DNA from: Marinobacter nitratireducens
GTDB lineage: Bacteria > Pseudomonadota > Gammaproteobacteria > Pseudomonadales > Oleiphilaceae
Direction: 5' to 3'
Assembly: GCF_000708045.1 (NCBI RefSeq)
Contig: NZ_ANIE01000009.1
Span: 248,001-312,000 of the forward strand
DNA: 64,000 nucleotides
The notes below the pieces were generated by a model. It had not been told where the DNA came from, did not search any database, and saw only the letters and a program-made list of their open reading frames with translations. Shown here in pieces: positions 1 to 64,000 of the stretch. The translations under genes and the position numbers were made by a program. Every line of letters begins with the position of its first letter. Position 1 is the first letter of the stretch.

Positions 1-185
1 ATGTGCACGTTCACGAAGGCGTCAGTGAAGAGGATTTCGTGAAAATGCGCACCGAGAGGGACGCGACCCTGGATATGCCGCGACTGATCCTGCCATCGGT
101 TCAGGTCAACATGCGGGCAGGGCATATGCCGCCGGCCGAGGATAACGGCCAGGTTTATCTGAAAGTTCCGATTAACCTGTTCTGA
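1..185 (+). CDS. MBL-fold metallo-hydrolase, C-terminal end (partial)
   Basis: Only the last 60 or so codons are in the window; the frame is open to the left edge (codons begin at base 3) and ends in TGA at 183-185. The tail contains PRLILPSVQVNMRAGHMPP and a final PEDNG-like segment (PAEDNGQVYLK), which I recognise as the end of Zn-dependent hydrolases of the persulfide dioxygenase (ETHE1/Blh-like) type. The metal-binding HxHxDH motif would lie upstream, outside the window, so activity cannot be judged. The SulP transporter gene starts 7 bases after the stop, so the two are probably cotranscribed. Family assignment is from memory of the C-terminal motif; substrate is inference. Confidence 0.7.
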   Translation, partial: VHVHEGVSEEDFVKMRTERDATLDMPRLILPSVQVNMRAGHMPPAEDNGQVYLKVPINLF

Positions 186-192
186 GTGACTG

Positions 193-1926
193 ATGAACCT
201 CAAACGTTATTTTCCGATCCTCGACTGGTTACCGGATTACGGCCGCCACCAGGCCACCAGTGATCTGGTGGCGGCGGTCATCGTGACCGTCATGCTGATT
301 CCCCAGTCGCTGGCATACGCACTGCTGGCCGGCCTGCCGGCCGAGGTAGGGTTGTACGCCAGTATCCTGCCTCTGATCGTGTATGCCATTTTCGGTACCA
401 GCCGGACGCTGTCGGTGGGCCCGGTGGCCGTCGCCTCCCTGATGACAGCCGCAGCCCTGGCGCCACTGGCCGCGGTGGGAACCCCCGAATATGTGGCGGG
501 TGCCGTTCTGCTCGCGGTGATGTCGGGCCTGATGCTGACGGTAATGGGCATACTTCGCCTCGGCTTTCTGGCCAACTTCCTCAGCCACCCGGTGATTTCG
601 GGGTTTATTACCGCATCCGGCCTGGTGATTGCCGCCAGCCAGCTCAAGCATATCTTTGGGATCGAGGCGTCCGGCCATAACCTGATTGAAATCCTGGAGT
701 CGGTGTATTCCGGTCTTGGTGATACCAACCTGGCGACGCTTGGTATTGGTGTTGGGGCATTGCTGTTACTGATATTCGCTCGAAAACGCCTGAAACCGTT
801 GCTGACCGCGATGGGCCTGACGCCCCGGATGGCGGATATCCTGACCAAGACCGCACCGATTCTGGCGGTGCTGATCACCACCCTGGTGGCCTGGTCATTG
901 CAGCTGGATCAACAGGGCGTCAAATTGGTGGGGGATGTACCGTCCGGCCTGCCTGCGCTGACCCTGCCGACCCTTGATATGGGGCTTTGGCAGCAACTTG
1001 CGGTCAGTGCCCTGCTGATCAGCGTGGTTGGGTTTGTCGAATCCGTCTCTGTTGGACAGACGCTGGCAGCCAAACGCCGGCAGCGTATTGATCCTGACCA
1101 GGAACTGATCGGATTGGGAACGGCCAATATGAGTGCCGGATTTTCCGGTGGCATGCCGGTGACCGGTGGTTTCTCCCGCTCGGTGGTGAACTTTGATGCG
1201 GGTGCGGAAACGCCGGCCGCTGGCGCCTTCACCGCGGTGGGAATTGCCCTGGCGACTCTGTTCCTGACACCGGCGATTGCGTTTCTGCCCAAGGCCACGC
1301 TGGCCGCAACTATTATTGTGGCGGTATCCACCCTGATTGACCTCCCGGCGCTGGCTCGCACCTGGCGGTATTCGAGAACCGATTTCGGCGCCATGCTGGC
1401 AACCATCGTCCTGACGCTGGCGCACAGTGTCGAGGCCGGCATTATTGCCGGGGTGGCCCTCTCCATTGGCCTGTTCCTCTATCGGACCAGTCGCCCCCAC
1501 AGTGCGGTTGTGGGACTGGTACCCGGCACCGAGCATTTTCGCAATGTCTTACGCCATGACGTGGAACTGTGCCCGAAAATCACCTTCCTGCGGGTGGACG
1601 AAAGCCTCTACTTCGCCAACGCCCGCTTCCTGGAGGAAACCGTGATGGACCTGGTGACCCGGGAGCCGGAGCTCAAGGAGCTGGTGCTGGTCTGCCCGGC
1701 GGTTAACCTCATTGATGCCTCGGCGCTGGAGAGCCTGGAGGCCATTAATGATCGGCTTCGGGATGCCGGCGTGAATCTGCACCTGTCGGAAGTCAAAGGG
1801 CCCGTCATGGACCGCCTGAAGGGCTCGGATCTGTTAAGGCATCTCACGGGGCGGGTCTTCCTGAGCAGCTATGAGGCTTGGCAGGCGCTGACGGATAAGA
1901 CCTCTCCCCTGAAAGAAACCGCCTGA
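193..1926 (+). CDS. SulP family inorganic anion transporter with STAS domain
   Basis: 577 residues, the normal length for bacterial SulP carriers. The N-terminal part carries the family signature around residues 35-60 (MLIPQSLAYALLAGLP, then YASILPLIVYAIFGTSR), followed by about a dozen hydrophobic segments to residue ~430. The last ~120 residues form a STAS domain (EAL-like LVCPAVNLIDASALESLE). SulP proteins move sulfate, bicarbonate or other anions across the inner membrane; the substrate here cannot be read from sequence. The start ATG lies 7 bases after the stop of the MBL hydrolase, suggesting one transcript and perhaps a link to sulfur oxidation products. No carbonic anhydrase gene or domain, which often marks bicarbonate SulPs, is attached. 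Confidence 0.93.
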   Translation: MNLKRYFPILDWLPDYGRHQATSDLVAAVIVTVMLIPQSLAYALLAGLPAEVGLYASILPLIVYAIFGTSRTLSVGPVAVASLMTAAALAPLAAVGTPEYVAGAVLLAVMSGLMLTVMGILRLGFLANFLSHPVISGFITASGLVIAASQLKHIFGIEASGHNLIEILESVYSGLGDTNLATLGIGVGALLLLIFARKRLKPLLTAMGLTPRMADILTKTAPILAVLITTLVAWSLQLDQQGVKLVGDVPSGLPALTLPTLDMGLWQQLAVSALLISVVGFVESVSVGQTLAAKRRQRIDPDQELIGLGTANMSAGFSGGMPVTGGFSRSVVNFDAGAETPAAGAFTAVGIALATLFLTPAIAFLPKATLAATIIVAVSTLIDLPALARTWRYSRTDFGAMLATIVLTLAHSVEAGIIAGVALSIGLFLYRTSRPHSAVVGLVPGTEHFRNVLRHDVELCPKITFLRVDESLYFANARFLEETVMDLVTREPELKELVLVCPAVNLIDASALESLEAINDRLRDAGVNLHLSEVKGPVMDRLKGSDLLRHLTGRVFLSSYEAWQALTDKTSPLKETA

Positions 1927-2008
1927 TTCCAGCGCACCCCTTGCCCTTCGGGTAGGGTGGGCCGGTATCATGATAATCGCGTCTTATTCGATTCAGTGGT
2001 AAAGCCCC

Positions 2009-2668
2009 ATGGGTATGACCGAGAACCTGCTTTCCATCAGCCAATGGTGGATCACCTGTGCCCTGTTTGTGGTGGTTCTATTCCTTGCCGTGCGCAGTGT
2101 CGACTGGCAACACCTGCGCGACGATAACCCTCTGCAGCATTCGTTCTTCGGGGCCGCGGTTGCTCTGGGCTTCATCTGGCAGATGCGTGCCGGTATTTCG
2201 CCCGGTCTGGCTATCCATATTTTCGGTATGACGGCGATCACTCTGATGCTGGGGTGGGCTCTGGCGGTACTGGCCGGCCTGATGGCGCTGGTGATTACGG
2301 TGATCACCGGCCGGGAGCCACTCCTGATGTTTGCGGCCAACGGGCTGGTGGCGGTGATGGTGCCGGCTCTGGTGAGCCACGGCATTATGCTGTGGGAACG
2401 GCGGCGGAATTTCCGGAACTTTTTCGCCTACATCTTCTTTTGTGGGTTTTTCGGGGCAGGCATTGCCGTTGCAGCCGCTGGCGCCGTGATGTGCCTGATG
2501 CTGTGGACCAGCGGGGTGTATGAATTCCCAGAGCTGATCCACGAGTATATCCGTTACTTGCCGCTGTTCATGCTGCCGGAGGGGTTTGTGAATGGCGCAT
2601 TTATTACCGGCCTGATGGTGTTTCATCCGGACCGGCTGACCACGCTGGACCAGAAGCGCTACCGCTGA
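2009..2668 (+). CDS. CbiM-like energy-coupling factor permease family membrane protein
   Basis: 219 residues with six or so hydrophobic helices. Segments such as RAGISPGLAIHIFGMTAITLM and LPLFMLPEGFVNGAFITGLMV match the CbiM-like S-component/integral membrane family linked to cobalt or nickel uptake, as seen in many gammaproteobacteria as a stand-alone gene. No CbiN, CbiQ or ATPase gene lies nearby, so it cannot be a complete ECF transporter from this locus alone. A second ATG two codons downstream is an alternative start; neither has a strong ribosome site. It converges on the GGDEF-EAL gene with a 9-base gap. Confidence 0.75.
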   Translation: MGMTENLLSISQWWITCALFVVVLFLAVRSVDWQHLRDDNPLQHSFFGAAVALGFIWQMRAGISPGLAIHIFGMTAITLMLGWALAVLAGLMALVITVITGREPLLMFAANGLVAVMVPALVSHGIMLWERRRNFRNFFAYIFFCGFFGAGIAVAAAGAVMCLMLWTSGVYEFPELIHEYIRYLPLFMLPEGFVNGAFITGLMVFHPDRLTTLDQKRYR

Positions 2669-2677
2669 GCGCTGGAA

Positions 2678-4801
2678 TCAGGCCTCGGGAAACAGTGTGT
2701 CGGATTGCCCCGGCTCTGATCCGGGCTTGTATTTCTGATCCCAGTCGTTTGCCCAGGCCAATACTTCACCCGCGGGCAGCGGGCGGGCGATACCAAAGCC
2801 CTGTATCTGGTCGCATCCCATGCTCCGGAGGGCTCTGGCATGATCGGGGGTTTCCACGCCCTCGGCGAGCACCGGCCGTGAGAAGCGCTGAGCCAGGAAG
2901 ATCACGCTTTCCACAATGGCACGGTCGTTGGCATTCGTCAGCATGTTCAGGACAAAGCTCTGATCGATCTTGATCATGTCCACTGGCAGGGTTCTCAGAT
3001 AGGTCAGGGAGGAAAACCCCGTGCCAAAATCATCCAGTCCCACCTGAAGCCCCATTTCCCGGCAGCGGCTGAGCACATTGCTGGCATGTTTGGTGTCTTC
3101 AAGGGCTGTGGATTCCAACACTTCCAGTGTGACCAGGCCTGGGTCCAGTCCGGGGTGGCTGTGCAGGTAGCTTTCCAGGTAGTCGGCAAAGCTGCGGTCC
3201 ATCAGGTGTTGGGCGCTGATGTTGATGCTGACCCCAAACCTGTGGCCGGCTTCCCGCCAGATGTTCATCTGGTGAATGGCTTCCTTAAGCACCCACTGGC
3301 CCAATGGAACTTCCAGATAACTGTTCTCAAGGGTTGGAAGGAACTGACCGGGAGCCAACAGACCGTGCTCCGGATGCTGCCAGCGGATCAGGGCTTCGAA
3401 TCCCATCAGGCGATTGTCCGAGAGCCGAATCTGGGGTTGGAAGTAGAGGCAGAACTCGTCGTTTTCGAGGGCCCGGGCGATTTCTGTCAACTGCTCGCGC
3501 CGTTGTTTGCGGAACTCGTTCAGGTCCGGGTCAAACAAGTGGTACTGGTTGCGCCCCTTTTCCTTGGCGGAATACATGGCCTGGTCTGCATGCCGGATCA
3601 GCCCCTCTGCGTCGCCCTGGTCCTCGGGATAGCGGGTGATACCGAGACTGGCGGTGAGGGAAATGGTCTGGTCCTGAGCCGACAGAGGTTCCGCTACGGT
3701 GGCGAGTATGCGCTGGTAAACACTCTCATGGCCACCGCTTTTGAGCAACAGAACAAACTCATCGCCGCCAACACGCGCCACGGTATCGCCACTGCGGAGC
3801 GTATGCGTCAGTCGCTCAGCGGTGGTTTTCAGGATCCGGTCGCCCTCGGCTTTGCCGAATCGCTCGTTCAGTGATTTGAATCCATCCAGATCCAGGTAGC
3901 AGATGGATAATGTCCGTTTCTGCCTGTCTGCGTAAGCCTTCGCCGATTGCAGCCGCTCTTCGAGAAGCTGCCGGTTGGGCAAGCCGGTCAGTTCATCGTA
4001 ATTGGCAGCGCGGTCGAGCTCCTTGGCGTGGTTTTTCAAAGTGGTTATGTCCGAGAATGCCGCCACATGGTAGTACTGCCCGGGCTCTTCGAGATGGACC
4101 CGGCTGATGGACAACAACTCGATGTATTCCTCGCCGTTCTTCCTGCGGTTCCAGATTTCGCCTCGCCAGTGGTCGGTTGTTTCGATGGTGTGCCACATGG
4201 ACTGGTAGTACTCACGGGAATGACGACCGGAGCTCAGGATGCTCGGTAACAGTCCGAGAACCTCTTCCCGACCGTAACCGGTAATCCGTGAAAAGGCAGG
4301 ATTGACGTCGAGAATACGGTTATTACGGTCGGTGATGATGATCGCTTCGTGGCTACGGTCGAAGACACTGGCGGCAATACGGAGGTTGCGTTCGCCGTTC
4401 TTGCGGTCAGAGATGTTGTTGAGGATGGCCACGAAACCGGCGCGGGCTCCCTCCTGAACGGGTTCAATGGGCTTGCAGAGGCAATGCACCCAGAACGGCT
4501 GCCCGCTGCGGGTGTAATTCAGGATGTCGGCGCTGGTGCTTTCCCCCCGAAACAGGGCCCGGCGAAACTTCTTGATGGTGTCGGGATCCGTATCCGGGCC
4601 GTAGAGGACATCACGGGGGGCTTTGCCTCGGATGTTATCGATATGATAACCGGTTTGTTCCTCGAAGCTGGGGTTGACCCATTCAATCATGCCCGCCTCG
4701 TCCAGGATGACGACGAGGTTCCTGGTGGCAAAAGCGACACTGGCGAGACGCCCGACAAGCTCATCAGAAAGGTTGGATGTCGGATCGTGAGGGCTTCGCA
4801 T
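2678..4801 (-). CDS. PAS-PAS-GGDEF-EAL cyclic-di-GMP enzyme
   Basis: 707 residues, no membrane segment, so probably cytoplasmic. Two PAS domains occupy residues ~20-260 (WVNPSFEEQTGY and DVNPAFSRITGY cores), then a GGDEF domain with an intact GGDEF at 345-349 and an RSGD inhibitory-site motif five residues before it, then an EAL domain with EAL at 469-471, NISAQHL, DDFGTG and AEGVE motifs all present. Both halves therefore look catalytically competent; in such tandem proteins the phosphodiesterase activity often dominates, which is inference here. Transcribed on its own from the 226-bp gap upstream (4802-5027), in which I find no clear promoter. One of five c-di-GMP enzymes in the window. Confidence 0.93.
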   Translation of the reverse strand: MRSPHDPTSNLSDELVGRLASVAFATRNLVVILDEAGMIEWVNPSFEEQTGYHIDNIRGKAPRDVLYGPDTDPDTIKKFRRALFRGESTSADILNYTRSGQPFWVHCLCKPIEPVQEGARAGFVAILNNISDRKNGERNLRIAASVFDRSHEAIIITDRNNRILDVNPAFSRITGYGREEVLGLLPSILSSGRHSREYYQSMWHTIETTDHWRGEIWNRRKNGEEYIELLSISRVHLEEPGQYYHVAAFSDITTLKNHAKELDRAANYDELTGLPNRQLLEERLQSAKAYADRQKRTLSICYLDLDGFKSLNERFGKAEGDRILKTTAERLTHTLRSGDTVARVGGDEFVLLLKSGGHESVYQRILATVAEPLSAQDQTISLTASLGITRYPEDQGDAEGLIRHADQAMYSAKEKGRNQYHLFDPDLNEFRKQRREQLTEIARALENDEFCLYFQPQIRLSDNRLMGFEALIRWQHPEHGLLAPGQFLPTLENSYLEVPLGQWVLKEAIHQMNIWREAGHRFGVSINISAQHLMDRSFADYLESYLHSHPGLDPGLVTLEVLESTALEDTKHASNVLSRCREMGLQVGLDDFGTGFSSLTYLRTLPVDMIKIDQSFVLNMLTNANDRAIVESVIFLAQRFSRPVLAEGVETPDHARALRSMGCDQIQGFGIARPLPAGEVLAWANDWDQKYKPGSEPGQSDTLFPEA

Positions 4802-5027
4802 GGAAATGATTCTTAGGCGATGGATTTCGGGTCAGATGTCTCCGTCCTTGAGAACAAAGTCACTGTAGCATTCCGGGCGTTCAAAAAATGATCAGTACTT
4901 TCCGGGGGCGATAATCGGGCGCTTCCGGGCCAGATTACCTTTGCATGCTACATTTCGGGGGCGGGAATGCTATAACCGGATGGTCGGATACCGTTTGACG
5001 GGTATCAATTTACTGAAGGCTTTACCG

Positions 5028-5561
5028 TCAGGAACGCCAACGGGAGTGCTTTTGAAGTTTTCGCTGTAACGTCCGGCGATGCATGTTCAATGCTCTGGCC
5101 GTGGCGGAGACGTTGCCCTCGTGCTCATTCAGTACCCGCTGAATGTGCTCCCATTCCATTTCCTCAACCGAGGGGGGTTCCGGACGCAGTTCTGGGGTTG
5201 CTTCCAATGGTTCGAATCCGTTGATCAACTGGCTGACGCTGACCGGTTTGCACAGGTAATTCACGGCGCCGCGGCGCATGGCTTCGACGGCGGTGGCGAT
5301 GCTGCCGTAACCGGTCAGGACCAGAACGTCCAGATCCCGTTGCGCTGAAAGCAGTTCGGGCAATAATTGCAGGCCGCTCTCGCCCGCCAGATTGAGATCC
5401 AGCACGCATCGGTCAATATGGGTTGATTCGAGTACAGACAAAGCCTCGACGGGCGTTGTGGCGCAGCTGACCCGATAGCCATGCCGGGCGAGGGAGCGCG
5501 CCAGTACTTGCAGGAAGGCGTCGTCATCGTCGATCAGTAACCAGTGGCTCTCGTTTGTCAT
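5028..5561 (-). CDS. regA: RegA/PrrA/ActR-type response regulator
   Basis: 177 residues: a receiver domain with acidic DDDD pocket near residues 11-14, phospho-acceptor Asp in CVLDLNLAGESGL, and conserved Lys in NYLCKPVS; then a short Fis-type helix-turn-helix at the C-terminus (NVSATARALNMHRRTLQRKL). The MHRRTLQRKL helix is the hallmark of the RegA/PrrA/ActR redox regulators, which control respiration, terminal oxidases and carbon or nitrogen metabolism. It overlaps the upstream kinase gene by 4 bases (ATGA), so the pair is translationally coupled. Slightly shorter than or equal to typical RegA (about 180 residues). Target genes cannot be read here, but the divergent copper receptor is a candidate. 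Confidence 0.88.
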   Translation of the reverse strand: MTNESHWLLIDDDDAFLQVLARSLARHGYRVSCATTPVEALSVLESTHIDRCVLDLNLAGESGLQLLPELLSAQRDLDVLVLTGYGSIATAVEAMRRGAVNYLCKPVSVSQLINGFEPLEATPELRPEPPSVEEMEWEHIQRVLNEHEGNVSATARALNMHRRTLQRKLQKHSRWRS

Positions 5562-6859
5562 GAACGGCTCCCGGCGGGATCGGTGGAAGTGTCGGAGGAA
5601 GAGGCTTGAGGCAAATTGATAATCATGGTGGTGCCGGTGGGCGCCACACTGGCCTTTAGCGTCCCGCCGAGGCGCTGGATAGTGGCATTGGACAGGAACA
5701 GGCCCACACCCAGACCGTTTTCCGAGGTGACGATGGTTTCACCGGGGGGGGCTTCTCGGGCCAGATCCAGGCCCTCGCCGTGATCCTCGACAATGAGCTC
5801 GATCCGTCCCGGATCGGCCAGACGAGTGCGCACGCCAACCCAGTCCGGGCTGGCGGTGAGGGCATTGGCCAACAGATTCAGGATCGCCTGATCCAGGGTC
5901 GCATCCACCTGGACCTGCACCCCATCGGTAGGCAGGGACCATTCGAGGGCACCAGCGGGCCAGAGCAGGGTGGCGGATTCCTTTAATCGCCGCAGCCAAT
6001 CGCCCAGGTTGAGGGTTTCCAGCTGTGCGGTCTTCGCCTGCACCGCAGCGGCGGTAAGATGCTGTAGATGCTGGGAGCAGAGGGCCAGTTGCTGCTCCAT
6101 CAAATCAAGGTCTTCCTTCCGACTAACGCCATCCGAGTCGGAACGGAGTTCATCCACCAGCAGGGCCATGGTGTTCAGCGGGGTACCCAGGCGGTGGGCA
6201 ACAGAAGCAGCAGACAGGCCGAGAGCGATGATCTGTTCGTCTCGGAGCCGGGTTTCGCGAATCATCGAGAGTTGCAACTGCTGGCGGCGCATGCGTCTGG
6301 CCAGGGTGCCGACCACCAGCAGGAGAATGGCAGCCGTCAGGACGAAGGTAACCCACATCCCGAACAGGTGCAGTTCCGTGAGCAGGGTTGAATTGTGCTG
6401 CTGGTGAGACGCGGTGTGAGTGACCGGTGAGTGCCAGGCCACAAGAGCCGTGTAAACCGCAACGCCGAGTACCGTCAGCGCGATGCCCTGATTCAGGGGA
6501 ACGAGGATGATGGCCATGGCAATCGGTAGCAGCAGCAACGAGGTCAGAGGGTTGGTATAGCCCCCGGTCAGCAGCAGCCAGGCGCCGATCAGGAGCAGAT
6601 CCAGGGCCAGGCCGGCGCTGACCGTCAGAACCGAGGCGGGTGGGCGGCGGGTGAACCAGAGCCAGCCCAGGGTCGCTAACACCGCATAAAGCAGGCAGAA
6701 CAGCAGCGCCGGAACCTGGTGGGGAAACGAGACCACCGTCTCGGCGACTGCAAGGGCCACCAGCTGAATCAGGGCGATGGCGAGGCGCATGCCGAGCAGG
6801 TACCGGGCGGCCTGCTGGAAGCCGGTCTGTGAGTGAGTTAGCCATTCCATGAAGCGCAT
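5558..6859 (-). CDS. regB: RegB/PrrB/ActS-type redox-sensing histidine kinase
   Basis: Sensor kinase with six hydrophobic helices over the first ~200 residues, a GGYTNPL motif between two of them, an H-box (AHRLGTPLNTM), a Cys in the dimerisation region (LALCSQHLQHL) and a complete ATPase domain (LNLLANALTAS, GLGVGLFLSN). In RegB the GGxxNPF loop binds ubiquinone and a Cys of the same region is the redox switch; both positions look conserved here, with L for F. The frame is open to an ATG at 6943, but residues before MRFMEWL are unlike the family, so I place the start at 6859 (another ATG is at 6850); no start has a clear ribosome site. Forms an overlapping operon with the regA-type regulator. 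Confidence 0.87.
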   Translation of the reverse strand: MRFMEWLTHSQTGFQQAARYLLGMRLAIALIQLVALAVAETVVSFPHQVPALLFCLLYAVLATLGWLWFTRRPPASVLTVSAGLALDLLLIGAWLLLTGGYTNPLTSLLLLPIAMAIILVPLNQGIALTVLGVAVYTALVAWHSPVTHTASHQQHNSTLLTELHLFGMWVTFVLTAAILLLVVGTLARRMRRQQLQLSMIRETRLRDEQIIALGLSAASVAHRLGTPLNTMALLVDELRSDSDGVSRKEDLDLMEQQLALCSQHLQHLTAAAVQAKTAQLETLNLGDWLRRLKESATLLWPAGALEWSLPTDGVQVQVDATLDQAILNLLANALTASPDWVGVRTRLADPGRIELIVEDHGEGLDLAREAPPGETIVTSENGLGVGLFLSNATIQRLGGTLKASVAPTGTTMIINLPQASSSDTSTDPAGSRS

Positions 6860-6985
6860 TCTAGCGGGTTTTGACGGCTCACACCCGGAGAATACCCGCT
6901 TCGGGATGCGGCATTCTGTCTCACGCGCGGTGAGCGGCCACACATTACTATGTCGGCTGATTGAGTCGGGACAGGATAATGTGGG

Positions 6986-9004
6986 ATGGCAGTAAATGTT
7001 GTAGGCCGCGCGGCCGTTTTAACCGTAGCCGGCATGTTGGGTGCACCCATGGTTGCGCTGGCGGAAGAAAGTACCGAAGAGAGGATGGAAACGCTGCCGG
7101 TGATCCGTGTAACGGAAGGACAGGTAGCGGCCCCGGCGGCGGAGATTCTTGCGCCAGAGCCGGTCCGGCGCCTGGCTTCGGATCCTGCGGTGTCGTTGTC
7201 CCGAATGGGTGGGCGCGGGCTTGATCCCATTGTCCGTGGTCAAGGGCAGGAGCGGGTCGATGTCCTGCTGGATGGTATCCGCGTTGAAGGTGCCTGTCCC
7301 AATCGCATGGATCCCCCGACCAGTCGACTGAGCGCTGCGCTGGCGCCGCTTCTTCAGGTGCGCACCACAAACCGGACGCTACGATGGGGGCCGATCAGCG
7401 GCGGCCAGGTCGTCGCGACAACGCCCTCGCCGGACCTGGGCGATGATGGGCTGGCTGGGCATATTACGGTCGGAGGCTCGGACAATGGTACGAGCAGGCT
7501 GGTGAACGGTGGTATAGCGGTGGGGGGCGCCCAGGGCTGGGTTCGCGCCGCCGGTGGTTACGAAGAAGCTGACGATTATGAAGACGGCGATGGTAATGAG
7601 GTCCGCAGTGCCTATGAGAATGCCGAGGGCCGCCTTGATGCGGCCTGGCTCGCTGACGATGGGTTTTACATAAAGGGCCTGGTCAGCCGGCAAGAAGAAC
7701 GCGACGTCAAGTACGCGGGCTCGGGAATGGACGCGCCCAAAACCGATACCGACATTGCCCGGGTCGAGCTGGGGGCTCCCGTGGCCCAAGGCGACTGGAA
7801 CCTGCTGGCGTGGCAGGCGGATGTGGATCACGTCATGGATAACTTCAGCCTGAGAACGGCTACCATGAAGATGCTTACGGCCTCGGAGACCCGGACCCGT
7901 GGCGTCCGGCTGACCCTGGATCAAAGCCCCAACACCAAAACCGACTGGGCGGTGGGTGTGGACGCGGAAACCAACAACTGGGATGCCGAACGTTTTGGCG
8001 GTGCAACACTGGATACCCTGACCTCCGTGCTGTGGCCGGACGTGGACCGCACGCGTATTGGCCTGTTTGCCGAGCGTTTCTACCGGGTCCATCCGGCGCT
8101 TCAGGTCGGCGGTGGTGTTCGCTACGACCGGGTCGAAATGGAGGCCCGGTCGGCGGACAAGACCTTTGGCAATGCCATGATGCCGATGTCCGCGGCGGGC
8201 ATTTACGACAGTGTGTACGGCACCACGGACACCGACGCGGACGATAATAATGTCAGCGGGTTCGTCACCAGCAACTGGCGCTTTTCGACGCGCCAGTCAC
8301 TGGAGGTGACAGCCAGCCACAGCGTTCGCAGTCCAGGTGTGACCGAACGCTACATCGCCAGCTGGAGTATGAACCCGGCCATGCGTTGGGTGGGGAACCC
8401 GGCTCTGGATACGGAAAAGCACAACAAGCTCGAAATCGCGCTTGCCGGCCGCTCTGACGGTTGGCACTGGCGTCCTGCGGTGTGGATCGATCGTGTTGAT
8501 GATTTTGTCCTGCGTACCCGCGATAGCAGTCAGACCAGCGTCTATCGGAACATTGATGCTCGTTTGATGGGCGCCGAGGGTGTGCTGGGCTGGAGTGATG
8601 GTGCCTGGCGAAGTACCAGTTCACTGGCGGTCGTGCACGGCGAGAATCGTGATGACAACAAGGCCCTGCCGCAGATTCCTCCGGTTCAGTTCGTCCAGAC
8701 CCTGGGGTGGCAGCACCAGGGGCATCAGGTCGACGTGGAGTGGCAGCTGGCGCGACGGCAGGATCACGTGGATCTGGCGTCCGGCCTAGATGCTGGCACC
8801 TCCCCGGGCTACGGCGTGCTGAATGTGTCCGGCAGCCACCCGCTGACCGGCTACCTGAGGCTCAGCTGGGCCATCGATAACTTGCTGGACACGTCCTGGG
8901 CGCCTCATGTCAGTCGCGCCAATACCGATCCCTTTAACCCGGAAGCGGTGCGTGTGAATGAGCCGGGCAGAACCCTGAGGGCAGCGCTGACAGCACGCTG
9001 GTAA
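6986..9004 (+). CDS. oprC: TonB-dependent copper receptor (OprC/NosA type)
   Basis: 672 residues: signal peptide ending near LAEES, a TonB box (METLPVIRV, residues 34-42), plug domain, and a C-terminal beta-barrel ending in W. The plug contains ACPNRMDPPTS, the copper-receptor signature. Cys104 and Met108 form CxxxM, and His282-Met284 form HxM; together they reproduce the CxxxM-HxM copper site described for Pseudomonas OprC. It acts in the outer membrane, taking up copper with TonB energy. The gene is divergent from the RegB/RegA operon and shares its short promoter region. A rho-independent terminator follows 50 bases after the stop. Copper is thus a sequence-supported substrate rather than a guess from the family name alone. 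Confidence 0.9.
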   Translation: MAVNVVGRAAVLTVAGMLGAPMVALAEESTEERMETLPVIRVTEGQVAAPAAEILAPEPVRRLASDPAVSLSRMGGRGLDPIVRGQGQERVDVLLDGIRVEGACPNRMDPPTSRLSAALAPLLQVRTTNRTLRWGPISGGQVVATTPSPDLGDDGLAGHITVGGSDNGTSRLVNGGIAVGGAQGWVRAAGGYEEADDYEDGDGNEVRSAYENAEGRLDAAWLADDGFYIKGLVSRQEERDVKYAGSGMDAPKTDTDIARVELGAPVAQGDWNLLAWQADVDHVMDNFSLRTATMKMLTASETRTRGVRLTLDQSPNTKTDWAVGVDAETNNWDAERFGGATLDTLTSVLWPDVDRTRIGLFAERFYRVHPALQVGGGVRYDRVEMEARSADKTFGNAMMPMSAAGIYDSVYGTTDTDADDNNVSGFVTSNWRFSTRQSLEVTASHSVRSPGVTERYIASWSMNPAMRWVGNPALDTEKHNKLEIALAGRSDGWHWRPAVWIDRVDDFVLRTRDSSQTSVYRNIDARLMGAEGVLGWSDGAWRSTSSLAVVHGENRDDNKALPQIPPVQFVQTLGWQHQGHQVDVEWQLARRQDHVDLASGLDAGTSPGYGVLNVSGSHPLTGYLRLSWAIDNLLDTSWAPHVSRANTDPFNPEAVRVNEPGRTLRAALTARW

Positions 9005-9053
9005 TCAAGGTTATGGCGGTTGCCCGCTTCTCATAGCCGGCGGGTAACATTCT

Positions 9054-9092
9054 GCCTCGTGTGAATCTAATCTTCATACGAGGCTTTTTTTT
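9054..9092 (+). terminator. Rho-independent terminator after copper receptor gene
   Basis: A 12-base-pair stem (GCCTCGTGTGAA at 9054-9065 pairing with TTCATACGAGGC at 9073-9084, one G-T wobble) with a 7-base loop, followed by eight T residues at 9085-9092. Confidence 0.93.
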
Positions 9093-9173
9093 ATGCGATT
9101 ATTGATAACCATAGATTCTTAGCTAATTCCTTTGGTTAAACCTGTTGACCTGACTGCCTTTGGGAGGTGTTCC

Positions 9174-10247
9174 GTGATTCGGATGGCGACAGCCTTTACC
9201 TGGTCCACCGTTGTTTGGGGCGCCCTGGCCTGGCTCTCATCTGCACCGAGCCTGGCGCAGACGGACAGTCCGACCGCACCGGTGGAGCGCAGCTTTCTTC
9301 AGGAAACCGTGCACCTGGACGGGGTTATTGAAGCCGTTCAGCAGAGCACGGTGTCGGCACAGACCAGTGGCACTGTTCAGAAGCTCCCGTTTGATGTGGA
9401 TGACTCGGTGGCGGCAGGTGAGCTGATCGTCCAACTGGAGGACAGCAAGCAGCAGGCTCAGGTGAATCAGGCGAAGGCCAGCGTTGAGGAGTCCAGGGCT
9501 GCACTGGTGGACGCTGAGCAGCAGTTCTCCCGGATCGAATCGGTGTTCGAGCGCAACCTGGTATCGCGCCAGGCCTACGATCAGGCAAGGAATGCGTTGT
9601 CCGCAGCAAAAGCCCGGATGGCGAGAGCCGAGGCGGCGTTGGCGGAGGCCCGGGAACAGCTGAGCTACACCCGTATTGTTGCGCCTTACGGCGGCATCCT
9701 CACCGAGCGTCACGTGGAAGTTGGCGAGGCGGTCAATCCGGGGCAGCCGCTGTTGAGCGGGTTGTCGCTGGAGCAGTTGCGGGTGGTGGTGGATTTGCCC
9801 CAGAAATACGCCGATCTCGCTCGCAAGGAGAGGCAGGCCACGGTCTCCCTGACCGATGGCCGGGTACTGGAAACCGGTGCCATCACCTTTTACCCCTACG
9901 CCGATCCGGACACCCACACGTTCCGACTCAGAATGGAGCTCAATGAACCTGGTGGGTCGTTGTTCCCCGGTATGTTGGTGAAAGTCGGCATACCTGTGTC
10001 TGGTCGGGAGTCGCTCTGGGTGCCAGAGACCAGTCTGATCCATCGCAGTGAACTTCGGGCCGTGTTTGTCATCGATGACCAGGGCCGGCCAAGGCTGCGT
10101 CAGGTGCGCGTGGGCGTTTCCGATAATGGTCGGGTGGAGATACTCGCGGGCGTGAGTGAAGGAGAGCAAGTGGTGGTTGATCCTTCACAGCTGGTAGGCA
10201 GTGATCGGCTTGACCTGCCGGCGCAACAGCAGGGAGCCAAACAATGA
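9174..10247 (+). CDS. RND efflux periplasmic adaptor subunit (system 1)
   Basis: Membrane-fusion protein of an RND tripartite pump, about 357 residues. It has a signal peptide (ending SAPSLAQ), a split biotinyl-lipoyl domain (GTVQKLPFDVDDSV and TRIVAPYGGILTERHVEVGEAV), an alpha-helical hairpin between them and beta-barrel regions after. I start it at the GTG at 9174, preceded by GGGAGG at 9162-9167; the frame is open to a TTG at 9132 with no ribosome site. It overlaps the pump gene by 4 bases (ATGA). The adaptor bridges the inner-membrane pump to an outer-membrane TolC-type channel, which is not encoded in this window. Substrate unknown. Confidence 0.92.
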   Translation: MIRMATAFTWSTVVWGALAWLSSAPSLAQTDSPTAPVERSFLQETVHLDGVIEAVQQSTVSAQTSGTVQKLPFDVDDSVAAGELIVQLEDSKQQAQVNQAKASVEESRAALVDAEQQFSRIESVFERNLVSRQAYDQARNALSAAKARMARAEAALAEAREQLSYTRIVAPYGGILTERHVEVGEAVNPGQPLLSGLSLEQLRVVVDLPQKYADLARKERQATVSLTDGRVLETGAITFYPYADPDTHTFRLRMELNEPGGSLFPGMLVKVGIPVSGRESLWVPETSLIHRSELRAVFVIDDQGRPRLRQVRVGVSDNGRVEILAGVSEGEQVVVDPSQLVGSDRLDLPAQQQGAKQ

Positions 10248-13200
10248 GTGACGACCTCCCGCGAGTCGGCCCCTCCGGGGCAATAGCCCGCGTCTTTCAG
10301 GACAACCGCCTGACGCCCCTGTTGGCGATGCTGGCGATCCTGCTTGGTGTTCTCGCGGTGGTCGTTACCCCCAAGGAAGAAGAGCCCCAGATTGATGTCA
10401 CCATGGCCGATATCATGGTGGCGTTTCCCGGGGCCAGCACCCGGGAGGTGGAGAGTGTGATCGCCACACCCGCCGAGCAGGTCATGAGCGAAATAAAGGG
10501 CGTGAAGCACGTCTATTCGGTGTCGCGCCAGGGGCAGGCCGTGATTACCGTGCAGTTCGAGGTCGGGGTGCCACGCCAGGAGGCGCTGGTCAGACTCTAT
10601 AACCAGGTGTATTCAAACCAGGACTGGCTGCCGCCGGAACTGGGGGCTATGCAGCCGATCGTCAAACCCAAGGGCATCGATGATGTTCCGGTCATGACGC
10701 TGACCCTGTTTGATCCATCCAATCGGCATTCCGGAGAGGCGCTTACCCGGTTGGCCCATATGCTGGAGGTGGCGCTGAAACGGGTGCCCGGAACCCGGGA
10801 TGTCTACACCGTAGGCGGCATTCCGGACCGGGTCGATATCCGTTTCGATCCGGCATTGCTGGCGGGCTTTCAGTTGACCATCGGTGACATCGTCGCGGCG
10901 CTGCAATCGGCCAACAGCAGCACGCAGGAAACCCGGGTGACTCGCAACAATCTGTCGATTCCGGTTCAGGCCGGCACCTTACTGGAGAATCTCTACGATG
11001 TCCGACGGCTGGTTGTGGGCATGCACAACGGGGCGGCGGTGCACATGGAGGATGTTGCCGACATCCGCCGTGGCGGCACCGTCGCAGATCAGAGCGTGAT
11101 GACCGGATTTGGCCCCGCGCACACGGATCCCTCCGGGGTGGCTGCCGGTCGGGTGTATCCCGCCGTCACCCTGGCCATTGCCAAGAAGCCCGGCGAGAAC
11201 GCCATCGATATCACCACCGCCATCCAGCAGCGTTTACAGCTGTTGCGCAATCGGGCTTTGCCCGACGATGTGCAGGTGCTGGTGACCCGCAACTACGGCG
11301 ACACCGCTTCTCAGAAAGCACAAAAACTGATCAGCGATCTCATCTCCGCAACCGTCTGTGTGGTCTTGCTGGTGTTGGCGGCGATGGGCTGGCGGCAGGC
11401 GCTGATTGTCGGCATTGCCGTCCTGATCACCCTGCTGCTGACGCTGGTCTTCTCCTGGGCCTGGGGTTTCACCCTGAACCGGGTATCGCTGTTCGCGCTG
11501 ATCTTCTCCATCGGCATACTGGTGGATGACGGCATCGTGATCACCGAGAACATCAACCGGCGTATCCAGAACTCCCGACGGCCCGTGAAAGAGGTGATCC
11601 CGGCCGCGGTCGAGGAGGTCGGAACCCCCACCATCATGGCGAGCCTTACCATCATGTCGGCCTTGATACCCATGGCCTTTGTGTCCGGTTTGATGGGGCC
11701 TTACATGAGCCCGATCCCCATTAATGCCTCGGCGGGTATGGTGCTGTCACAGATTGTTGCGTTTGTGGTGGCGCCCTGGCTGGCCCTGCGTCTGCTCAGG
11801 CACCGGAAGGGGGAGGCCGTGGGTGAAGGATCCAATTCCGCGGACGGCGTGAGCCAACGCTCCCTCAGGATATTCCGCACAGTGCTGTCACCCTTCCTGG
11901 GGGACCACGGCTGGCGTCGTCGCCTGCTTGCCCTCGGCGTGGTGGGGCTGACACTCGCGGCGGTCTCGTTACCCGTGTTCCAGGCCGTGATCCTGAAGAT
12001 GCTGCCTTTCGATAACAAGTCAGAGCTTCAGGTGGTGGTGGACCTGCCGGAGCAGGCCCCGATGGAACAGACCCAGCGGGTGCTGACGGAGATGGGGCAC
12101 TACCTGGAAACCGTCGATGAAGTGGCCAACTGGCAGAGCTATGCCGGCACGGCATCCCCCATCAACTTTAACGGGTTGGTACGCCAGTATTATCTCAGGG
12201 GGGATCCTTATCACGGGGATATTCAGGTCAATCTGAGCGGTGCCGAGGACCGTGATCGTCAGTCTCACGAGATAGCCCAGTCTCTGAGGGCGCCTCTCAA
12301 GGAGATTGCGGACCGTTACGGTGCCAGGCTGAAAATTGTCGAAGTGCCTCCGGGGCCGCCGGTGCTCTCACCGCTGGTTGCGGAAATTTATGCCGTGAAT
12401 GATCAGCGCCGGGCGGGCCTTGCTCAGGAGATTGCAGGCGAAATGGAGAGCGTGGATGGGCTTGTGGATATCGACACCACGCTGGAAGCACCGACCCGGG
12501 AATGGGAAGTCGTGGTAGACCGGGATCGGGCCGCCAGGCTCGGCGTCGCACAGGCCCAGGTGGTGGCGGCGTTGCAGACGGCGCTTGGCGGTAGCAGTGT
12601 CAGCTTTCTCCATGACGAGCATGCCAAATATCCAGTACCGATCCGCGTCATTCTGGCGGAGGGGGAAAAAGCCCAGATTCCGGTGTTGATGTCCGTCAGC
12701 GTGCGCAGCCGCGATGGCCAACTGGTGCCGCTGGCCAGTATCGCAGAGGTTCAAGAAGCCGACTGGCAAGGTGCGATCTACCACAAGGATCTACTGCCAG
12801 TAACCTACGTCACGGCGGATATGGCCGGGGAGATCGACTCGCCACTGTATGGCATGTTCCGGTTGGTGGACCGCCTGGAGCAGCAGGACGCGGCACCAGA
12901 CCAATACTTCATCAGCCAGCCGGTACTGCCCGAGAAAGGTACCCTGAAGTGGGATGGTGAGTGGCAGATCACCTACGAAACCTTCCGGGATATGGGGGCC
13001 GCCTACAGCGTCGGGGTCTTCATGATCTTTGTGCTGCTGGTGGCCCAGTTCCGGTCCTACATTCTGCCGCTGGTGATCATGGCGCCGATTCCGTTGACCC
13101 TGATTGGAATTCTGCCGGGCCATGCGCTGCTGGGCCGGGAATTCACGGCCACCAGCATGATCGGCATGATCGCGCTGGCGGGGATTATCGTACGTAACTC

Positions 13201-13465
13201 GATATTGCTGGTGGTCTTTATCCGGCAGTTGCTGGATGAGGGTGTAGAGTTGGACGAAGCCGTGGTGCTCGCCGGTGCCGTTCGGATCAAACCCATTGCG
13301 CTGACGGCCATCTCGGCGATGGTGGGCGCTTACTTTATTCTTAACGATCCGATATTCAACGGGCTGGCGATTTCGCTGATATTCGGTCTCGCCATGTCCA
13401 CGTTACTGACGATCATTGTGGTGCCGCTGTTGTACTACACTCTGGCCCGTTGCAAATGGGTATGA
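10244..13465 (+). CDS. RND efflux transporter permease (system 1)
   Basis: 1073 residues, usual for AcrB-family pumps, with the two-fold repeat of TM1 plus large periplasmic loop plus five or six TMs. The proton-relay Asp pair is present in TM4 (ILVDDGIV, D428-D429), and the second half has the matching GMIALAGIIVRNSILLV signature. I see no methionine-rich heavy-metal motif of the CusA kind, so it looks like a hydrophobe/amphiphile-type pump despite the adjacent copper receptor. Periplasmic start AFPGASTREVESVIATPAE is typical. Translationally coupled to its adaptor. It ends 14 bases before the convergent K+ channel gene. Confidence 0.93.
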   Translation: MSDDLPRVGPSGAIARVFQDNRLTPLLAMLAILLGVLAVVVTPKEEEPQIDVTMADIMVAFPGASTREVESVIATPAEQVMSEIKGVKHVYSVSRQGQAVITVQFEVGVPRQEALVRLYNQVYSNQDWLPPELGAMQPIVKPKGIDDVPVMTLTLFDPSNRHSGEALTRLAHMLEVALKRVPGTRDVYTVGGIPDRVDIRFDPALLAGFQLTIGDIVAALQSANSSTQETRVTRNNLSIPVQAGTLLENLYDVRRLVVGMHNGAAVHMEDVADIRRGGTVADQSVMTGFGPAHTDPSGVAAGRVYPAVTLAIAKKPGENAIDITTAIQQRLQLLRNRALPDDVQVLVTRNYGDTASQKAQKLISDLISATVCVVLLVLAAMGWRQALIVGIAVLITLLLTLVFSWAWGFTLNRVSLFALIFSIGILVDDGIVITENINRRIQNSRRPVKEVIPAAVEEVGTPTIMASLTIMSALIPMAFVSGLMGPYMSPIPINASAGMVLSQIVAFVVAPWLALRLLRHRKGEAVGEGSNSADGVSQRSLRIFRTVLSPFLGDHGWRRRLLALGVVGLTLAAVSLPVFQAVILKMLPFDNKSELQVVVDLPEQAPMEQTQRVLTEMGHYLETVDEVANWQSYAGTASPINFNGLVRQYYLRGDPYHGDIQVNLSGAEDRDRQSHEIAQSLRAPLKEIADRYGARLKIVEVPPGPPVLSPLVAEIYAVNDQRRAGLAQEIAGEMESVDGLVDIDTTLEAPTREWEVVVDRDRAARLGVAQAQVVAALQTALGGSSVSFLHDEHAKYPVPIRVILAEGEKAQIPVLMSVSVRSRDGQLVPLASIAEVQEADWQGAIYHKDLLPVTYVTADMAGEIDSPLYGMFRLVDRLEQQDAAPDQYFISQPVLPEKGTLKWDGEWQITYETFRDMGAAYSVGVFMIFVLLVAQFRSYILPLVIMAPIPLTLIGILPGHALLGREFTATSMIGMIALAGIIVRNSILLVVFIRQLLDEGVELDEAVVLAGAVRIKPIALTAISAMVGAYFILNDPIFNGLAISLIFGLAMSTLLTIIVVPLLYYTLARCKWV

Positions 13466-13479
13466 AGGCTGAAAGTTTG

Positions 13480-13929
13480 TTAGCGGGTTGGCCAGTAGCG
13501 CTGCATTTCGACGAACAGGAATGAGGCGCTCCAGGTGATCAATACCAGGCCGGTGAGACCTTCAATACCGGTCAGGAAGCGAAGGTCACCCAGAGGCTCG
13601 ATATCTCCGTAACCCACGGTGGTGAAGGTGGCGAAGGAAAAATAGACGCAGTCGAGGAAACTGCCGGTAAAGTTGCCGGCAAGATGGCCCCATTCGTCAG
13701 CGTGGTGCATGACGAAATAGGCAAAGGCAAAGATCCAGACCTGAACCGCGTGGGCAGTGAGGATGCCGAAGACCGCGATACTCATGCGGAAATGTCGGCT
13801 CTGGCGCATACGAGACAGAACACCGCTCAGGCGGCTGAGCGCCTCGTGATGAATAAACACCACGATTGCCACGATCAGGATGTTGATGATTGTGATGGTG
13901 ATCAGACTGATATGCGCGTCCAGAAACAA
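13480..13929 (-). CDS. Two-TM potassium channel family protein
   Basis: 149 residues with three or four hydrophobic segments and a single pore loop carrying the selectivity filter TTVGYGD (FATFTTVGYGDIEPLG) near residue 110. After the second pore helix the protein stops, so there is no cytoplasmic RCK ligand-binding domain and no voltage sensor. Such short proteins form tetrameric K+ channels of the KcsA-like ion-channel family in the inner membrane. It sits alone on the minus strand between two plus-strand RND operons, ending next to the first pump and starting 110 bases upstream of the second adaptor; a functional link with efflux is not evident. Confidence 0.88.
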   Translation of the reverse strand: MFLDAHISLITITIINILIVAIVVFIHHEALSRLSGVLSRMRQSRHFRMSIAVFGILTAHAVQVWIFAFAYFVMHHADEWGHLAGNFTGSFLDCVYFSFATFTTVGYGDIEPLGDLRFLTGIEGLTGLVLITWSASFLFVEMQRYWPTR

Positions 13930-14039
13930 CTGTGGGGTTCTCCGTTTGGCGGGTATTCCTCCGGCGTCCTGTAGTGATTGTATAGCAATTTCGCACGTCG
14001 CGTGTGGCGTGCCCCAATGATCCTGATTGGCTGATAAGA

Positions 14040-15272
14040 ATGTCCAAGAAACTGTTTCCTGTAGTCATCCTCGCGATCGGCATTGCCGGTTTTATCCTGC
14101 TCAAACTGACGCGCCCGGAGCCGGCGCAGGTCACCGCAACAGAGCGAAGCTGGCGGGTGGAGGTGCAAACCGTCGAGCCGGGTACGCACACGCCAATACT
14201 TCCACTTTATGGTGAGGTCGTTGCGCCGGAACAGGTGACGGTCGTCGCGACGCTGGCGGGCCGCATTGGTGAGCGTCCGGTGGCGGAAGGTCAGAGGGTT
14301 GAGGCCGGTGAGTTACTGGTGGCTCTGGATGAAGTCGATGTACAACCGGTGCTGGCGCAGGCGCGTTCCCAGGTGGCGGACCTTGAAGCGCAAATCCGTT
14401 CGGAACAGGTCCGGCACAAGAACGATATCAACGCCCTTGAGAGCGAGAAGGCCATTGAATCCAATGCTCGCCGGCAGCTGGAGCGCACCCGCTCGCTGGT
14501 TGAGCGTAACCTGGCTTCCCGTGAAGATCTGGAATCCGCAACCGATGCTCTGGCCCGGGCCGAACTGACGGTGCAAACACGCCAGAGGTCGGTGGATGAT
14601 CATCCCGCTCGCCTGCAAAGCCTGGAGGCGAGGTTGGCACAGGCTCAGGCCAACCTGGAATCAACCAATCGGGATGCCGAACGGTCCCAAGCGTTTGCGC
14701 CGTTCGATGGCGTTGTGACTGGTGTTCAGGTTGCGCCTGGCGACCAGGTTTCCCGAAATCAGGCGCTGCTGTCGGTCTACCCGGCTGAGGGATTGGAGCT
14801 GCGGGCCAGGGTGCCAGAGTTGTTTCGTGCAGAGTTGCAGGCGGCGCTGGACCGGGGCGAGCAATTACGGGCATGGAGTGAAGGCAGGGACTATCGGTTC
14901 GAGCTGACCCGGTTTGCGGGTACATCCGATCCAACCGGTACCGAAGCCATTCTCGCTCTGAGCGGATCCGCAGCGGGGCTGCGACCTGGTGGCTTGTTGC
15001 CGGTGACTCTGGAGCGACCGGAGCGGGAGCAGACGGTGTCTGTTTCGTTCAGTGCCCTGTACGGCGCCAATGCGGTATACCTGATGGATGACGACAACCG
15101 CATGCAGCGCGTCGAGGTGCATCGAATCGGTGAAGCCAGAGGTGTCAACGGCGAGCGCCGGCTGCTGGTCTCCGGCGAGGCGCTGGTCTCCGGTGCCCGC
15201 CTGATTACGACGCATCTCCCCAATGCAATCACCGGGCTGAAGGTCGACCTGGCCGGGGAGCAACAGCAATGA
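14040..15272 (+). CDS. RND efflux periplasmic adaptor subunit (system 2)
   Basis: About 410 residues. An uncleaved-looking N-terminal helix (FPVVILAIGIAGFILLKL) anchors it in the inner membrane. Lipoyl half-motifs (GRIGERPVAEGQRVEAGELL and FAPFDGVVTGVQVAPGDQV) flank a long coiled-coil hairpin (residues ~100-190). I place the start at ATG 14040 (MSKKLF); the frame is open to a GTG at 14004 that would add 12 residues before the anchor. The gene overlaps the pump gene by 4 bases (ATGA). The sequence is clearly different from the system 1 adaptor, so this is a second pump, not a recent duplicate. Confidence 0.91.
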   Translation: MSKKLFPVVILAIGIAGFILLKLTRPEPAQVTATERSWRVEVQTVEPGTHTPILPLYGEVVAPEQVTVVATLAGRIGERPVAEGQRVEAGELLVALDEVDVQPVLAQARSQVADLEAQIRSEQVRHKNDINALESEKAIESNARRQLERTRSLVERNLASREDLESATDALARAELTVQTRQRSVDDHPARLQSLEARLAQAQANLESTNRDAERSQAFAPFDGVVTGVQVAPGDQVSRNQALLSVYPAEGLELRARVPELFRAELQAALDRGEQLRAWSEGRDYRFELTRFAGTSDPTGTEAILALSGSAAGLRPGGLLPVTLERPEREQTVSVSFSALYGANAVYLMDDDNRMQRVEVHRIGEARGVNGERRLLVSGEALVSGARLITTHLPNAITGLKVDLAGEQQQ

Positions 15273-18200
15273 GGCGCAGAAAAGGCGTCATCGGCTTCTT
15301 CGTTCATCACCGGGTTGCAGCAAATTTGGTTATGTTGGTGATGTTGCTGGGCGGTGCTCTGGCGTTGTCGCGCATGAATATCCAGTTTTTTCCGACCTTT
15401 GCCCTTGATGTGGTCAGTGTCCGGGTGGTCTGGAGCGGCGCGTCGGCGGAGGACGTGGAGCAGGGGATTACCGACCCGCTGGAGCAGAGGCTGCGCAGCA
15501 TCGACGGCTTGAAGAAAATGACGTCGACCTCGGCCCAGAGTGTGTCGTCAATCACGTTGGAATTCCATGAAGGGACCAATCCGATTCAGGCACTGGACGA
15601 CGTGCGGCAGCAGGTGGACGAATTTACCAACCTGCCGGCGGATGCGGAGGAACCCCAGGTTACCCGGATCGAACGTTATGAGCCCGTGGCCCGGGTTCTG
15701 GTATTCGGGAATGTCGACCGCAGCGAGCTTCGGGACCTGGCGTATCGCTACGAAGACGATTTGCTGGACCGTGGCATCGACCGGATCGCCATCCGGGGCT
15801 TGCCGGAACAGCAAATCAGCATTGATGTGCCGGTTGAGCGTCTGGAAACTCTGGGGCTGTCTCTGGAGCAGATTGCCGAGCGGGTTGGTGCTGTATCCCG
15901 GGACTTGCCGGCGGGGATGATGGCGCAACAGGATGCAACCCGGGAACTGCGAGCAGTGGAGCAGCGCCGCAGCCCTCAGGCATTCGAGAGTATTCCGGTG
16001 GTTAGCGGCGAGCGTATCCAGCTGCGGCTCGGGGATATTGCGATCATCCGTCAGGAGGCCAGGGAGAGTCAGGTCGCGTTGAGTCGGGATGGGTATCCGG
16101 CTGTTGAGTTGCAGCTTCAGCGGGCGGAAAACGGCAATTCCCTGGAGGCCGCGAAGGTGTTGGAAGCCTGGCTGGCGGATACCCGCTCCTCACTGCCTCC
16201 TTCCCTGCATCTGGAGGTCTACGACGAAACCTGGCAGTTACTGAACGATCGTATATCCCTGCTGGTGACCAATGGCTTTGGCGGGCTGCTATTGGTCGTC
16301 GCCCTGCTCTACCTGTTCCTGCCGGGGCGGGTGGCGCTCTGGGTCGCCATCGGGATTCCCACCGCGTTTCTTGCGGCCATGGCGGTGCTCTGGGGCATTG
16401 GTGGTTCTATCAACATGATTTCCCTGTTTGCCCTGATCATGGCGCTGGGTGTCATCGTTGATGATGCCATTGTGGTGGGGGAGGACGCAGATGCCCACTC
16501 CCGGATGGGTGAAGAGTCCATCTATGCCTCGGAAGGCGCGGCCAAACGAATGGTGTGGCCGGTGCTTGCCTCATCATTGACGACCGTCGCCGCATTCATG
16601 CCCCTGTTGGTGGTTGGTGGAGTGATCGGGAATATCCTCGGTGATATCCCGACCGTGATGATCTGTGTGCTGGTCGCCTCATTGCTGGAGTGCTTCATTG
16701 TATTGCCGGCCCACCTGCGCCATGCCTTCGTGAGCCGCCGGAAGGAAGCGAACCCGAATCCGGTCACGCGCCTGCGTACCGGCTTCGAGAAACGGTTTGA
16801 CCGCTTTCGGGAGGGCAGCTTCCGCCGATTCTCCATGGCCAGTCTGCAACACCGGGGCCTGACGGTGGCCGGAGCCGTCGCGCTTGCGCTGATCACGGTC
16901 GGTTTGTTGGCCGGAGGACGACTTGGTTTCAATTTCTTCCCGACGCCGGAGCCGTCGGTGTTCTATGCAAATGCCAGTTTTGTGTCAGGCACGGATCGGG
17001 CCACTGTGGATGAGTTCCTCGGCCAGATGCAGTCGGCGCTGAATGCGTCGGAAAGCGCCCTGGGTGGCAATCTCGTTCTGCATGCGGTGACAACCAGGGG
17101 CGCGACCCTCGGGGCCGAGGGGGCATCCAGAACCGGTGACGAGCTCGGGTCAATGATGATCGAGTTGGTGCCGTCGGATCGCCGCTCAGTGCGAAACCCG
17201 GAGTTCATCAACGAATGGCGTAGCCGACTGGTGCTGCCCGCCGGGCTTGATAGCCTGAATATCTCCGAACGGCAGGCCGGGCCACCGGGTCGGGATGTCA
17301 ATGTCCGGCTGGTGGGCAACAACGCCATCACGCTGAAGCGGGCGGCTGATGAACTCAACCGGGCGTTGTCCACCTTGCCCGGCGTGTTGGATGTGGAAGA
17401 CGATATGCCCTGGGGGCGAGAGCAGTTGATCTACCAGGTCAGCGCCTATGGTGAGGCTCTGGGCCTGACCACGGCCGACCTGGGGCGTCAGTTGCGGGCA
17501 GCGTTCGATGGCCGTATCGCCCAGATCTACCAGGATGGACGCGATGAAATTGAGGTGAGGGTACAGCTGCCCCGGGATCAGCGGGAACGGTTGGCTACGC
17601 TCTCACGGATGACCGTACGGGTGCCCGATGGTCGATTCGTTCCCCTGACCCAGGTGATGAACCTGGACCACCGCCAGGGCTTTCAGGCGCTCAGGCATGC
17701 AGACGGCAAGTTGGCGGTGGAGGTGACATCGGGGCTGAACACCAGTGTCAGTACCACCGACCAGATTCTCAGCAGTCTTCAGGCCGAAGCACTTCCGGAC
17801 ATCGCTAACCGGTATAACGTACGCTTCAGTTTTGAGGGGCGGGCGGCAGACCAGCGTGAAACCATGGATGACATGAAAACCGGCCTGCTGATTGGCCTGG
17901 GGCTGATGTACGTGGTGCTGGCGTGGGTGTTCGCGTCGTGGAGTCTGCCATTGATTGTCATGGCGATCATTCCGTTTGCCCTGGTGGGTGCCTTGCTGGG
18001 GCATTGGCTGATGGGCCTTCAGCTGACGATCCTGTCTCTGTTTGGTCTCTTCGGGTTGTCCGGTATTGTGGTCAATAACGCGATTATCCTGGTGGCGTTC
18101 TACAACCAGCAGCGCCAAAAGGGGCTGGGCATCACGGATGCACTGAACGAAGCTGCGGTGCAGCGGGTGCGGGCGGTGATGCTGACCTCCCTGACGACGA

Positions 18201-18409
18201 TTGGCGGTTTGTTGCCCCTGTTGTTCGAGACCTCGTTGCAGGCGCAGTTCCTGATTCCCATGGCAACGTCGATTGCGTTTGGCCTTGGGCTGTCGACCCT
18301 GCTGGTGTTGCTTGTGATTCCGGCGTTGTTGTCCTGGCTGGAGCAGTTCCGGGAATGGCGAGCCCAGCGGCAGGGCACAGAGGCTCGGCCGCTGGGTGCA
18401 GAGGAATAG
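15269..18409 (+). CDS. RND efflux transporter permease (system 2)
   Basis: 1046 residues with AcrB-type architecture: N-terminal TM (NLVMLVMLLGGALALSRM), first periplasmic loop starting DVVSVRVVWSGASAEDVEQG, TM4 with the Asp pair (ALGVIVDDAIVVGE, D398-D399), and the second half ending in GLFGLSGIVVNNAIILV. The segment after TM4 reads EDADAHSRMGE where many pumps have ENIxRH, marking a distinct subgroup. Proton-driven export of unknown hydrophobic substrates is expected from the family. No outer-membrane channel follows; the gene ends 9 bases before the convergent amtB. Confidence 0.92.
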   Translation: MRRRKGVIGFFVHHRVAANLVMLVMLLGGALALSRMNIQFFPTFALDVVSVRVVWSGASAEDVEQGITDPLEQRLRSIDGLKKMTSTSAQSVSSITLEFHEGTNPIQALDDVRQQVDEFTNLPADAEEPQVTRIERYEPVARVLVFGNVDRSELRDLAYRYEDDLLDRGIDRIAIRGLPEQQISIDVPVERLETLGLSLEQIAERVGAVSRDLPAGMMAQQDATRELRAVEQRRSPQAFESIPVVSGERIQLRLGDIAIIRQEARESQVALSRDGYPAVELQLQRAENGNSLEAAKVLEAWLADTRSSLPPSLHLEVYDETWQLLNDRISLLVTNGFGGLLLVVALLYLFLPGRVALWVAIGIPTAFLAAMAVLWGIGGSINMISLFALIMALGVIVDDAIVVGEDADAHSRMGEESIYASEGAAKRMVWPVLASSLTTVAAFMPLLVVGGVIGNILGDIPTVMICVLVASLLECFIVLPAHLRHAFVSRRKEANPNPVTRLRTGFEKRFDRFREGSFRRFSMASLQHRGLTVAGAVALALITVGLLAGGRLGFNFFPTPEPSVFYANASFVSGTDRATVDEFLGQMQSALNASESALGGNLVLHAVTTRGATLGAEGASRTGDELGSMMIELVPSDRRSVRNPEFINEWRSRLVLPAGLDSLNISERQAGPPGRDVNVRLVGNNAITLKRAADELNRALSTLPGVLDVEDDMPWGREQLIYQVSAYGEALGLTTADLGRQLRAAFDGRIAQIYQDGRDEIEVRVQLPRDQRERLATLSRMTVRVPDGRFVPLTQVMNLDHRQGFQALRHADGKLAVEVTSGLNTSVSTTDQILSSLQAEALPDIANRYNVRFSFEGRAADQRETMDDMKTGLLIGLGLMYVVLAWVFASWSLPLIVMAIIPFALVGALLGHWLMGLQLTILSLFGLFGLSGIVVNNAIILVAFYNQQRQKGLGITDALNEAAVQRVRAVMLTSLTTIGGLLPLLFETSLQAQFLIPMATSIAFGLGLSTLLVLLVIPALLSWLEQFREWRAQRQGTEARPLGAEE

Positions 18410-18418
18410 CGGGGAAGG

Positions 18419-19627
18419 TCAGTCCATGGCGTTGGCGCCGATGCGGTGGATGGAGACGTCCGCACCGTTGAACTCTTCTTCATCGCTCAGGCGCAGGCCG
18501 GAGATGGCGCTGACCACGCCGTAGACAACCAGGCCGCCCACAAAGGCAACGAGTACGCCTGCAACGGAACCGATCACCTGGGAGGTGAGGCTGACGCCAC
18601 CAAGACCTCCCAGGGCCTCCTGGCCGAAAATGCCACAGGCGATGGCACCCCAGACGCCGCATACGCCATGCAGGGGCCAGACACCCAGAACGTCGTCCAG
18701 ACGTTCGATCTTTGCCTGTGCCCATTCAAACAGGTAAACGAAAATCGCACCTGCGATACCACCGGTGATCAGGGCGCCAACCGGGTGCATCAGGTCTGAG
18801 CCGGCACACACGGCGACGAGCCCTGCCAGAGGGCCGTTGTGGATAAAGCCGGGGTCCTTCCGGCCCAGCACCATGGACACCAGGATGCCGCCGACCATCG
18901 CCATCAGGCTGTTGACCGCGACAAGTCCGCTGATGCCGTCCAGGGTCTGCGCGGACATAACGTTGAAGCCGAACCAGCCAACGGTCAGTATCCAGGCGCC
19001 GAGCGCGAGAAACGGAATGTTGGACGGAGCAAAGGCGATGACCCGGCCGTTACGGTAGCGCCCATTTCGTGCACCGAGCAGCAGGATGGCTGCCAGGGCG
19101 ACCCAGCCACCGACGGCATGCACTACAACGGAGCCGGCAAAGTCATGGAATCCTGCACCAAACTGGGTCTCGAGCCAGATCTGGAAGCCGTAGTTACCGT
19201 TCCAGATCAGGCCCTCGAAGAAGGGGTAGACCACACCAACGATCAGGCCTGAGGAAATCAGCATGGGGTAGAACTTTGCGCGCTCGGCGATGCCGCCTGA
19301 GACAATGGCGGGGATGGCGGCAGCGAAGGTCATCAGGAAGAAAAATTTGACCAGCTCGTAGCCATTGCTGGCCGTCAGGTCAGCGGCGCTGCTCATGAAA
19401 TGACCGCCATAGGCGATGTAATACCCGACAAAGAAGTACATGACCGCTGAGATGCCGAAGTCGGTCATGATCTTGACCAGGGCGTTGACCTGGTTCTTGT
19501 GGCGTACGGTGCCCACCTCAAGGAAGGCAAAGCCGGCATGCATGGCCAGAACCATGATGGCACCGATTAGAATGAACAGCGTGTTGGCGCTTTCAGTCAG
19601 GGTTTGTACTGCACTCGTGATGTCCAC
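18419..19627 (-). CDS. amtB: Ammonium transporter AmtB
   Basis: 402 residues with eleven hydrophobic helices. The family signature DFAGSVVVHAVGG carries the first pore histidine (H170), and WPLHGVCGVWGAI carries the second (H320); this twin-His pair lines the ammonia pore. The start is GTG at 19625-19627, supported by AGGAG about 9 bases upstream. No glnK gene is next to it, unlike the usual glnK-amtB pair. Its upstream region has a strong sigma-54 promoter match and NtrC-type sites (annotated separately), so induction under nitrogen limitation is very likely. Acts in the inner membrane to bring in ammonium. Confidence 0.95.
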   Translation of the reverse strand: MDITSAVQTLTESANTLFILIGAIMVLAMHAGFAFLEVGTVRHKNQVNALVKIMTDFGISAVMYFFVGYYIAYGGHFMSSAADLTASNGYELVKFFFLMTFAAAIPAIVSGGIAERAKFYPMLISSGLIVGVVYPFFEGLIWNGNYGFQIWLETQFGAGFHDFAGSVVVHAVGGWVALAAILLLGARNGRYRNGRVIAFAPSNIPFLALGAWILTVGWFGFNVMSAQTLDGISGLVAVNSLMAMVGGILVSMVLGRKDPGFIHNGPLAGLVAVCAGSDLMHPVGALITGGIAGAIFVYLFEWAQAKIERLDDVLGVWPLHGVCGVWGAIACGIFGQEALGGLGGVSLTSQVIGSVAGVLVAFVGGLVVYGVVSAISGLRLSDEEEFNGADVSIHRIGANAMD

Positions 19628-19691
19628 GGGTTTTTGCTCCTGATGTTTAAGCCTCTAGCGGGCCTTCTGTGCATTGATGGGGTGCACAGTA

Positions 19692-19707
19692 AGCAAGCAG
19701 TGTTCCA
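19692..19707 (-). promoter_or_regulatory. Sigma-54 (RpoN) promoter of amtB
   Basis: On the minus strand the bases read TGGAACACTGCTTGCT. This keeps the GG-N10-GC spacing and the TTGC of the -12 element; it differs from the TGGCACG-N4-TTGCW consensus at two positions in the -24 block. Transcription would start near 19681, giving a 54-base leader before the GTG. Confidence 0.72.
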
Positions 19708-19783
19708 AAACAATGCAACTTGTTTGTTAGTGGTTAGTTGCGTTCTTTTTGCGGGGCTTCAGGAGTCGCAGGTGTCCGTTTTG

Positions 19784-19800
19784 TGCACTAAATGTGTGCA
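19784..19800. promoter_or_regulatory. NtrC binding site, proximal enhancer of amtB
   Basis: TGCACTAAATGTGTGCA is a perfect TGCAC-N7-GTGCA, the NtrC consensus. Its centre lies about 111 bases upstream of the predicted sigma-54 start, the same distance as the strong NtrC site of enteric glnA. Confidence 0.75.
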
Positions 19801-19813
19801 ATATGCAGAGTTG

Positions 19814-19831
19814 TGCACCGAAATGGTCGCA
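19814..19831. promoter_or_regulatory. Imperfect NtrC-like site, distal enhancer of amtB
   Basis: TGCACCGAAATGGTCGCA equals TGCACC-N5-GGTGCA with one extra base in the right half. It is centred about 30 bases (three helical turns) beyond the perfect site. A further TGCAT-N7-GTGCA match lies at 19670-19686, over the predicted transcription start. Confidence 0.45.
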
Positions 19832-19837
19832 CCTGGA

Positions 19838-20755
19838 TCACCAGGAAATCTGGTTTTCGGGGGCGTTACCGGATTCGATATCGATCACGGCATCCTGTGA
19901 TTTGGATTCCGATTCGATGATTTCCCGGAGTTCGATTTCCTGCTCTTCCAGCGGTCCGGACAGGTCGATGATGATTTCCACCCGTCGATTCTTGGCCCGG
20001 TTGGCGGACGAGTCGTTGGCGACGCGGGGCTCTGTATCCGCCAGACCTTTGACCGCAAGCCGGGTGGGTTCGATTTCTCCGGTGTGAAGAAGGACATTGG
20101 CGACGGCGGCTGCTCGGGCCGCTGACAGATCCCAGTTGCTGTAGAACCGCTTGGTACGAATGGGGACGTCATCCGTGTGGCCTTCAATGGTCAGTTTGCC
20201 CGGCATGTCGGCAAGGACGTCGGCCATTTCCAGCAGTAGCCCTTCGAATTCCCACGTCAGTTGGGCGGAACCAGAGGGGAACGAGCCTTTTTCCTCAACG
20301 CGAATGACAATGCGCCGTTGATCCTGGGCTACATTGACTCTGCCTTCCTTGATCGCCTCGTCCAGCACCGCCATGATTTCCTGGGCATTCTCGTCCATCT
20401 TTTCCTGCATAGCTGCTTCCACGGCCTTCTCCGTGGGGCTTTTGAGGGTCTCGAGTTCGGGGGCTTCCGTGGTGGTTGTCTGTTTTACCTGATTGATGAC
20501 CGTCGGTTCTGGCGGTGCGGGAGAAAACTTGTCAAAAATAGGACTGGTGCCTTTGGGAATCTCCAGTGCCGGTACATCACGCTGTACACCAAACGCCTTG
20601 GAGAGTTCCCCGGCAATCTGCTTGAACTTCTGCGCGTCGATCTCGGAAAACGACAGCAGCAGCACGAAAAAACACATCAGCAGGGACATCAGGTCCGCAA
20701 AAGTGACAACCCAGGCGGGGATACCCGGTTTTTCCTCTTCAGGTAACTCATCCAT
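19838..20755 (-). CDS. pomB: PomB-type flagellar stator protein (MotB family)
   Basis: 305 residues: one N-terminal TM helix with the ion-binding Asp in TFADLMSLLMCFFVLLLSFSE, a linker, and a C-terminal OmpA/MotB peptidoglycan-binding domain (SNWDLSAARAAAV, ANRAKNRRVEI). The TM and the following FKQIAGEL are those of Vibrio PomB, the Na+-driven stator, rather than of H+-driven MotB. It starts 3 bases after the pomA stop. Together they form the stator ring that powers the flagellum; no flagellar structural genes are in the window, as is common for this pair. Confidence 0.92.
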   Translation of the reverse strand: MDELPEEEKPGIPAWVVTFADLMSLLMCFFVLLLSFSEIDAQKFKQIAGELSKAFGVQRDVPALEIPKGTSPIFDKFSPAPPEPTVINQVKQTTTTEAPELETLKSPTEKAVEAAMQEKMDENAQEIMAVLDEAIKEGRVNVAQDQRRIVIRVEEKGSFPSGSAQLTWEFEGLLLEMADVLADMPGKLTIEGHTDDVPIRTKRFYSNWDLSAARAAAVANVLLHTGEIEPTRLAVKGLADTEPRVANDSSANRAKNRRVEIIIDLSGPLEEQEIELREIIESESKSQDAVIDIESGNAPENQISW

Positions 20756-20758
20756 AAC

Positions 20759-21535
20759 CTAGCTGCCCGCGCCTTCGGCTTCAGCGAGCTTTTCACGCTC
20801 TTTGGGGGGGAGGTAGCTGGATAGCATCTGTTCGATAATTCTCGGATTGGTGCCTTCCTGAATGGCGACCAGTGCATCAATGTACAGGGACTGGATGCGG
20901 GCTTCTTCGGTCATTCTGAGGGACAGCTTGTCTGCAATCGGTGTTGCGATCATGGTCGCGATCATGGCGCCGTACAGCGTTGTCAGCAGAGCAACGGCCA
21001 TCGCGGGACCGATGGATTTCGGGTCTTCCATGTTGGACAGCATCTGTACCAGGCCGATCAGTGTGCCGATCATGCCCATGGCGGGGGCCACGTCTGCCAT
21101 GGCGGTAAAAACTTTGGCGCCAGAGCGATTGTGGTCCAGGGTCATCAGGCGCTCCTTGCTCAGGAGCTGTTTGATGGTGTCGCCGGTCTGACCGTCCACC
21201 AGCATCTGAATACCTTTGCCCAGAAAGGGGGTGCTGACTTCACGATCCTCCAGGCCAAGAACGCCTTCTTTGCGGGCCACGTTGGCGACATCGACCAGCT
21301 CTTCAATGCTGGCCTGTGTTTCAGGCAGTTTGAATTTGAATGCGCGAGCTGCTGCCGCGAATGCGCCCAGGAATTGACCAAAGCTAAACTTGGACAAAAC
21401 GACGAGCAGCGTCCCGCCTACCACAATAAGCAGCGACGGAGGGTTGATGAACACGCTGGGCGAAGTGCCGAGGATGACGGCAGAGGCGATCAGCAGTATG
21501 GCACCGACAAGGCCGATGAGAGTGGCAAAATCCAC
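20759..21535 (-). CDS. pomA: PomA-type flagellar stator protein (MotA family)
   Basis: 258 residues with four TM helices (MDFATLIGLVGAILLIASAV at the start, FINPPSLLIVVGGT, then MADVAPAMGMIGTLIGLVQM and ALLTTLYGAMIATMI) and the charged cytoplasmic loop between helices 2 and 3. The N-terminal sequence is that of PomA, the sodium-type MotA homologue. GGAG lies 6 bases before the ATG. First gene of the pomA-pomB operon; the 66-base gap upstream contains no sigma-28 match that I can find. Confidence 0.93.
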   Translation of the reverse strand: MDFATLIGLVGAILLIASAVILGTSPSVFINPPSLLIVVGGTLLVVLSKFSFGQFLGAFAAAARAFKFKLPETQASIEELVDVANVARKEGVLGLEDREVSTPFLGKGIQMLVDGQTGDTIKQLLSKERLMTLDHNRSGAKVFTAMADVAPAMGMIGTLIGLVQMLSNMEDPKSIGPAMAVALLTTLYGAMIATMIATPIADKLSLRMTEEARIQSLYIDALVAIQEGTNPRIIEQMLSSYLPPKEREKLAEAEGAGS

Positions 21536-21601
21536 GGATGCTCCAAAAAAAGGTACTGGGTTGATAATGGGCGGAAAGGTTACCCGTAGTTCACTAACTG
21601 A

Positions 21602-22021
21602 TCAATCAGGCTTTGCCGATTGTCTATGCTCCTCGGTTTGTTCCTTCCAGGCCGCATAACGGTGAAGATCGGATTCCACAACTTTCAGGCACAGTGCCAC
21701 CACGCTGGCATCATCCAGAAGCCCGAAGCCAAGAATCAGGTCCGGGATCACGTCCAGCGGATTGAGCACGTAGAGCAAAGCGCCAGCCACCGCAGCAATG
21801 GTCTTCCAGGGAACACTGCGGTAATTTCCGTACCAGTAATCCCGAATCATGGAAAACATCAGCCGAACATCGGAGCTGAAGCGATTCAGCTTGCCGCTTC
21901 CCTTCACCTTTTCCTCGATGGCTCGCTGACGGTCCAACAAGTCCTCGAGATCCCTGCGGTGAACCTTGTCAGCTTCAGCGTTGAGCTGCGTCTCGGCCTT
22001 TTTCTGACTGAACAGGGCCAT
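21602..22021 (-). CDS. YkvA family protein (DUF1232)
   Basis: 139 residues. The DUF1232 core is near the C-terminus: YVLNPLDVIPDLILGFGLLDD, a short membrane-associated hairpin seen in YkvA proteins of unknown function. The N-terminal half is a charged helix. I start it at the ATG at 22019-22021 (MALFSQKKAE), preceded by AAAGGGA; the frame is open to 22084 but those residues run into the downstream end of the oxidoreductase gene. Lies 20 bases after that gene on the same strand, so probably the last gene of its operon. Confidence 0.82.
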   Translation of the reverse strand: MALFSQKKAETQLNAEADKVHRRDLEDLLDRQRAIEEKVKGSGKLNRFSSDVRLMFSMIRDYWYGNYRSVPWKTIAAVAGALLYVLNPLDVIPDLILGFGLLDDASVVALCLKVVESDLHRYAAWKEQTEEHRQSAKPD

Positions 22022-22041
22022 GTGGTGTTTCCCTTTTGTGT

Positions 22042-23700
22042 TTATCCAATGAAAATTCGGCGTGCAAGCCCGGCGCCGCGCCATCCCCGAATTGCCAGCG
22101 TCGTCACCAATCCCCCTATCATGGCACCAACCACGCCGCAGGTGAGTATATCCTGGCCCGTCAGGTATAGGCCGGGGATGCTGGTTTTCGGCTTCAGCCA
22201 GTCCTGTTCAAAGCGTTCCGGTGTGTGGTCGAGGCCATACAGTTCGCCCTTGCCATAGCGACAGAACCAGGCGGTCGATAGGGGCGTGGACGTTTCCACA
22301 TAGTCGATCTTGCCTTTAAGTTGCGGCAGTTTCTCGTACACGACGTCAAGAATCCGGTTGGTCTCCTTTTCCTTGAGGACTTCGTAGTCGTCGCCGCGTT
22401 TGCCCCAGGTGGTGTCTTTCCAGGGCTCGAAAATTTCCCAGGTTGTCGGTGCCACGACTTCAATGGTGGATGTGCCGGGCCATCGGTTCTGGTAGTCCGG
22501 ATCCTTGGCCGCTGGAAATGAAATGTAGACGACGGGCAACGGGCTTTCTTCGGGAGCCTCGAGAAATCGGGCGACGTTGCCATCATGGTCCGCACTGGGG
22601 TAAACCCAGAAATTGGTTCTTGGTAGCCCCAGCTCTTCCGGCGTCCCCTTGAGACCGATATAGAGGCCAATGTGGGGCATGGACGGATTAATGTGTTCGC
22701 GTTTTTTCCGATAACCGGCCTGGGTTGCGACTTCGTCAGGCAGCAGGTGCTCGAACGTGTTGATCACCCCGGCATTGCTTATCACGAGTGGGGCGTGAAT
22801 CTCTTCACCGTCGGCCATACGCACCCCGATTGCCCGTCCACCCTTCACGAGGATGTCGGTAACGTCTGCGTAGGTGAACACTTCACCGCCAGGTTTCTGG
22901 ATGACCGGGATAATGGTCTTGGCGATTTCCGAGGCGCCGCCAACGGGATAGAAACCTCCGTAGAGATAGTGCTTGGCAATCAGTGCGTGCACCATAAAAC
23001 TGGACTGTTTTGGGGTTACGCCGCAATCGCCCCACTGGCCTGTAATGGCGCCAATCAGTTCTTCGTTGTCGGTCAGCTCGCTGAGCACGTCCCAGGTGGT
23101 GCGGTTGAAGCAATCGGGCAGGGTGATATCCAACCCCTTGTTGATCAGTGGGGAAAGAATACCGGGGCTGAGCTTGGAAAGGGTGTACCACTGCATGCCG
23201 TCGGCAACGTCGCCCAGCAGTTTGATGTAGCGATCGACAGCCTCCTTTTCTTCGGGGAAGCTCTCAACCAGTGAATGGCGGAGGCCTTCCTTCCCGGCCC
23301 GGAGGTTAACGACTTTGTTCCCCAGGAAAAAGCGATCGTAGTTTTCATCCATCGGGGCCCATTTAAGCTTGCCGTCGGTGATGTAGTCGAACAGCCGCCT
23401 GCCAAGGGTGTGAGGTGAGCCCATATCACCGATGTAATGGACGCCAACGTCCCATTCATAGCCGTTCCTGGCGTAGCTATGGGTGTAGCCGCCTGCAGTG
23501 TAATGCTGCTCCAGCACCAGAACCTTTTTGCCGGCTTTGGCGAGGCAGGCGGCAGAGGTCAGGCCGCCAATGCCCGACCCGATCACAATTGCGTCGTAAG
23601 GGCCTTTGAGACGATTGGCCCGGTAACGGGTACCGATGCGAATGCTGCTCGGTTTGAGTTTTCCTGAAGACGAACTGGTTACCACCATGCTTTCCCCCAC
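22042..23700 (-). CDS. FAD-dependent oxidoreductase of the phytoene desaturase / retinol saturase type
   Basis: 552 residues. The N-terminal Rossmann motif is intact (AIVIGSGIGGLTSAACLAKAG, then VLVLEQHYTAGGYTHSY), and the C-terminal FAD motif reads LYLTGQDILTCGVVGAMIGG. The GYEWDVGVHYIG segment is typical of the carotenoid isomerase (CrtISO) and all-trans-retinol 13,14-reductase branch rather than of bacterial CrtI. No other carotenoid genes (crtB, crtE, crtY) are near, so a pigment role is not supported by context. An alternative ATG lies four codons in (23688). It overlaps the preceding unknown gene by 22 bases, indicating tight coupling. Substrate is unknown. Confidence 0.87.
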   Translation of the reverse strand: MGESMVVTSSSSGKLKPSSIRIGTRYRANRLKGPYDAIVIGSGIGGLTSAACLAKAGKKVLVLEQHYTAGGYTHSYARNGYEWDVGVHYIGDMGSPHTLGRRLFDYITDGKLKWAPMDENYDRFFLGNKVVNLRAGKEGLRHSLVESFPEEKEAVDRYIKLLGDVADGMQWYTLSKLSPGILSPLINKGLDITLPDCFNRTTWDVLSELTDNEELIGAITGQWGDCGVTPKQSSFMVHALIAKHYLYGGFYPVGGASEIAKTIIPVIQKPGGEVFTYADVTDILVKGGRAIGVRMADGEEIHAPLVISNAGVINTFEHLLPDEVATQAGYRKKREHINPSMPHIGLYIGLKGTPEELGLPRTNFWVYPSADHDGNVARFLEAPEESPLPVVYISFPAAKDPDYQNRWPGTSTIEVVAPTTWEIFEPWKDTTWGKRGDDYEVLKEKETNRILDVVYEKLPQLKGKIDYVETSTPLSTAWFCRYGKGELYGLDHTPERFEQDWLKPKTSIPGLYLTGQDILTCGVVGAMIGGLVTTLAIRGWRGAGLARRIFIG

Positions 23701-24173
23701 ATTTCCGGATTGGCCCAGTACTGCGGATTATTCCAGGCCCGTTTGTGATTGTAAGTATCCAGATTGTAGGTGTAGAGCGTGAGTGCGCCGTTATCAGTTT
23801 CGTCCACGATATGACGGCGGAAGCCCAGTGCGATGAAGTCCTGGAAGGAAAGCCGGCTTCCCTCGCCAATCGCGACCACAATATGTCGGGTACCCAGATT
23901 CCTCAGGGTGCCTATCAGCTGAATACTGTCCTCGGGCGTCAGCTTGTCAATGGGAGCTGATAGCAGCGCGAGGCCGGAAGCCAGGGCGGGAACCTGTTCG
24001 GGGCTGATTGATGTGCCCTCCAGATGAGCGTGACCACAGCGACCCTCGGCAACCTGTTTTGCCGCTGTTGCCGCCGCCCTGGCTTGATTGCCGAATGTAA
24101 CGATCATCGACGGTAATGTGCTTGCAATAATGTCCCCAAACAAGTGGGTCAACTGAGGCTGGTCGCTGTTCAT
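23679..24173 (-). CDS. Conserved hypothetical protein, overlaps oxidoreductase gene
   Basis: 164 residues, soluble, no signal peptide. The central part (RNLGTRHIVVAIGEGSRLSFQ) alternates strands and helices in the way of a small alpha/beta fold, and the last 30 residues are rich in aromatic residues (NNPQYWANPEMWGKAWW). I do not recognise a characterised family; it may correspond to a DUF confined to Marinobacter-like bacteria (DUF6231 comes to mind, unverified). Its 3' end overlaps the start of the FAD oxidoreductase by 22 bases, so the two are surely cotranscribed and perhaps act together. Coding is supported by the conserved-looking composition and absence of a better frame. Confidence 0.72.
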   Translation of the reverse strand: MNSDQPQLTHLFGDIIASTLPSMIVTFGNQARAAATAAKQVAEGRCGHAHLEGTSISPEQVPALASGLALLSAPIDKLTPEDSIQLIGTLRNLGTRHIVVAIGEGSRLSFQDFIALGFRRHIVDETDNGALTLYTYNLDTYNHKRAWNNPQYWANPEMWGKAWW

Positions 24174-24503
24174 GGGCCTTCCCCCAAGGTTTCACAAAGT
24201 TTTATGACTCTATCATGTTCTTGTTTTTCAAATGCTTATGTCTGGCTTTTCGCGATGGTTGTCGTAAATGACATGAAAATTGATCTTTAGTGCCATCCTC
24301 TGAATTCGCATTTCTTTGCTAATGTTGGGACGGGTTACGCCCAAAAGGTGTGAACCTATCAGCAAAAGTTTGCATGGGAATGATTGACAACGGAAATCTA
24401 CGTTGACCATTCGTTACAAAAACCTTGTTAAAAACGGCAGAACAACGGCCGATACATGTCTACAGTGAAGATACGTGCTCACACGCATAGGGGAGAACAA
24501 AAA
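24174..24503 (+). promoter_or_regulatory. 330-bp control region upstream of the Tad pilus operon
   Basis: No gene seen; it is visibly AT-richer than its surroundings. Two weak promoter candidates for flp: TGGGACG-N4-ACGC at 24326-24340, which keeps the GG-N10-GC of sigma-54 promoters but has a poor -12 block, and TTGACC (24403-24408) with a 17-base gap to TGTTAA (24426-24431), a poor sigma-70 match. The divergent unknown gene at 24173 also needs a promoter here. Confidence 0.4.
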
Positions 24504-24737
24504 ATGCTGAATACCTTCGTTCATATCGCACAACTGATTATGGTGAATATTCAATCCAGAACTCCGCGGATTGGCGGGAAGCAGGCCGGCGCTTCGGCTC
24601 TGGAGTACCTGGTACTTGCAGGGGCCCTGGTTGCCATCATGATCTTCGCGTTCACCAATGACACCATCAAGAATACCGTGAGTGACATCTTCTCCGGTCT
24701 GTTTGATGAGGTGCCATCTTCTTCCTCCGGCGCCTGA
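24504..24737 (+). CDS. flp: Flp-type class IVb pilin
   Basis: 77 residues. A basic leader ends at KQAG, followed by ASALEYLVLAGALVAIMIFAF; cleavage after Gly leaves Glu at position 5 and Tyr at 6 of the mature protein, the Flp hallmark. The mature pilin is about 50 residues with a serine-rich tail. The ATG at 24504 is chosen because GGGGAG lies 8 bases upstream (24490-24495); the frame is open to 24456 but that would add a spurious leader. First gene of the Tad operon, and the only pilin of this type here. It polymerises into the adhesive Flp fibre. Confidence 0.92.
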   Translation: MLNTFVHIAQLIMVNIQSRTPRIGGKQAGASALEYLVLAGALVAIMIFAFTNDTIKNTVSDIFSGLFDEVPSSSSGA

Positions 24738-24774
24738 TGTTGTTGTCTGATCAGTGAGTCCACGGGAGTCTGCT

Positions 24775-25221
24775 ATGACACATCGTCGGTCGAGAGGCGC
24801 GGTCGCGCTGGAGTTTCTGTTCCTGTTTCCGTTTGTGGTCGGAATTCTCTATGCGTCGGCCAGTTACGGGGTGCTGTTCTTCAACAAGTACGAAATGCAG
24901 AACGTTGTAGAACAGGCGACCAATGCAGCACTTCGGGTCGATCGCAGTACTCTGACGGATGAAACAGCAGGCGAGGCGATTGTGACGACCGCAACTTCTG
25001 CACTCGAGGAGTTGTGGTCTGCAATGCCTGCTAAACTCAAGGCGGGTGTCGAGGAAATCGGATGCTCTGAAACCACCGCGAGTGGCATTTCGATGGTGCA
25101 GTGCTCGGTCATTCGCAATAATGCCGACCAACCTCTGTTGCCCCAGGTGAGTTTTGGCTTCCTTGGCGATTTTCCGCCCATGCCTGAGAGCATGAGTGCT
25201 TCGGCCTCCGTGGCGTTCTGA
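24775..25221 (+). CDS. tadE: TadE-like pseudopilin
   Basis: 148 residues. The N-terminus RRSRGAVALEFLFLFPFVVG is the TadE motif: prepilin-like cleavage before AVALEF, with Glu at +5 and a hydrophobic helix. The rest is a small periplasmic domain with a Cys pair (around residues 96 and 108). Start ATG 24775 is preceded by ACGGGAG; an upstream GTG in frame at 24754 is less likely. TadE and TadF are minor pseudopilins needed for Flp assembly; no TadF is evident here. Lies 37 bases after flp. Confidence 0.88.
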   Translation: MTHRRSRGAVALEFLFLFPFVVGILYASASYGVLFFNKYEMQNVVEQATNAALRVDRSTLTDETAGEAIVTTATSALEELWSAMPAKLKAGVEEIGCSETTASGISMVQCSVIRNNADQPLLPQVSFGFLGDFPPMPESMSASASVAF

Positions 25222-25273
25222 TCGCAAAAAAATAATAAACTGCGGATTCGTGCGGATACAACAAGGATGAGTA

Positions 25274-26125
25274 ATGAACAAGCGACTCTTATACGCGTTG
25301 CCGGCCACCGTTCTGGCAGTGGTGGCCCTGGCCCTCGCAACGCTCGGATTTCTCACCCAGAAAAAAACGGCGGAGTCGGGCACGCCGGTTACCGTGACTG
25401 AAGCGGTAGAAGAAAAGCCGCCCGCCCACACTTATCTCGTTGCCATTGACTCAATCTCTCCGGGTACTCCGCTATCTGAGGACGCCTTTGTGTCAGTGGA
25501 CTCTGAACAGCCCGTGGCCGGCGCCATCCTCGCGTCTGATGTACCCATGGGGCAACCTGTGAAGACGGGGCTGTCTGCAGGGCAGGTGCTGAGCGCCGTG
25601 CACCTTCGAACCGATAGCCTGCTGGAGAACCTGGTTGAGCCGGGATTCCAGGCTATGGCGGTATCGGTAGATGACCTGTCGGGCGTCGGTGGCCTGCTTC
25701 GTCCGGGGGACCGGGTGGACGTCACCGTCGCGTTCCGTCGCTCCAACAAGGATCAGCCGGCTGCCATGCGCCTGCTGTCGAACGTCCTCGTCCTGGCGGT
25801 TCGGGGTGTTCCTCATCAGGGCGAGTCGCTGGAAGGCAATGATCAACGCAGGAATGCGACGGTTGTCCTCTCCGTTCCCGTTGATCTGGCACCCAAACTG
25901 CTTTTGGCCTCCAGTGAAGGCGCGCTGCGGTTGGCGGCTTCAAGCTCAAACAGTCGCGATCCGAATCTGGTTGCCACCTCGGACTCTGAAGAAAAGCCCG
26001 TCTATCTGGACGATCTGTTCCCAAAACCACCCAAGCCTGCACCGGTTAAGCAGGTAGCCGCCCCGCCCAAACCTCAGGTCGAGGTCTACGAAGGATCTGA
26101 ATCGAGGAAGGTTTATGTCAATTGA
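25274..26125 (+). CDS. cpaB: Flp pilus assembly protein CpaB/RcpC
   Basis: 283 residues. An N-terminal anchor (LLYALPATVLAVVALALATLGFL) is followed by a SAF-like domain (SISPGTPLSEDAFVSVDS) and the RcpC/CpaB core (GFQAMAVSVDDLSGVGGLLRPGDRVDV). The C-terminus is proline and lysine rich, consistent with a periplasmic spacer. It supports the outer-membrane secretin in the Tad apparatus. AAGGATGAGTA precedes the ATG. Its end overlaps the secretin gene by 11 bases. Confidence 0.92.
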   Translation: MNKRLLYALPATVLAVVALALATLGFLTQKKTAESGTPVTVTEAVEEKPPAHTYLVAIDSISPGTPLSEDAFVSVDSEQPVAGAILASDVPMGQPVKTGLSAGQVLSAVHLRTDSLLENLVEPGFQAMAVSVDDLSGVGGLLRPGDRVDVTVAFRRSNKDQPAAMRLLSNVLVLAVRGVPHQGESLEGNDQRRNATVVLSVPVDLAPKLLLASSEGALRLAASSSNSRDPNLVATSDSEEKPVYLDDLFPKPPKPAPVKQVAAPPKPQVEVYEGSESRKVYVN

Positions 26126-27269
26126 CAGGCTCATGAAATCTCCATGGATGTTGGTGGTGGCCCTGCTGATGGCGGTGGCCCAGCAGACCATTGCGGAAAC
26201 ACTGACCGGCACTCCGGTTTCGCTGGGGCAGGGCGAGCAGAAGGTGTTTTCGTTCCAGGATCCACTCAAAAGGGTGGCGATCTCAAACCCCGACGTCGCG
26301 GCGGTATCGGTATCGGATGAACGTGAAATCCTCGTTACCGCCAAGGGTGAGGGTACGGCCGTGCTCTCTGTCTGGGAGAAAGGCCGTGACGAGCCAACGA
26401 GGGCTCCCGTTGTAGTGGCGGCAACCCAGGGCGAAAAGCTGCCCTTTGGTATGCAGGTACAGACTGATATCAGGATTGTAGAAGTCAACCGCAGTGAATT
26501 GAATCAGCTCGGTGCGTATTACACCAAGTTGTTTGACGGTGGGAGCCTGGGAGCCTCCTTTGGTGCGCCAGATGCAGTCATTCCGTCGCTCGGCGCCACG
26601 AATGGATTCAACTTCTTCCGGTTCGGCACCAACTCGCTGGCGGTGATCAATGCGCTTGAGTCCGGAGGCTTTGCCTACACCCTGGCAGAGCCGTCCCTGG
26701 TGTCACTCAGTGGTCAGAGTGCGACGTTTCTGTCCGGTGGCGAGTTTCCGATACCCATCGACAGTGGCAACGACGGCATTGAGATTGAGTACAAGGCCTT
26801 TGGTGTCAGCCTGAGCCTGACGCCAACCGTCGTAGATGAGGAACAGATCATCCTGAAGGTTGCACCGGAGGTGAGTGATCTGGATTTCTCTGCCGGTATT
26901 TCCACCGGTGGCGTGACGGTGCCGGGGCTCCGGGTTCGTCGGACGGAAACCACCGTATCCATGGGGCCCGGAGAGACGTTCATTATCAGTGGGCTGGTCA
27001 GCCGGAATACCATTAACAACAGTGACCGTATTCCAGGGCTCGGCAGCCTTCCGGTGCTGGGGGCTCTGTTCCGATCAGACCGGATATCCAGTGAAGACCG
27101 GGAGTTGATTATGGTGGTGACCCCTCACATCGTCAGCCCGAGTAGCCAATCTGGCCGCGATCTGAGTGCCATCGCCAGGGACTATGAGCAGGGGAGTACC
27201 CGGTTCATCGATATGGCCGTCGGGTCGGAGCCCGGAACCCGTCCAATCAAATACGGATTCAGTTGGTAA
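26115..27269 (+). CDS. cpaC: Tad secretin RcpA/CpaC
   Basis: 384 residues, short for a secretin but usual in this Tad subgroup. It has a signal peptide (ending QQTIAE), an N-terminal pilus-associated domain with the BON-like KRVAISNPDVAAVSV motif, and a C-terminal secretin domain (SFLSGGEFPIPI, VPGLRVRRTETTVSMGPGETFIISGL). It forms the outer-membrane channel for the Flp fibre. AGGAAGG lies just before the ATG. Followed after 4 bases by tadZ. Confidence 0.92.
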   Translation: MSIDRLMKSPWMLVVALLMAVAQQTIAETLTGTPVSLGQGEQKVFSFQDPLKRVAISNPDVAAVSVSDEREILVTAKGEGTAVLSVWEKGRDEPTRAPVVVAATQGEKLPFGMQVQTDIRIVEVNRSELNQLGAYYTKLFDGGSLGASFGAPDAVIPSLGATNGFNFFRFGTNSLAVINALESGGFAYTLAEPSLVSLSGQSATFLSGGEFPIPIDSGNDGIEIEYKAFGVSLSLTPTVVDEEQIILKVAPEVSDLDFSAGISTGGVTVPGLRVRRTETTVSMGPGETFIISGLVSRNTINNSDRIPGLGSLPVLGALFRSDRISSEDRELIMVVTPHIVSPSSQSGRDLSAIARDYEQGSTRFIDMAVGSEPGTRPIKYGFSW

Positions 27270-27273
27270 GCCT

Positions 27274-28452
27274 ATGTCAACGGAAGAAATACTGGTTTGT
27301 GTCTCAGACGACATCGGAATCCGCACCTGGCTTGAGCGGAGCCTGCAAGGCGCCTGGCCGGTCGAGTTTGTAGGTTCGTCTGACCTTTCCCGGATCAACC
27401 GGTTGGTCGCGGCGACCGGTACACGGTTGGTCATGGTCAGCGCTGATGAAAATGAACCTGAAAAGGCGCTCAGGATCATCTCCGCTCTGGCGAAAAGTGA
27501 TGAAGACCTCGTGGTGGTCAGCGTGGTGCGCCGCGTGGTTCAGGATTTTCTGTTGAAGAGCATGAGGGCGGGCGCCCGGGACTGCTTTATTGCCAGTAGT
27601 GATGGAGAAGAGCTGCGCAACCGGATCAATGATTTTCGTTTCTCAGCGTCCAAGGCTCCCAGACCTGAGGTCGCGGGTAGTAAAAAGATCGTACTGGTGA
27701 CCAGTGCGAGCCCGATTGTCGACACCCGTTTTTTCGCCCAGAACCTGGTGTTTGCGACCAACTACTTCCTCCCGCACGAGCGGATACTGGGGCTGGATAC
27801 AGCCGCAGATGACCGACATGCCTTCTATCTTGATAGCAATAACCGGCTGACCCTGGAAAACCTGCTGGATAACCCGGACTCGTTGGATGCCTCTCTGATC
27901 GCGACAGCCCTTGAGGAGTATTTGCCGAATCTGCGGTTCCTGTCTGGGCAACTGCCAATGAATGAAGGGGGGGAGGAGCGCAATACCGACCTGTTCATTG
28001 TCATGAGTCAGTTGGTGGGCCTCTTTGACCGCATTATCGTAAACGTCAGCCCCGCCGTAGCCGACTTCTGGGTAAACGCGGTCGGTCTGCATGCCCGGGA
28101 CCTGGTCATGATGATACATCCTGTGGTGGAACAGGCTCATGAGGCCCGTCGTCGATTGGATGCCTGGCAGGAGTGCATCTCGGCAGACTGTCGTCAAAGC
28201 CTGCTTCTCGACGGATTTGAAGGGAAAGGTTCTCCATCTCTTGGCGACATGGAGAAGGCGGTTGGCATCAACTCACTCGGCGCGCTGCCGCTGGACTGGA
28301 GTTCCCGCCTGACTGCGATCAATGCGGGCTTGCCTTTGCACCAGTTGCCAGGAAAATCCAGCTATCAACGTGAGCTGCTGAAAATTCTCAAGCGTTACGA
28401 ACTCGACAGTAACCAGGGAACGGCCCGCAAAGGGTCAACGCAACCAGCCTGA
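27274..28452 (+). CDS. tadZ: TadZ/CpaE-like pilus localisation ATPase homologue with degenerate P-loop
   Basis: 392 residues. The N-terminal ~120 residues look like an atypical receiver domain; the rest aligns in layout with the MinD-like domain of CpaE/TadZ. Where CpaE has KGGVGKT, this protein has VTSASPIVDTRFF (residues ~142-154), so the Walker A motif is missing and ATP binding is doubtful. A later segment ADFWVNAVGLHARDLVMMI corresponds to the region that follows Walker B. TadZ marks the site of pilus assembly at the pole. The start is ATG 27274, four bases after the secretin stop; the frame upstream to 27166 merely overlaps that gene. Confidence 0.82.
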   Translation: MSTEEILVCVSDDIGIRTWLERSLQGAWPVEFVGSSDLSRINRLVAATGTRLVMVSADENEPEKALRIISALAKSDEDLVVVSVVRRVVQDFLLKSMRAGARDCFIASSDGEELRNRINDFRFSASKAPRPEVAGSKKIVLVTSASPIVDTRFFAQNLVFATNYFLPHERILGLDTAADDRHAFYLDSNNRLTLENLLDNPDSLDASLIATALEEYLPNLRFLSGQLPMNEGGEERNTDLFIVMSQLVGLFDRIIVNVSPAVADFWVNAVGLHARDLVMMIHPVVEQAHEARRRLDAWQECISADCRQSLLLDGFEGKGSPSLGDMEKAVGINSLGALPLDWSSRLTAINAGLPLHQLPGKSSYQRELLKILKRYELDSNQGTARKGSTQPA

Positions 28453-28462
28453 GAGGTAAAGC

Positions 28463-29665
28463 ATGGCAAGCAGAACCGATCAGGAATACCAGAACCTGAA
28501 AAAGCGCGTTCATTACTATCTGGTTGAACGTCTCGACGAGGAAGGGGTGGAAGTCGGCAGGGTCAGCAACGACGTGCTGGCCACCTTTGTCCAGAATAAT
28601 GTCGCTGGCTACGTCTCCCATCATCGGACGCCGCTTTCAGCCCAGGACCTCACCAACCTGACCCGGGAAATACAGGACGAGGTGGCTGGTTTCGGCCCGC
28701 TGGAGCCGCTGCTGGCCGACGAGTCGGTCAACGACATCCTGGTCAATGGGCCTGAGGATGTGTTTGTGGAAGTGGCTGGTGTTCTTCAACGGGCGAACAC
28801 CCGGTTTATTGACGATGACCATGTCGTCCGGATTATCCGGCGTATTCTCGCCCCTCTGGGGCGTCGGCTCGACGAGTCATCCCCAATGGTGGATGCCCGT
28901 TTGCCGGATGGCTCGAGGGTTAACGCCATCATTCCGCCCATTGCCCTTGATGGCCCCTCAATCAGTATCCGGAAGTTTACCCAGAAACATCTGACGGCGC
29001 AGGACCTGGTGGATCGGGGATCAATGAGCGCTGATTGCCTTGAACTGTTGACCAAACTGGTTCAGAACCGCAGGAATATCCTGGTGAGTGGCGGAACGGG
29101 CACCGGTAAAACAACGATCCTCAACATGCTGAGCCAATACATTCCCCGGGAAGAACGGGTGGTGACCATTGAGGATTCGGCAGAACTCCAACTCAACCAC
29201 CCCCACATTGTCCGTCTCGAAACGCGACCGGCGAACACAGAAGGCAGCGGGAAAGTCACGGCCAGGGATCTGGTGATCAACTCGCTGCGGATGCGTCCGG
29301 ACAGAATCATCCTCGGCGAGGTGCGCTCCGGTGAGATCATTGAACTTCTGCAGGCCATGAATACCGGTCACGAAGGGTCCATGAGTACCATTCACGCCAA
29401 TACGGCCCGCGATGCCCTGGTCCGTATCGAGACCCTGCTTGCGGTAAACGGATACGATGCCAGTGAACGTGCTGTTGGGCGCCTGATCGGATCATCACTG
29501 GACGTTATTGTTCAGCTGAGCCGTCTGGCGAACGGCCGGCGGTTGGTCAGTGAAGTGGTGGCGCTGGCCGGTGACGGTGACGACCCGTACCGTATGGAAA
29601 GCCTCTACCGTACGGATACCGATGAAGCCGGTGAACCCATTCCGACCCTTGGGAGTGCACTCTGA
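28463..29665 (+). CDS. tadA: Tad pilus assembly ATPase TadA/CpaF
   Basis: 400 residues of the GspE/VirB11 secretion ATPase superfamily. Walker A is VSGGTGTGKTTILN (residues ~209-222), the Asp box and Walker B (RPDRIILGEVRSGE) follow, and the His-box HEGSMSTIHANTARDAL completes the catalytic set. The N-terminal FGPLEPLLADESVNDILVNG is the CpaF signature. It powers Flp pilus assembly from the cytoplasm. Ends in TGATG shared with tadB. Confidence 0.95.
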   Translation: MASRTDQEYQNLKKRVHYYLVERLDEEGVEVGRVSNDVLATFVQNNVAGYVSHHRTPLSAQDLTNLTREIQDEVAGFGPLEPLLADESVNDILVNGPEDVFVEVAGVLQRANTRFIDDDHVVRIIRRILAPLGRRLDESSPMVDARLPDGSRVNAIIPPIALDGPSISIRKFTQKHLTAQDLVDRGSMSADCLELLTKLVQNRRNILVSGGTGTGKTTILNMLSQYIPREERVVTIEDSAELQLNHPHIVRLETRPANTEGSGKVTARDLVINSLRMRPDRIILGEVRSGEIIELLQAMNTGHEGSMSTIHANTARDALVRIETLLAVNGYDASERAVGRLIGSSLDVIVQLSRLANGRRLVSEVVALAGDGDDPYRMESLYRTDTDEAGEPIPTLGSAL

Positions 29666-30582
29666 TGCCGGCGCAGACGCTCTTTGCGGCGGCGATCACC
29701 GTGTCGGTTCTGACGCTGGTGGTGCTCCTTGGGCAGTGGGTGTGGACGCGCACTGCCGGGATGCGGGCGATAGAACGCACAACGCGCATGCGCTTGTTCC
29801 CTGCGCAGGAGACAACGGTTCTTGGTGGTGCCCGGGTCGATCTGGGGCCGGTGGAACGATTGCTGGTACAGGCTGATATCGCGATGAGTCTGCAGCGGCT
29901 GACGATTTTGGCGGTCGTGTTGGTGGCGGGTCTGCTGGTGCTGTTCGTTACCCGGGGTTTGGTTGAACTGTTGGTGACCGTGTTCTTTATTTCTGTGGCC
30001 GGGGCTGTTTGGTGGCGGGTCCGGTTCCAGAAACAGCGCCGGGTCATCCACGAAGAATTACCCGGTATTATCGATGCTGCTTTGAGAAATATTGATGCCG
30101 GCCGCTCTCTGGAGCATTCGCTTATCGTAGCGTTTGATGAGTCCAGTCCGGTGTTCCAGCCACTGGTATTCCGGCTTCGCAGCGCGGTTGAAGCCGGTCG
30201 GGAATACACCGGGTTGTTTGAGGATTTTGCCCGGTTATACAACACGCCATCCATGATCCTGGTCGCGCTTGCATTGCGGACAACGTCAAGGTTCGGTTCG
30301 TCGATCAGGCCCGTACTGGAGCAGGTTGCAGCCTCGCTGCGCTCCCAGCAGGAGTTGCGACAGGAATTTCTGGCGGCAACGGCCGAGACGCGCTTCACGG
30401 CAGTGACCTTTGCTGTTTTACCGCCCGGGCTGGCGGCATACATGGTTCTGATGAACGAAGAGTATGCGGATATTCTCGTCAACACACCGACAGGCCATAA
30501 CCTGTTGATTACCGCCGGTATCCTGCAATTGATTGGTATGGCCGTGATCTGGCGGATGATCCAGGGGGTGGGCCGTGCGTGA
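29665..30582 (+). CDS. tadB: Tad inner-membrane platform protein TadB
   Basis: 305 residues with two N-terminal and two C-terminal hydrophobic segments around a cytoplasmic T2SSF (GspF-like) domain: LPGIIDAALRNIDAGRSLEHSL is the characteristic start of the domain. It anchors the TadA ATPase at the inner membrane together with TadC. Its ATG shares a base with the tadA stop, and its 3' end overlaps tadC by 8 bases. Confidence 0.92.
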   Translation: MPAQTLFAAAITVSVLTLVVLLGQWVWTRTAGMRAIERTTRMRLFPAQETTVLGGARVDLGPVERLLVQADIAMSLQRLTILAVVLVAGLLVLFVTRGLVELLVTVFFISVAGAVWWRVRFQKQRRVIHEELPGIIDAALRNIDAGRSLEHSLIVAFDESSPVFQPLVFRLRSAVEAGREYTGLFEDFARLYNTPSMILVALALRTTSRFGSSIRPVLEQVAASLRSQQELRQEFLAATAETRFTAVTFAVLPPGLAAYMVLMNEEYADILVNTPTGHNLLITAGILQLIGMAVIWRMIQGVGRA

Positions 30583-31444
30583 ATTATGGTTGGTTCTGCC
30601 CAGTGCACTGGCATTGACGGCCATTTGGATGGCGGTCTACCAGGCACCACGATGGGCCATTGCCTCCCGGATACGGGATCGCCTGGCAAAGACTGGCACC
30701 GGTGAGGGAGAAGAAGGGCAAACCTGGATAGCGGCGTTTGCTGCCTGGTTTACCGGTCTGTCCGTGGTCCAGAGTGACTTTGACGATATGGAACAGGCCC
30801 TGGAGACCACGGGGCGAACCCAGTATCAGGCGCAGCTCACCTATATTCTGCTGTGTTGGTTTCTCCCCGCATTGGCTATCCTCGCCGGTTTCCTGATAAC
30901 GGGGCCAATCGGCGGCTCTTTTATCGCTGCGGTTGCGTTCCTGTTACCCCGCCGGGTGATTCGCACCATGGGGGCAAACGCTGAGAAACGCCAGAACCTT
31001 GAGGCCATCGAGCTTTGCCACATGACCCGGATGTTGATGGAGGCCGGGTTGTCGATCGAACGGGCCATACGCTTGATTGCCTTGCAGGCACGCCCTGTGA
31101 TGCCTCATCTGTGTGTGCGGCTGGATCGTTTCAATCGGGTCATGGAAAGTGGGGCAGATCGTACGGAAGCTCTGGAGGAACTTGGACGCAACCGGAAAAT
31201 CCTGGTGTTGCGCAGTTATGTCAACCTGATGAAACAGAGCGGTAGCCTTGGTGCGGGCGTGTCTTCCAGTCTCGAACAGATTATCCGGGAAGCCCAGCAA
31301 AATGAGCGGGCGCGCCTGAAAGAAGAAACCAACCGGATCGGTGCCAAAATGACGATAGTGATGATGGTGTTCATGTTGCCGGCACTCTTCATCCTGGTCG
31401 GGGGACCTGCCGTCCTCTCCATTGCCGAATCGTTCGGGCGCTGA
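30575..31444 (+). CDS. tadC: Tad inner-membrane platform protein TadC
   Basis: 289 residues, a second T2SSF-domain protein (AIELCHMTRMLMEAGLSIERAI, SSLEQIIREAQQNERARLKEE) with TM helices near residues 90-125 and at the C-terminus (MTIVMMVFMLPALFILVGGP). It starts with GTG inside the end of tadB, so translation is coupled. Partners TadB in the membrane platform. Confidence 0.91.
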   Translation: MRELWLVLPSALALTAIWMAVYQAPRWAIASRIRDRLAKTGTGEGEEGQTWIAAFAAWFTGLSVVQSDFDDMEQALETTGRTQYQAQLTYILLCWFLPALAILAGFLITGPIGGSFIAAVAFLLPRRVIRTMGANAEKRQNLEAIELCHMTRMLMEAGLSIERAIRLIALQARPVMPHLCVRLDRFNRVMESGADRTEALEELGRNRKILVLRSYVNLMKQSGSLGAGVSSSLEQIIREAQQNERARLKEETNRIGAKMTIVMMVFMLPALFILVGGPAVLSIAESFGR

Positions 31445-31449
31445 TCAAC

Positions 31450-32184
31450 ATGAGATTCAACAGGAGCGATATCAAGTTGCGACACGGATTGATTCACCCT
31501 ATGCCCAGTTTTGTGCGTCCCATGGCAGCGTTGCTGGCATCAGCGGTTTTGGCTGGTTGTGCAACCACAATGCCGCCGGAAACGTCATACAGTGAAGAGC
31601 CCACATTACATGTGAGCTGTCGGACCCAGGTGCAGCCGGAAGAACGGCTCCAACTTGATGTAATTGACGAGAAAATCGGAAACGATCAGTTGTACGCAGC
31701 GTTAGCACAGCTGGAAAGCGAGCCACTGGGTACAGAGCAGCATTGGTTGAGGCGTGGCCAATTGTACGTGATCACCGGCCAGATGGCAGATGCACGGGAG
31801 CTATTTGAAGCGCTGGCGCTGCAATGCGACTCGGCAAGTAGCCACCACGGCCTGGGGCTGGTGGCGATGAAACAGGGGCGATTTGCGGAGGGGGTGGATC
31901 ACCTCGCTATCGCGAGAAAAAAGGCACCGATTTCCGGCAAGATTCGTAATGACTACGGCTATGCGCTGTTGCAGGTGAATGAGATCGCCACGGCGACCTA
32001 CGAACTGAGAACGGCTTTTGAGCTGGCAAACGGCGAGGGCAGTGCCCGACAGAATCTGGCCGTTGCCTACATCCTTGGCAAAGATTCTGCCGGGCTGAAA
32101 TGGATGCAAACCCGTTATGGATTAACCCGGGCAGAGCTTGAACATGCGCAGAAAATCGCGCAACGCATGGGGAGATCGCAATGA
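31450..32184 (+). CDS. tadD: Tad lipoprotein TadD with TPR repeats
   Basis: 244 residues from ATG 31450. A lipobox (AVLAGC, Cys at residue 37) gives an outer-membrane-targeted lipoprotein; a second ATG at 31501 would leave a more usual 20-residue signal peptide (MPSFVRPMAALLASAVLAGC) and may be the true start. The C-terminal part has TPR-like repeats (LRRGQLYVITGQMADARELF, IRNDYGYALLQVNEIATATY). TadD assists secretin or fibre assembly. Overlaps the next gene by 4 bases. Confidence 0.88.
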   Translation: MRFNRSDIKLRHGLIHPMPSFVRPMAALLASAVLAGCATTMPPETSYSEEPTLHVSCRTQVQPEERLQLDVIDEKIGNDQLYAALAQLESEPLGTEQHWLRRGQLYVITGQMADARELFEALALQCDSASSHHGLGLVAMKQGRFAEGVDHLAIARKKAPISGKIRNDYGYALLQVNEIATATYELRTAFELANGEGSARQNLAVAYILGKDSAGLKWMQTRYGLTRAELEHAQKIAQRMGRSQ

Positions 32185-32465
32185 GCGTACGGTATTGGAT
32201 TTTGCTGGCTTTGATGATCGGGGCGGCACAGGTGAGCGCGGGGGAGACCTATGAGTCAGGTTTCAGTTCGGGTGTGATCAATGACGTGCCAGAAAAACAT
32301 CATCGCTCAAAGGTGAGCGCGCAGCTGGAACAGCAGGCTACCACAGGCCAGCCTGATGAAGGGGAGCTTGCTGTGGGCGTGTTCGTTGACACCCAGGCGA
32401 GAATCGCGGAAACCTTCCGGCGCCCCGTGCCTGATCAAATGCTGAACGAAACCCGTGGTGAATAG
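32181..32465 (+). CDS. Small exported protein of the Tad operon (DUF3613-like)
   Basis: 94 residues with a cleavable signal peptide (LLALMIGAAQVSAGETYESG). The C-terminal half (VDTQARIAETFRRPVPDQML) resembles the DUF3613 family of short proteins found in Tad loci; that match is from memory. It overlaps tadD by 4 bases and ends one base before the tadG start, so it is an integral member of the operon. Function unknown; a periplasmic role in pilus assembly is inference from context. Confidence 0.75.
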   Translation: MSVRYWILLALMIGAAQVSAGETYESGFSSGVINDVPEKHHRSKVSAQLEQQATTGQPDEGELAVGVFVDTQARIAETFRRPVPDQMLNETRGE

Positions 32466-32466
32466 A

Positions 32467-34230
32467 ATGAATGCGCGACGTCAGACCGGGGCCCTGATGG
32501 TCATCACGCCGCTGGTCATTACCGCGATTCTTTTGTTCACAGCGCTCGCGATTGATGGCGCACGCCTGCTATCCCTGCGGGCAGACATGCAAAGTCAGGT
32601 AAATGCAGCGGCGACGGCTGCAGCGGGAGCCTCTCAAGCATGTGGTGGCGCGGCGGTCTCCATGCAAACCATGAATGCCCGGGCACTGGCGGCGGCTCAG
32701 GCTCAGGGATTTGATGGCGATGCGTCGGATCTTGTGGTGCAAGCCGGAGTCATTGAGAAATCCGCATCAAACCCCAGCGAGGTCGTTTTTCGGCCGGTCA
32801 CGGATATTGCTCAATCCAATGCCACGAGGGTGAGTTACAGTCGCGATGAGCCCATTTCACGGCTGTTGCCGGATGGATTCCTTGATGATGTCCGGGTTTC
32901 CGTAAACTCCGCGGTCAGAAAAGAGGTGATTGCCTCTATCAGCGCGGCGGGCTCGACTGCCGGCGTTGACGGAGGCCTGGTGGGAGCCCTGCTTGGCGGC
33001 ATACTCGGGCAACCGGGGTATACGCTTGATCCCACGGACATGAGTAGTCTCGGGAACACCCTGTTCTCGGTAGGGGACCTGCTCGATGGCCTGGGTGTCG
33101 GCACCCTCGAGGATGCCTTGCCCCTTGGAGCTGATGAGCTGGCAACGGCCATTCGGACGGTTGGTGGTGCGGCAACGCCGGCAGGCGATCTTGCGACCCG
33201 CCTGTTGTCCGCCTCCGGTATCGAGACGGTGGTTATCAGCGATGTCATCTCCACGCTCAGCGAGGCCGAAGTGCCCCGTGATGCAAAGTTCCGGGCCTAT
33301 GACCTGCTGGTCAGTACGGCCCTCAACGTGCTGCAGCAACAGCAGATCCTGAGTGGTTCGCCTCTGACGATCACCAACCTGAATGCGTTGGGATTACCCC
33401 TGACGTCAGCGATTGATCAGAACTCGCTGACACTTGAAGTCTATGTCAATCGGCCACCAACGGCTGCGGTCGGTCCGGCACGGCAGGACATAAACGGCGA
33501 CTGGATTACGACGTTTTATGCACCGGACATCAGCCTCGAAATCGGCGTCAGCGCCGAGCTGCCAACCCTTAACCTGCTGGGCCTGGCTGAATTCGGCATC
33601 GGTTCCCTGGTGATTCCGCTGGCTGTGGACCTTGGTGGTGGGCAGGGGGCGCTGGTGTCTGCAAGCTGCGCCGCTGGCGGCAATAACGATGTCGTTTTCG
33701 GGATGGACATGCAACGCCAGGCGGTGAGCCTCGGTACTGGCACGATTGATGAACCCACCGGCGATCACCTCAGTGATCCGTTGGACGTCAATATTGGCAC
33801 GTTAAAACTGTTGGCGGGGCTCATCACTATCGATCCGATAGTCGGCCTTGAGGCCACAATTGATGGCACGATTGGCTCGGTTTCGGCTACCGAAACCATG
33901 AATCCGGCGTATCCTCTGTACTGCGGTGCTGGCGGCTGTTCAAGTCTGGTCTATGATCAGAATAGCGGTGGTTTCTCAGGGACCAGTTTCAGCGTTCAGA
34001 TCATAGACTTGGAAATACTGGCTACCGGAATCGATACCAGCCTCGCCAATGCCATCCTGTCCACGGTAACGGGGCTATTGAATACCGTAGTGGGCAGTTT
34101 GCTTGAAACCCTGGTGGACCCGCTGGCGGAGGCCCTTGGCGTTGGAATCGGGGGTATGCAGGTGACAATCTATGAGGCCTCTCAGAGCGGCAGCCAGCTG
34201 ATCGAGAACATCGAGGTGGTCGGTAACTGA
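32467..34230 (+). CDS. tadG: TadG-like pilus assembly protein
   Basis: 587 residues. The N-terminus is the TadG/DUF2134 type: a basic leader then GALMVITPLVITAILLFTALAIDGARLL, followed by a helix (DMQSQVNAAATAAAGASQACGG). The remainder is a long, low-charge extracytoplasmic region rich in Gly, Leu and Asp with only a handful of Cys residues; I see no von Willebrand A motif. Start ATG 32467 lies one base after the preceding stop; an upstream GTG is in frame but sits inside that gene. TadG is anchored in the inner membrane and is needed for Flp production. Confidence 0.83.
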   Translation: MNARRQTGALMVITPLVITAILLFTALAIDGARLLSLRADMQSQVNAAATAAAGASQACGGAAVSMQTMNARALAAAQAQGFDGDASDLVVQAGVIEKSASNPSEVVFRPVTDIAQSNATRVSYSRDEPISRLLPDGFLDDVRVSVNSAVRKEVIASISAAGSTAGVDGGLVGALLGGILGQPGYTLDPTDMSSLGNTLFSVGDLLDGLGVGTLEDALPLGADELATAIRTVGGAATPAGDLATRLLSASGIETVVISDVISTLSEAEVPRDAKFRAYDLLVSTALNVLQQQQILSGSPLTITNLNALGLPLTSAIDQNSLTLEVYVNRPPTAAVGPARQDINGDWITTFYAPDISLEIGVSAELPTLNLLGLAEFGIGSLVIPLAVDLGGGQGALVSASCAAGGNNDVVFGMDMQRQAVSLGTGTIDEPTGDHLSDPLDVNIGTLKLLAGLITIDPIVGLEATIDGTIGSVSATETMNPAYPLYCGAGGCSSLVYDQNSGGFSGTSFSVQIIDLEILATGIDTSLANAILSTVTGLLNTVVGSLLETLVDPLAEALGVGIGGMQVTIYEASQSGSQLIENIEVVGN

Positions 34231-34255
34231 ATCCCCTCAACAAGGAACGGGGTCT

Positions 34256-36340
34256 ATGCAGGCAGGGTTTGAAGAAAACTGGTTTGCAGCGGGGCAAAGT
34301 GGGCTGTTTTCGCTTCTGCCCTATCTGTTGATTGGTCTGCTGCTCGCCTTGGCTGTGGCGCTCTTATACGTACGCCATCTGAAAAAACACATCCATCAAT
34401 TGATGTTTGATGTGGGTACGCGCTCCCGTAATCTGCGTAATGCCGACAGGGAGCTGAAAACTCTGTTTGACCAATCCAGTATTGCCGTATTCCTGATGGA
34501 CGCCCAGACCGCGTCGGTTCTCTACGCCAATACCACGGTGCTGGAGGCGTTTGGCGTTCTCAGTGCCGAGCACCTGAGCACCGATGTGCTTCAGCGACCG
34601 GATGCCTGGGCACCGGCTCCCTATAGTCTGAGGGATTTTGAATCTCTGGTCGGCGAGGCCATGCGGGCAGGCACGAAGTCCTTCGATTGGCAAATCCAGC
34701 CTGCCAGAGGGCAGGAAATCTGGCTCGAGTGCTCTTTGTCTTTCCTGACCTACAAATCGAAGCAGGCCATGATGTTTACCGGCGTGAATGTGACCGCCCG
34801 GAAACAGACCGAAGATCTTGAGAAAAATCGCCAACGGGCGCTGGCATCCATGGCAAGCGATAGCCCACTACACCAGACGTTGGACCAGATTGCGTCAGTG
34901 GCGGAGTCCGCCCTGCCAGGTGCGCGCTGCGCCATCATGCTCAAGGACTCGGAGCAATACCGGCTTCGTTGGGCCGGCGGCCGAAGCCTGCCCTCGGCAA
35001 TGCGCGATGCGCTGGATGGTGTCGCTATTGGCTATGGCGAAGCCAGCCCCGGAACGGCCGTATTCACCGGAACGCGCGTGGTTACCCGCAACACCAATGC
35101 GGATGAGCATTGGGCGAAGTGGTATCAACTGCTTGATGCTACGGGTGTCCGGGCCTGCTGGTCAGAGCCAATTCTCGGTCGGGGTGGCGAAACCCTGGGT
35201 TCGTTCGATGTCTACCATGATGTTCCCTGGACGCCAGGTGATGCAGACGTGGATCTGCTGACCGGGCCGGTTTTCCTGGCTAGCCTGGCCATTGAGCGAC
35301 ACCGTGCGCAGATGCAGCTCGAGCAGATGGTGGTCTCGGAAAAAGCCGTAAGGCGTATCAGCACGGATCTGCTGACGATCAATGGTGATGATGCTGCTGA
35401 AGGGCTGGAGCGCACCTGCTCTGCCTTGGGGCATTTTTTCCGGGCAGACAGAGTGTTTCTGTGCCGAGTCGATGACGCATCGCAGGAACTCAGGATCAGT
35501 CATGAATGGGCAGGAGAAGGATTGCCACTTTTGCGGCCGCAAATTTCGAGGCCTTTGCCGGTCATACCGGTCAGTCTGGAGGCGCTGTTCAAATCCTCAC
35601 CGTCCCCGGTTTTCGACGGCAACCATCCGGTACCGCCCATGCTGCAGTTTTTAGGCGAGCCGTTGGGGTTGGGGAGTTCACGGTCATTAGTGTTAACCGG
35701 AATCTATCAGGGAGAGCGGCTCATTGGTCTGCTGGGCCTGGTGAAAACGTCGACGATGCGGGCGTGGACGACCGAACAGCTTGAAAACGTGAAGCTCATG
35801 GCCAGCCTGATGGGTAACGTTTTGACCCGTGAGAAGCTGCTCAGCTCCCTCACATTCAGGGCGGTTCATGATCAGCTTACCGGCCTCTATAACCGCCATA
35901 AGCTGGAAAGCTTTATGGAGCAGGAAGTCGCTCGGTGTGAGCGTTACAGTACAACCTTCTCGGTGATTATTTTTGATCTTGACCACTTCAAGTCGATTAA
36001 CGACCGCTATGGACACAACGAGGGTGACAGCGTCCTAGCCGGGGTTGCGAAGATCGTCGAGGGCGATATCCGGGAATCTGAGATTGCCGGTCGCTGGGGT
36101 GGTGAGGAATTCCTGATACTGCTGCCTGAAACCGGGTTACAGAATGCCTCGGCCGTCGCCGAACGCATACGCCGTCATGTGGAAGCGTACCGTTTCTCGA
36201 TCCCGGTTCCTGTCACCATCAGTGTCGGCGTCGCGACGTTCCAGCAAGGCGACAAGCCCCACCACATCCTCCAGCGAGCCGATGGCGCCCTCTACGTGGC
36301 CAAAGGGGAAGGGAGAAACTGCGTCCGAACCGCTGCCTGA
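34256..36340 (+). CDS. Membrane PAS-GAF-GAF-GGDEF diguanylate cyclase
   Basis: 694 residues. One N-terminal TM helix (LLPYLLIGLLLALAVALLYV, residues ~20-40), a PAS domain (FDQSSIAVFLMDAQTASVLY), two GAF-like regions (around 210-360 and 370-530), then a GGDEF domain with the active variant WGGEEF. The inhibitory site reads RESE instead of RxxD, so product inhibition may be lost. It makes c-di-GMP from GTP. The ATG lies 25 bases after the tadG stop with AAGGA upstream and no terminator between, so it is the last gene of the Tad operon. Ends 5 bases before the convergent cryptochrome gene. Confidence 0.9.
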   Translation: MQAGFEENWFAAGQSGLFSLLPYLLIGLLLALAVALLYVRHLKKHIHQLMFDVGTRSRNLRNADRELKTLFDQSSIAVFLMDAQTASVLYANTTVLEAFGVLSAEHLSTDVLQRPDAWAPAPYSLRDFESLVGEAMRAGTKSFDWQIQPARGQEIWLECSLSFLTYKSKQAMMFTGVNVTARKQTEDLEKNRQRALASMASDSPLHQTLDQIASVAESALPGARCAIMLKDSEQYRLRWAGGRSLPSAMRDALDGVAIGYGEASPGTAVFTGTRVVTRNTNADEHWAKWYQLLDATGVRACWSEPILGRGGETLGSFDVYHDVPWTPGDADVDLLTGPVFLASLAIERHRAQMQLEQMVVSEKAVRRISTDLLTINGDDAAEGLERTCSALGHFFRADRVFLCRVDDASQELRISHEWAGEGLPLLRPQISRPLPVIPVSLEALFKSSPSPVFDGNHPVPPMLQFLGEPLGLGSSRSLVLTGIYQGERLIGLLGLVKTSTMRAWTTEQLENVKLMASLMGNVLTREKLLSSLTFRAVHDQLTGLYNRHKLESFMEQEVARCERYSTTFSVIIFDLDHFKSINDRYGHNEGDSVLAGVAKIVEGDIRESEIAGRWGGEEFLILLPETGLQNASAVAERIRRHVEAYRFSIPVPVTISVGVATFQQGDKPHHILQRADGALYVAKGEGRNCVRTAA

Positions 36341-36345
36341 CAGGC

Positions 36346-37668
36346 CTAAATAGGCCAGTCTGCGGCATCGACCATGTGCAGTCCTACGGGGTTATCGCTA
36401 TGGCCGCCCCAGCGGTCAATAAACGTTTCCAGCGGGTCGTATTGTTGCGCCTGCTTTTCCAGATTGAATCGTCGTAATCCCCTGGGATCGGCGCCCACGC
36501 CTGCCAGATACTGCCAGTTCCCATAATTGCTGGCGACGTCATAATCAACCAGGTGTTGCTCGAACCAGGCGGCACCGTATCGCCAATCCAGTTCCAGTTC
36601 GTTCACGAAGCAGCTCGCGACCAGTTGGCGCGCCCGATTGCTGATGTAGCCGGTTTCCCGGAGTTGATTCATGGCAGCGTTGACCACAGGGAACTCGGTG
36701 TTTCCCTCACACCAGGCCCTGAACCGGTGACTGTAGAACGTGGACGGGCGCCTTTTCCGCTGCACACCATCCCTGCGAAACAGGTTCGCTCCGTGACGGA
36801 AGGCATACCACAGAAAGTACTCGCGCCAGAGCAGCTCAAACCAGAGCCAATAGGTCGACTCGTTGCTGGTTTCGCTCTTTTCGTATTCATGGATGGACTC
36901 GGACACTTCCCGAACCGACAGGCATCCGTTGGCCAACCACGGTGACAGTTTCGACGACGAGTCCCAGTCGTCCAGCTCATTCCGTGTTTCCTTGTAGCGG
37001 GCAATTCCGTGGCTGACAAAGAGGAACTCTCTGAGTTGCTGCTGCCCCGCAGGCTCACCGCCGCTGAATTGTCCGGGATGCACAGGTTCGCTTATCGGCG
37101 GGCACTGGCCACGATTATCGTCGGGGAAACCCGGCGCTGGAGGCAGGGCCGTCAACGTGCGGATACGGAGCCTTTCGGAGTGGCGTTCGCCGGTGGACTC
37201 CACGCGTTTCCTGAACTGAGAGAAGGTGCCTGGCAGCTCATCAATGGGCATGGGCAACGAGCCCTCGGTAAACAGGCCGAGGGTCTCAAATTGCTGAAAA
37301 TGTAAGGAGGGATGTTGTTCCCTGATTGAATGCCACTGGCGAGCTTCTTCCGTGCCGGGAAGCCGGGAGCGAACGATTCGTTCGATCCGGTGTGCCTGTA
37401 CCAACTCCGGAATAATCTCCTCCGGTTCTCCCCACGCGATGTGCAGCCGTTGACCCATCGGCCGCAGGCTTCGCTCCAGTGCCATCAGGCTTTGCCACAG
37501 AAAACGCCATCGATGATCACCCATTGCCCTGCTTTGATGGGGGCCGGGTTCGAACCACCGTGGGTCCACAACGTAGACGCACAGTAGGAGGTCGGATTTC
37601 GAGGCAGCCAACAGGGCCGTATTGTCATGCAGGCGGAGATCCCGGGTAAACCAGTAGAGGGTTCGCAA
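36346..37668 (-). CDS. DASH family cryptochrome
   Basis: 440 residues. The N-terminal photolyase domain begins LYWFTRDLRLHDNTALLAAS; the linker has the DASH motif LPGTFSQFRKRVE; the C-terminal FAD-binding domain includes WFELLWREYFLWYA and the NRARQLVASCFVNELELDWR segment, ending before YGNWQYLAGVGADPRG. Cry-DASH proteins bind FAD and often a folate antenna, and repair pyrimidine dimers in single-stranded DNA or act as blue-light sensors. No photolyase-linked genes are adjacent; the next minus-strand genes, 100 bases upstream, are the MotAB-like pair. Confidence 0.92.
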   Translation of the reverse strand: MRTLYWFTRDLRLHDNTALLAASKSDLLLCVYVVDPRWFEPGPHQSRAMGDHRWRFLWQSLMALERSLRPMGQRLHIAWGEPEEIIPELVQAHRIERIVRSRLPGTEEARQWHSIREQHPSLHFQQFETLGLFTEGSLPMPIDELPGTFSQFRKRVESTGERHSERLRIRTLTALPPAPGFPDDNRGQCPPISEPVHPGQFSGGEPAGQQQLREFLFVSHGIARYKETRNELDDWDSSSKLSPWLANGCLSVREVSESIHEYEKSETSNESTYWLWFELLWREYFLWYAFRHGANLFRRDGVQRKRRPSTFYSHRFRAWCEGNTEFPVVNAAMNQLRETGYISNRARQLVASCFVNELELDWRYGAAWFEQHLVDYDVASNYGNWQYLAGVGADPRGLRRFNLEKQAQQYDPLETFIDRWGGHSDNPVGLHMVDAADWPI

Positions 37669-37769
37669 GAGCAGGCTCCCAAAGTCAGGTGGCAGTCATC
37701 TGTTAATCATCTTTACGAAATGCCCTTGCGAGAAGTTCAGCCAGACTGGAGATTCACGGAATGCATCGA

Positions 37770-38816
37770 TTACCGATCTGTCAGTTTGAGCTCGATTCGT
37801 CGGTTTTTTTGCAGGGCGCCAGGGCTGGTGCCTTCTGCCACCGGGAAGAATTCACCAAAGCCTGCGGCAGCCATGCGCCGCTGGGCGATGCCCCGGGACG
37901 CCAGGTAGCGAACCACCGACACGGCCCGGGCAGTGGATAGTTCCCAGTTGGAAGGGAATTTCGGCGTATTGATGGGGAGAACATCCGTATGCCCGTCTAC
38001 CCGCAGTATCCACTCCACATCGTCCGGAATCCGGCTGGCGACATCCAGCAATACGTCAGCCAGCTTGTCGAGTTCCCGTTTTCCGTCCGGGCCCAGTTCT
38101 GCAGAGGCGGAGGCAAACAGCAATTCCGAGGGCAGCAGAAAGCGGTCGCCTACGATACGAATGTTCTCGTTGCTGGCGAGGATGTCTCTCAGGCGACCGA
38201 AAAACTCGGACTGATATTGCTCCAGCTGATTGACCCGTTCGGCCAGGAGGGCATTCAGGCGTTTGCTGACCTCTGATAATGCTTCTTCTTTCTCTGAGGT
38301 CTTCTGCTCTTGTAGCTTCAGTGCTGAGGCAATCTGGCGTAGCTGCGCCCGAAGAGACGCGATCTGGTTCGAGAGGCGCAAGATCATGGCCTGCTGACTG
38401 GCGGAGATCTCGTCCTTTTCATCCATCGCTGCGTCCATGCCCGCCAGCTGCTCGTTCTGGGCGGATATCGTCGCTGTTTGCTGCATCAATTGCTGTCGGG
38501 AAGCCTCCAGCCGACTCACCAGTTCATTCTTGCGTTCAAGGCTGTTGTTGAGATCGTCCCGAAGGCTGGCAATCCGGTTTTCCAGGGCATCGTTCTGGCC
38601 CCGTTCGAGGCCAAGCAATTCCGTCAGCTCATTCAGCTGTGAGTGCAGGCGCGCCAACTGAGTGTCACGGTCGGAGAGGGTTCGGGTGAGGTACAGCTGG
38701 CTGACCACGTAAACCATCAGCACAAAAATCACCAGCATCAGCAGGGCCGACAGAGCATCTACAAAGCCCGGCCAGACATTGGTGGCGCTCCGACTTCGGC
38801 GCTTCGATCCGATCAT
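37770..38816 (-). CDS. MotB/OmpA-like protein with long coiled coil
   Basis: 348 residues. One N-terminal TM helix preceded by a basic stretch, with an acidic residue at its start (VWPGFVDALSALLMLVIFVL), the position of the ion-binding Asp of MotB. Residues ~40-200 form an extended coiled coil (repeats of E, L, Q, R). The C-terminus is an OmpA peptidoglycan-binding domain (VDGHTDVLPI, SNWELSTARAVSVVRYL, KNRRIELKL). It overlaps the MotA-like gene by 4 bases. The coiled coil is much longer than in flagellar MotB, so this is a non-flagellar ion-driven stator-like unit of unknown partner. Not the pomB paralogue in simple duplication: sequences differ throughout. Confidence 0.86.
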   Translation of the reverse strand: MIGSKRRSRSATNVWPGFVDALSALLMLVIFVLMVYVVSQLYLTRTLSDRDTQLARLHSQLNELTELLGLERGQNDALENRIASLRDDLNNSLERKNELVSRLEASRQQLMQQTATISAQNEQLAGMDAAMDEKDEISASQQAMILRLSNQIASLRAQLRQIASALKLQEQKTSEKEEALSEVSKRLNALLAERVNQLEQYQSEFFGRLRDILASNENIRIVGDRFLLPSELLFASASAELGPDGKRELDKLADVLLDVASRIPDDVEWILRVDGHTDVLPINTPKFPSNWELSTARAVSVVRYLASRGIAQRRMAAAGFGEFFPVAEGTSPGALQKNRRIELKLTDR

Positions 38817-39541
38817 GACAGCTCTTGCTCGTTACTCACTCGATCAACAAGATTGGTGACACCGGTGAGCCATTCTTCAAGTCCGTCATAGAAACGGTTC
38901 TGGGCGTGGCCGGCCTGAATGTCCAGAAAGCCCAGTATCAGCGAGCCCCCAAGACCCAGCAGCGAGGAGCTGAAGGCGGTGCCCATGCCTTCCAGCGGTG
39001 TCAGAAGCCCAGCCTGAAGTTCTGCGAACACCTTGCCAAAGTCTTCCTGGCCCATGTCCAGCCCGGTAATCACCTGGCCCACGGCATTGATGGTGCCAAG
39101 CAGGCCCCAGAATGTGCCGAGCAAGCCAAGGAACACCAGCAGGCTGATGAAGTAACGGGTGATTTCCCGCTGCTCGTCCATCCGGGAATGGATGCCGTCC
39201 AGGACCGTGCGTAGCGACAGGGTCGAGAGGGTGAACCGGTCTTTCTTTGCGTCTTCACCCAATTGTCTGGCCAGGGGTTTCAGCAGCCGGGGCTCTTCCA
39301 CGACGGAAAGGCCGGCATGACCGGTGCGGAACTGTGCCACCCAGCGCAGCTCGGGAAACAGCACGAACACCTGTCGATAAGTGAGCGCGATACCGACGAG
39401 GAGTACACAGAGTATGAGTAAATTAAAGACCCAGTTTGCCATGAAGGCCGTGATTAACGGCTTGTGAATCAGGACTCCAACGATCACGACAACGGTGAGG
39501 AAAAGAGTCATCCAGAAGAGCGTGTGTTTGGGATTGCTCAT
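38813..39541 (-). CDS. MotA/TolQ/ExbB-like proton channel protein
   Basis: About 242 residues from ATG 39541 (MSNPKHTLFW); the frame is open to 39583, but the extra residues are polar and lack a ribosome site. Two N-terminal TM helices (WMTLFLTVVVIVGVLIHKPL, WVFNLLILCVLLVGIAL), a cytoplasmic stretch, then the MotA/ExbB core (FLGLLGTFWGLLGTINAVGQ and LLTPLEGMGTAFSSSLLGLGG). Pairs with the downstream MotB-like gene (4-base overlap). Expected to form a pentameric ion channel in the inner membrane; the process it drives is unknown. Confidence 0.87.
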   Translation of the reverse strand: MSNPKHTLFWMTLFLTVVVIVGVLIHKPLITAFMANWVFNLLILCVLLVGIALTYRQVFVLFPELRWVAQFRTGHAGLSVVEEPRLLKPLARQLGEDAKKDRFTLSTLSLRTVLDGIHSRMDEQREITRYFISLLVFLGLLGTFWGLLGTINAVGQVITGLDMGQEDFGKVFAELQAGLLTPLEGMGTAFSSSLLGLGGSLILGFLDIQAGHAQNRFYDGLEEWLTGVTNLVDRVSNEQELS

Positions 39542-39639
39542 GGTGTTGGCCGATCCGTCTGGCATGTTACTGAAACATAGCACACTGCGTGCGGCACGCC
39601 TCCGTGGTAACTTAAACGTAAAAGAAGGTTATAGTTCAT

Positions 39640-39695
39640 GACGTATATGGCGACGTATATTCTGTCGTCTATACTTTGGCTGGCCTTTGGCTGGC
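39640..39695. repeat. Short direct repeats upstream of binding-protein gene
   Basis: GACGTATAT occurs at 39640-39648 and again at 39652-39660 (12-base phase). CTTTGGCTGGC is tandemly duplicated at 39674-39684 and 39685-39695. They lie 50-105 bases upstream of the ATG at 39745 and may be regulator sites or slippage products. Confidence 0.6.
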
Positions 39696-39744
39696 AATGA
39701 AATCGGAACCCGAGGATTCGGGATTACATGGAAGGAAACAAGCC

Positions 39745-40536
39745 ATGCGACTTGCAGCCGTACTCCTGGTGGCGTTTATTGCCATGCCCGCCCTTGCTCA
39801 GCAGGGCACCGAAACGGTGGCGCCGCTGACAGTGACCGTCGGAGCCAACCATGCGCCACCCTACCGCATCCTGAGTGGTGGAAAAGAGTCTGGCCTATAC
39901 ATCGACATCTTCAGGAACATCGCGGATCGATTGGGATGGGAAGTGATCTACCGTGAGGCACCGTTCCGCAGGGTACTGCGAATGATGCAGATGGGAGAGG
40001 TGGATATCATGCTCGGTCCGCTGCGGACGCCCGAACGAGAATCCATGATGGCGTTTGTCGCACCGGCATTCCCTCCCGAGCGCAAGCTGTTCTTTTACAC
40101 CGATGAGTCAAACCGGATAACGCGATATTCCGATCTCGACGGGAAACGAATCGGGGTATTAGAAGGTGCTTCTTATTTCCATCGATTTGACACCGATGAT
40201 CAGCTCCAAAAAGAACCTGCGCCCCGATATAAAAACCTGATGCTGATGATGCAGAAGGACCGGGTGGACGTCGTTATCGCCCCGGAGCTCGTGGGGATCT
40301 ACACCGTGAATAATCTGGATATGGCGGTCTCTATTTCCCCTTTCTTTGTGCCGGGTGAGCGTTCATACATAGCTGTGGCCAAGAACTCGCCAGTTCTCGA
40401 TTATGCCGATGATATCCGGGCTGCACTCAAGCTGATCAAACACGAAGGTGTTTATGAAGATTTGATACTGCGGTACATGGAACGGAGGGAACCTGAGGGA
40501 AAAATCAGCGGCAGTGGTTCCGCCGGTGAACTCTGA
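39745..40536 (+). CDS. Orphan periplasmic substrate-binding protein (PBPb family)
   Basis: 263 residues with a signal peptide (LAAVLLVAFIAMPALAQQ) and an amino-acid-type solute-binding fold: LTVTVGANHAPPYRILSGG, then ADRLGWEVIYREAPFRRVLR and MQMGEVDIMLGPLRTPERE. I start it at ATG 39745 with GGAAGGAAA upstream; the frame is open to 39676. No ABC permease or ATPase is linked. The downstream gene, 50 bases away, is a soluble GAF-PAS-GGDEF-EAL protein, so this binding protein may serve sensing or a distant transporter. Ligand unknown. Confidence 0.85.
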   Translation: MRLAAVLLVAFIAMPALAQQGTETVAPLTVTVGANHAPPYRILSGGKESGLYIDIFRNIADRLGWEVIYREAPFRRVLRMMQMGEVDIMLGPLRTPERESMMAFVAPAFPPERKLFFYTDESNRITRYSDLDGKRIGVLEGASYFHRFDTDDQLQKEPAPRYKNLMLMMQKDRVDVVIAPELVGIYTVNNLDMAVSISPFFVPGERSYIAVAKNSPVLDYADDIRAALKLIKHEGVYEDLILRYMERREPEGKISGSGSAGEL

Positions 40537-40585
40537 CGCTATCTCAATCGTATCTTTGTCTGAGTAGCAAAAGGACTGGTTTGAC

Positions 40586-43192
40586 TTGGAAAACTTCGGC
40601 AGCAGAACACTTCTCGAATTAGGGCTGGAGCTGGCCAAATCGTCTCTGATGTCACACGATTTTGCCATCCAGTCTGTGATCCGGCAGGCAGCAAAGCGTT
40701 TGCGGGCAGATCGCTCTTACCTGTTTTTGATTGACCAGGCGACGGAGACACTTTCCAACACCCATGAATGGTGCAGGCCCGGTGTACCCCCGCAGAGGGA
40801 GAGAGTGCAATCCTTGTCACTGGCACATTTTCCATGGCTGCGGGAAGAACTCTACAGGCAGAACGTCATTCACATTCAGGATGTGGATGACCTCGATGAA
40901 TCTGCAATGGCGGAGAAAGCTGAGTTCAAGTCTCAACGTATTCGTTCCATGATTATGGTCCCTCTGAGAGCTCAAGGGGGGGTGATCGGCTTTTTCGGGT
41001 TTGATTCGGTCGGGGATCTGTTCCATTTGCCGCCAATCCTGAGCGCTGAGTTGTCCCAGCTTGGCGTATTAATGAGTGCGGCGGTGCACCGATATCTGTG
41101 TCATCAGCAGTCCGTGAAACTGCAACGCAGTATCGATTCGTTCTCCACCCAGTTCCCCGGCATCGTCTTTCAATTTCGCCTTTATCCCGATGGCAGGATG
41201 CGATTTCCTTACGTCAGTTCTGCCGTCGCGTCGATGTTCGGCCGTGATCCGGAAAAACTGGGCCGGGACGGTCGCCCGCTTCTGAACCATGCTGTCGAGG
41301 AGGACAGGTCCAGACTGTTTTCACAGATTCAGAGATCAGCCAAGACTCTGAGTGCCTTCACCGAAAACGTCAGAGCTATGACGTTGGACGGCAGCGAGAT
41401 ATGGATTGAAGTCAGAGCTGTACCCCAGCGTTTGGCGGACGAAAGCATCCTGTGGCATGGCTATTTCCACGATTTCACCGAAAAGAAGAAGAGCTCTCTG
41501 GTGATTGAGCAGCAGAACCGGCGTAACCAGGCGGTTCTGGACAACATAGCGGACGGCGTAATCACAGCCGACAGCCAGGGGCGCATTCAGACGTTTAATC
41601 TGGCCGCTGAGTCGATTTTTGGCTATCCGGCCCATCAGGTCATCGGAAAGGACGTCGGCATGTTGATGCCGGTCAGGGTGCGTTCCCGTCAGCTCGCCTT
41701 GCTCTCTGAGTTGCAGGGTAAGGAGCCATCGTCGGGTCGCCGCGAGATGGTGGGAGTCACCTGGCAGGGACGCGAGTTTCCGGCTGAAGTCAAGCTTTCC
41801 CGGGTGTTGGATGAGGACGGTGAGCGTTTCATTGGTATCTTTTCGGACATATCGGAACGGAAATCATCGGAGAGGGAAATTGAGCGTCTCGCTTTTTATG
41901 ATTCCTTGACCGGACTACCCAATCGTCGTCTGCTTCGTGACCGACTTTCACAGGCATTGGCGTCGAGCAGCCGCTATCGGACTCATGGCGCGCTTGTTTT
42001 TATCGATCTCGACAACTTCAAGACGATTAATGATTCCGCCGGCCATGTTCAGGGTGACAACCTGCTGCGCCAGGTCGCAGAGCGTTTGACCGATACCGTC
42101 AGGGAATGGGATACGGTTGCCCGACTCGGAGGGGATGAATTTGTTCTCATTCTGAAAGGCTTTGCGGAAGATCCGCAACGGGCCGCTGCACAGGCCAGGA
42201 AGGTCTGTGAAAAAGTCCGGAGCGCGCTCATTGAACCATACAGGTTGGGGGATAGCTTCTACTCGGGCACCCCGAGCTGTGGTGTCACTTTGTTCTTTGA
42301 TCATGAAGTCAGTCTGGAGGAGTTATTGCAGCAGGCTGATATGGCAATGTTTCGTGCGAAGGATGATGGCAAGAATCGCGTTCGTTTCTTCGATGCCGCC
42401 ATGCAGGATGCCGTCAATTCGCGCATGTCGCTTGAATCTGATCTCCGGGAGGCTGTGCGAACTGAACAGTTTACTCTTCACTATCAATTGCAGTATGACC
42501 AGAACTCGATGCCCTATGGGGCCGAGGCACTGCTCCGTTGGCACAGCGATGCCAGGGGTTATGTTTCGCCTGCCGAGTTTATTCCCGCGGCAGAAGAGCT
42601 GGGCTTGATCGAGCCCATCGGCGAGTGGGTTTTGAAAACCGCGTGCAAGCAGCTGGTCAGCTGGGAGCGCCGGGGAAAGCCATTCAGCGACCTGACGCTC
42701 TCGGTTAATGTGAGTGCAAAGCAGTTTCACCAGCCCGACTTCCTGGATACGGTGATCTCAACCATTCGGGAATCCGGTGTGCGGGCCAGCCGATTGAAGC
42801 TGGAGCTTACGGAAAGTGCGTTAGCCTTTGATCTTCAGACTGTCGAGGATACCCTGCAATCTCTCCGTAATGTCGGCGTTAAAGTCTCGTTGGATGACTT
42901 TGGTACCGGGTATTCGTCTTTGGGTTACCTCAAGCGTTTGCCACTGGATGAACTTAAAATTGACCAGGGCTTCGTTCGAGACATTCTGGATAACGGTAAT
43001 GATGCGGCAATTGCCAAAATGATCATCAGTCTGGCTGGTGCGATGAAGCTGGCGGTTATCGCCGAGGGCGTTGAAACCCCCGGGCAAAGAGATCTTTTGG
43101 CGACCATGGGCTGTAGCAGGTATCAGGGTTATTTATTTGCACGCCCCCTGCCAGGGGACCATTTGGTGCGGCATTTGATGGCTGAGTGTTGA
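40586..43192 (+). CDS. GAF-PAS-PAS-GGDEF-EAL cyclic-di-GMP enzyme
   Basis: 868 residues, no TM helix. An N-terminal GAF domain (residues ~10-180), two PAS domains (~190-300; ~315-440 with ITADSQGRIQTFNLAAESIF), a GGDEF domain with intact LGGDEF and an REWD inhibitory site, and an EAL domain with EALLRW, SVNVSAKQF, DDFGTGYSS and AEGVE. Both activities look intact. The start is TTG at 40586, with AAGGA ten bases upstream; no ATG occurs until codon 22. Follows the orphan binding-protein gene by 50 bases on the same strand. Confidence 0.9.
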   Translation: MENFGSRTLLELGLELAKSSLMSHDFAIQSVIRQAAKRLRADRSYLFLIDQATETLSNTHEWCRPGVPPQRERVQSLSLAHFPWLREELYRQNVIHIQDVDDLDESAMAEKAEFKSQRIRSMIMVPLRAQGGVIGFFGFDSVGDLFHLPPILSAELSQLGVLMSAAVHRYLCHQQSVKLQRSIDSFSTQFPGIVFQFRLYPDGRMRFPYVSSAVASMFGRDPEKLGRDGRPLLNHAVEEDRSRLFSQIQRSAKTLSAFTENVRAMTLDGSEIWIEVRAVPQRLADESILWHGYFHDFTEKKKSSLVIEQQNRRNQAVLDNIADGVITADSQGRIQTFNLAAESIFGYPAHQVIGKDVGMLMPVRVRSRQLALLSELQGKEPSSGRREMVGVTWQGREFPAEVKLSRVLDEDGERFIGIFSDISERKSSEREIERLAFYDSLTGLPNRRLLRDRLSQALASSSRYRTHGALVFIDLDNFKTINDSAGHVQGDNLLRQVAERLTDTVREWDTVARLGGDEFVLILKGFAEDPQRAAAQARKVCEKVRSALIEPYRLGDSFYSGTPSCGVTLFFDHEVSLEELLQQADMAMFRAKDDGKNRVRFFDAAMQDAVNSRMSLESDLREAVRTEQFTLHYQLQYDQNSMPYGAEALLRWHSDARGYVSPAEFIPAAEELGLIEPIGEWVLKTACKQLVSWERRGKPFSDLTLSVNVSAKQFHQPDFLDTVISTIRESGVRASRLKLELTESALAFDLQTVEDTLQSLRNVGVKVSLDDFGTGYSSLGYLKRLPLDELKIDQGFVRDILDNGNDAAIAKMIISLAGAMKLAVIAEGVETPGQRDLLATMGCSRYQGYLFARPLPGDHLVRHLMAEC

Positions 43193-43288
43193 GGCTGCGT
43201 GGGAATCATGGCGCTTCTTTCCGGGACAGGATAGAATTTGTTGGCAGATAACAATTAGCGAGCAAACAATCTATCAAGGTAACTTCCT

Positions 43289-43717
43289 ATGGCCATTTGG
43301 ACCCGTACTCCACAGCTTGAGCAACTGGCTGAGTCCAGCCGTAACACAGCGGTTTCCCACATGGGAATCGAGTATGTGGAAATTGGTGATGATTACGTCA
43401 AGGGGCGGATGCCAGTTGATGAACGGACGGTTCAGCCCTTCGGCATTCTCCATGGCGGCGCCTCGGTTGTACTGGCGGAGACGCTGGGTAGTATGGCGGC
43501 CAATTGTTGCCTGAAGGATCCGAATACCGTTGCCGTAGGGCTCGATATTAATGCCAACCACATCCGACCGATCAGTAAAGGGTGGGTCTACGGTACGGCA
43601 AAAGCCATCCACATTGGCAGTTCGACCCAGGTCTGGGAAATTCGGCTGGAAAACGAAGAAGGCAAAACCACCTGCATTTCAAGGCTGACTATGGCAGTCA
43701 CTTCAATGCCGCGCTAG
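43289..43717 (+). CDS. ydiI: YdiI/MenI-type hotdog-fold acyl-CoA thioesterase
   Basis: 142 residues, closely like E. coli YdiI across its length: MPVDERTVQPFGILHGGAS (compare MPVDSRTKQPFGLLHGGAS), catalytic Glu in VVLAETLGSMA, and GLDINANHIRP. YdiI hydrolyses 1,4-dihydroxynaphthoyl-CoA in menaquinone synthesis and other aromatic or acyl-CoAs; no men genes are here, so a general CoA-release role is equally possible. Its last 4 bases overlap the convergent cyclase gene. Confidence 0.9.
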   Translation: MAIWTRTPQLEQLAESSRNTAVSHMGIEYVEIGDDYVKGRMPVDERTVQPFGILHGGASVVLAETLGSMAANCCLKDPNTVAVGLDINANHIRPISKGWVYGTAKAIHIGSSTQVWEIRLENEEGKTTCISRLTMAVTSMPR

Positions 43718-44679
43718 ACCCTGGTGGCGGGGTGAAGATGGATCAGATCCCTGCCCTGCTTTTTGGACTGATACATGGCTTCATCGGCCCGGGACAGAAG
43801 GCTCTCGAGGCGGGCATCCTGCTCATTCAGCGTGGCGATGCCAAAGCTGGCGGTAAAAGGGATGGCGTTCTCACGGTAGGCGATGGTGGCTTTCCGGAAT
43901 AAAAGGGATAGCCGTTGGGCCATTTCTGTTGCTTCAGTACTCCCGGTATCGGGCAGCAGAATGGCAAATTCCTCACCACCGATGCGGGCCGCGATATCGG
44001 ATTCCCGTCCTTTTTCTCTCAGCAGTTCGCCAACCCGCCGAAGTACGGCATCGCCAGCTTCATGGCCGTGACCGTCATTGATCAGTTTGAAGTGGTCAAG
44101 GTCGAACATGATGGTCGACAGTGATGTACCCTGGCGTCTCGCCTGATGCATTGCCTGCTGGCCAAACTGGAAAAAAGCGCGCCGGTTATGCAATCCGGTG
44201 AGTTCGTCTGTCATGGCCGCGGCTTCGGCTTTCTCCTGGGCGGCCTTCAGAGCCAGCTCCATCTGCTTGCGTTCGGTAATATCGGTGGCAATCTCCATGC
44301 GAACCAGACGACCGTCGGTCCAGCGAATAGCCTGGTCCCGGCACTGATACCAGCGTTGGTCGACCGTATTCTGGAACTCCCAGACATGCGGAGCGTTCGG
44401 TTCGCCTTTCTCATTCAGCAGCAGGTGATTGGTGCAGAAGCTGCAGGGGCCGTCCCCATTTTGGAGCGCACGCCAACATTTTTTGCCGTCAAAAGCGCCC
44501 CAGATGTTGCGACCGTAGGCATTCATGTAAAGCAGTTCGTAGGTGTCGAAAGTGGAGACGTAAACCAGGGCGTCCAGGTTGTCCAGAATAGCTGTTAGCC
44601 CCTCTGCGTATGAGGGAGTCGTTTCTCCACCGGAGATTGTCGCGGTGGAAATGATATTGGGGCTGCTTCCAGAGGTCAT
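43714..44679 (-). CDS. PAS-GGDEF diguanylate cyclase
   Basis: 321 residues, soluble. The N-terminal PAS domain (ILDNLDALVYVSTFDTYELL, YGRNIWG) contains a Cys-rich motif CWRALQNGDGPCSFC (three Cys), common in a PAS subgroup and possibly metal or redox sensitive, though that is inference. A linker helix leads to a GGDEF domain with IGGEEF and an intact RESD inhibitory site five residues upstream. Expected to make c-di-GMP. Transcribed alone; convergent with the thioesterase. Confidence 0.92.
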   Translation of the reverse strand: MTSGSSPNIISTATISGGETTPSYAEGLTAILDNLDALVYVSTFDTYELLYMNAYGRNIWGAFDGKKCWRALQNGDGPCSFCTNHLLLNEKGEPNAPHVWEFQNTVDQRWYQCRDQAIRWTDGRLVRMEIATDITERKQMELALKAAQEKAEAAAMTDELTGLHNRRAFFQFGQQAMHQARRQGTSLSTIMFDLDHFKLINDGHGHEAGDAVLRRVGELLREKGRESDIAARIGGEEFAILLPDTGSTEATEMAQRLSLLFRKATIAYRENAIPFTASFGIATLNEQDARLESLLSRADEAMYQSKKQGRDLIHLHPATRV

Positions 44680-44777
44680 CCGTGTATTAAATCCGGTGCT
44701 TGTTTTCTGATCAGTATACCAGTCAGTCCCGGTTTGTAATGGTCGTAATTGTATCTGTCTGGGTATTTACGGAGAAA

Positions 44778-45509
44778 TCAGAGAGATAACATACCTCTTA
44801 CTAGTGCGGCCGTGCCTGCGAGCGCTGCAATGGCGAGAATGATGGGGCGAAGGCCTTCAAAGGGCATGCGGTGGACCAGCTTTCCTGATAGCCAGAAGCC
44901 GACCAGAACGCCCGGCAGGGTGACGGCAAACAGTCTCAGCTCCCGCATACCGAGGTAACCCGATAGCAGCAACGCCGTCAGGCTGAATACGCTGGCAACC
45001 AGAAAAAACGCGGACATATTGGCGCGCACCAGCGGGCCTTTTTCATTCTGGTAGATCATGGCGATCGGCGGGCCGCCCACTGCGGTAATGGTCCCCATAT
45101 AGGTGGAGGCAGCGCCGGCGATAATGCTGTTGCGGGCATTAAGGGCGGGTTTCAGTCCTCCGATACTGAGTGCAACGCCAGCCAGGATCAAAGCCCCGAA
45201 CATCAGCTCAAACCCTTTGGTTGAAACCACCAGCAGGGTCAGCGCTGCCAGCACTGCGCCTGCAACGCCGCCACCGACTGCAAATCTCACTTCCCGGAGC
45301 CGCAGTGCCCCCCGGTTTCGTAAGAGCATCAGGATCGTAAGGATAATGGCGTTCAGCACCAGAGGCCCGGGGAGCAGCAATGGACTGATCAGAAACAGAA
45401 GCGGGGCCGATAGTGTGCCGATTCCATAACCGGCAACGCCCTGCAAGCAGGCACCAGCAAGGATCGCCAGGTTGGCGAGAAGAATCTGTACGAGTGAGAT
45501 ATCCGTCAA
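44778..45509 (-). CDS. Sulfite exporter TauE/SafE family protein
   Basis: 243 residues with about eight TM helices. The N-terminal GACLQGVAGYGIGTLSAPLLF and the second repeat AGAASTYMGTITAVGGPPIAM are the two halves of the TauE/SafE duplicated signature. Members export sulfite, sulfoacetate or other organosulfur anions; the substrate here is open. It is divergent from the ychJ-like gene across a 105-base gap. The nearby rhodanese and the far-left MBL hydrolase/SulP pair make sulfur chemistry a possible theme. Confidence 0.88.
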   Translation of the reverse strand: MTDISLVQILLANLAILAGACLQGVAGYGIGTLSAPLLFLISPLLLPGPLVLNAIILTILMLLRNRGALRLREVRFAVGGGVAGAVLAALTLLVVSTKGFELMFGALILAGVALSIGGLKPALNARNSIIAGAASTYMGTITAVGGPPIAMIYQNEKGPLVRANMSAFFLVASVFSLTALLLSGYLGMRELRLFAVTLPGVLVGFWLSGKLVHRMPFEGLRPIILAIAALAGTAALVRGMLSL

Positions 45510-45614
45510 AAGTCACCGCCTGAGTTGGGGCGTGGAGAAGCGTGATGCGGGGCGAGGTCGGTTTGATGCTGATACACTGGCGGCCCCGATTATGATCGAA
45601 ACGGCTGACGATTG

Positions 45615-46076
45615 ATGACAACGGAACTTGATGATTCCCGTCCCTGCCCATGCAATAGGGTAAGACGTTACCGCGAGTGTTGCGAGCCTTTCCATCAGGG
45701 TAACCCGGCACCATCCCCGGAAACCCTGATGCGCTCAAGGTATGCGGCATTTGTGCTTGGGCTATCCGGTTATCTGCTGGCGACCTGGCATGCCAAAACA
45801 CGGCCCGATGAGCTGGATCTCGACGGAACGCCCGCGTGGACAATGCTGCAGATACTGAGCAGCGGTGAACAGGGTGACAAAGGCCAGGTCCACTTTCGCG
45901 CCATCTATCGCACCGGCAACGGTTGGGGATACCTGGAAGAGGTGTCCGAGTTCTGTCGTGAGGGTGGTCGTTGGTATTACCTGAGTGGCAATACCAGCGA
46001 GGGCGCCCTCAAACCGGGCCGAAATGAGCCTTGCCCGTGCGGGAGTGGCCGGAAATACAAAGCCTGCTGTCTTTAG
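45615..46076 (+). CDS. ychJ: YchJ family protein with SEC-C zinc motifs
   Basis: 153 residues. It carries two Cys-rich SEC-C-type motifs, CPCNRVRRYRECCEPFHQG at the N-terminus and PCPCGSGRKYKACC at the C-terminus, around the YchJ middle domain (LMRSRYAAFVLGLSGYLLATWH, FRAIYRTGNGWGYLEEVSEF). The SEC-C motif binds zinc, as in SecA. Function of YchJ is not established. The start is ATG 45615; a TTG just before it is also in frame. Confidence 0.9.
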   Translation: MTTELDDSRPCPCNRVRRYRECCEPFHQGNPAPSPETLMRSRYAAFVLGLSGYLLATWHAKTRPDELDLDGTPAWTMLQILSSGEQGDKGQVHFRAIYRTGNGWGYLEEVSEFCREGGRWYYLSGNTSEGALKPGRNEPCPCGSGRKYKACCL

Positions 46077-46098
46077 GGAGATCCTGTTCCGGGCGCAG

Positions 46099-46479
46099 CT
46101 ACTCGAAAGAGGGAAGTTCGGGTTTAACCACGGGTTTGCCGGCCTCTTGCCAGGCGTCAAAGCCGCCGGTGATGGACTGTACATGGACATAGCCCATGTC
46201 TTTGAGGGCTTTGGCGCTCAGCGCGGCCCGACCGGACGTCTTGCAGTAGCAGACAATATTCATGTCGCGATTTTCGAACGCGGGATCATTGGTGAACTTG
46301 AACTCCAGCATGCCCCGGGAGACATTAACGGCGCCAGGGATGTGCCCGGTTCGGTATTCATCGGCATCTCGGACGTCGAGTAGCAGATCCGCACTCTTGA
46401 TCGCGTCCTCCGCCTTATCAAGCGGAACTTCCTGAATTTCTTTTTTTGCGGCTTCGACGAGGTCATGGGCTGTTTTCAT
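46099..46479 (-). CDS. Single-domain rhodanese-like sulfurtransferase
   Basis: 126 residues. The active-site loop is CYCKTSGR, with the catalytic Cys followed by the K-T-S-G-R cradle, and LLLDVRDADEYRTGHIPGAVNV is the rhodanese N-terminal motif. Cytoplasmic (no signal). AGGAGG sits just upstream of the ATG. It likely carries persulfide sulfur; partner unknown. Convergent with ychJ, 22-base gap. Confidence 0.92.
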   Translation of the reverse strand: MKTAHDLVEAAKKEIQEVPLDKAEDAIKSADLLLDVRDADEYRTGHIPGAVNVSRGMLEFKFTNDPAFENRDMNIVCYCKTSGRAALSAKALKDMGYVHVQSITGGFDAWQEAGKPVVKPELPSFE

Positions 46480-46559
46480 GGTGCCTCCTGGGCTGGGTAT
46501 TGATGATCTTTCCTGTCATAACCTTATTCCATTTCGAGTGGGTCGTCATCATAGGATGC

Positions 46560-47882
46560 TCAGGGTAGGCTGCCGAGCGCCAGGATCCTGGTCCGGAGGG
46601 CGGCTTTCTCGTCCTTCAGCGAATTGGTAATGTGGCTCGCAGCCTTGCCGAAGGCCCTCGGGGCGTGGCTACGGTAGTCGTCAATCAGGCGAATCTGAAC
46701 ACACAGATCCTGGAACTGGCCATAAAGTTCCTGACGGGATTTGATCTCTTTTAAAGCGGGTTTCCAGGCCGCCTGGTCCAGTTCCATCAGGTAGCGCAGG
46801 CGTTTCAGTTGTTTGCGCAATCGGTGGATGTCGTTATCGGGGGAATGGTGCATCAGTTCTGCGGTGCGCCGGTTGAAATCCCGGATTTTCTCTTCCACGG
46901 CTGTCCGTATTTCAAAAGCTCCAAGATGTTTCGAAAGCTTGTGCAGTTTCCTGGAATGAATCAGGTCCTCCCATACCGCTACGCTCTTCTCATAACGCTT
47001 ACCCGAAAGGCGTCTTGAAAGTCGTTTCTGTTCTTTGGCGGCTTCCGCAGAGAAGTAGTGGTGCAGTGATTGCTGTAATGGCTCGTCGTCGTGGCACAGA
47101 GCCGGGAGATCGCTGAGCAATACGTGCAGATCCCGCAGGTGACTGGTTGCCTGTGCGTGGCGCTTGAGTTGTGGAATGGACGGCGACAGCAAACGGTTTC
47201 CACTGACATCCTGAAAGGCCTCGGCCATGGCACGGCTGCGCCGGATAGCAATCCGGTACTGATGCAAAAACTCGGGGTCCAGCCCCTGAATTACGCCCGC
47301 TTCCAGCTGCCGCAAGAGGCTGAGCTGATGCTGGAGCGCTGCCGGCAATTCCGTGTCTTTTCCCTGCTTCTTCAGTTTGCGGGCGAAATGGGCATAGCTG
47401 TAATCGGCCGGAGTGAGGAATCTCTCGAGTTTGCCCTTGTGCCGGGCGACCTGCCGCCAGTGGTCAATGGGCAGCTTTATATGGATAAACGCTGCCGTAG
47501 GCAGGTGTGCGGGAGGGTGCTTCAGAAGCCAGGAGGCAAGCTCCAGCAAAGCAGGGTTATGGCCGACCAGTGCAATCCGGTCACCTTGGCTCTGACTCTC
47601 CAGCCAGCGAACAAGCCGATGCCAGTCAAAGGTGTAGAGGTCGGCCATTGTGGCTATCCGTTCTGCCGGGATGTCAGGTGGAACAATACCCTCCAGCGTA
47701 GACATGGCGCGGGTTGCATCGCTTGCGCGGACCAGGCCGTCAAAGGCCCCTTCCCGTGCCAGGGCATTTCCCAGAGGTGCCAATTGGCTTTGTCCACGAG
47801 GGTTCAACGGGCGCTCTCTGTCACTGAGCTGCTCATCGGCCCAGCTCGATTTTGCGTGGCGGATCAGGAACAGGTGTTTCAT
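46560..47882 (-). CDS. SixA-type histidine phosphatase fused to CHAD domain
   Basis: 440 residues in two parts. Residues 1-~150 are a histidine-phosphatase domain of the SixA kind: LIRHAKSSW (catalytic H9), ERPLNPRG, and the second histidine in IALVGHNPAL. Residues ~165-440 are a CHAD domain, all helical, with the two conserved repeats HQYRIAIRRSRAMAEAF and IHRLRKQLKRLRYLMEL rich in His and Arg/Lys. CHAD domains bind polyphosphate; SixA enzymes remove phosphate from phosphohistidine. The fusion suggests a polyphosphate-linked phosphatase, which is inference. Stand-alone gene between the rhodanese and the chemoreceptor. Confidence 0.9.
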   Translation of the reverse strand: MKHLFLIRHAKSSWADEQLSDRERPLNPRGQSQLAPLGNALAREGAFDGLVRASDATRAMSTLEGIVPPDIPAERIATMADLYTFDWHRLVRWLESQSQGDRIALVGHNPALLELASWLLKHPPAHLPTAAFIHIKLPIDHWRQVARHKGKLERFLTPADYSYAHFARKLKKQGKDTELPAALQHQLSLLRQLEAGVIQGLDPEFLHQYRIAIRRSRAMAEAFQDVSGNRLLSPSIPQLKRHAQATSHLRDLHVLLSDLPALCHDDEPLQQSLHHYFSAEAAKEQKRLSRRLSGKRYEKSVAVWEDLIHSRKLHKLSKHLGAFEIRTAVEEKIRDFNRRTAELMHHSPDNDIHRLRKQLKRLRYLMELDQAAWKPALKEIKSRQELYGQFQDLCVQIRLIDDYRSHAPRAFGKAASHITNSLKDEKAALRTRILALGSLP

Positions 47883-47922
47883 TGTGCTACCTTGGTACTG
47901 GTACTTTAGTCGTAATCGCCTC

Positions 47923-47949
47923 TCAAGAAGTCATGGCGTTTGCCGATAG
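47923..47949 (+). promoter_or_regulatory. Sigma-28 (FliA) promoter of the chemoreceptor gene
   Basis: TCAAGAAG, an 11-base spacer, then GCCGATAG: close to the flagellar consensus TAAAGTTT-N11-GCCGATAA, especially the GCCGATA block. It would give a leader of roughly 160 bases before the ATG at 48119. Confidence 0.6.
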
Positions 47950-48118
47950 ACTATCTGTCTGAATATAAAGAACTCATGACAATGAGTCGCCAGGGTCGGC
48001 AAGCCGGAAGACGAGCGATTGTATGCGTGTATTAACAAACTGGAACAGCTCGGCCCGGTTGTCTATGGATAATGTTGGTTCAAATACCCATAACAACCAT
48101 TCCTGAGGGCTCTTCAAC

Positions 48119-49795
48119 ATGAATTTCCTGACTCGACTGCGCATAAGGACCCGACTCTTGGTTGCGGTGCTGGTGCCCGTCCTGATAACCGCAGCCACCA
48201 TTGCCTGGATTACGATTGGCCAGATTCAGGCGAATGGCGAGATGGAGCTGAAGCGTCTCGAGGCGAGCCTGCTGGAAGCCCGGAAAACCGGGCTGAAGAA
48301 CCTTGTTGATGCCGCCAAAGCGGTGGTTCTGGAAGCCAAAGCGGACTCCTCACTTTCCGAAGACGAGGCCAAGGCAGAGGCCGCGTCGCGCTTGCGCTCC
48401 ATCCGTTTTGACAAGACCAACTACGTTTTTGCCTACACGCGGGATGTCTACAATCTGGCCTATGCACCGGATCCCTCGAAAGAAGGGCCCACGGCTAACC
48501 CGGTTGTTCGCAAGCTGGTGGGAAATCTGTTCAAAGCGGCCGGCTCCGATGGTTATTTCGCCTATGAATGGGTGAACCCGGCTTCCGGTAACGATGAACC
48601 CAAGGTTTCCTATTCCACCACCATCCCGGGTTGGGACTGGATGATTGGCGCTGGTGTCTACGTGACGGACATCGAAAAGCAGGTTGCTGCGGCGCGCGCG
48701 GACATTGAGGCACAGACCGCCTCAACCCTCGGTTTCGTTTTTGTTGTCACCGCGGTTGTTGTAGTGGTTTCACTGCTGATTGGCGTTGTTGTCGGTCGCA
48801 CCGTCACCAAACCACTGAAAAATGTCAGCGATATGATGCAAGAGATTGCCGCTGGCGAGGGCGATCTGCGTCAACGTCTCCCGGAAGAGGGAACCGATGA
48901 ATTGTCCGAACTTGGCCGCCGCTTCAACGCCTTCGTGGTCAAGATCCAGAACACCATCCGTGAAGTGGGCTCGACAACGGATCAGGTGGCCTCGGCTGCT
49001 GAAGAGTTGAGCCGGGTGGCCAACGAAACCCGCTCGTCGGTTCAGGAACAGGGCACCGAAACGGATCAGATTGCCTCTGCCATCAACGAAATGGCGGCCA
49101 CGATCCAACAGATTTCCGGCAATGCCAATGAAGTTGAGGGCGCTGCCTCTGATGCAGACCGAGTGGCTCGGGAAGGTGGAGCGACCATCACCAGTGCCCA
49201 GGCGGCGGTGAACAAGCTGTCCGAGGAGATCCAGGACAGTGCCAGCAGCATTGATGCCCTGGCTGAGAAATCCAATGACATCCAGCAGGTTCTGGATGTT
49301 ATCCATGCCGTCACGGAACAAACCAATCTGTTGGCGCTCAATGCGGCCATTGAGGCGGCCCGGGCAGGGGAACATGGTCGAGGTTTCTCGGTGGTTGCCG
49401 ATGAGGTTCGGCAGCTGGCAAAGAGAAGCGCTGAGTCCGCTGACCAGATCCGAGAGATGATTGATGGTTTTGTTGCCGAGTCACGGGCGGCTGTGGAGCG
49501 GATGAACAACTCCCGTGATCGCTCCTCCGAGACCGTTGAGCGCATCAATCACGCCACCAGTGCGCTGGGTACGATCGAGACATCGGTTGGCCAGATTCAC
49601 GATCAGGTGACCCAGATCGCGACGGCAGCGGAACAGCAGAGCCAGGTGGCAGAGGAAATTAATCAGAACGTGGTGCGGATCGTCGACGCTGCCCAGCGCA
49701 GTGACACCGGTGTCACCCAGACCAACGAAGCCAGCCAGGAACTGGCACGGTTGGGTGAGAGCCTCAGAGAGCTGGTCGCGCAGTTCAAGGTCTGA
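48119..49795 (+). CDS. Methyl-accepting chemotaxis protein with Cache sensor
   Basis: 558 residues: TM1 ([19 protein letters not shown]), a periplasmic single-Cache domain (sCache_2 type, with [14 protein letters not shown] and [15 protein letters not shown]), TM2 ([20 protein letters not shown]), HAMP (residues ~225-275), and the signalling hairpin with the invariant [19 protein letters not shown] tip. sCache_2 receptors commonly sense short organic acids. No CheR-binding pentapeptide at the C-terminus. Its stop directly abuts the end of the convergent Hpt-REC-REC gene. Confidence 0.94.
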
Positions 49796-50980
49796 TTACG
49801 ACCGCCGGTTACGGTTCATTTGCTCCCTTAGCCGGCGGGAGCGTCTGGCCCGGGCAATGAGGCTGGTGAGCAGGTAATCCTGCTCGCATGGCTTCGTAAT
49901 GAAGTCATCCCCTCCCAGCGCAGTGCCGATCACTTTCTGATCCGGACTGGATTCTGTGGTCAGAAATACAATGGGCACCGCGTCAAACTGCCAGTCCTGG
50001 CGAAGTACGGAGGCCAGCTCGCTGCCGGATATTTCCGGCATCAACATGTCCAGCATGATCACGTCTGGGTCGAACTCGTGCGCTGCTTCCAGGGTTTCGA
50101 AGGGATCGCTGACCGAGCGTACCTTCAAGCCAGCATGTTCCAGCGTCAGCCTGTTTGCTTCCAGCACACTCTCCTCATCGTCCACCATCAGTACCCGGAG
50201 CGCCGGAGAGTCTTTCCGCTGGACATGCTCATCGGCAAGCTGAAGCAGATCCTCCCGCGAGATCGGCTTAGTCAGATACTGGGTCGCGCCCGCTCTCAGT
50301 GCCGCCAGTCGCGATTTCATGTCGCTTTGTGCCGACAGAAATGCCACGGGTGGCAGGCGCCCGAGCTTTTGTGACAGGAAGTGGATAATGCGGGTGCCGG
50401 CCGAGACATCATTGCCAAAATGGACGTCCATGATAATCAGGTCCGGTCTGGGCAGGACCTCGAAGGTGTCGCCATAGACCGAGGCAGACATGAACAGCTC
50501 CGTATCAAAACCGGCATCCCTGAGCCACGATAGCATCTGATCGGCATCTGGCTCATTGTCCTCAACGAGATGAATCTTGCCGGTTCCGCGTCCCGGCAGT
50601 GTCGGGACATCCGAAGAGGTACCGACATCCCCCTGACGCATACTCTGGACCAGCTGCAGCATGGTGTCCCGCTGTAAGACCGGATCCGTGGACGAGTGGT
50701 CGAACCAGCGGTCGATGATGGATTGCAGCTTTTGGGCTTCCTCCGATATTCGCCCCAGGCCCAGGGTGCCCGCCGATCCGGCAAGCGAATGTGCCTCCTG
50801 ATAGACGAGGTTGAGCTGGGACTGAACGTTAGCGTTATCCTCCCGGTAAAAACCATCCACCGGTATGGCGAAAACCAGGCTTTCCAGCCGGTCGAGCTTT
50901 TCCGGTAGCTTTTCCAGGTATCGTGTACGAAGCGTGTCCAGTTGCTCTCGATATGTCTCTTGAGAGTCTTTGTTGTCCAT
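49796..50980 (-). CDS. Hpt-REC-REC phosphorelay protein without kinase domain
   Basis: 394 residues from ATG 50980 (MDNKDSQ); the frame is open to 51046. An Hpt domain at the N-terminus has the phospho-histidine in EAHSLAGSAGTLGLGRI. Receiver 1 (LVEDNEPDADQM, Asp in LIIMDVHFG, Lys in YLTKPIS) and receiver 2 (LMVDDEESVLEAN, Asp in VIMLDMLMPEISG, Lys in FITKPCE) both have full active sites. There is no kinase, output or DNA-binding domain, so it must exchange phosphate with other proteins. It ends against the chemoreceptor gene on the opposite strand. Confidence 0.9.
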   Translation of the reverse strand: MDNKDSQETYREQLDTLRTRYLEKLPEKLDRLESLVFAIPVDGFYREDNANVQSQLNLVYQEAHSLAGSAGTLGLGRISEEAQKLQSIIDRWFDHSSTDPVLQRDTMLQLVQSMRQGDVGTSSDVPTLPGRGTGKIHLVEDNEPDADQMLSWLRDAGFDTELFMSASVYGDTFEVLPRPDLIIMDVHFGNDVSAGTRIIHFLSQKLGRLPPVAFLSAQSDMKSRLAALRAGATQYLTKPISREDLLQLADEHVQRKDSPALRVLMVDDEESVLEANRLTLEHAGLKVRSVSDPFETLEAAHEFDPDVIMLDMLMPEISGSELASVLRQDWQFDAVPIVFLTTESSPDQKVIGTALGGDDFITKPCEQDYLLTSLIARARRSRRLREQMNRNRRS

Positions 50981-51079
50981 GTGCACGGTCCTGTTCGTCA
51001 GACAACAAGAAAGAGTCCTATTTACCCATAGAACATAGTGCAACACCGTGGGCTAAGCCAGTATGTATTCACCCTCTTG

Positions 51080-51122
51080 GCTTGCAGGGGAGTGGCAAGC
51101 TAGTATGAGTGCGCTTTAGCGC
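51080..51122. repeat. Two inverted repeats upstream of the TRAP binding-protein gene
   Basis: GCTTGC (51080-51085) and GCAAGC (51095-51100) form a perfect arm pair with a 9-base gap. GCGC-TTTA-GCGC follows at 51111-51122. Both lie 30-70 bases before the ATG and neither has a T-run, so an operator is more likely than a terminator. Confidence 0.5.
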
Positions 51123-51150
51123 TAACCCGAATGAAATAACAACCTGATAA

Positions 51151-52230
51151 ATGGTGCCAACAATGATGACTCGTCTGTTCAGAGTGGCAGTGGCGACCCT
51201 GGCATTTTCCGTCAGTTCGCTCAGCCTGGCAGCTGACAACTTTACTTTGCGCCTTGCGCAGACCTGGGGACCTAATTCGCCGATTCTCGGTGAGACTGTT
51301 CAGCACATGGCCGATATGGCCGAGACCATGTCTAATGGTCGCCTGAAGATCCGCATCGATGCGTCCAACAAGCACAAAGCGCCTTTCGGAATTTTCGACA
51401 TGGTGCGTAACGGCCAGTACGACATGGGCCACACCGCGTCCTATTATTACAAGGGCACGATTCCGAACGCCATGTACTTCACCACCGTCCCGTTTGGCAT
51501 GACCGCGCCGGAGCAGTACGCCTGGTTCTACTATGGCGACGGCATGGAGCTGATGCAGAAGGTCTATAAACCTTTCGGCTTGCTGTCCTTCCCTGGTGGC
51601 AACACCGGCAACCAGATGGGTGGCTGGTTCCGCAAGGAGATCAATTCCGTGGATGATCTCAAGGGCCTTAAAATGCGGACGCCCGGGTTTGCCGGGGAGG
51701 TCATGTCCGAGCTGGGTGTGGCCGTCACCAACCTGCCTCCCGGAGAGCTGTATACCGCCCTGGAACGGAACACGATCGATGCCCTGGAATGGGTTGGCCC
51801 AGCATTGGATTTCCCGATGGGCTTCCATCAGATTGCCAAGTATTACTATTCCGGCTGGCAGGAGCCAGGTGCCGAGGTGCAGTTTTTGGTAAACGAGAAG
51901 ACCTGGAACAAGCTGCCTGCGGACCTGCAGGAGATCCTCCGGGTGGCCATGCGCACAGCCGCGTATGATATGTACATCCAGAGCACCCACGAGAGTGGTG
52001 TGGCCTGGGCGAACATGAAGGAAGAATATCCGGACGTCACCCACAAAGTGTTCCCGCCGGAAGTCATCGAGGCTCTGCGCGCAGCTACTCACAAATTGCT
52101 GGAACAGGAAGCTCAAAAAGACGAGCTGGCACGGGAAATCATTACCTCCCAGCGTGACTACCTCAAACAGGTTCGCCAGTGGACCAATATTTCCGATAAG
52201 GCCTATCTCGACAGTGTTGCCGGTCAGTAA
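51151..52230 (+). CDS. TRAP transporter substrate-binding protein DctP (TakP-like)
   Basis: 359 residues with a signal peptide (RVAVATLAFSVSSLSLAADN). The DctP core includes SNGRLKIRIDASNKHKAPF, the carboxylate-binding Arg in LKMRTPGFAGEVMSELG, and ALERNTIDALEWVGPALD. The MGGWFRKEI segment recalls TakP, a keto-acid binder; this is a tentative match. No small (DctQ) or large (DctM) permease gene follows: the terminator at 52273 ends the transcript. Second ATG at 51163 is an alternative start. Confidence 0.88.
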   Translation: MVPTMMTRLFRVAVATLAFSVSSLSLAADNFTLRLAQTWGPNSPILGETVQHMADMAETMSNGRLKIRIDASNKHKAPFGIFDMVRNGQYDMGHTASYYYKGTIPNAMYFTTVPFGMTAPEQYAWFYYGDGMELMQKVYKPFGLLSFPGGNTGNQMGGWFRKEINSVDDLKGLKMRTPGFAGEVMSELGVAVTNLPPGELYTALERNTIDALEWVGPALDFPMGFHQIAKYYYSGWQEPGAEVQFLVNEKTWNKLPADLQEILRVAMRTAAYDMYIQSTHESGVAWANMKEEYPDVTHKVFPPEVIEALRAATHKLLEQEAQKDELAREIITSQRDYLKQVRQWTNISDKAYLDSVAGQ

Positions 52231-52272
52231 CCGGTTGACCTGAACCATTGCCTGTAAAAGGGCGCAAGAACA

Positions 52273-52314
52273 AGAGGCGTCAGGATAATCCGAATCCTGG
52301 CGCCTCTTTTTGTT
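52273..52314 (+). terminator. Rho-independent terminator after dctP
   Basis: AGAGGCGTCAGGAT (52273-52286) pairs with ATCCTGGCGCCTCT (52294-52307), one T-G wobble, followed by a run of T. It isolates dctP from the polyamine operon. Confidence 0.93.
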
Positions 52315-52362
52315 TGCGGATGTTTCTGGAAAAATAGCCACCTTATCCATCGGGCAGGGCCT

Positions 52363-53481
52363 ATGAACCAGACACTGCTTTCTCTGCGAGCACTATCCAA
52401 ACAGTTTGATGGCAAATCCGTTCTGGATTCGCTGGATCTCGATATCTATGACGGCGAGTTCCTGACCTTGTTGGGACCGTCCGGGTGCGGGAAGACCACG
52501 CTGCTGCGGCTGATGGCGGGGTTTGAACACCCCGATAAAGGGTCGATCACACTGGCCGGTGACGATCTGACGAATACGGCACCCGAGCATCGCCCCCTCA
52601 ATACCGTGTTTCAGAATTACGCGTTGTTCCCGCATATGTCGGTGTTCGACAACGTGGCCTACGGCCTGAAGATGGAGAAACGGCCAAAAGAGGAAATCCG
52701 GCAGCGCGTGGATGAGGCGCTGGCGATGGTGCAGTTGGAAGAGTATGCCGGGCGGAAGCCCCATCAGCTCTCTGGTGGTCAGCAGCAGCGAGTCGCTATT
52801 GCCCGGGCGGTGGTGAAACGGCCGAAGGTGCTGTTACTGGATGAGCCATTATCCGCCCTGGACTACAAACTGCGCCGCACCATGCAGGTGGAGCTGAAGC
52901 GACTCCAGCGGGAGCTGGGGATCACGTTCATCTTTGTGACCCACGACCAGGAAGAAGCGCTTTCCATGTCCGATCGTGTGGTGGTTCTCAAAGAGGGTGT
53001 CATTCAGCAGCTCGGGACGCCGAGGGAAGTTTACGAGCGCCCCGCCAACCTGTTTACCGCCCGCTTTGTGGGCGAAACGAATTTCTTTCCGGGGCGCGTC
53101 GATGGCGCTGACGGTGAAGACACGATTTCCGTGAATGTGCTCGGCCTCAAGCGCAGTTTCCGAAAACCGGATTTTCAGGTTGCTGAGGGGCAGGAACTTC
53201 ACGTTCTGCTGCGCCCGGAGGATATACGGGTACTGGCACCGGAGAGTACTGACGGAGTGCCGGGCAAGGTCGTCGAGCGCAACTACAAGGGCAGCACCCT
53301 GGATTCGGTGATTCATCTGGAGGATGGCACCGAAGTTCTGGCTTCCGAGTTTTTTGACGAAGACGATCCGGCGTTTGACTATCGCCTGGGCGAACCGGTG
53401 AGAGTGAGCTGGGTTGATGGCTGGGAGTGGTTGCTGCCCCAGGAAAACGGATTAGCACAGGGCGCCATCGCGGATGCATAA
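52363..53481 (+). CDS. potA: Polyamine ABC transporter ATP-binding protein (system 1)
   Basis: 372 residues. Walker A ([16 protein letters not shown]), ABC signature [15 protein letters not shown], Walker B ([12 protein letters not shown]) and the switch His ([11 protein letters not shown]) are all present; the C-terminal ~130 residues form a TOBE domain (LRPEDIRVL). It energises uptake by the PotBC channel. Overlaps potB by 8 bases, first gene of a potABCD operon. Confidence 0.94.
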
Positions 53482-54331
53482 TCTGATGCAGCAACCGTTC
53501 CGGACGGCGGTGCTGGTGTTGGTCTGGGGCTGGCTGCTGTTCCTGGTGCTGGCCCCGAACCTGCTGGTGGTCGGTGCCAGTGTCATGACCCGCAGCCCCG
53601 GAACCTTCATCTCGCTGCCCCTGACGCTGGATGCCTATCGCCAGCTGTTTGATCCGTTGTATCTGGAGGTCTTCCTGCACTCCCTGTACATGGCGGCGAT
53701 GACCACCATGGTGTGCCTGCTGATCGGCTATCCCTTTGCCTGGTCTCTGTCGAAAATGGGCAAGCAGAGGCAGGTGTTGCTGGTCTTTCTGCTGATCGTG
53801 CCTTTCTGGACCAATTCCCTGGTGCGCACCTATGCGCTGAAACTGATTCTGGCGACGAACGGGCTGCTGAACAGTGCCCTGATGTCACTGGGCTGGATTG
53901 ATGAGCCGATACAGATGCTCTACACCGAAGGGGCGGTCATTGTTGGTCTGGTGTACCTGCTGTTGCCGTTCATGATTCTGCCACTGTATTCGGTCTTCGA
54001 GGATCTCCGTGAGGATCTGCTGCGGGCCTCCCACGATCTGGGGGCGGGGCGCTGGTCCACCTTTATCCACGTGATTGTGCCATTGACCCTGCCGGGCGTA
54101 CTGGCCGGCGTGATGCTCGTGCTGTTGCCGGCAATGGGGCTGTTCTTTGTGCCGGATATTCTCGGTGGCTCCCGCAATCTGCTCGTCGGTAACGTCATCA
54201 AGAACCAGTTTCTCGACGCCCGTAACTGGCCGTTCGGCGCCGCTGCCAGTATCGTTCTGACCCTGGCCATGGCCTTTCTCATGTTTGCTCACCGCCTGAG
54301 CAAGCGTCGGATCGGGGAGCACGGTGTATGA
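53474..54331 (+). CDS. potB: Polyamine ABC transporter permease (system 1)
   Basis: 285 residues with six TM helices; the EAA-type loop [21 protein letters not shown] contacts the ATPase. Lies between potA and potC with short overlaps (8 and 4 bases). Confidence 0.93.
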
Positions 54332-55098
54332 ACCGCTGGCTGCCCCGGACCTACCTCACCCTGGTGTACCTGCTGCTTTATGTCCCGATTGCGGTGCTGG
54401 TGGTGTTTTCCTTCAATGAATCACGCACGGGCTACGACTGGGGCGGGCTGAGCCTGCGCTGGTACGAAGCCCTGTTTAATAACCGGGCCATGGTCAAGGC
54501 CATGTGGAACTCCTTGTGGCTGGCGCTTTCGGCGGCCACGATCTCCACGCTGATCGGGGCGCTAACCGCGTTGGCTCTGCATCGCTATCGCTTCCGCGGC
54601 AAGCAGGTGCTTAATGGCATGCTGTTTGTAGTGATGATGTCTCCGGAAATTGTCCTGGCGATCTCCTTGCTGGCGTTGTTCCTACTGGTGGGTATGCAGT
54701 TGGGATACGTATCGCTGTTGCTCGCTCACGTGACCTTCTGCCTGCCGTTTGTGGTTATTACGGTGACTGCCCGTTTGAGTGGTTTTGACGAACGACTTCC
54801 CGAGGCGGCTCGGGACCTTGGCGCCAGCGATTTCGTAATGACTCGTACCGTGCTCATTCCGGTCATCATGCCCGCATTGCTGGCGGGCTGGTTGCTGGGG
54901 TTTACACTGTCTCTGGATGACGTGGTGGTGAGTACGTTTGTCAGTGGTCCAAGCTATGAAATCCTGCCTTTGCGGATCTATTCCATGGTCCGGGTGGGGC
55001 TGAAGCCCGAAGTGAATGCCCTGGGCGCGCTGTTACTGGTGTTCTCACTGGTGATGTTGATCTTGTCTCAATGGATACTGTTAAGGAGTCGACGATGA
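54328..55098 (+). CDS. potC: Polyamine ABC transporter permease (system 1)
   Basis: 256 residues, six TM helices. The N-terminal YVPIAVLVVFSFNESRTGYDW and the EAA loop DERLPEAARDLGASDFVMTR are typical of PotC. Its stop overlaps the potD start (ATGA). Confidence 0.93.
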   Translation: MNRWLPRTYLTLVYLLLYVPIAVLVVFSFNESRTGYDWGGLSLRWYEALFNNRAMVKAMWNSLWLALSAATISTLIGALTALALHRYRFRGKQVLNGMLFVVMMSPEIVLAISLLALFLLVGMQLGYVSLLLAHVTFCLPFVVITVTARLSGFDERLPEAARDLGASDFVMTRTVLIPVIMPALLAGWLLGFTLSLDDVVVSTFVSGPSYEILPLRIYSMVRVGLKPEVNALGALLLVFSLVMLILSQWILLRSRR

Positions 55099-56132
55099 AG
55101 AAACTGGCACTGGCCGGCCTGCTTGCTGTGGGCCTGACTGGCTGCAGTTCCGAAGAGCCGCAGGTTCTGAACCTGTATAACTGGTCCGAGTACATGCCGC
55201 AGGAGGTGCTCGACCGGTTCACGGAGGAAACCGGTATCCAGGTGGTCTACACCACTTACGACAGCAACGAGGCTATGTATGCGCGCCTCAAACTGCTGGA
55301 TGACAGCGCGGCTTACGATCTCGCCGTCCCGTCTACCTATTACGTCAGCAAGATGCGCCAGGAAGATCTGCTGATGCCCATTGACCGCGCCAAGATCGAG
55401 GGCTTTGACCAACTGGATCCGGACCTGGTGAACCTGGATATCGACCGGGATAACCAGTACAGCGTGCCCTACCTGTGGGGCACCACCGGGCTGGCAGTAG
55501 ACACCGCTGATGTTGAGGGCGAGGTGACCGCCTGGGCAGATCTCTGGGATGACCGCTTTGACGGCCGTGTCATGCTGACCAACGACATGCGGGAGGTATT
55601 CCACGTGGGCCTGCGGGTGCTGGGATATTCCGGAAACAGCACCAACCCGGAGGAAATCGAGCAGGCCTATGAAAAATTGCAGGAGCTGATGCCGTCGGTT
55701 CGCACCTTTAACTCCGATGCGCCGCGGATGCCCTACCTGGAAGGCGAGACGGACGTTGGCATGATCTGGAACGGCGAGGCCGTGATGGGGCGGGACACGT
55801 TGCCAACGCTGGAGTATGTCTATCCGGAAGAAGGCATCATCGCGTGGCTGGACAGCTTCGTGATTCCGAAAAATGCCAAGAATCCGGACGCGGCTCACAA
55901 GTTCATCAGCTTCGTACTCAAACCAGAGATTTCTGCGCTGATCAGCGAAGAAATCGGTTACGCCACGCCGAATCTGGCCGCTCGCGAATTGCTGGATGAC
56001 GCCGTTGCCAGCGACCGGGCGAGTTATCCGACACCGGAGGATATGGTCAACGCCGAGTTCCAGACCGACATTGGCGATGACGCGTTGCAGGTGTATGCGA
56101 AATACTGGGAAATGCTGAAGTCGGGCCAGTAA
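55095..56132 (+). CDS. potD: Polyamine-binding periplasmic lipoprotein (system 1)
   Basis: 345 residues. The start is the ATG at 55095 overlapping the potC stop; an upstream in-frame ATG at 55071 lies inside potC. A lipobox (AVGLTGC) makes it a lipoprotein, unlike soluble E. coli PotD. The mature protein begins LNLYNWSEYMPQEVLDRF and has the PotD-type VPYLWGTTGLAVDT and MIWNGEAVMG ligand segments. A terminator follows 30 bases after the stop. Confidence 0.94.
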   Translation: MKKLALAGLLAVGLTGCSSEEPQVLNLYNWSEYMPQEVLDRFTEETGIQVVYTTYDSNEAMYARLKLLDDSAAYDLAVPSTYYVSKMRQEDLLMPIDRAKIEGFDQLDPDLVNLDIDRDNQYSVPYLWGTTGLAVDTADVEGEVTAWADLWDDRFDGRVMLTNDMREVFHVGLRVLGYSGNSTNPEEIEQAYEKLQELMPSVRTFNSDAPRMPYLEGETDVGMIWNGEAVMGRDTLPTLEYVYPEEGIIAWLDSFVIPKNAKNPDAAHKFISFVLKPEISALISEEIGYATPNLAARELLDDAVASDRASYPTPEDMVNAEFQTDIGDDALQVYAKYWEMLKSGQ

Positions 56133-56161
56133 TGACGGCGTATTGAATAAGCAGACCCAGA

Positions 56162-56190
56162 AAACGGAGGCCTCGGTCTCCGTTTTTTTT
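56162..56190 (+). terminator. Rho-independent terminator after potD
   Basis: AAACGGAG (56162-56169) pairs with CTCCGTTT (56178-56185) over an 8-base loop and is followed by further T residues. Confidence 0.92.
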
Positions 56191-56299
56191 GGCTCCAGGT
56201 TTCACATAACTGAAATACTTGGTCTATACCTTCCTGATAATAAATGGTTAGCAAACTCCCGAACCCGGAATTTTCACTCTCCATAGTCAAGGAAGCGTT

Positions 56300-57385
56300 A
56301 TGAAAAGGTTGGATCGCAAGACACGGAAACATGCACTGATGTTGTCGCTCGCCCTGGTCACTGGCGGGTTTGCCGGTGGGGCCATGGCGGAAGAGCTACG
56401 CCTGATAACGTGGGGAGGGTATGCGCCCGACGACGTGGTGGCGCAGTTTGAGAAGGAAACCGGGATCGATGTGAAGGTCACCCTGTCGAATAATGAAGAC
56501 ATGATTTCCAAGCTGCGAGCCACCGGCGGTGCCGGTTTTGATCTGGCCCAGCCAAGTCAGGACCGTATCGTGGGTGTCCAGCGTCAGTTCAATATATACA
56601 AGCCCATCGACTTCAGCCGGGTGAACACAGAGCAACTGCAGCCATCCATGGTCAAGGCCACCAAAGACTCCACCGAGTTGAGTGGCAAGCATTATGGTGT
56701 GCCGGCGGTATGGGGAACCAGTGGTCTTATCGTTCACAACTCTGTCGCAGACAGCGTCAAGGACTACACCGACCTGTGTGATCCGGCGGTGGCCGGTGAG
56801 GTGAGTTATCGCCTCAAGCGTCCGACCCTGATTGGCTTCGGGTTTGCGCTGGGGCTGGACCCATTCTCAGCCTACAACGATCGTGATCGATATGATTCCA
56901 TCCTGGCGCAGGTTGAGGACAAGCTGATTGACTGTAAAGCGAATGTGAAAACCTACTGGACCGGCGGTGATCAGTTGCTGGCGCTGCTGCGCACCGGTGA
57001 GGTAAAGGCAGCGATGGCCTGGGATGCCGGCGGGTGGAAACTGAACGCCGAAAATCCGGAGATCCGGTTTGTGGCCCCTGAATCGGGAGCGCTGGGATGG
57101 ATCGATACCTTCGCGATCCCCCGTCGGAGCGAGAACGAAGAAGCCGCGTACAAGTGGATCAATTTCGTGATGCAGCCGGAGATCGCCGCCAAGATCACCA
57201 ATGCCTCCGGGAATTTTACCGCATCGAAAGGCGCAGACGAGTTCGTTCGTGCTGAACTGGCCGATGCCTACCGGGCCAGTTTCAACGACGAGGCCATCAA
57301 CAACATCAAATGGTATCCACCGGTACCTCCGGGGCTGGAAACCGTCGAAGGCCAGGTGCTTGATCGGGTCCAGGCAGCCAACTGA
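56300..57385 (+). CDS. potF: Polyamine/putrescine-binding periplasmic protein (system 2)
   Basis: 361 residues with a cleavable signal (ALVTGGFAGGAMAEE). It begins LRLITWGGYAPDDVVAQFEK and has VPAVWGTSGLIVHNS, in the PotD/PotF family. Unlike system 1 it lacks a lipobox. It has two Cys (DLCDP and LIDCKANV) that could form a disulfide. First gene of a potF-A-B-C order operon; the ATPase starts 5 bases after its stop. The exact ligand (putrescine, spermidine or a related amine) is not decidable. Confidence 0.88.
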   Translation: MKRLDRKTRKHALMLSLALVTGGFAGGAMAEELRLITWGGYAPDDVVAQFEKETGIDVKVTLSNNEDMISKLRATGGAGFDLAQPSQDRIVGVQRQFNIYKPIDFSRVNTEQLQPSMVKATKDSTELSGKHYGVPAVWGTSGLIVHNSVADSVKDYTDLCDPAVAGEVSYRLKRPTLIGFGFALGLDPFSAYNDRDRYDSILAQVEDKLIDCKANVKTYWTGGDQLLALLRTGEVKAAMAWDAGGWKLNAENPEIRFVAPESGALGWIDTFAIPRRSENEEAAYKWINFVMQPEIAAKITNASGNFTASKGADEFVRAELADAYRASFNDEAINNIKWYPPVPPGLETVEGQVLDRVQAAN

Positions 57386-57390
57386 CCCCT

Positions 57391-58482
57391 ATGACATCCC
57401 ACTCTGACCTGTCCTGCACCGGACTGGTCCGCCGCTTTTCCGGGCATACTGCGGTGGACCACGTCTCCCTGGACGTGCCTGCGGGCACGTTCTTCTCGAT
57501 TCTTGGCCCTTCCGGGTGCGGCAAGACGACCTTGTTGCGTCTGCTGGCGGGCTTTGACAAGCCTGATGAGGGCGACATCCACATCCGCGGACAGCGAATG
57601 AATGATGTACCGCCCAACCACCGGCCGGTCAACATGGTGTTCCAGCATCTGGCCCTGTTTCCCACGATGTCGGTGGGTGAGAATATCGGTTACGGGCTGA
57701 AACGCCAGAAAGTTCCTGCCGCCGAGCGGCAGAAGCGCATTGTCCAAGTGCTTGAGCAGGTGGGTCTGCCAGACCTGGCCGGGCGCAACCCGCAACAGTT
57801 GTCGGGTGGTCAGCGACAGCGTGTTGCCCTTGCTCGTTGTCTGGTATTGAAGCCGACACTGTTGCTGCTCGATGAGCCTCTGGGGGCTCTGGATCTGAAG
57901 CTGCGTGAGCAGATGAAGGTGGAGCTGAAACACCTTCAGAAAGCCTTTGGCACGACCTTTGTCTACATTACCCATGATCAGTCAGAAGCGATGGTCATGT
58001 CAGATCAGGTCGCCGTGATGCGAAACGGTCGCTTTGATCAGGTGGCTCCGCCAGAGGTCCTGTATCGGCAACCGGAAACACCCTTCGTTGCCGGGTTCGT
58101 GGGCGACAATAATCGCCTCCGGGGTGATCTTGTGTCGGTGGAGGGGGAACTGGCGGATATTCGCCTTGATGACGGCTCGCGAGTACGAGGACGCATTGCC
58201 TGCGAAGGGCTCGAGCCAGGAAGTCGGGTAGACCTTTTCGTTCGCCCCGAGTCGCTGGTGTTGGCCGGTGAGGCCATCAATCCGGGCTATACCGGTATGG
58301 ATGCGCGAATCAGAACAACACTGTTCGATGGTGCCAACAGCCGTGTAGAAGCAGAAGCAGCGGGCCAGACCGTGTATGCCAGGCTGCCCCAGGATGGTTC
58401 GGCTCCGCGCCTTGGCGAGAACGCGGCGGTTCGGCTGGCCTGGGATCCGATCCTGGCCCGGGTGTTTGAGGCCGCGACCTGA
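57391..58482 (+). CDS. potG: Polyamine ABC transporter ATP-binding protein (system 2)
   Basis: 363 residues with intact Walker A ([16 protein letters not shown]), signature LSGGQRQRVALARCL, Walker B (LLLLDEPLGALD) and switch His (TFVYITHDQSEA), plus a C-terminal TOBE domain (LFVRPESLVLAG). Clearly a paralogue of the system 1 ATPase but divergent. Its TGA shares a base with the next ATG. Confidence 0.92.
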   Translation: MTSHSDLSCTGLVRRFSGHTAVDHVSLDVPAGTFFSILGPSGCGKTTLLRLLAGFDKPDEGDIHIRGQRMNDVPPNHRPVNMVFQHLALFPTMSVGENIGYGLKRQKVPAAERQKRIVQVLEQVGLPDLAGRNPQQLSGGQRQRVALARCLVLKPTLLLLDEPLGALDLKLREQMKVELKHLQKAFGTTFVYITHDQSEAMVMSDQVAVMRNGRFDQVAPPEVLYRQPETPFVAGFVGDNNRLRGDLVSVEGELADIRLDDGSRVRGRIACEGLEPGSRVDLFVRPESLVLAGEAINPGYTGMDARIRTTLFDGANSRVEAEAAGQTVYARLPQDGSAPRLGENAAVRLAWDPILARVFEAAT

Positions 58483-59345
58483 TGATGAAGGATTCCGCCA
58501 GTCGACTGTCCCTGTGGTTGTTGCTCACGCCCTTTCTGCTCTGGATTCTGCTCCTGGTACTGGTGCCTCACCTCCAGATGCTGAGGGTTTCCTTCCAGGT
58601 TCGTGAAAGCTGGGACACGCTGGTCTGGGGCTTTGATCAGTATCAGAACTTCTTTACCGAGTCCTACTATTGGCGAACCTTTGTGCGCACCGGGGTGATG
58701 TCCCTGTTTACCACCTTCCTGACCCTGATTATTGCGTTTCCCATCGCCTGGTATATCGCCCGGCTGGCACGGGGCAGGGCCCGCGGGCTGTTGTTTCTGG
58801 CATGCCTGATACCCTTCTGGGCCAGTGAGCTGGTAAGAACCTATGGCTGGATGATCCTGCTGCGGGAGAGTGGGCTGATCAGTTCCTGGTTGCAGTTGCT
58901 GGGTTTGGCGGATGCGCCGGTGGAGATGCTGTATAACGATGTCGCTGTCATCATCGGCCTGGTCTACAACGGTCTGCTCTTTATGGTGGTGCCGCTGGTG
59001 ACCACCCTCGACGGTATGGATGAAAACCTCGTTGAGGCGGGCTATGACCTTGGAGGAGGGCACCTGACGGTCATGAGGGAGGTGGTTGTCCCCTGGGCCA
59101 TGCCAGGCATTGTCTCCGGCTGTATCGTGGTGTTCATGTTGACCCTGGGCAGCTACCTGACGCCCATTCTGATGGGGGGCAAGGACAGTGCCTGGTTCAC
59201 CCAACAGATCTTTACCCAGTTCATAACCCGCTTCAACTGGGAGCAGGGTGCTGCGCTTGGCGTGTTGTTGTTGTTCCTGTCATCCGTGATCGTCTGGATC
59301 GGACTGCGGCTCTCGGGCCAGTCGCTGCGCAAGGTGATGGGGTAA
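58482..59345 (+). CDS. potH: Polyamine ABC transporter permease (system 2, PotB/PotH-like)
   Basis: 287 residues with six TM helices and the EAA loop MDENLVEAGYDLGGGHLTVM. SFQVRESWDTLVWGFDQYQNF fills the first periplasmic loop. Two ATG codons in tandem begin the gene. The second permease starts 3 bases after its stop. Confidence 0.9.
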   Translation: MMKDSASRLSLWLLLTPFLLWILLLVLVPHLQMLRVSFQVRESWDTLVWGFDQYQNFFTESYYWRTFVRTGVMSLFTTFLTLIIAFPIAWYIARLARGRARGLLFLACLIPFWASELVRTYGWMILLRESGLISSWLQLLGLADAPVEMLYNDVAVIIGLVYNGLLFMVVPLVTTLDGMDENLVEAGYDLGGGHLTVMREVVVPWAMPGIVSGCIVVFMLTLGSYLTPILMGGKDSAWFTQQIFTQFITRFNWEQGAALGVLLLFLSSVIVWIGLRLSGQSLRKVMG

Positions 59346-59348
59346 GCC

Positions 59349-60203
59349 ATGATCCGTTCCGTGCCTCGTTCCCGCTGGTTTGACGCTATTTACCTGCTCT
59401 ATCTGGTGGCCTTCTTTGTTTATCTGGCATTGCCTCTTATCGTGACTGGCGTGTTCGCCTTCAATGACGCGCCTTTCCCCTCGTTGCCATGGAAAGGGTT
59501 TACCCTGGATTGGTACCTGGCCGACGGAACTGGGGGGCGCACCGGGTTGTTCCATGATGACGGTCTGTTGTCCGCGCTCTGGGTCAGTGTCCAGATCGCT
59601 TTCTGGGTAACCCTGGTGAGCGTCTCATTGGGGTGCGTGAATGCGGTGTTGTTTGAGCGCCTGAATTTCCGTGGCAAGGAGCTTCTTTACCTGTTGATGT
59701 TGCTGCCGCTAGTCATACCGGGGGTTATTCTCGGTGTGTCGATCCTGGTTTTTTACAGCGGCATGGCCAATGATGCGTCCCGGCTATGGGGTATAGAGCT
59801 GGATCTGTTTCGGCCGGGAATGACTCTGGTGGTGATGGGGCAGGTCGCCTTTATTGCTACGCTCAGCACCCTGGTGATTGCCGCCAGGTTGCGAAAGTTT
59901 GACCGCCAATTGGAGGAGGCGGCTCTGAATCTCGGTGCTACGCCATTGATGGCGTGGTTTACTGTGACGTTGCCCTGGTTGATGCCGTCAATCTTCGGGG
60001 CCGGCGCCATGGCGTTTCTTATGTCGTTCGAGAACTTCAATACCACGGTGATGCTGACCGGTAGCGACACCCCGTTGACGGTGGCCTTGTTCAACCGCTT
60101 GAGAGAGGGGTCAACCCCGGTTCTTAACGCGGTGGCGCTATTCCTGATGGTGGGGTCTGCGCTGCTGGCCATGGTCGCTATGAGGCGGTCGGATCGGGGC
60201 TGA
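59349..60203 (+). CDS. potI: Polyamine ABC transporter permease (system 2, PotC/PotI-like)
   Basis: 284 residues with six TM helices; EAA loop FDRQLEEAALNLGATPLMAW. It completes the second transporter. No terminator is obvious in the 68 bases before the next gene. Confidence 0.9.
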   Translation: MIRSVPRSRWFDAIYLLYLVAFFVYLALPLIVTGVFAFNDAPFPSLPWKGFTLDWYLADGTGGRTGLFHDDGLLSALWVSVQIAFWVTLVSVSLGCVNAVLFERLNFRGKELLYLLMLLPLVIPGVILGVSILVFYSGMANDASRLWGIELDLFRPGMTLVVMGQVAFIATLSTLVIAARLRKFDRQLEEAALNLGATPLMAWFTVTLPWLMPSIFGAGAMAFLMSFENFNTTVMLTGSDTPLTVALFNRLREGSTPVLNAVALFLMVGSALLAMVAMRRSDRG

Positions 60204-60271
60204 TGGCAACAGAAATCCCGGTAGTTTTGAAAAAATGGTAGCTCAGCTACAACTTCAATGAACTATACTCT

Positions 60272-62608
60272 GTGCGGAGTTCATCTTTATTCTGTCCAGC
60301 TCGTCGGGTAGCGCCAGTGCATCGTGTTTTTCGTACCGTGACGGTTTTCGTCATGCTCTTTCTCGTTCTCCCTTCGCTCGCGCACGGCATGCCGGTGCCG
60401 GTACAGGACGGCTGGGAATACCGATGGGGCGACTCACCGTTTTCCGAGTCGGGCGTGCCAGAGTGGACTCAGACCGCAGAGCCGGAGCGTTGGAGCGCGA
60501 TTGGTTTCCCCTCCAATCCGCCAGGTCGTAAGGGCCGGGAAAATGTCTGGTACCGGGTTGCCCTGCCCGATGGAGAGTTCCAGAGCCCGGTCCTCTACAT
60601 TTACAGCGTCGACATCATCTTCGAGGTCTACCTTGATGGTGACAAGATCTATCACTACGGCACTTTTGATGAGCAGGGTAAAGGACGGTTTGAGGGCTGG
60701 CCCTGGCATGCAATCCCGCTGCCTGAGGGATATGAGAGCAAGACCATCTACTTTCGCGTCTTTTCCGATTACACGGATATCGGGCTATGGGGCGAAGTGT
60801 CGCTCATGGATAAGCCAGAACTGGTGCTGTATGTCCTCGGCAATTCCATGGAATCGTTGGTTGTTGCCGGTTTTTCCTCGCTGATCGCACTGCTGGCGCT
60901 GGTGTTTGCCGCGCTTCAAACCGAGAAGAAATCGTTTTTCAGTATTGCGCTGTTTACCCTGGCCTCCTCGGTCATGCTGGTGTCCGAAAGTCAGGCCAGC
61001 CTGTTGATGTGGTATGAACCGCTGCTCTGGGATTATCTCGCGGCCGGGTCGTACTACATGGTGCCGGTGGCGATGGCGCTATTGCTGGAACAGTGGTTGG
61101 CAAATAACCGGCCCTGGCTAATCAACCTGGTCTGGAAGGTGCACCTGATTTACCTGCTGGGAGCGATAGGGCTGGCCCTGGCTGGAGCCGTGGACCTGTC
61201 TTCGACATTCCCGCCGTTTGATGCGCTCTTCCTGGGCTCGCTGCTGGTGTTTGGCGGAGTGGCTACCCTGCGTTTCCGACACCTACAGCGCGAACAACAG
61301 ATCCTGATGCTGGCTTATGGGGTCTTCAGCCTGTTTCTGATTGCAGATATGGCCGTTGCCCATAGCATTCTGCCCTGGGGCCGGGTGCCTGTGAGTTACG
61401 GCATGCTGCTCTTCTCGATGACCGTGGTTGCTATCTCCCTCTGGCATTACGCCGGTACCCAGCAAGCGCTGAAACGTATGAACCTCTCTCTTGAGCAGAA
61501 GGTGGCAGAACGAACAGCCCGAGCGGAATCCCTGGCCCGTCGTGAGCAGGTACGGGTGAGAATGCTGACGTTCGAGAATGAGAAAAGTCGGATCCTGGGT
61601 GATGTAATCGCCGACCTCCAGGACTGTCTTGGGCTTGGTCAGGCTTTCCTGTTGCTGGCCCGCATGATGCCGGAGTTGTGCAGCCCGCTGCGGGGTGCGT
61701 TCTACCGGCGGGTGTCCGACGACCGATACGAACGAGCATCGGACTGGGGTATCGGCAGCAAGTCCAGAAGCATGCCTCTGGTTCTGGACGCCACGACGGG
61801 CCTGCCTTCGCCGACGCATATGCCCACGCGATTCAGGGCGGACAGGAAAAGCGGTGACGGGGAAGTCACCGATGCCCCCATGTGCTTCTGGATCAATGTT
61901 GAATCGGCTGGCGAAGGGATCGTGACGGAAGGGATTCTTCTGCTTGAGCGCGACAGTGCACTTAACACCGGAGAGGGTGAGTATGGTTCTGCACGGCTCT
62001 TCGCGTCGCTGGAGCAGTCGATACAGCGTGTAGCCATCACGCTCTCCAGTATCGCCTTACGGGAAGAGCTGCAGAAGTTCTCCTATGAAGATGCCTTGAC
62101 CGGTTTGAAAAACCGTCGCTACTTCGACCAGCTTTTCAAGCATGAATGCCTGGTCGCCCAGCGAAAGGAATTGCCCCTGTCACTGCTGGTGCTGGATATC
62201 GATCACTTCAAGCGGTTTAACGACAGCCACGGCCATGAAGCGGGCGATCGGGCGCTGCAACTGGTCGCCTCGGTTCTGCAGTCCCAGTTCCGGGAGAGCG
62301 ACATTGTCTGTCGGTATGGCGGCGAGGAGTTCGTCGTCATCATGCCTGGCGCGCTAATGGCCGATGCCAGAGAGCGAGCAGTGGATTTCTGTGATGCGAT
62401 CCGTGCTGAGAATGTGGTGTACCGCGGCGAAACGCTAGGCCATCTGACCATGTCTGTTGGCATTGCTTCATGGCCGGAGTATGTCGAAGAGCCTTCTCAG
62501 CTCCTGAATTTCGCGGATCAGGCCCTGTACCGGGCGAAGGAACAGGGCCGTGACAGAGTTGAGTATTACAGCGACTCAGACAACCAGCACCGGACACTTG
62601 GCGTTTGA
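60272..62608 (+). CDS. 7TM-DISM diguanylate cyclase
   Basis: 778 residues if the GTG at 60272 is used. A signal-like helix (TVTVFVMLFLVLPSLAHG) precedes a periplasmic beta-rich domain (residues ~35-190), then seven TM helices of the 7TMR-DISM type (~195-395), a coiled linker (LEQKVAERTARAESLARREQ), a GAF-like region, and a GGDEF domain with YGGEEF and an intact RESD inhibitory site. A TATACT at 60264-60269 would place transcription start beyond the GTG, so GTG 60317 or ATG 60353 may be the real start. Expected to make c-di-GMP in response to a periplasmic ligand. Confidence 0.88.
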   Translation: MRSSSLFCPARRVAPVHRVFRTVTVFVMLFLVLPSLAHGMPVPVQDGWEYRWGDSPFSESGVPEWTQTAEPERWSAIGFPSNPPGRKGRENVWYRVALPDGEFQSPVLYIYSVDIIFEVYLDGDKIYHYGTFDEQGKGRFEGWPWHAIPLPEGYESKTIYFRVFSDYTDIGLWGEVSLMDKPELVLYVLGNSMESLVVAGFSSLIALLALVFAALQTEKKSFFSIALFTLASSVMLVSESQASLLMWYEPLLWDYLAAGSYYMVPVAMALLLEQWLANNRPWLINLVWKVHLIYLLGAIGLALAGAVDLSSTFPPFDALFLGSLLVFGGVATLRFRHLQREQQILMLAYGVFSLFLIADMAVAHSILPWGRVPVSYGMLLFSMTVVAISLWHYAGTQQALKRMNLSLEQKVAERTARAESLARREQVRVRMLTFENEKSRILGDVIADLQDCLGLGQAFLLLARMMPELCSPLRGAFYRRVSDDRYERASDWGIGSKSRSMPLVLDATTGLPSPTHMPTRFRADRKSGDGEVTDAPMCFWINVESAGEGIVTEGILLLERDSALNTGEGEYGSARLFASLEQSIQRVAITLSSIALREELQKFSYEDALTGLKNRRYFDQLFKHECLVAQRKELPLSLLVLDIDHFKRFNDSHGHEAGDRALQLVASVLQSQFRESDIVCRYGGEEFVVIMPGALMADARERAVDFCDAIRAENVVYRGETLGHLTMSVGIASWPEYVEEPSQLLNFADQALYRAKEQGRDRVEYYSDSDNQHRTLGV

Positions 62609-63019
62609 CGCTACCCGGTGCGAGACACTTCCCAGAAACATGCCGTCCTTGTCGCTGTTCGTGCCTTTGGTACCCACCACAATCAGGTCGGCTTCCTTGT
62701 CCTGGGCAAATTTTATGATTACGCGGGAAGGTTTACCCGCTTTCACAAAACCCCGTACCTTGGTTGCACCGTGCTCTTTGGCGAGTTCCTTGGCATGGTT
62801 GACCACGCCCTTGGCGTAGTCTGACAATACCTTGTCGGGAATGTCCATGTCATCGGGCCGACCAATCGACAGGGACGCCTCGAACAGGCTGTGATGCTTG
62901 TAGACGCACAGAATATAGATCTCCGCCTCCGGCATCAGCTTTTGCAGGTCGATTGCTTTGTCCAGCGCCTTCAGGGAGGTTTTGGAGCCATCGACGGCGG
63001 CCAGTATCCTCTTGAACAT
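62576..63019 (-). CDS. Universal stress protein (UspA family)
   Basis: 147 residues of the Usp fold: ILAAVDGSKTSLKALDKAI at the start, ADLIVVGTKG and the late GxxG...GSVSHRVASNAKCPVLVV loop, near the ATP-binding consensus though the spacing is one residue longer. GGAG precedes the ATG. It lies 28 bases after the TRAP permease gene on the same strand, like TeaD after TeaC in Halomonas. Its end overlaps the convergent cyclase gene by 33 bases. Confidence 0.92.
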   Translation of the reverse strand: MFKRILAAVDGSKTSLKALDKAIDLQKLMPEAEIYILCVYKHHSLFEASLSIGRPDDMDIPDKVLSDYAKGVVNHAKELAKEHGATKVRGFVKAGKPSRVIIKFAQDKEADLIVVGTKGTNSDKDGMFLGSVSHRVASNAKCPVLVV

Positions 63020-63047
63020 AGGTTTTCTCCTTAAAATCCGGTGACCA

Positions 63048-64000
63048 TCAGTCTCTGAAGGCTATATCACGCAGGAACAGTGCAATGTCCGGGAAGGCAA
63101 TAATCAACCCGGCAGCCGCAACCAGCATGAAAATAAACGGTGGTGTGCCGCGAATCACTTCCATGTAGGGCCGTTTGAATATCGCAATGGCGGTAAATAT
63201 GTCACAGCCGAACGGTGGTGTCGCAGAACCTATGGCGACCTGCAGTGTAATCAGAACACCCACGAGAACCGGATCCAGGCCGGTGGCTTCGATGGCCGGT
63301 GCGAAAATAGGCGTCAGCACCAGAATGACGACAATCGGGTCAACAAACATACAGGCGATGAAGAAGGCCACACAAATCGCGATCAGCACGCCAACAGGCC
63401 CGGCTTCATTAACACCAACAGCTTCCAGAATGGTTTGTGGAATCTGGGCGAAGGAGATAATCCAGGAAAAACCATTGCCGACACCGACGAGTATGAAGAC
63501 AACCGCTGTGATCAGGCCGGTGGATTTGGCAATCTTGTAAACGTCGCCAAGCTTGAGTGATCGGAAAACCACGAATTCCAGAAGGAAGGCGTACAGCACA
63601 CAGACCGCCGCTGCCTCGGTTGGGCTGAAAATGCCGCCGTATATACCGCCAACGATAATAACCGGGAAGAACAGCGGCCACAGGGCGTCACGAATCGAAA
63701 CCATGCGTTGGCCCCAGGTGGCTTTGTCTTCGGTGGGGACGTTGTTCTTGTAGGCATAGATCAGGCAGTAAATCGAGAACATGAGCAGGATCAATAGCCC
63801 GGGACCGATGCCGGCGATGAAGAGCTCGGCGATGGAGGTCTCGGAGATAACCCCGTAAATGATCATGCCGATACTGGGCGGGATCAGGAACGCGATATCA
63901 CTGGAGTTAATAATCAGCGCCAGCGTAAATGGATCCGAATAGCCCGCCTTCAGCATTTTGGGTCTGAGCGGGGAGCCAACGGCCACAACCGTTGCCTGTG
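63048..64000 (-). CDS. TRAP transporter large permease DctM (partial)
   Basis: The C-terminal ~317 residues are in the window; the frame is open to the right edge (residues QATVVAVGSPLRPKM precede the first GTG), against ~430 for the full protein. It has multiple TM helices with DctM motifs (IAFLIPPSIGMIIYGVISE, FSPTEAAAVCVLYA, VDPIVVILVLTPIFAPA, IGSATPPFGCDIF). It uses the Na+ or H+ gradient to import organic anions or osmolytes with a DctQ subunit and binding protein that should lie beyond the edge. The stress protein follows as the next gene. Confidence 0.92.
   Translation of the reverse strand, partial: QATVVAVGSPLRPKMLKAGYSDPFTLALIINSSDIAFLIPPSIGMIIYGVISETSIAELFIAGIGPGLLILLMFSIYCLIYAYKNNVPTEDKATWGQRMVSIRDALWPLFFPVIIVGGIYGGIFSPTEAAAVCVLYAFLLEFVVFRSLKLGDVYKIAKSTGLITAVVFILVGVGNGFSWIISFAQIPQTILEAVGVNEAGPVGVLIAICVAFFIACMFVDPIVVILVLTPIFAPAIEATGLDPVLVGVLITLQVAIGSATPPFGCDIFTAIAIFKRPYMEVIRGTPPFIFMLVAAAGLIIAFPDIALFLRDIAFRD

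Follow-up and report, generated by a model that had tools for sequence, protein, structure and literature searches.

The window analyzed here, a stretch of 64,000 nucleotides, belongs to a 3.89-Mb, 22-contig Marinobacter genome and carries on its plus strand a Tad pilus operon (24456 to 36340). The genes follow the order flp, tadE, rcpC, rcpA, tadZ, tadA, tadB, tadC, tadD, a 94-amino-acid open reading frame (ORF), tadG, and a predicted diguanylate cyclase gene, as listed here with the basis of each assignment.

24456..24737, + strand, flp, pilin-like, first operon gene (no Pfam match; named from sequence and position)
24754..25221, + strand, tadE-like gene (Pfam TadE barely over its cut-off)
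25274..26125, + strand, rcpC/cpaB (Pfam)
26115..27269, + strand, rcpA, secretin (Pfam)
27166..28452, + strand, tadZ-like gene, longest ORF (TadZ_N under its Pfam cut-off)
28463..29665, + strand, tadA/cpaF, ATPase (Pfam)
29665..30582, + strand, tadB by position (no NCBIfam match; named from order)
30575..31444, + strand, tadC by position (no NCBIfam match; named from order)
31450..32184, + strand, tadD-like gene, TPR protein (Pfam, NCBIfam)
32181..32465, + strand, small conserved ORF of 94 amino acids between tadD and tadG (no Pfam or NCBIfam match)
32455..34230, + strand, tadG-like gene (no Pfam or NCBIfam match; named from order and N terminus)
34242..34246, + strand, AAGGA, resembling a ribosome-binding site, nine bases ahead of the ATG (sequence)
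34256..36340, + strand, predicted diguanylate cyclase, terminal gene of the Tad operon (694 amino acids, ATG start; membrane-anchored PAS-GAF-GAF-GGDEF)

The true tadZ start is probably near 27274, judging from the sequence. The 94-amino-acid ORF recurred in most related loci when these were searched by tblastn. No prepilin peptidase gene is present in the operon; the only Peptidase_A24 match of the genome lies on another contig (C5), and the Flp pilin is therefore probably cut by a shared peptidase.

Placement of the cyclase gene in the Tad operon

Only 25 bp separate the tadG stop (34230) from the start of the cyclase gene (34256), and the next gene, a photolyase-like ORF running convergently, begins at 36346. 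A scan of the 25-bp gap returned no sigma-70-like or terminator-like match, which is weak evidence because the promoter and terminator scans gave no more sites than shuffled sequences did. The promoter scans covered a single promoter type, and with them no promoter was identified upstream of the Tad operon either. A GGDEF-type gene adjoins tadG in all 17 Tad loci of this kind that were compared, with gaps of −26 to +73 bp as measured from the longest-ORF start. The same strand as tadG, the short gap, and the conservation of the arrangement in 17/17 GGDEF-type loci place the gene within the operon and suggest that it is co-transcribed with the pilus genes. The first-pass annotation of this DNA had reported the short gap, the ribosome site, and the missing terminator; these were borne out, the last of them weakly. 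Its proposal that pilus and cyclase genes are expressed together gained support from the gap and from the synteny in relatives that it had named as a check. Taken as a whole, its observations stood and its interpretation was supported in part, as detailed below.

Domain architecture of the predicted cyclase

The protein combines a probable membrane anchor, a three-domain sensor, and a GGDEF output domain.

34304..34372, + strand, hydrophobic stretch, residues 17 to 39, probable single membrane anchor (sequence reading)
34454..34789, + strand, PAS domain (Pfam PAS_8 at residues 67 to 119; fold in the model to about residue 178)
34868..35263, + strand, first GAF domain, residues 205 to 336 (Pfam, E 1.1e-19)
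35399..35824, + strand, second, divergent GAF domain, residues 382 to 523 (Pfam GAF_3, E 2.9e-7)
35861..36319, + strand, GGDEF domain, residues 536 to 688 (Pfam, E 1.9e-46)

The GGDEF domain scored 158.2 bits against a Pfam cut-off of 23.8, and the PAS and GAF-like domains named in the first-pass annotation were recovered as PAS_8, GAF, and GAF_3. An AlphaFold2 model of the 694-residue protein (mean pLDDT 80.7, pTM 0.50, from a 17-row alignment) supports the domain order helix, PAS, GAF, GAF, GGDEF. In that model the anchor stretch starts a long predicted helix of 69 residues (residues 5 to 73).

The active site is intact and the primary I-site carries a fixed Asp-to-Glu change

Three features bear on catalysis and on product inhibition.

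35933..35935, + strand, R560, aligned with the secondary I-site Arg of PleD (invariant in 17 Tad cyclases)
36071..36082, + strand, primary I-site RESE, residues 606 to 609, RxxE in place of RxxD (sequence and alignment)
36095..36112, + strand, WGGEEF active-site motif, residues 614 to 619 (sequence; intact)

The WGGEEF motif, D574, N582, D591, E617/E618, K683, and R687 are invariant across the 17 Tad cyclases. We infer from these residues that the GGDEF domain is catalytically competent, so that the active motif noted earlier holds, with activity as a prediction. The primary I-site does not conform to RxxD, and the secondary-site Arg is present as R560; its PleD counterpart is R313.

The window's four remaining GGDEF proteins have RSGD, REWD, RESD, and RESD at this site, just as the first-pass annotation had it. 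The genome has 48 GGDEF matches, of which 45 were examined (5 in the window and 40 elsewhere, leaving out the 3 that scored lowest). RxxD was found in 35 domains and RxxE in the window cyclase only, the rest being without the R or the D/E; canonical GG(D/E)EF motifs occurred in 33 of the examined domains, and 29 of these 33 had RxxD. Decay of the site in a single protein was rejected as an explanation, as RESE is fixed throughout the nearest clade (11/11: the window protein plus 10 homologues with 51 to 64% identity to it). The other six Tad cyclases all have RxxD (RVAD, RSAD, RSAD, RAAD, RASD, and RKSD). Glu609 belongs to a set of 23 alignment columns conserved without change in the 11 proteins of the RESE clade and absent from those six; it is thus characteristic of the clade but not singular, since 23 columns are clade specific in the same way.

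Published work points in two directions. RxxD keeps its Arg and Asp in 57% of cyclases, and R158A abolishes inhibition of a Thermotoga enzyme (available text of PMC4215984). RxxE is cited, with Christen 2006 as the source, among I-site variants that relieve autoinhibition while activity is kept, and a D221E variant of MsLadC is described as near wild type (both from the available text of PMC12805367). The I-site of the window protein is altered rather than destroyed, because R606 and R560 are kept and only Asp is changed to Glu. The Asp-to-Glu change noted in the first-pass annotation is therefore real, but "degenerate" is too strong a term for it. The further claim of a cyclase lacking product inhibition is plausible given the cited relief by RxxE, but the two retained arginines and the near-wild-type D-to-E variant make "weakened or retuned" the safer wording. 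Glu at position 609 in the window's clade probably weakens product feedback while the arginine contacts are kept.

It is quite possible, if short of probable, that Glu609 simply stands in for Asp609 and that RESE has no special meaning, in which case the protein would be an ordinary product-inhibited cyclase and one more Tad-linked source of c-di-GMP. The retention of R606 and R560, the conservative nature of the replacement, the behavior of MsLadC-D221E, and the 22 other clade-specific columns that accompany E609 in the set of 23 all agree with such an enzyme. It fits less well with the cited relief of autoinhibition by RxxE (Christen 2006, via the available text of PMC12805367) and with a genome in which 45 domains have RxxE once and RxxD 35 times. 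Weakened feedback is the reading carried forward here.

Tad loci of relatives carry the same sensor with one of two outputs

A scan of the genus with the window cyclase matched 15 of 120 genomes at E<=1e-60. Fourteen of these matches were Tad linked; the fifteenth, in G012, was 34% identical and represented a separate cyclase upstream of a Tad locus of a second type (below). The separate GGDEF protein there (L069:3801-5972) has 723 amino acids, lies about 6 kb upstream of the Tad operon, and has an N terminus without a Pfam match. The closest homologue was in G063, of the same genus, and a related-locus search of genome contigs returned one close relative only, Marinobacter salinexigens. With TadA as the query, 51 of 120 genomes matched at E<=1e-60, 30 of them with TadA of a close type (72 to 85% identity), and a scan of the family added G160 and three genomes from two other genera. 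About 20 kb was examined around each close-type locus.

A homologous PAS-GAF-GAF sensor gene follows tadG in 35/35 Tad loci of this subtype examined in the family. Each locus has one output type: the sensor is joined to a GGDEF domain in 17 and to a SpoIIE/PP2C phosphatase in 18. The 31 Marinobacter genomes with close-type TadA divide into 13 GGDEF and 18 PP2C; the further GGDEF loci are that of G058, whose contig begins inside tadC, and three in other genera. The idea that the sensor gene is absent from Tad loci without a cyclase match was rejected, as the PP2C-type gene sits after tadG there. Such loci were hidden in the first scan because its query was the cyclase, and they were seen only by reading the gene after tadG. 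The sensor slot is thus not tied to a cyclase output, PP2C with RsbW and STAS being present instead in 18/35 loci.

Six less closely related Tad loci of the genus were examined and did not show the full sensor, and tblastn of the fetched stretches of seven neighboring-family and six more distant loci, one of which (L101) ends 8 kb in, found no homologue of the window cyclase or of the PP2C-type protein. Two of the neighboring-family Tad loci (L091 and L092) have two tandem tadG-like stretches.

The PP2C-type protein has the same N-terminal module followed by a SpoIIE-type phosphatase domain (Pfam E 2.1e-41 and 9.9e-46 in the two of the 18 proteins tested). The metal-binding motifs expected of a PP2C phosphatase are present as GDVSDKG (18/18), SDGVTE (17/18), and QSDD(I/M)T (17/18). 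Genes for an RsbW-like HATPase and a STAS protein directly follow the PP2C gene in 18/18 loci (blastp, with Pfam on one pair), and this set is, as predicted from its genes, a partner-switching cassette. No RsbW or STAS gene on the tad strand was found beside the GGDEF gene in the examined stretch of any of the 17 GGDEF-type loci. In a whole-genome STAS search at E<=1e-8, 14 of 15 GGDEF-type genomes (G107 and G058 left out) had no match and 4/4 PP2C-type genomes had one.

Two other ORFs occur at PP2C-type loci. One, of 132 amino acids, is present after STAS in 14/18; its Pfam match was below the cut-off and was judged to be due to chance. The other, of 406 to 434 amino acids, lies between tadG and the PP2C gene in 6/18 (L071, L082, L083, L084, L090, and L104), with a lipoprotein-like start and, in the one tested, a peptidoglycan-binding domain; a link between pilus and cell wall is a possible role.

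The sensors of the two types are homologous

Profiles of 17 GGDEF-type and 16 PP2C-type sensors aligned by hhalign with a probability of 100 and an E value of 2.7e-78 over 510 columns, an alignment that starts at the membrane helix and ends in the linker ahead of the output domain, at a pairwise identity of 22 to 26% between the PP2C-type sensors and the window sensor. A combined sensor profile found one full-length copy (at least 511 of 526 positions), located at Tad, in each of 13/13 genomes with the Tad subtype. Because several of these genomes supplied rows of the profile, finding a copy in the 13 is no surprise; the informative result is that none had a second one. No full-length sensor was found in 3/3 genomes lacking the subtype, in which matching went no further than the first GAF domain.

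Among 369 genomes of the class, there was one other full-length match only, in G522, from another family. The protein (L157:12495-15344) is organized as periplasmic-binding-domain-TM-PAS-GAF-GAF-GGDEF, has the I-site RDSD, and has no Tad homologue nearby. Sensor-PP2C proteins were found in 19 of 124 Marinobacter genomes, comprising the 18 with PP2C-type Tad loci and one off-Tad copy, in G049. The latter genome has a GGDEF-type Tad locus plus a second sensor pair away from Tad (L159:6480-11776, contig C22), where sensor-GGDEF (degenerate AGDRY, I-site RSSD), sensor-PP2C, RsbW, and STAS stand in a row. Both outputs can thus stand together, and a row of this kind is a possible source for gene replacement.

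The cyclase output probably came first

A tree of seven Tad proteins from 39 taxa (LG+G4; 9 of 48 taxa, fragments and close duplicates, left out) nests the PP2C loci within the GGDEF loci. UFBoot values were 93 for RESE with PP2C, 86 with the addition of L061 to L063, 95 with the addition of L065 and L066, and 88 for the whole family, which is moderate support; a FastTree analysis of all 48 taxa agreed (0.926 for RESE with PP2C). On the Tad tree, a single GGDEF clade was rejected (AU p=0.0005), as was a grouping of PP2C with L061 to L063 (AU p=0.0004). A grouping of RESE with L061 to L063 was not rejected (AU p=0.067), and GGDEF is still paraphyletic there. The most economical history has a single change from GGDEF to PP2C, because GGDEF is paraphyletic under either surviving arrangement, and the cyclase output is probably ancestral, since the Tad-gene trees reject one GGDEF clade. 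The sequences thus indicate that a partner-switching cassette probably took the place of the cyclase output on one occasion.

The sensor tree does not favor PP2C as the sister of RESE. When the G049 paralogues were left out, the arrangements were not separated (AU 0.50 versus 0.575), with a support of 52 for RESE with L061 to L063. When they were included, that support was 86 and both paralogues, whose branches are very long (2.0 and 2.9 substitutions per site), joined the Tad PP2C sensors (UFBoot 100). Because this tree does not choose between a swap of the C terminus and replacement of the whole gene, a simple exchange of domains in place was given less weight.

Replacement of the whole gene deserves serious weight without being the favored account: the PP2C gene and its RsbW/STAS neighbors would have come entire from a paralogous cassette like the one away from Tad and displaced the cyclase gene. 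The gene row of G049 is just such a cassette, and the UFBoot value of 100 joins both its sensors to the Tad PP2C sensors. That grouping may be long-branch attraction, however, given the branches of 2.0 and 2.9 substitutions per site; the off-Tad PP2C copy is present in 1/124 genomes and could itself derive from the Tad copy; and the sensor data alone leave an in-place history unrejected (AU 0.50 versus 0.575). A single replacement of the cyclase output remains the preferred history by either route.

A model for the sensor-cyclase and its meaning

We think it fairly likely that the window protein is a conserved sensor-cyclase of this Tad subtype, co-transcribed with the pilus genes and tuning the pili via c-di-GMP, with E609 weakening its feedback, and that it occupies a slot whose output can be replaced. 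A membrane-anchored cytoplasmic sensor (TM-PAS-GAF-GAF) would be made together with the pilus genes. Its state, set by a signal acting on the sensor, would be relayed by the helical linker to the dimerized output domains, and in the active state the paired GGDEF domains would make c-di-GMP near the Tad machinery. Local c-di-GMP would then tune pilus activity and the commitment to attachment. In the window's clade Glu609 would loosen product feedback. In the sister lineage the same kind of sensor would drive the PP2C phosphatase to dephosphorylate STAS, shifting the partner of STAS through the adjacent RsbW/STAS switch.

The first-pass annotation had gone further, proposing that building the pilus would raise local c-di-GMP. 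Co-transcription alone does not imply this: the enzyme is probably gated by its membrane-anchored PAS-GAF-GAF module, and Tad pili of Caulobacter become more numerous at moderate c-di-GMP, whereas high levels favor their retraction (available text of PMC6581867).

By analogy, the Tad sensor could be a socket into which two outputs plug, both converging on c-di-GMP, one directly through a cyclase relieved of feedback and the other indirectly through STAS activation of a separate cyclase, as with SiaC and SiaD. Convergence is proposed because the Sia and Hsb switches of Pseudomonas act on cyclases, and we regard it as speculative and rather unlikely. That the cyclase gene is a mere neighbor of the operon, transcribed from a promoter of its own and having nothing to do with the pilus, is very improbable: the promoter scans cover one promoter type and the genome has 48 GGDEF domains, but adjacency is kept in three genera and with both output types, and copies of the sensor occur at the Tad locus only in 13/13 genomes searched.

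If the sensor-cyclase model is right, the locus bears on how pili and c-di-GMP are coupled and on which of the two is upstream, with a cyclase encoded in the pilus operon itself. The sister lineages, with the same pilus, a homologous sensor, and a different output, are a natural control, and comparing both types would part sensor input from the effect of c-di-GMP on the pilus. The fixed RxxE is likewise a natural experiment, one that asks whether feedback can be retuned by a single methylene group of the I-site.

Comparison with known systems

The titles and abstract openings of the literature on Tad pili, I-sites, and partner switching, with subscription papers mostly outside this scope, gave no account of the present arrangement. 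The core gene set and order of the window operon are the same as in Tad/Flp loci of other bacteria; the difference lies in the sensor protein, of which the seven neighboring-family and six more distant loci had no homologue (tblastn of fetched stretches).

WspR, PleD, and other RxxD-inhibited cyclases have the GGEEF active site and the I-site arginines, primary and secondary, in common with the window protein. They differ from it in that the window protein has Glu for the primary I-site Asp and a PAS-GAF-GAF input instead of a receiver domain.

The bacteriophytochrome-linked cyclase IsPadC (PDB 5llw, 5llx, and 6et7) was the best PDB sequence match of the window GGDEF domain (E 3e-41) and the best Foldseek match of the whole model (E 2e-30, with a TM-score of only 0.36). 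Both proteins have a PAS-GAF-GAF-like sensor ahead of GGDEF; the window protein differs in that it has no Cys ahead of the PAS domain and appears to be membrane anchored. Assignment as a bacteriophytochrome was rejected, as Pfam gave only PAS_8, GAF, GAF_2, GAF_3, and GGDEF and no PHY, PAS_2, or phytochrome GAF domain. The likeness to IsPadC is one of architecture and not of membership, because Pfam finds no phytochrome domain.

SiaD (NF038266) was the best NCBIfam match of the window GGDEF domain and was rejected as an identification (183.6 bits against a cut-off of 290). A parallel to the Sia system is at the PP2C-type loci, which have a PP2C phosphatase, a kinase, and a STAS-like protein, as do SiaABCD and HsbR/HsbA/HsbD of Pseudomonas aeruginosa. 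According to the available text of the reports, the Sia and Hsb partner switches of P. aeruginosa feed into a cyclase (PMC7647112, PMC5085249); in Pseudomonas the cyclase SiaD is controlled by SiaC together with the PP2C phosphatase SiaA and the kinase SiaB, and the cyclase HsbD is bound by HsbA, a STAS-type protein (PMC7647112, PMC5085249, PMC8457831). The present Tad loci differ from these systems in that one output replaces the other and in that the sensor is a TM-PAS-GAF-GAF module.
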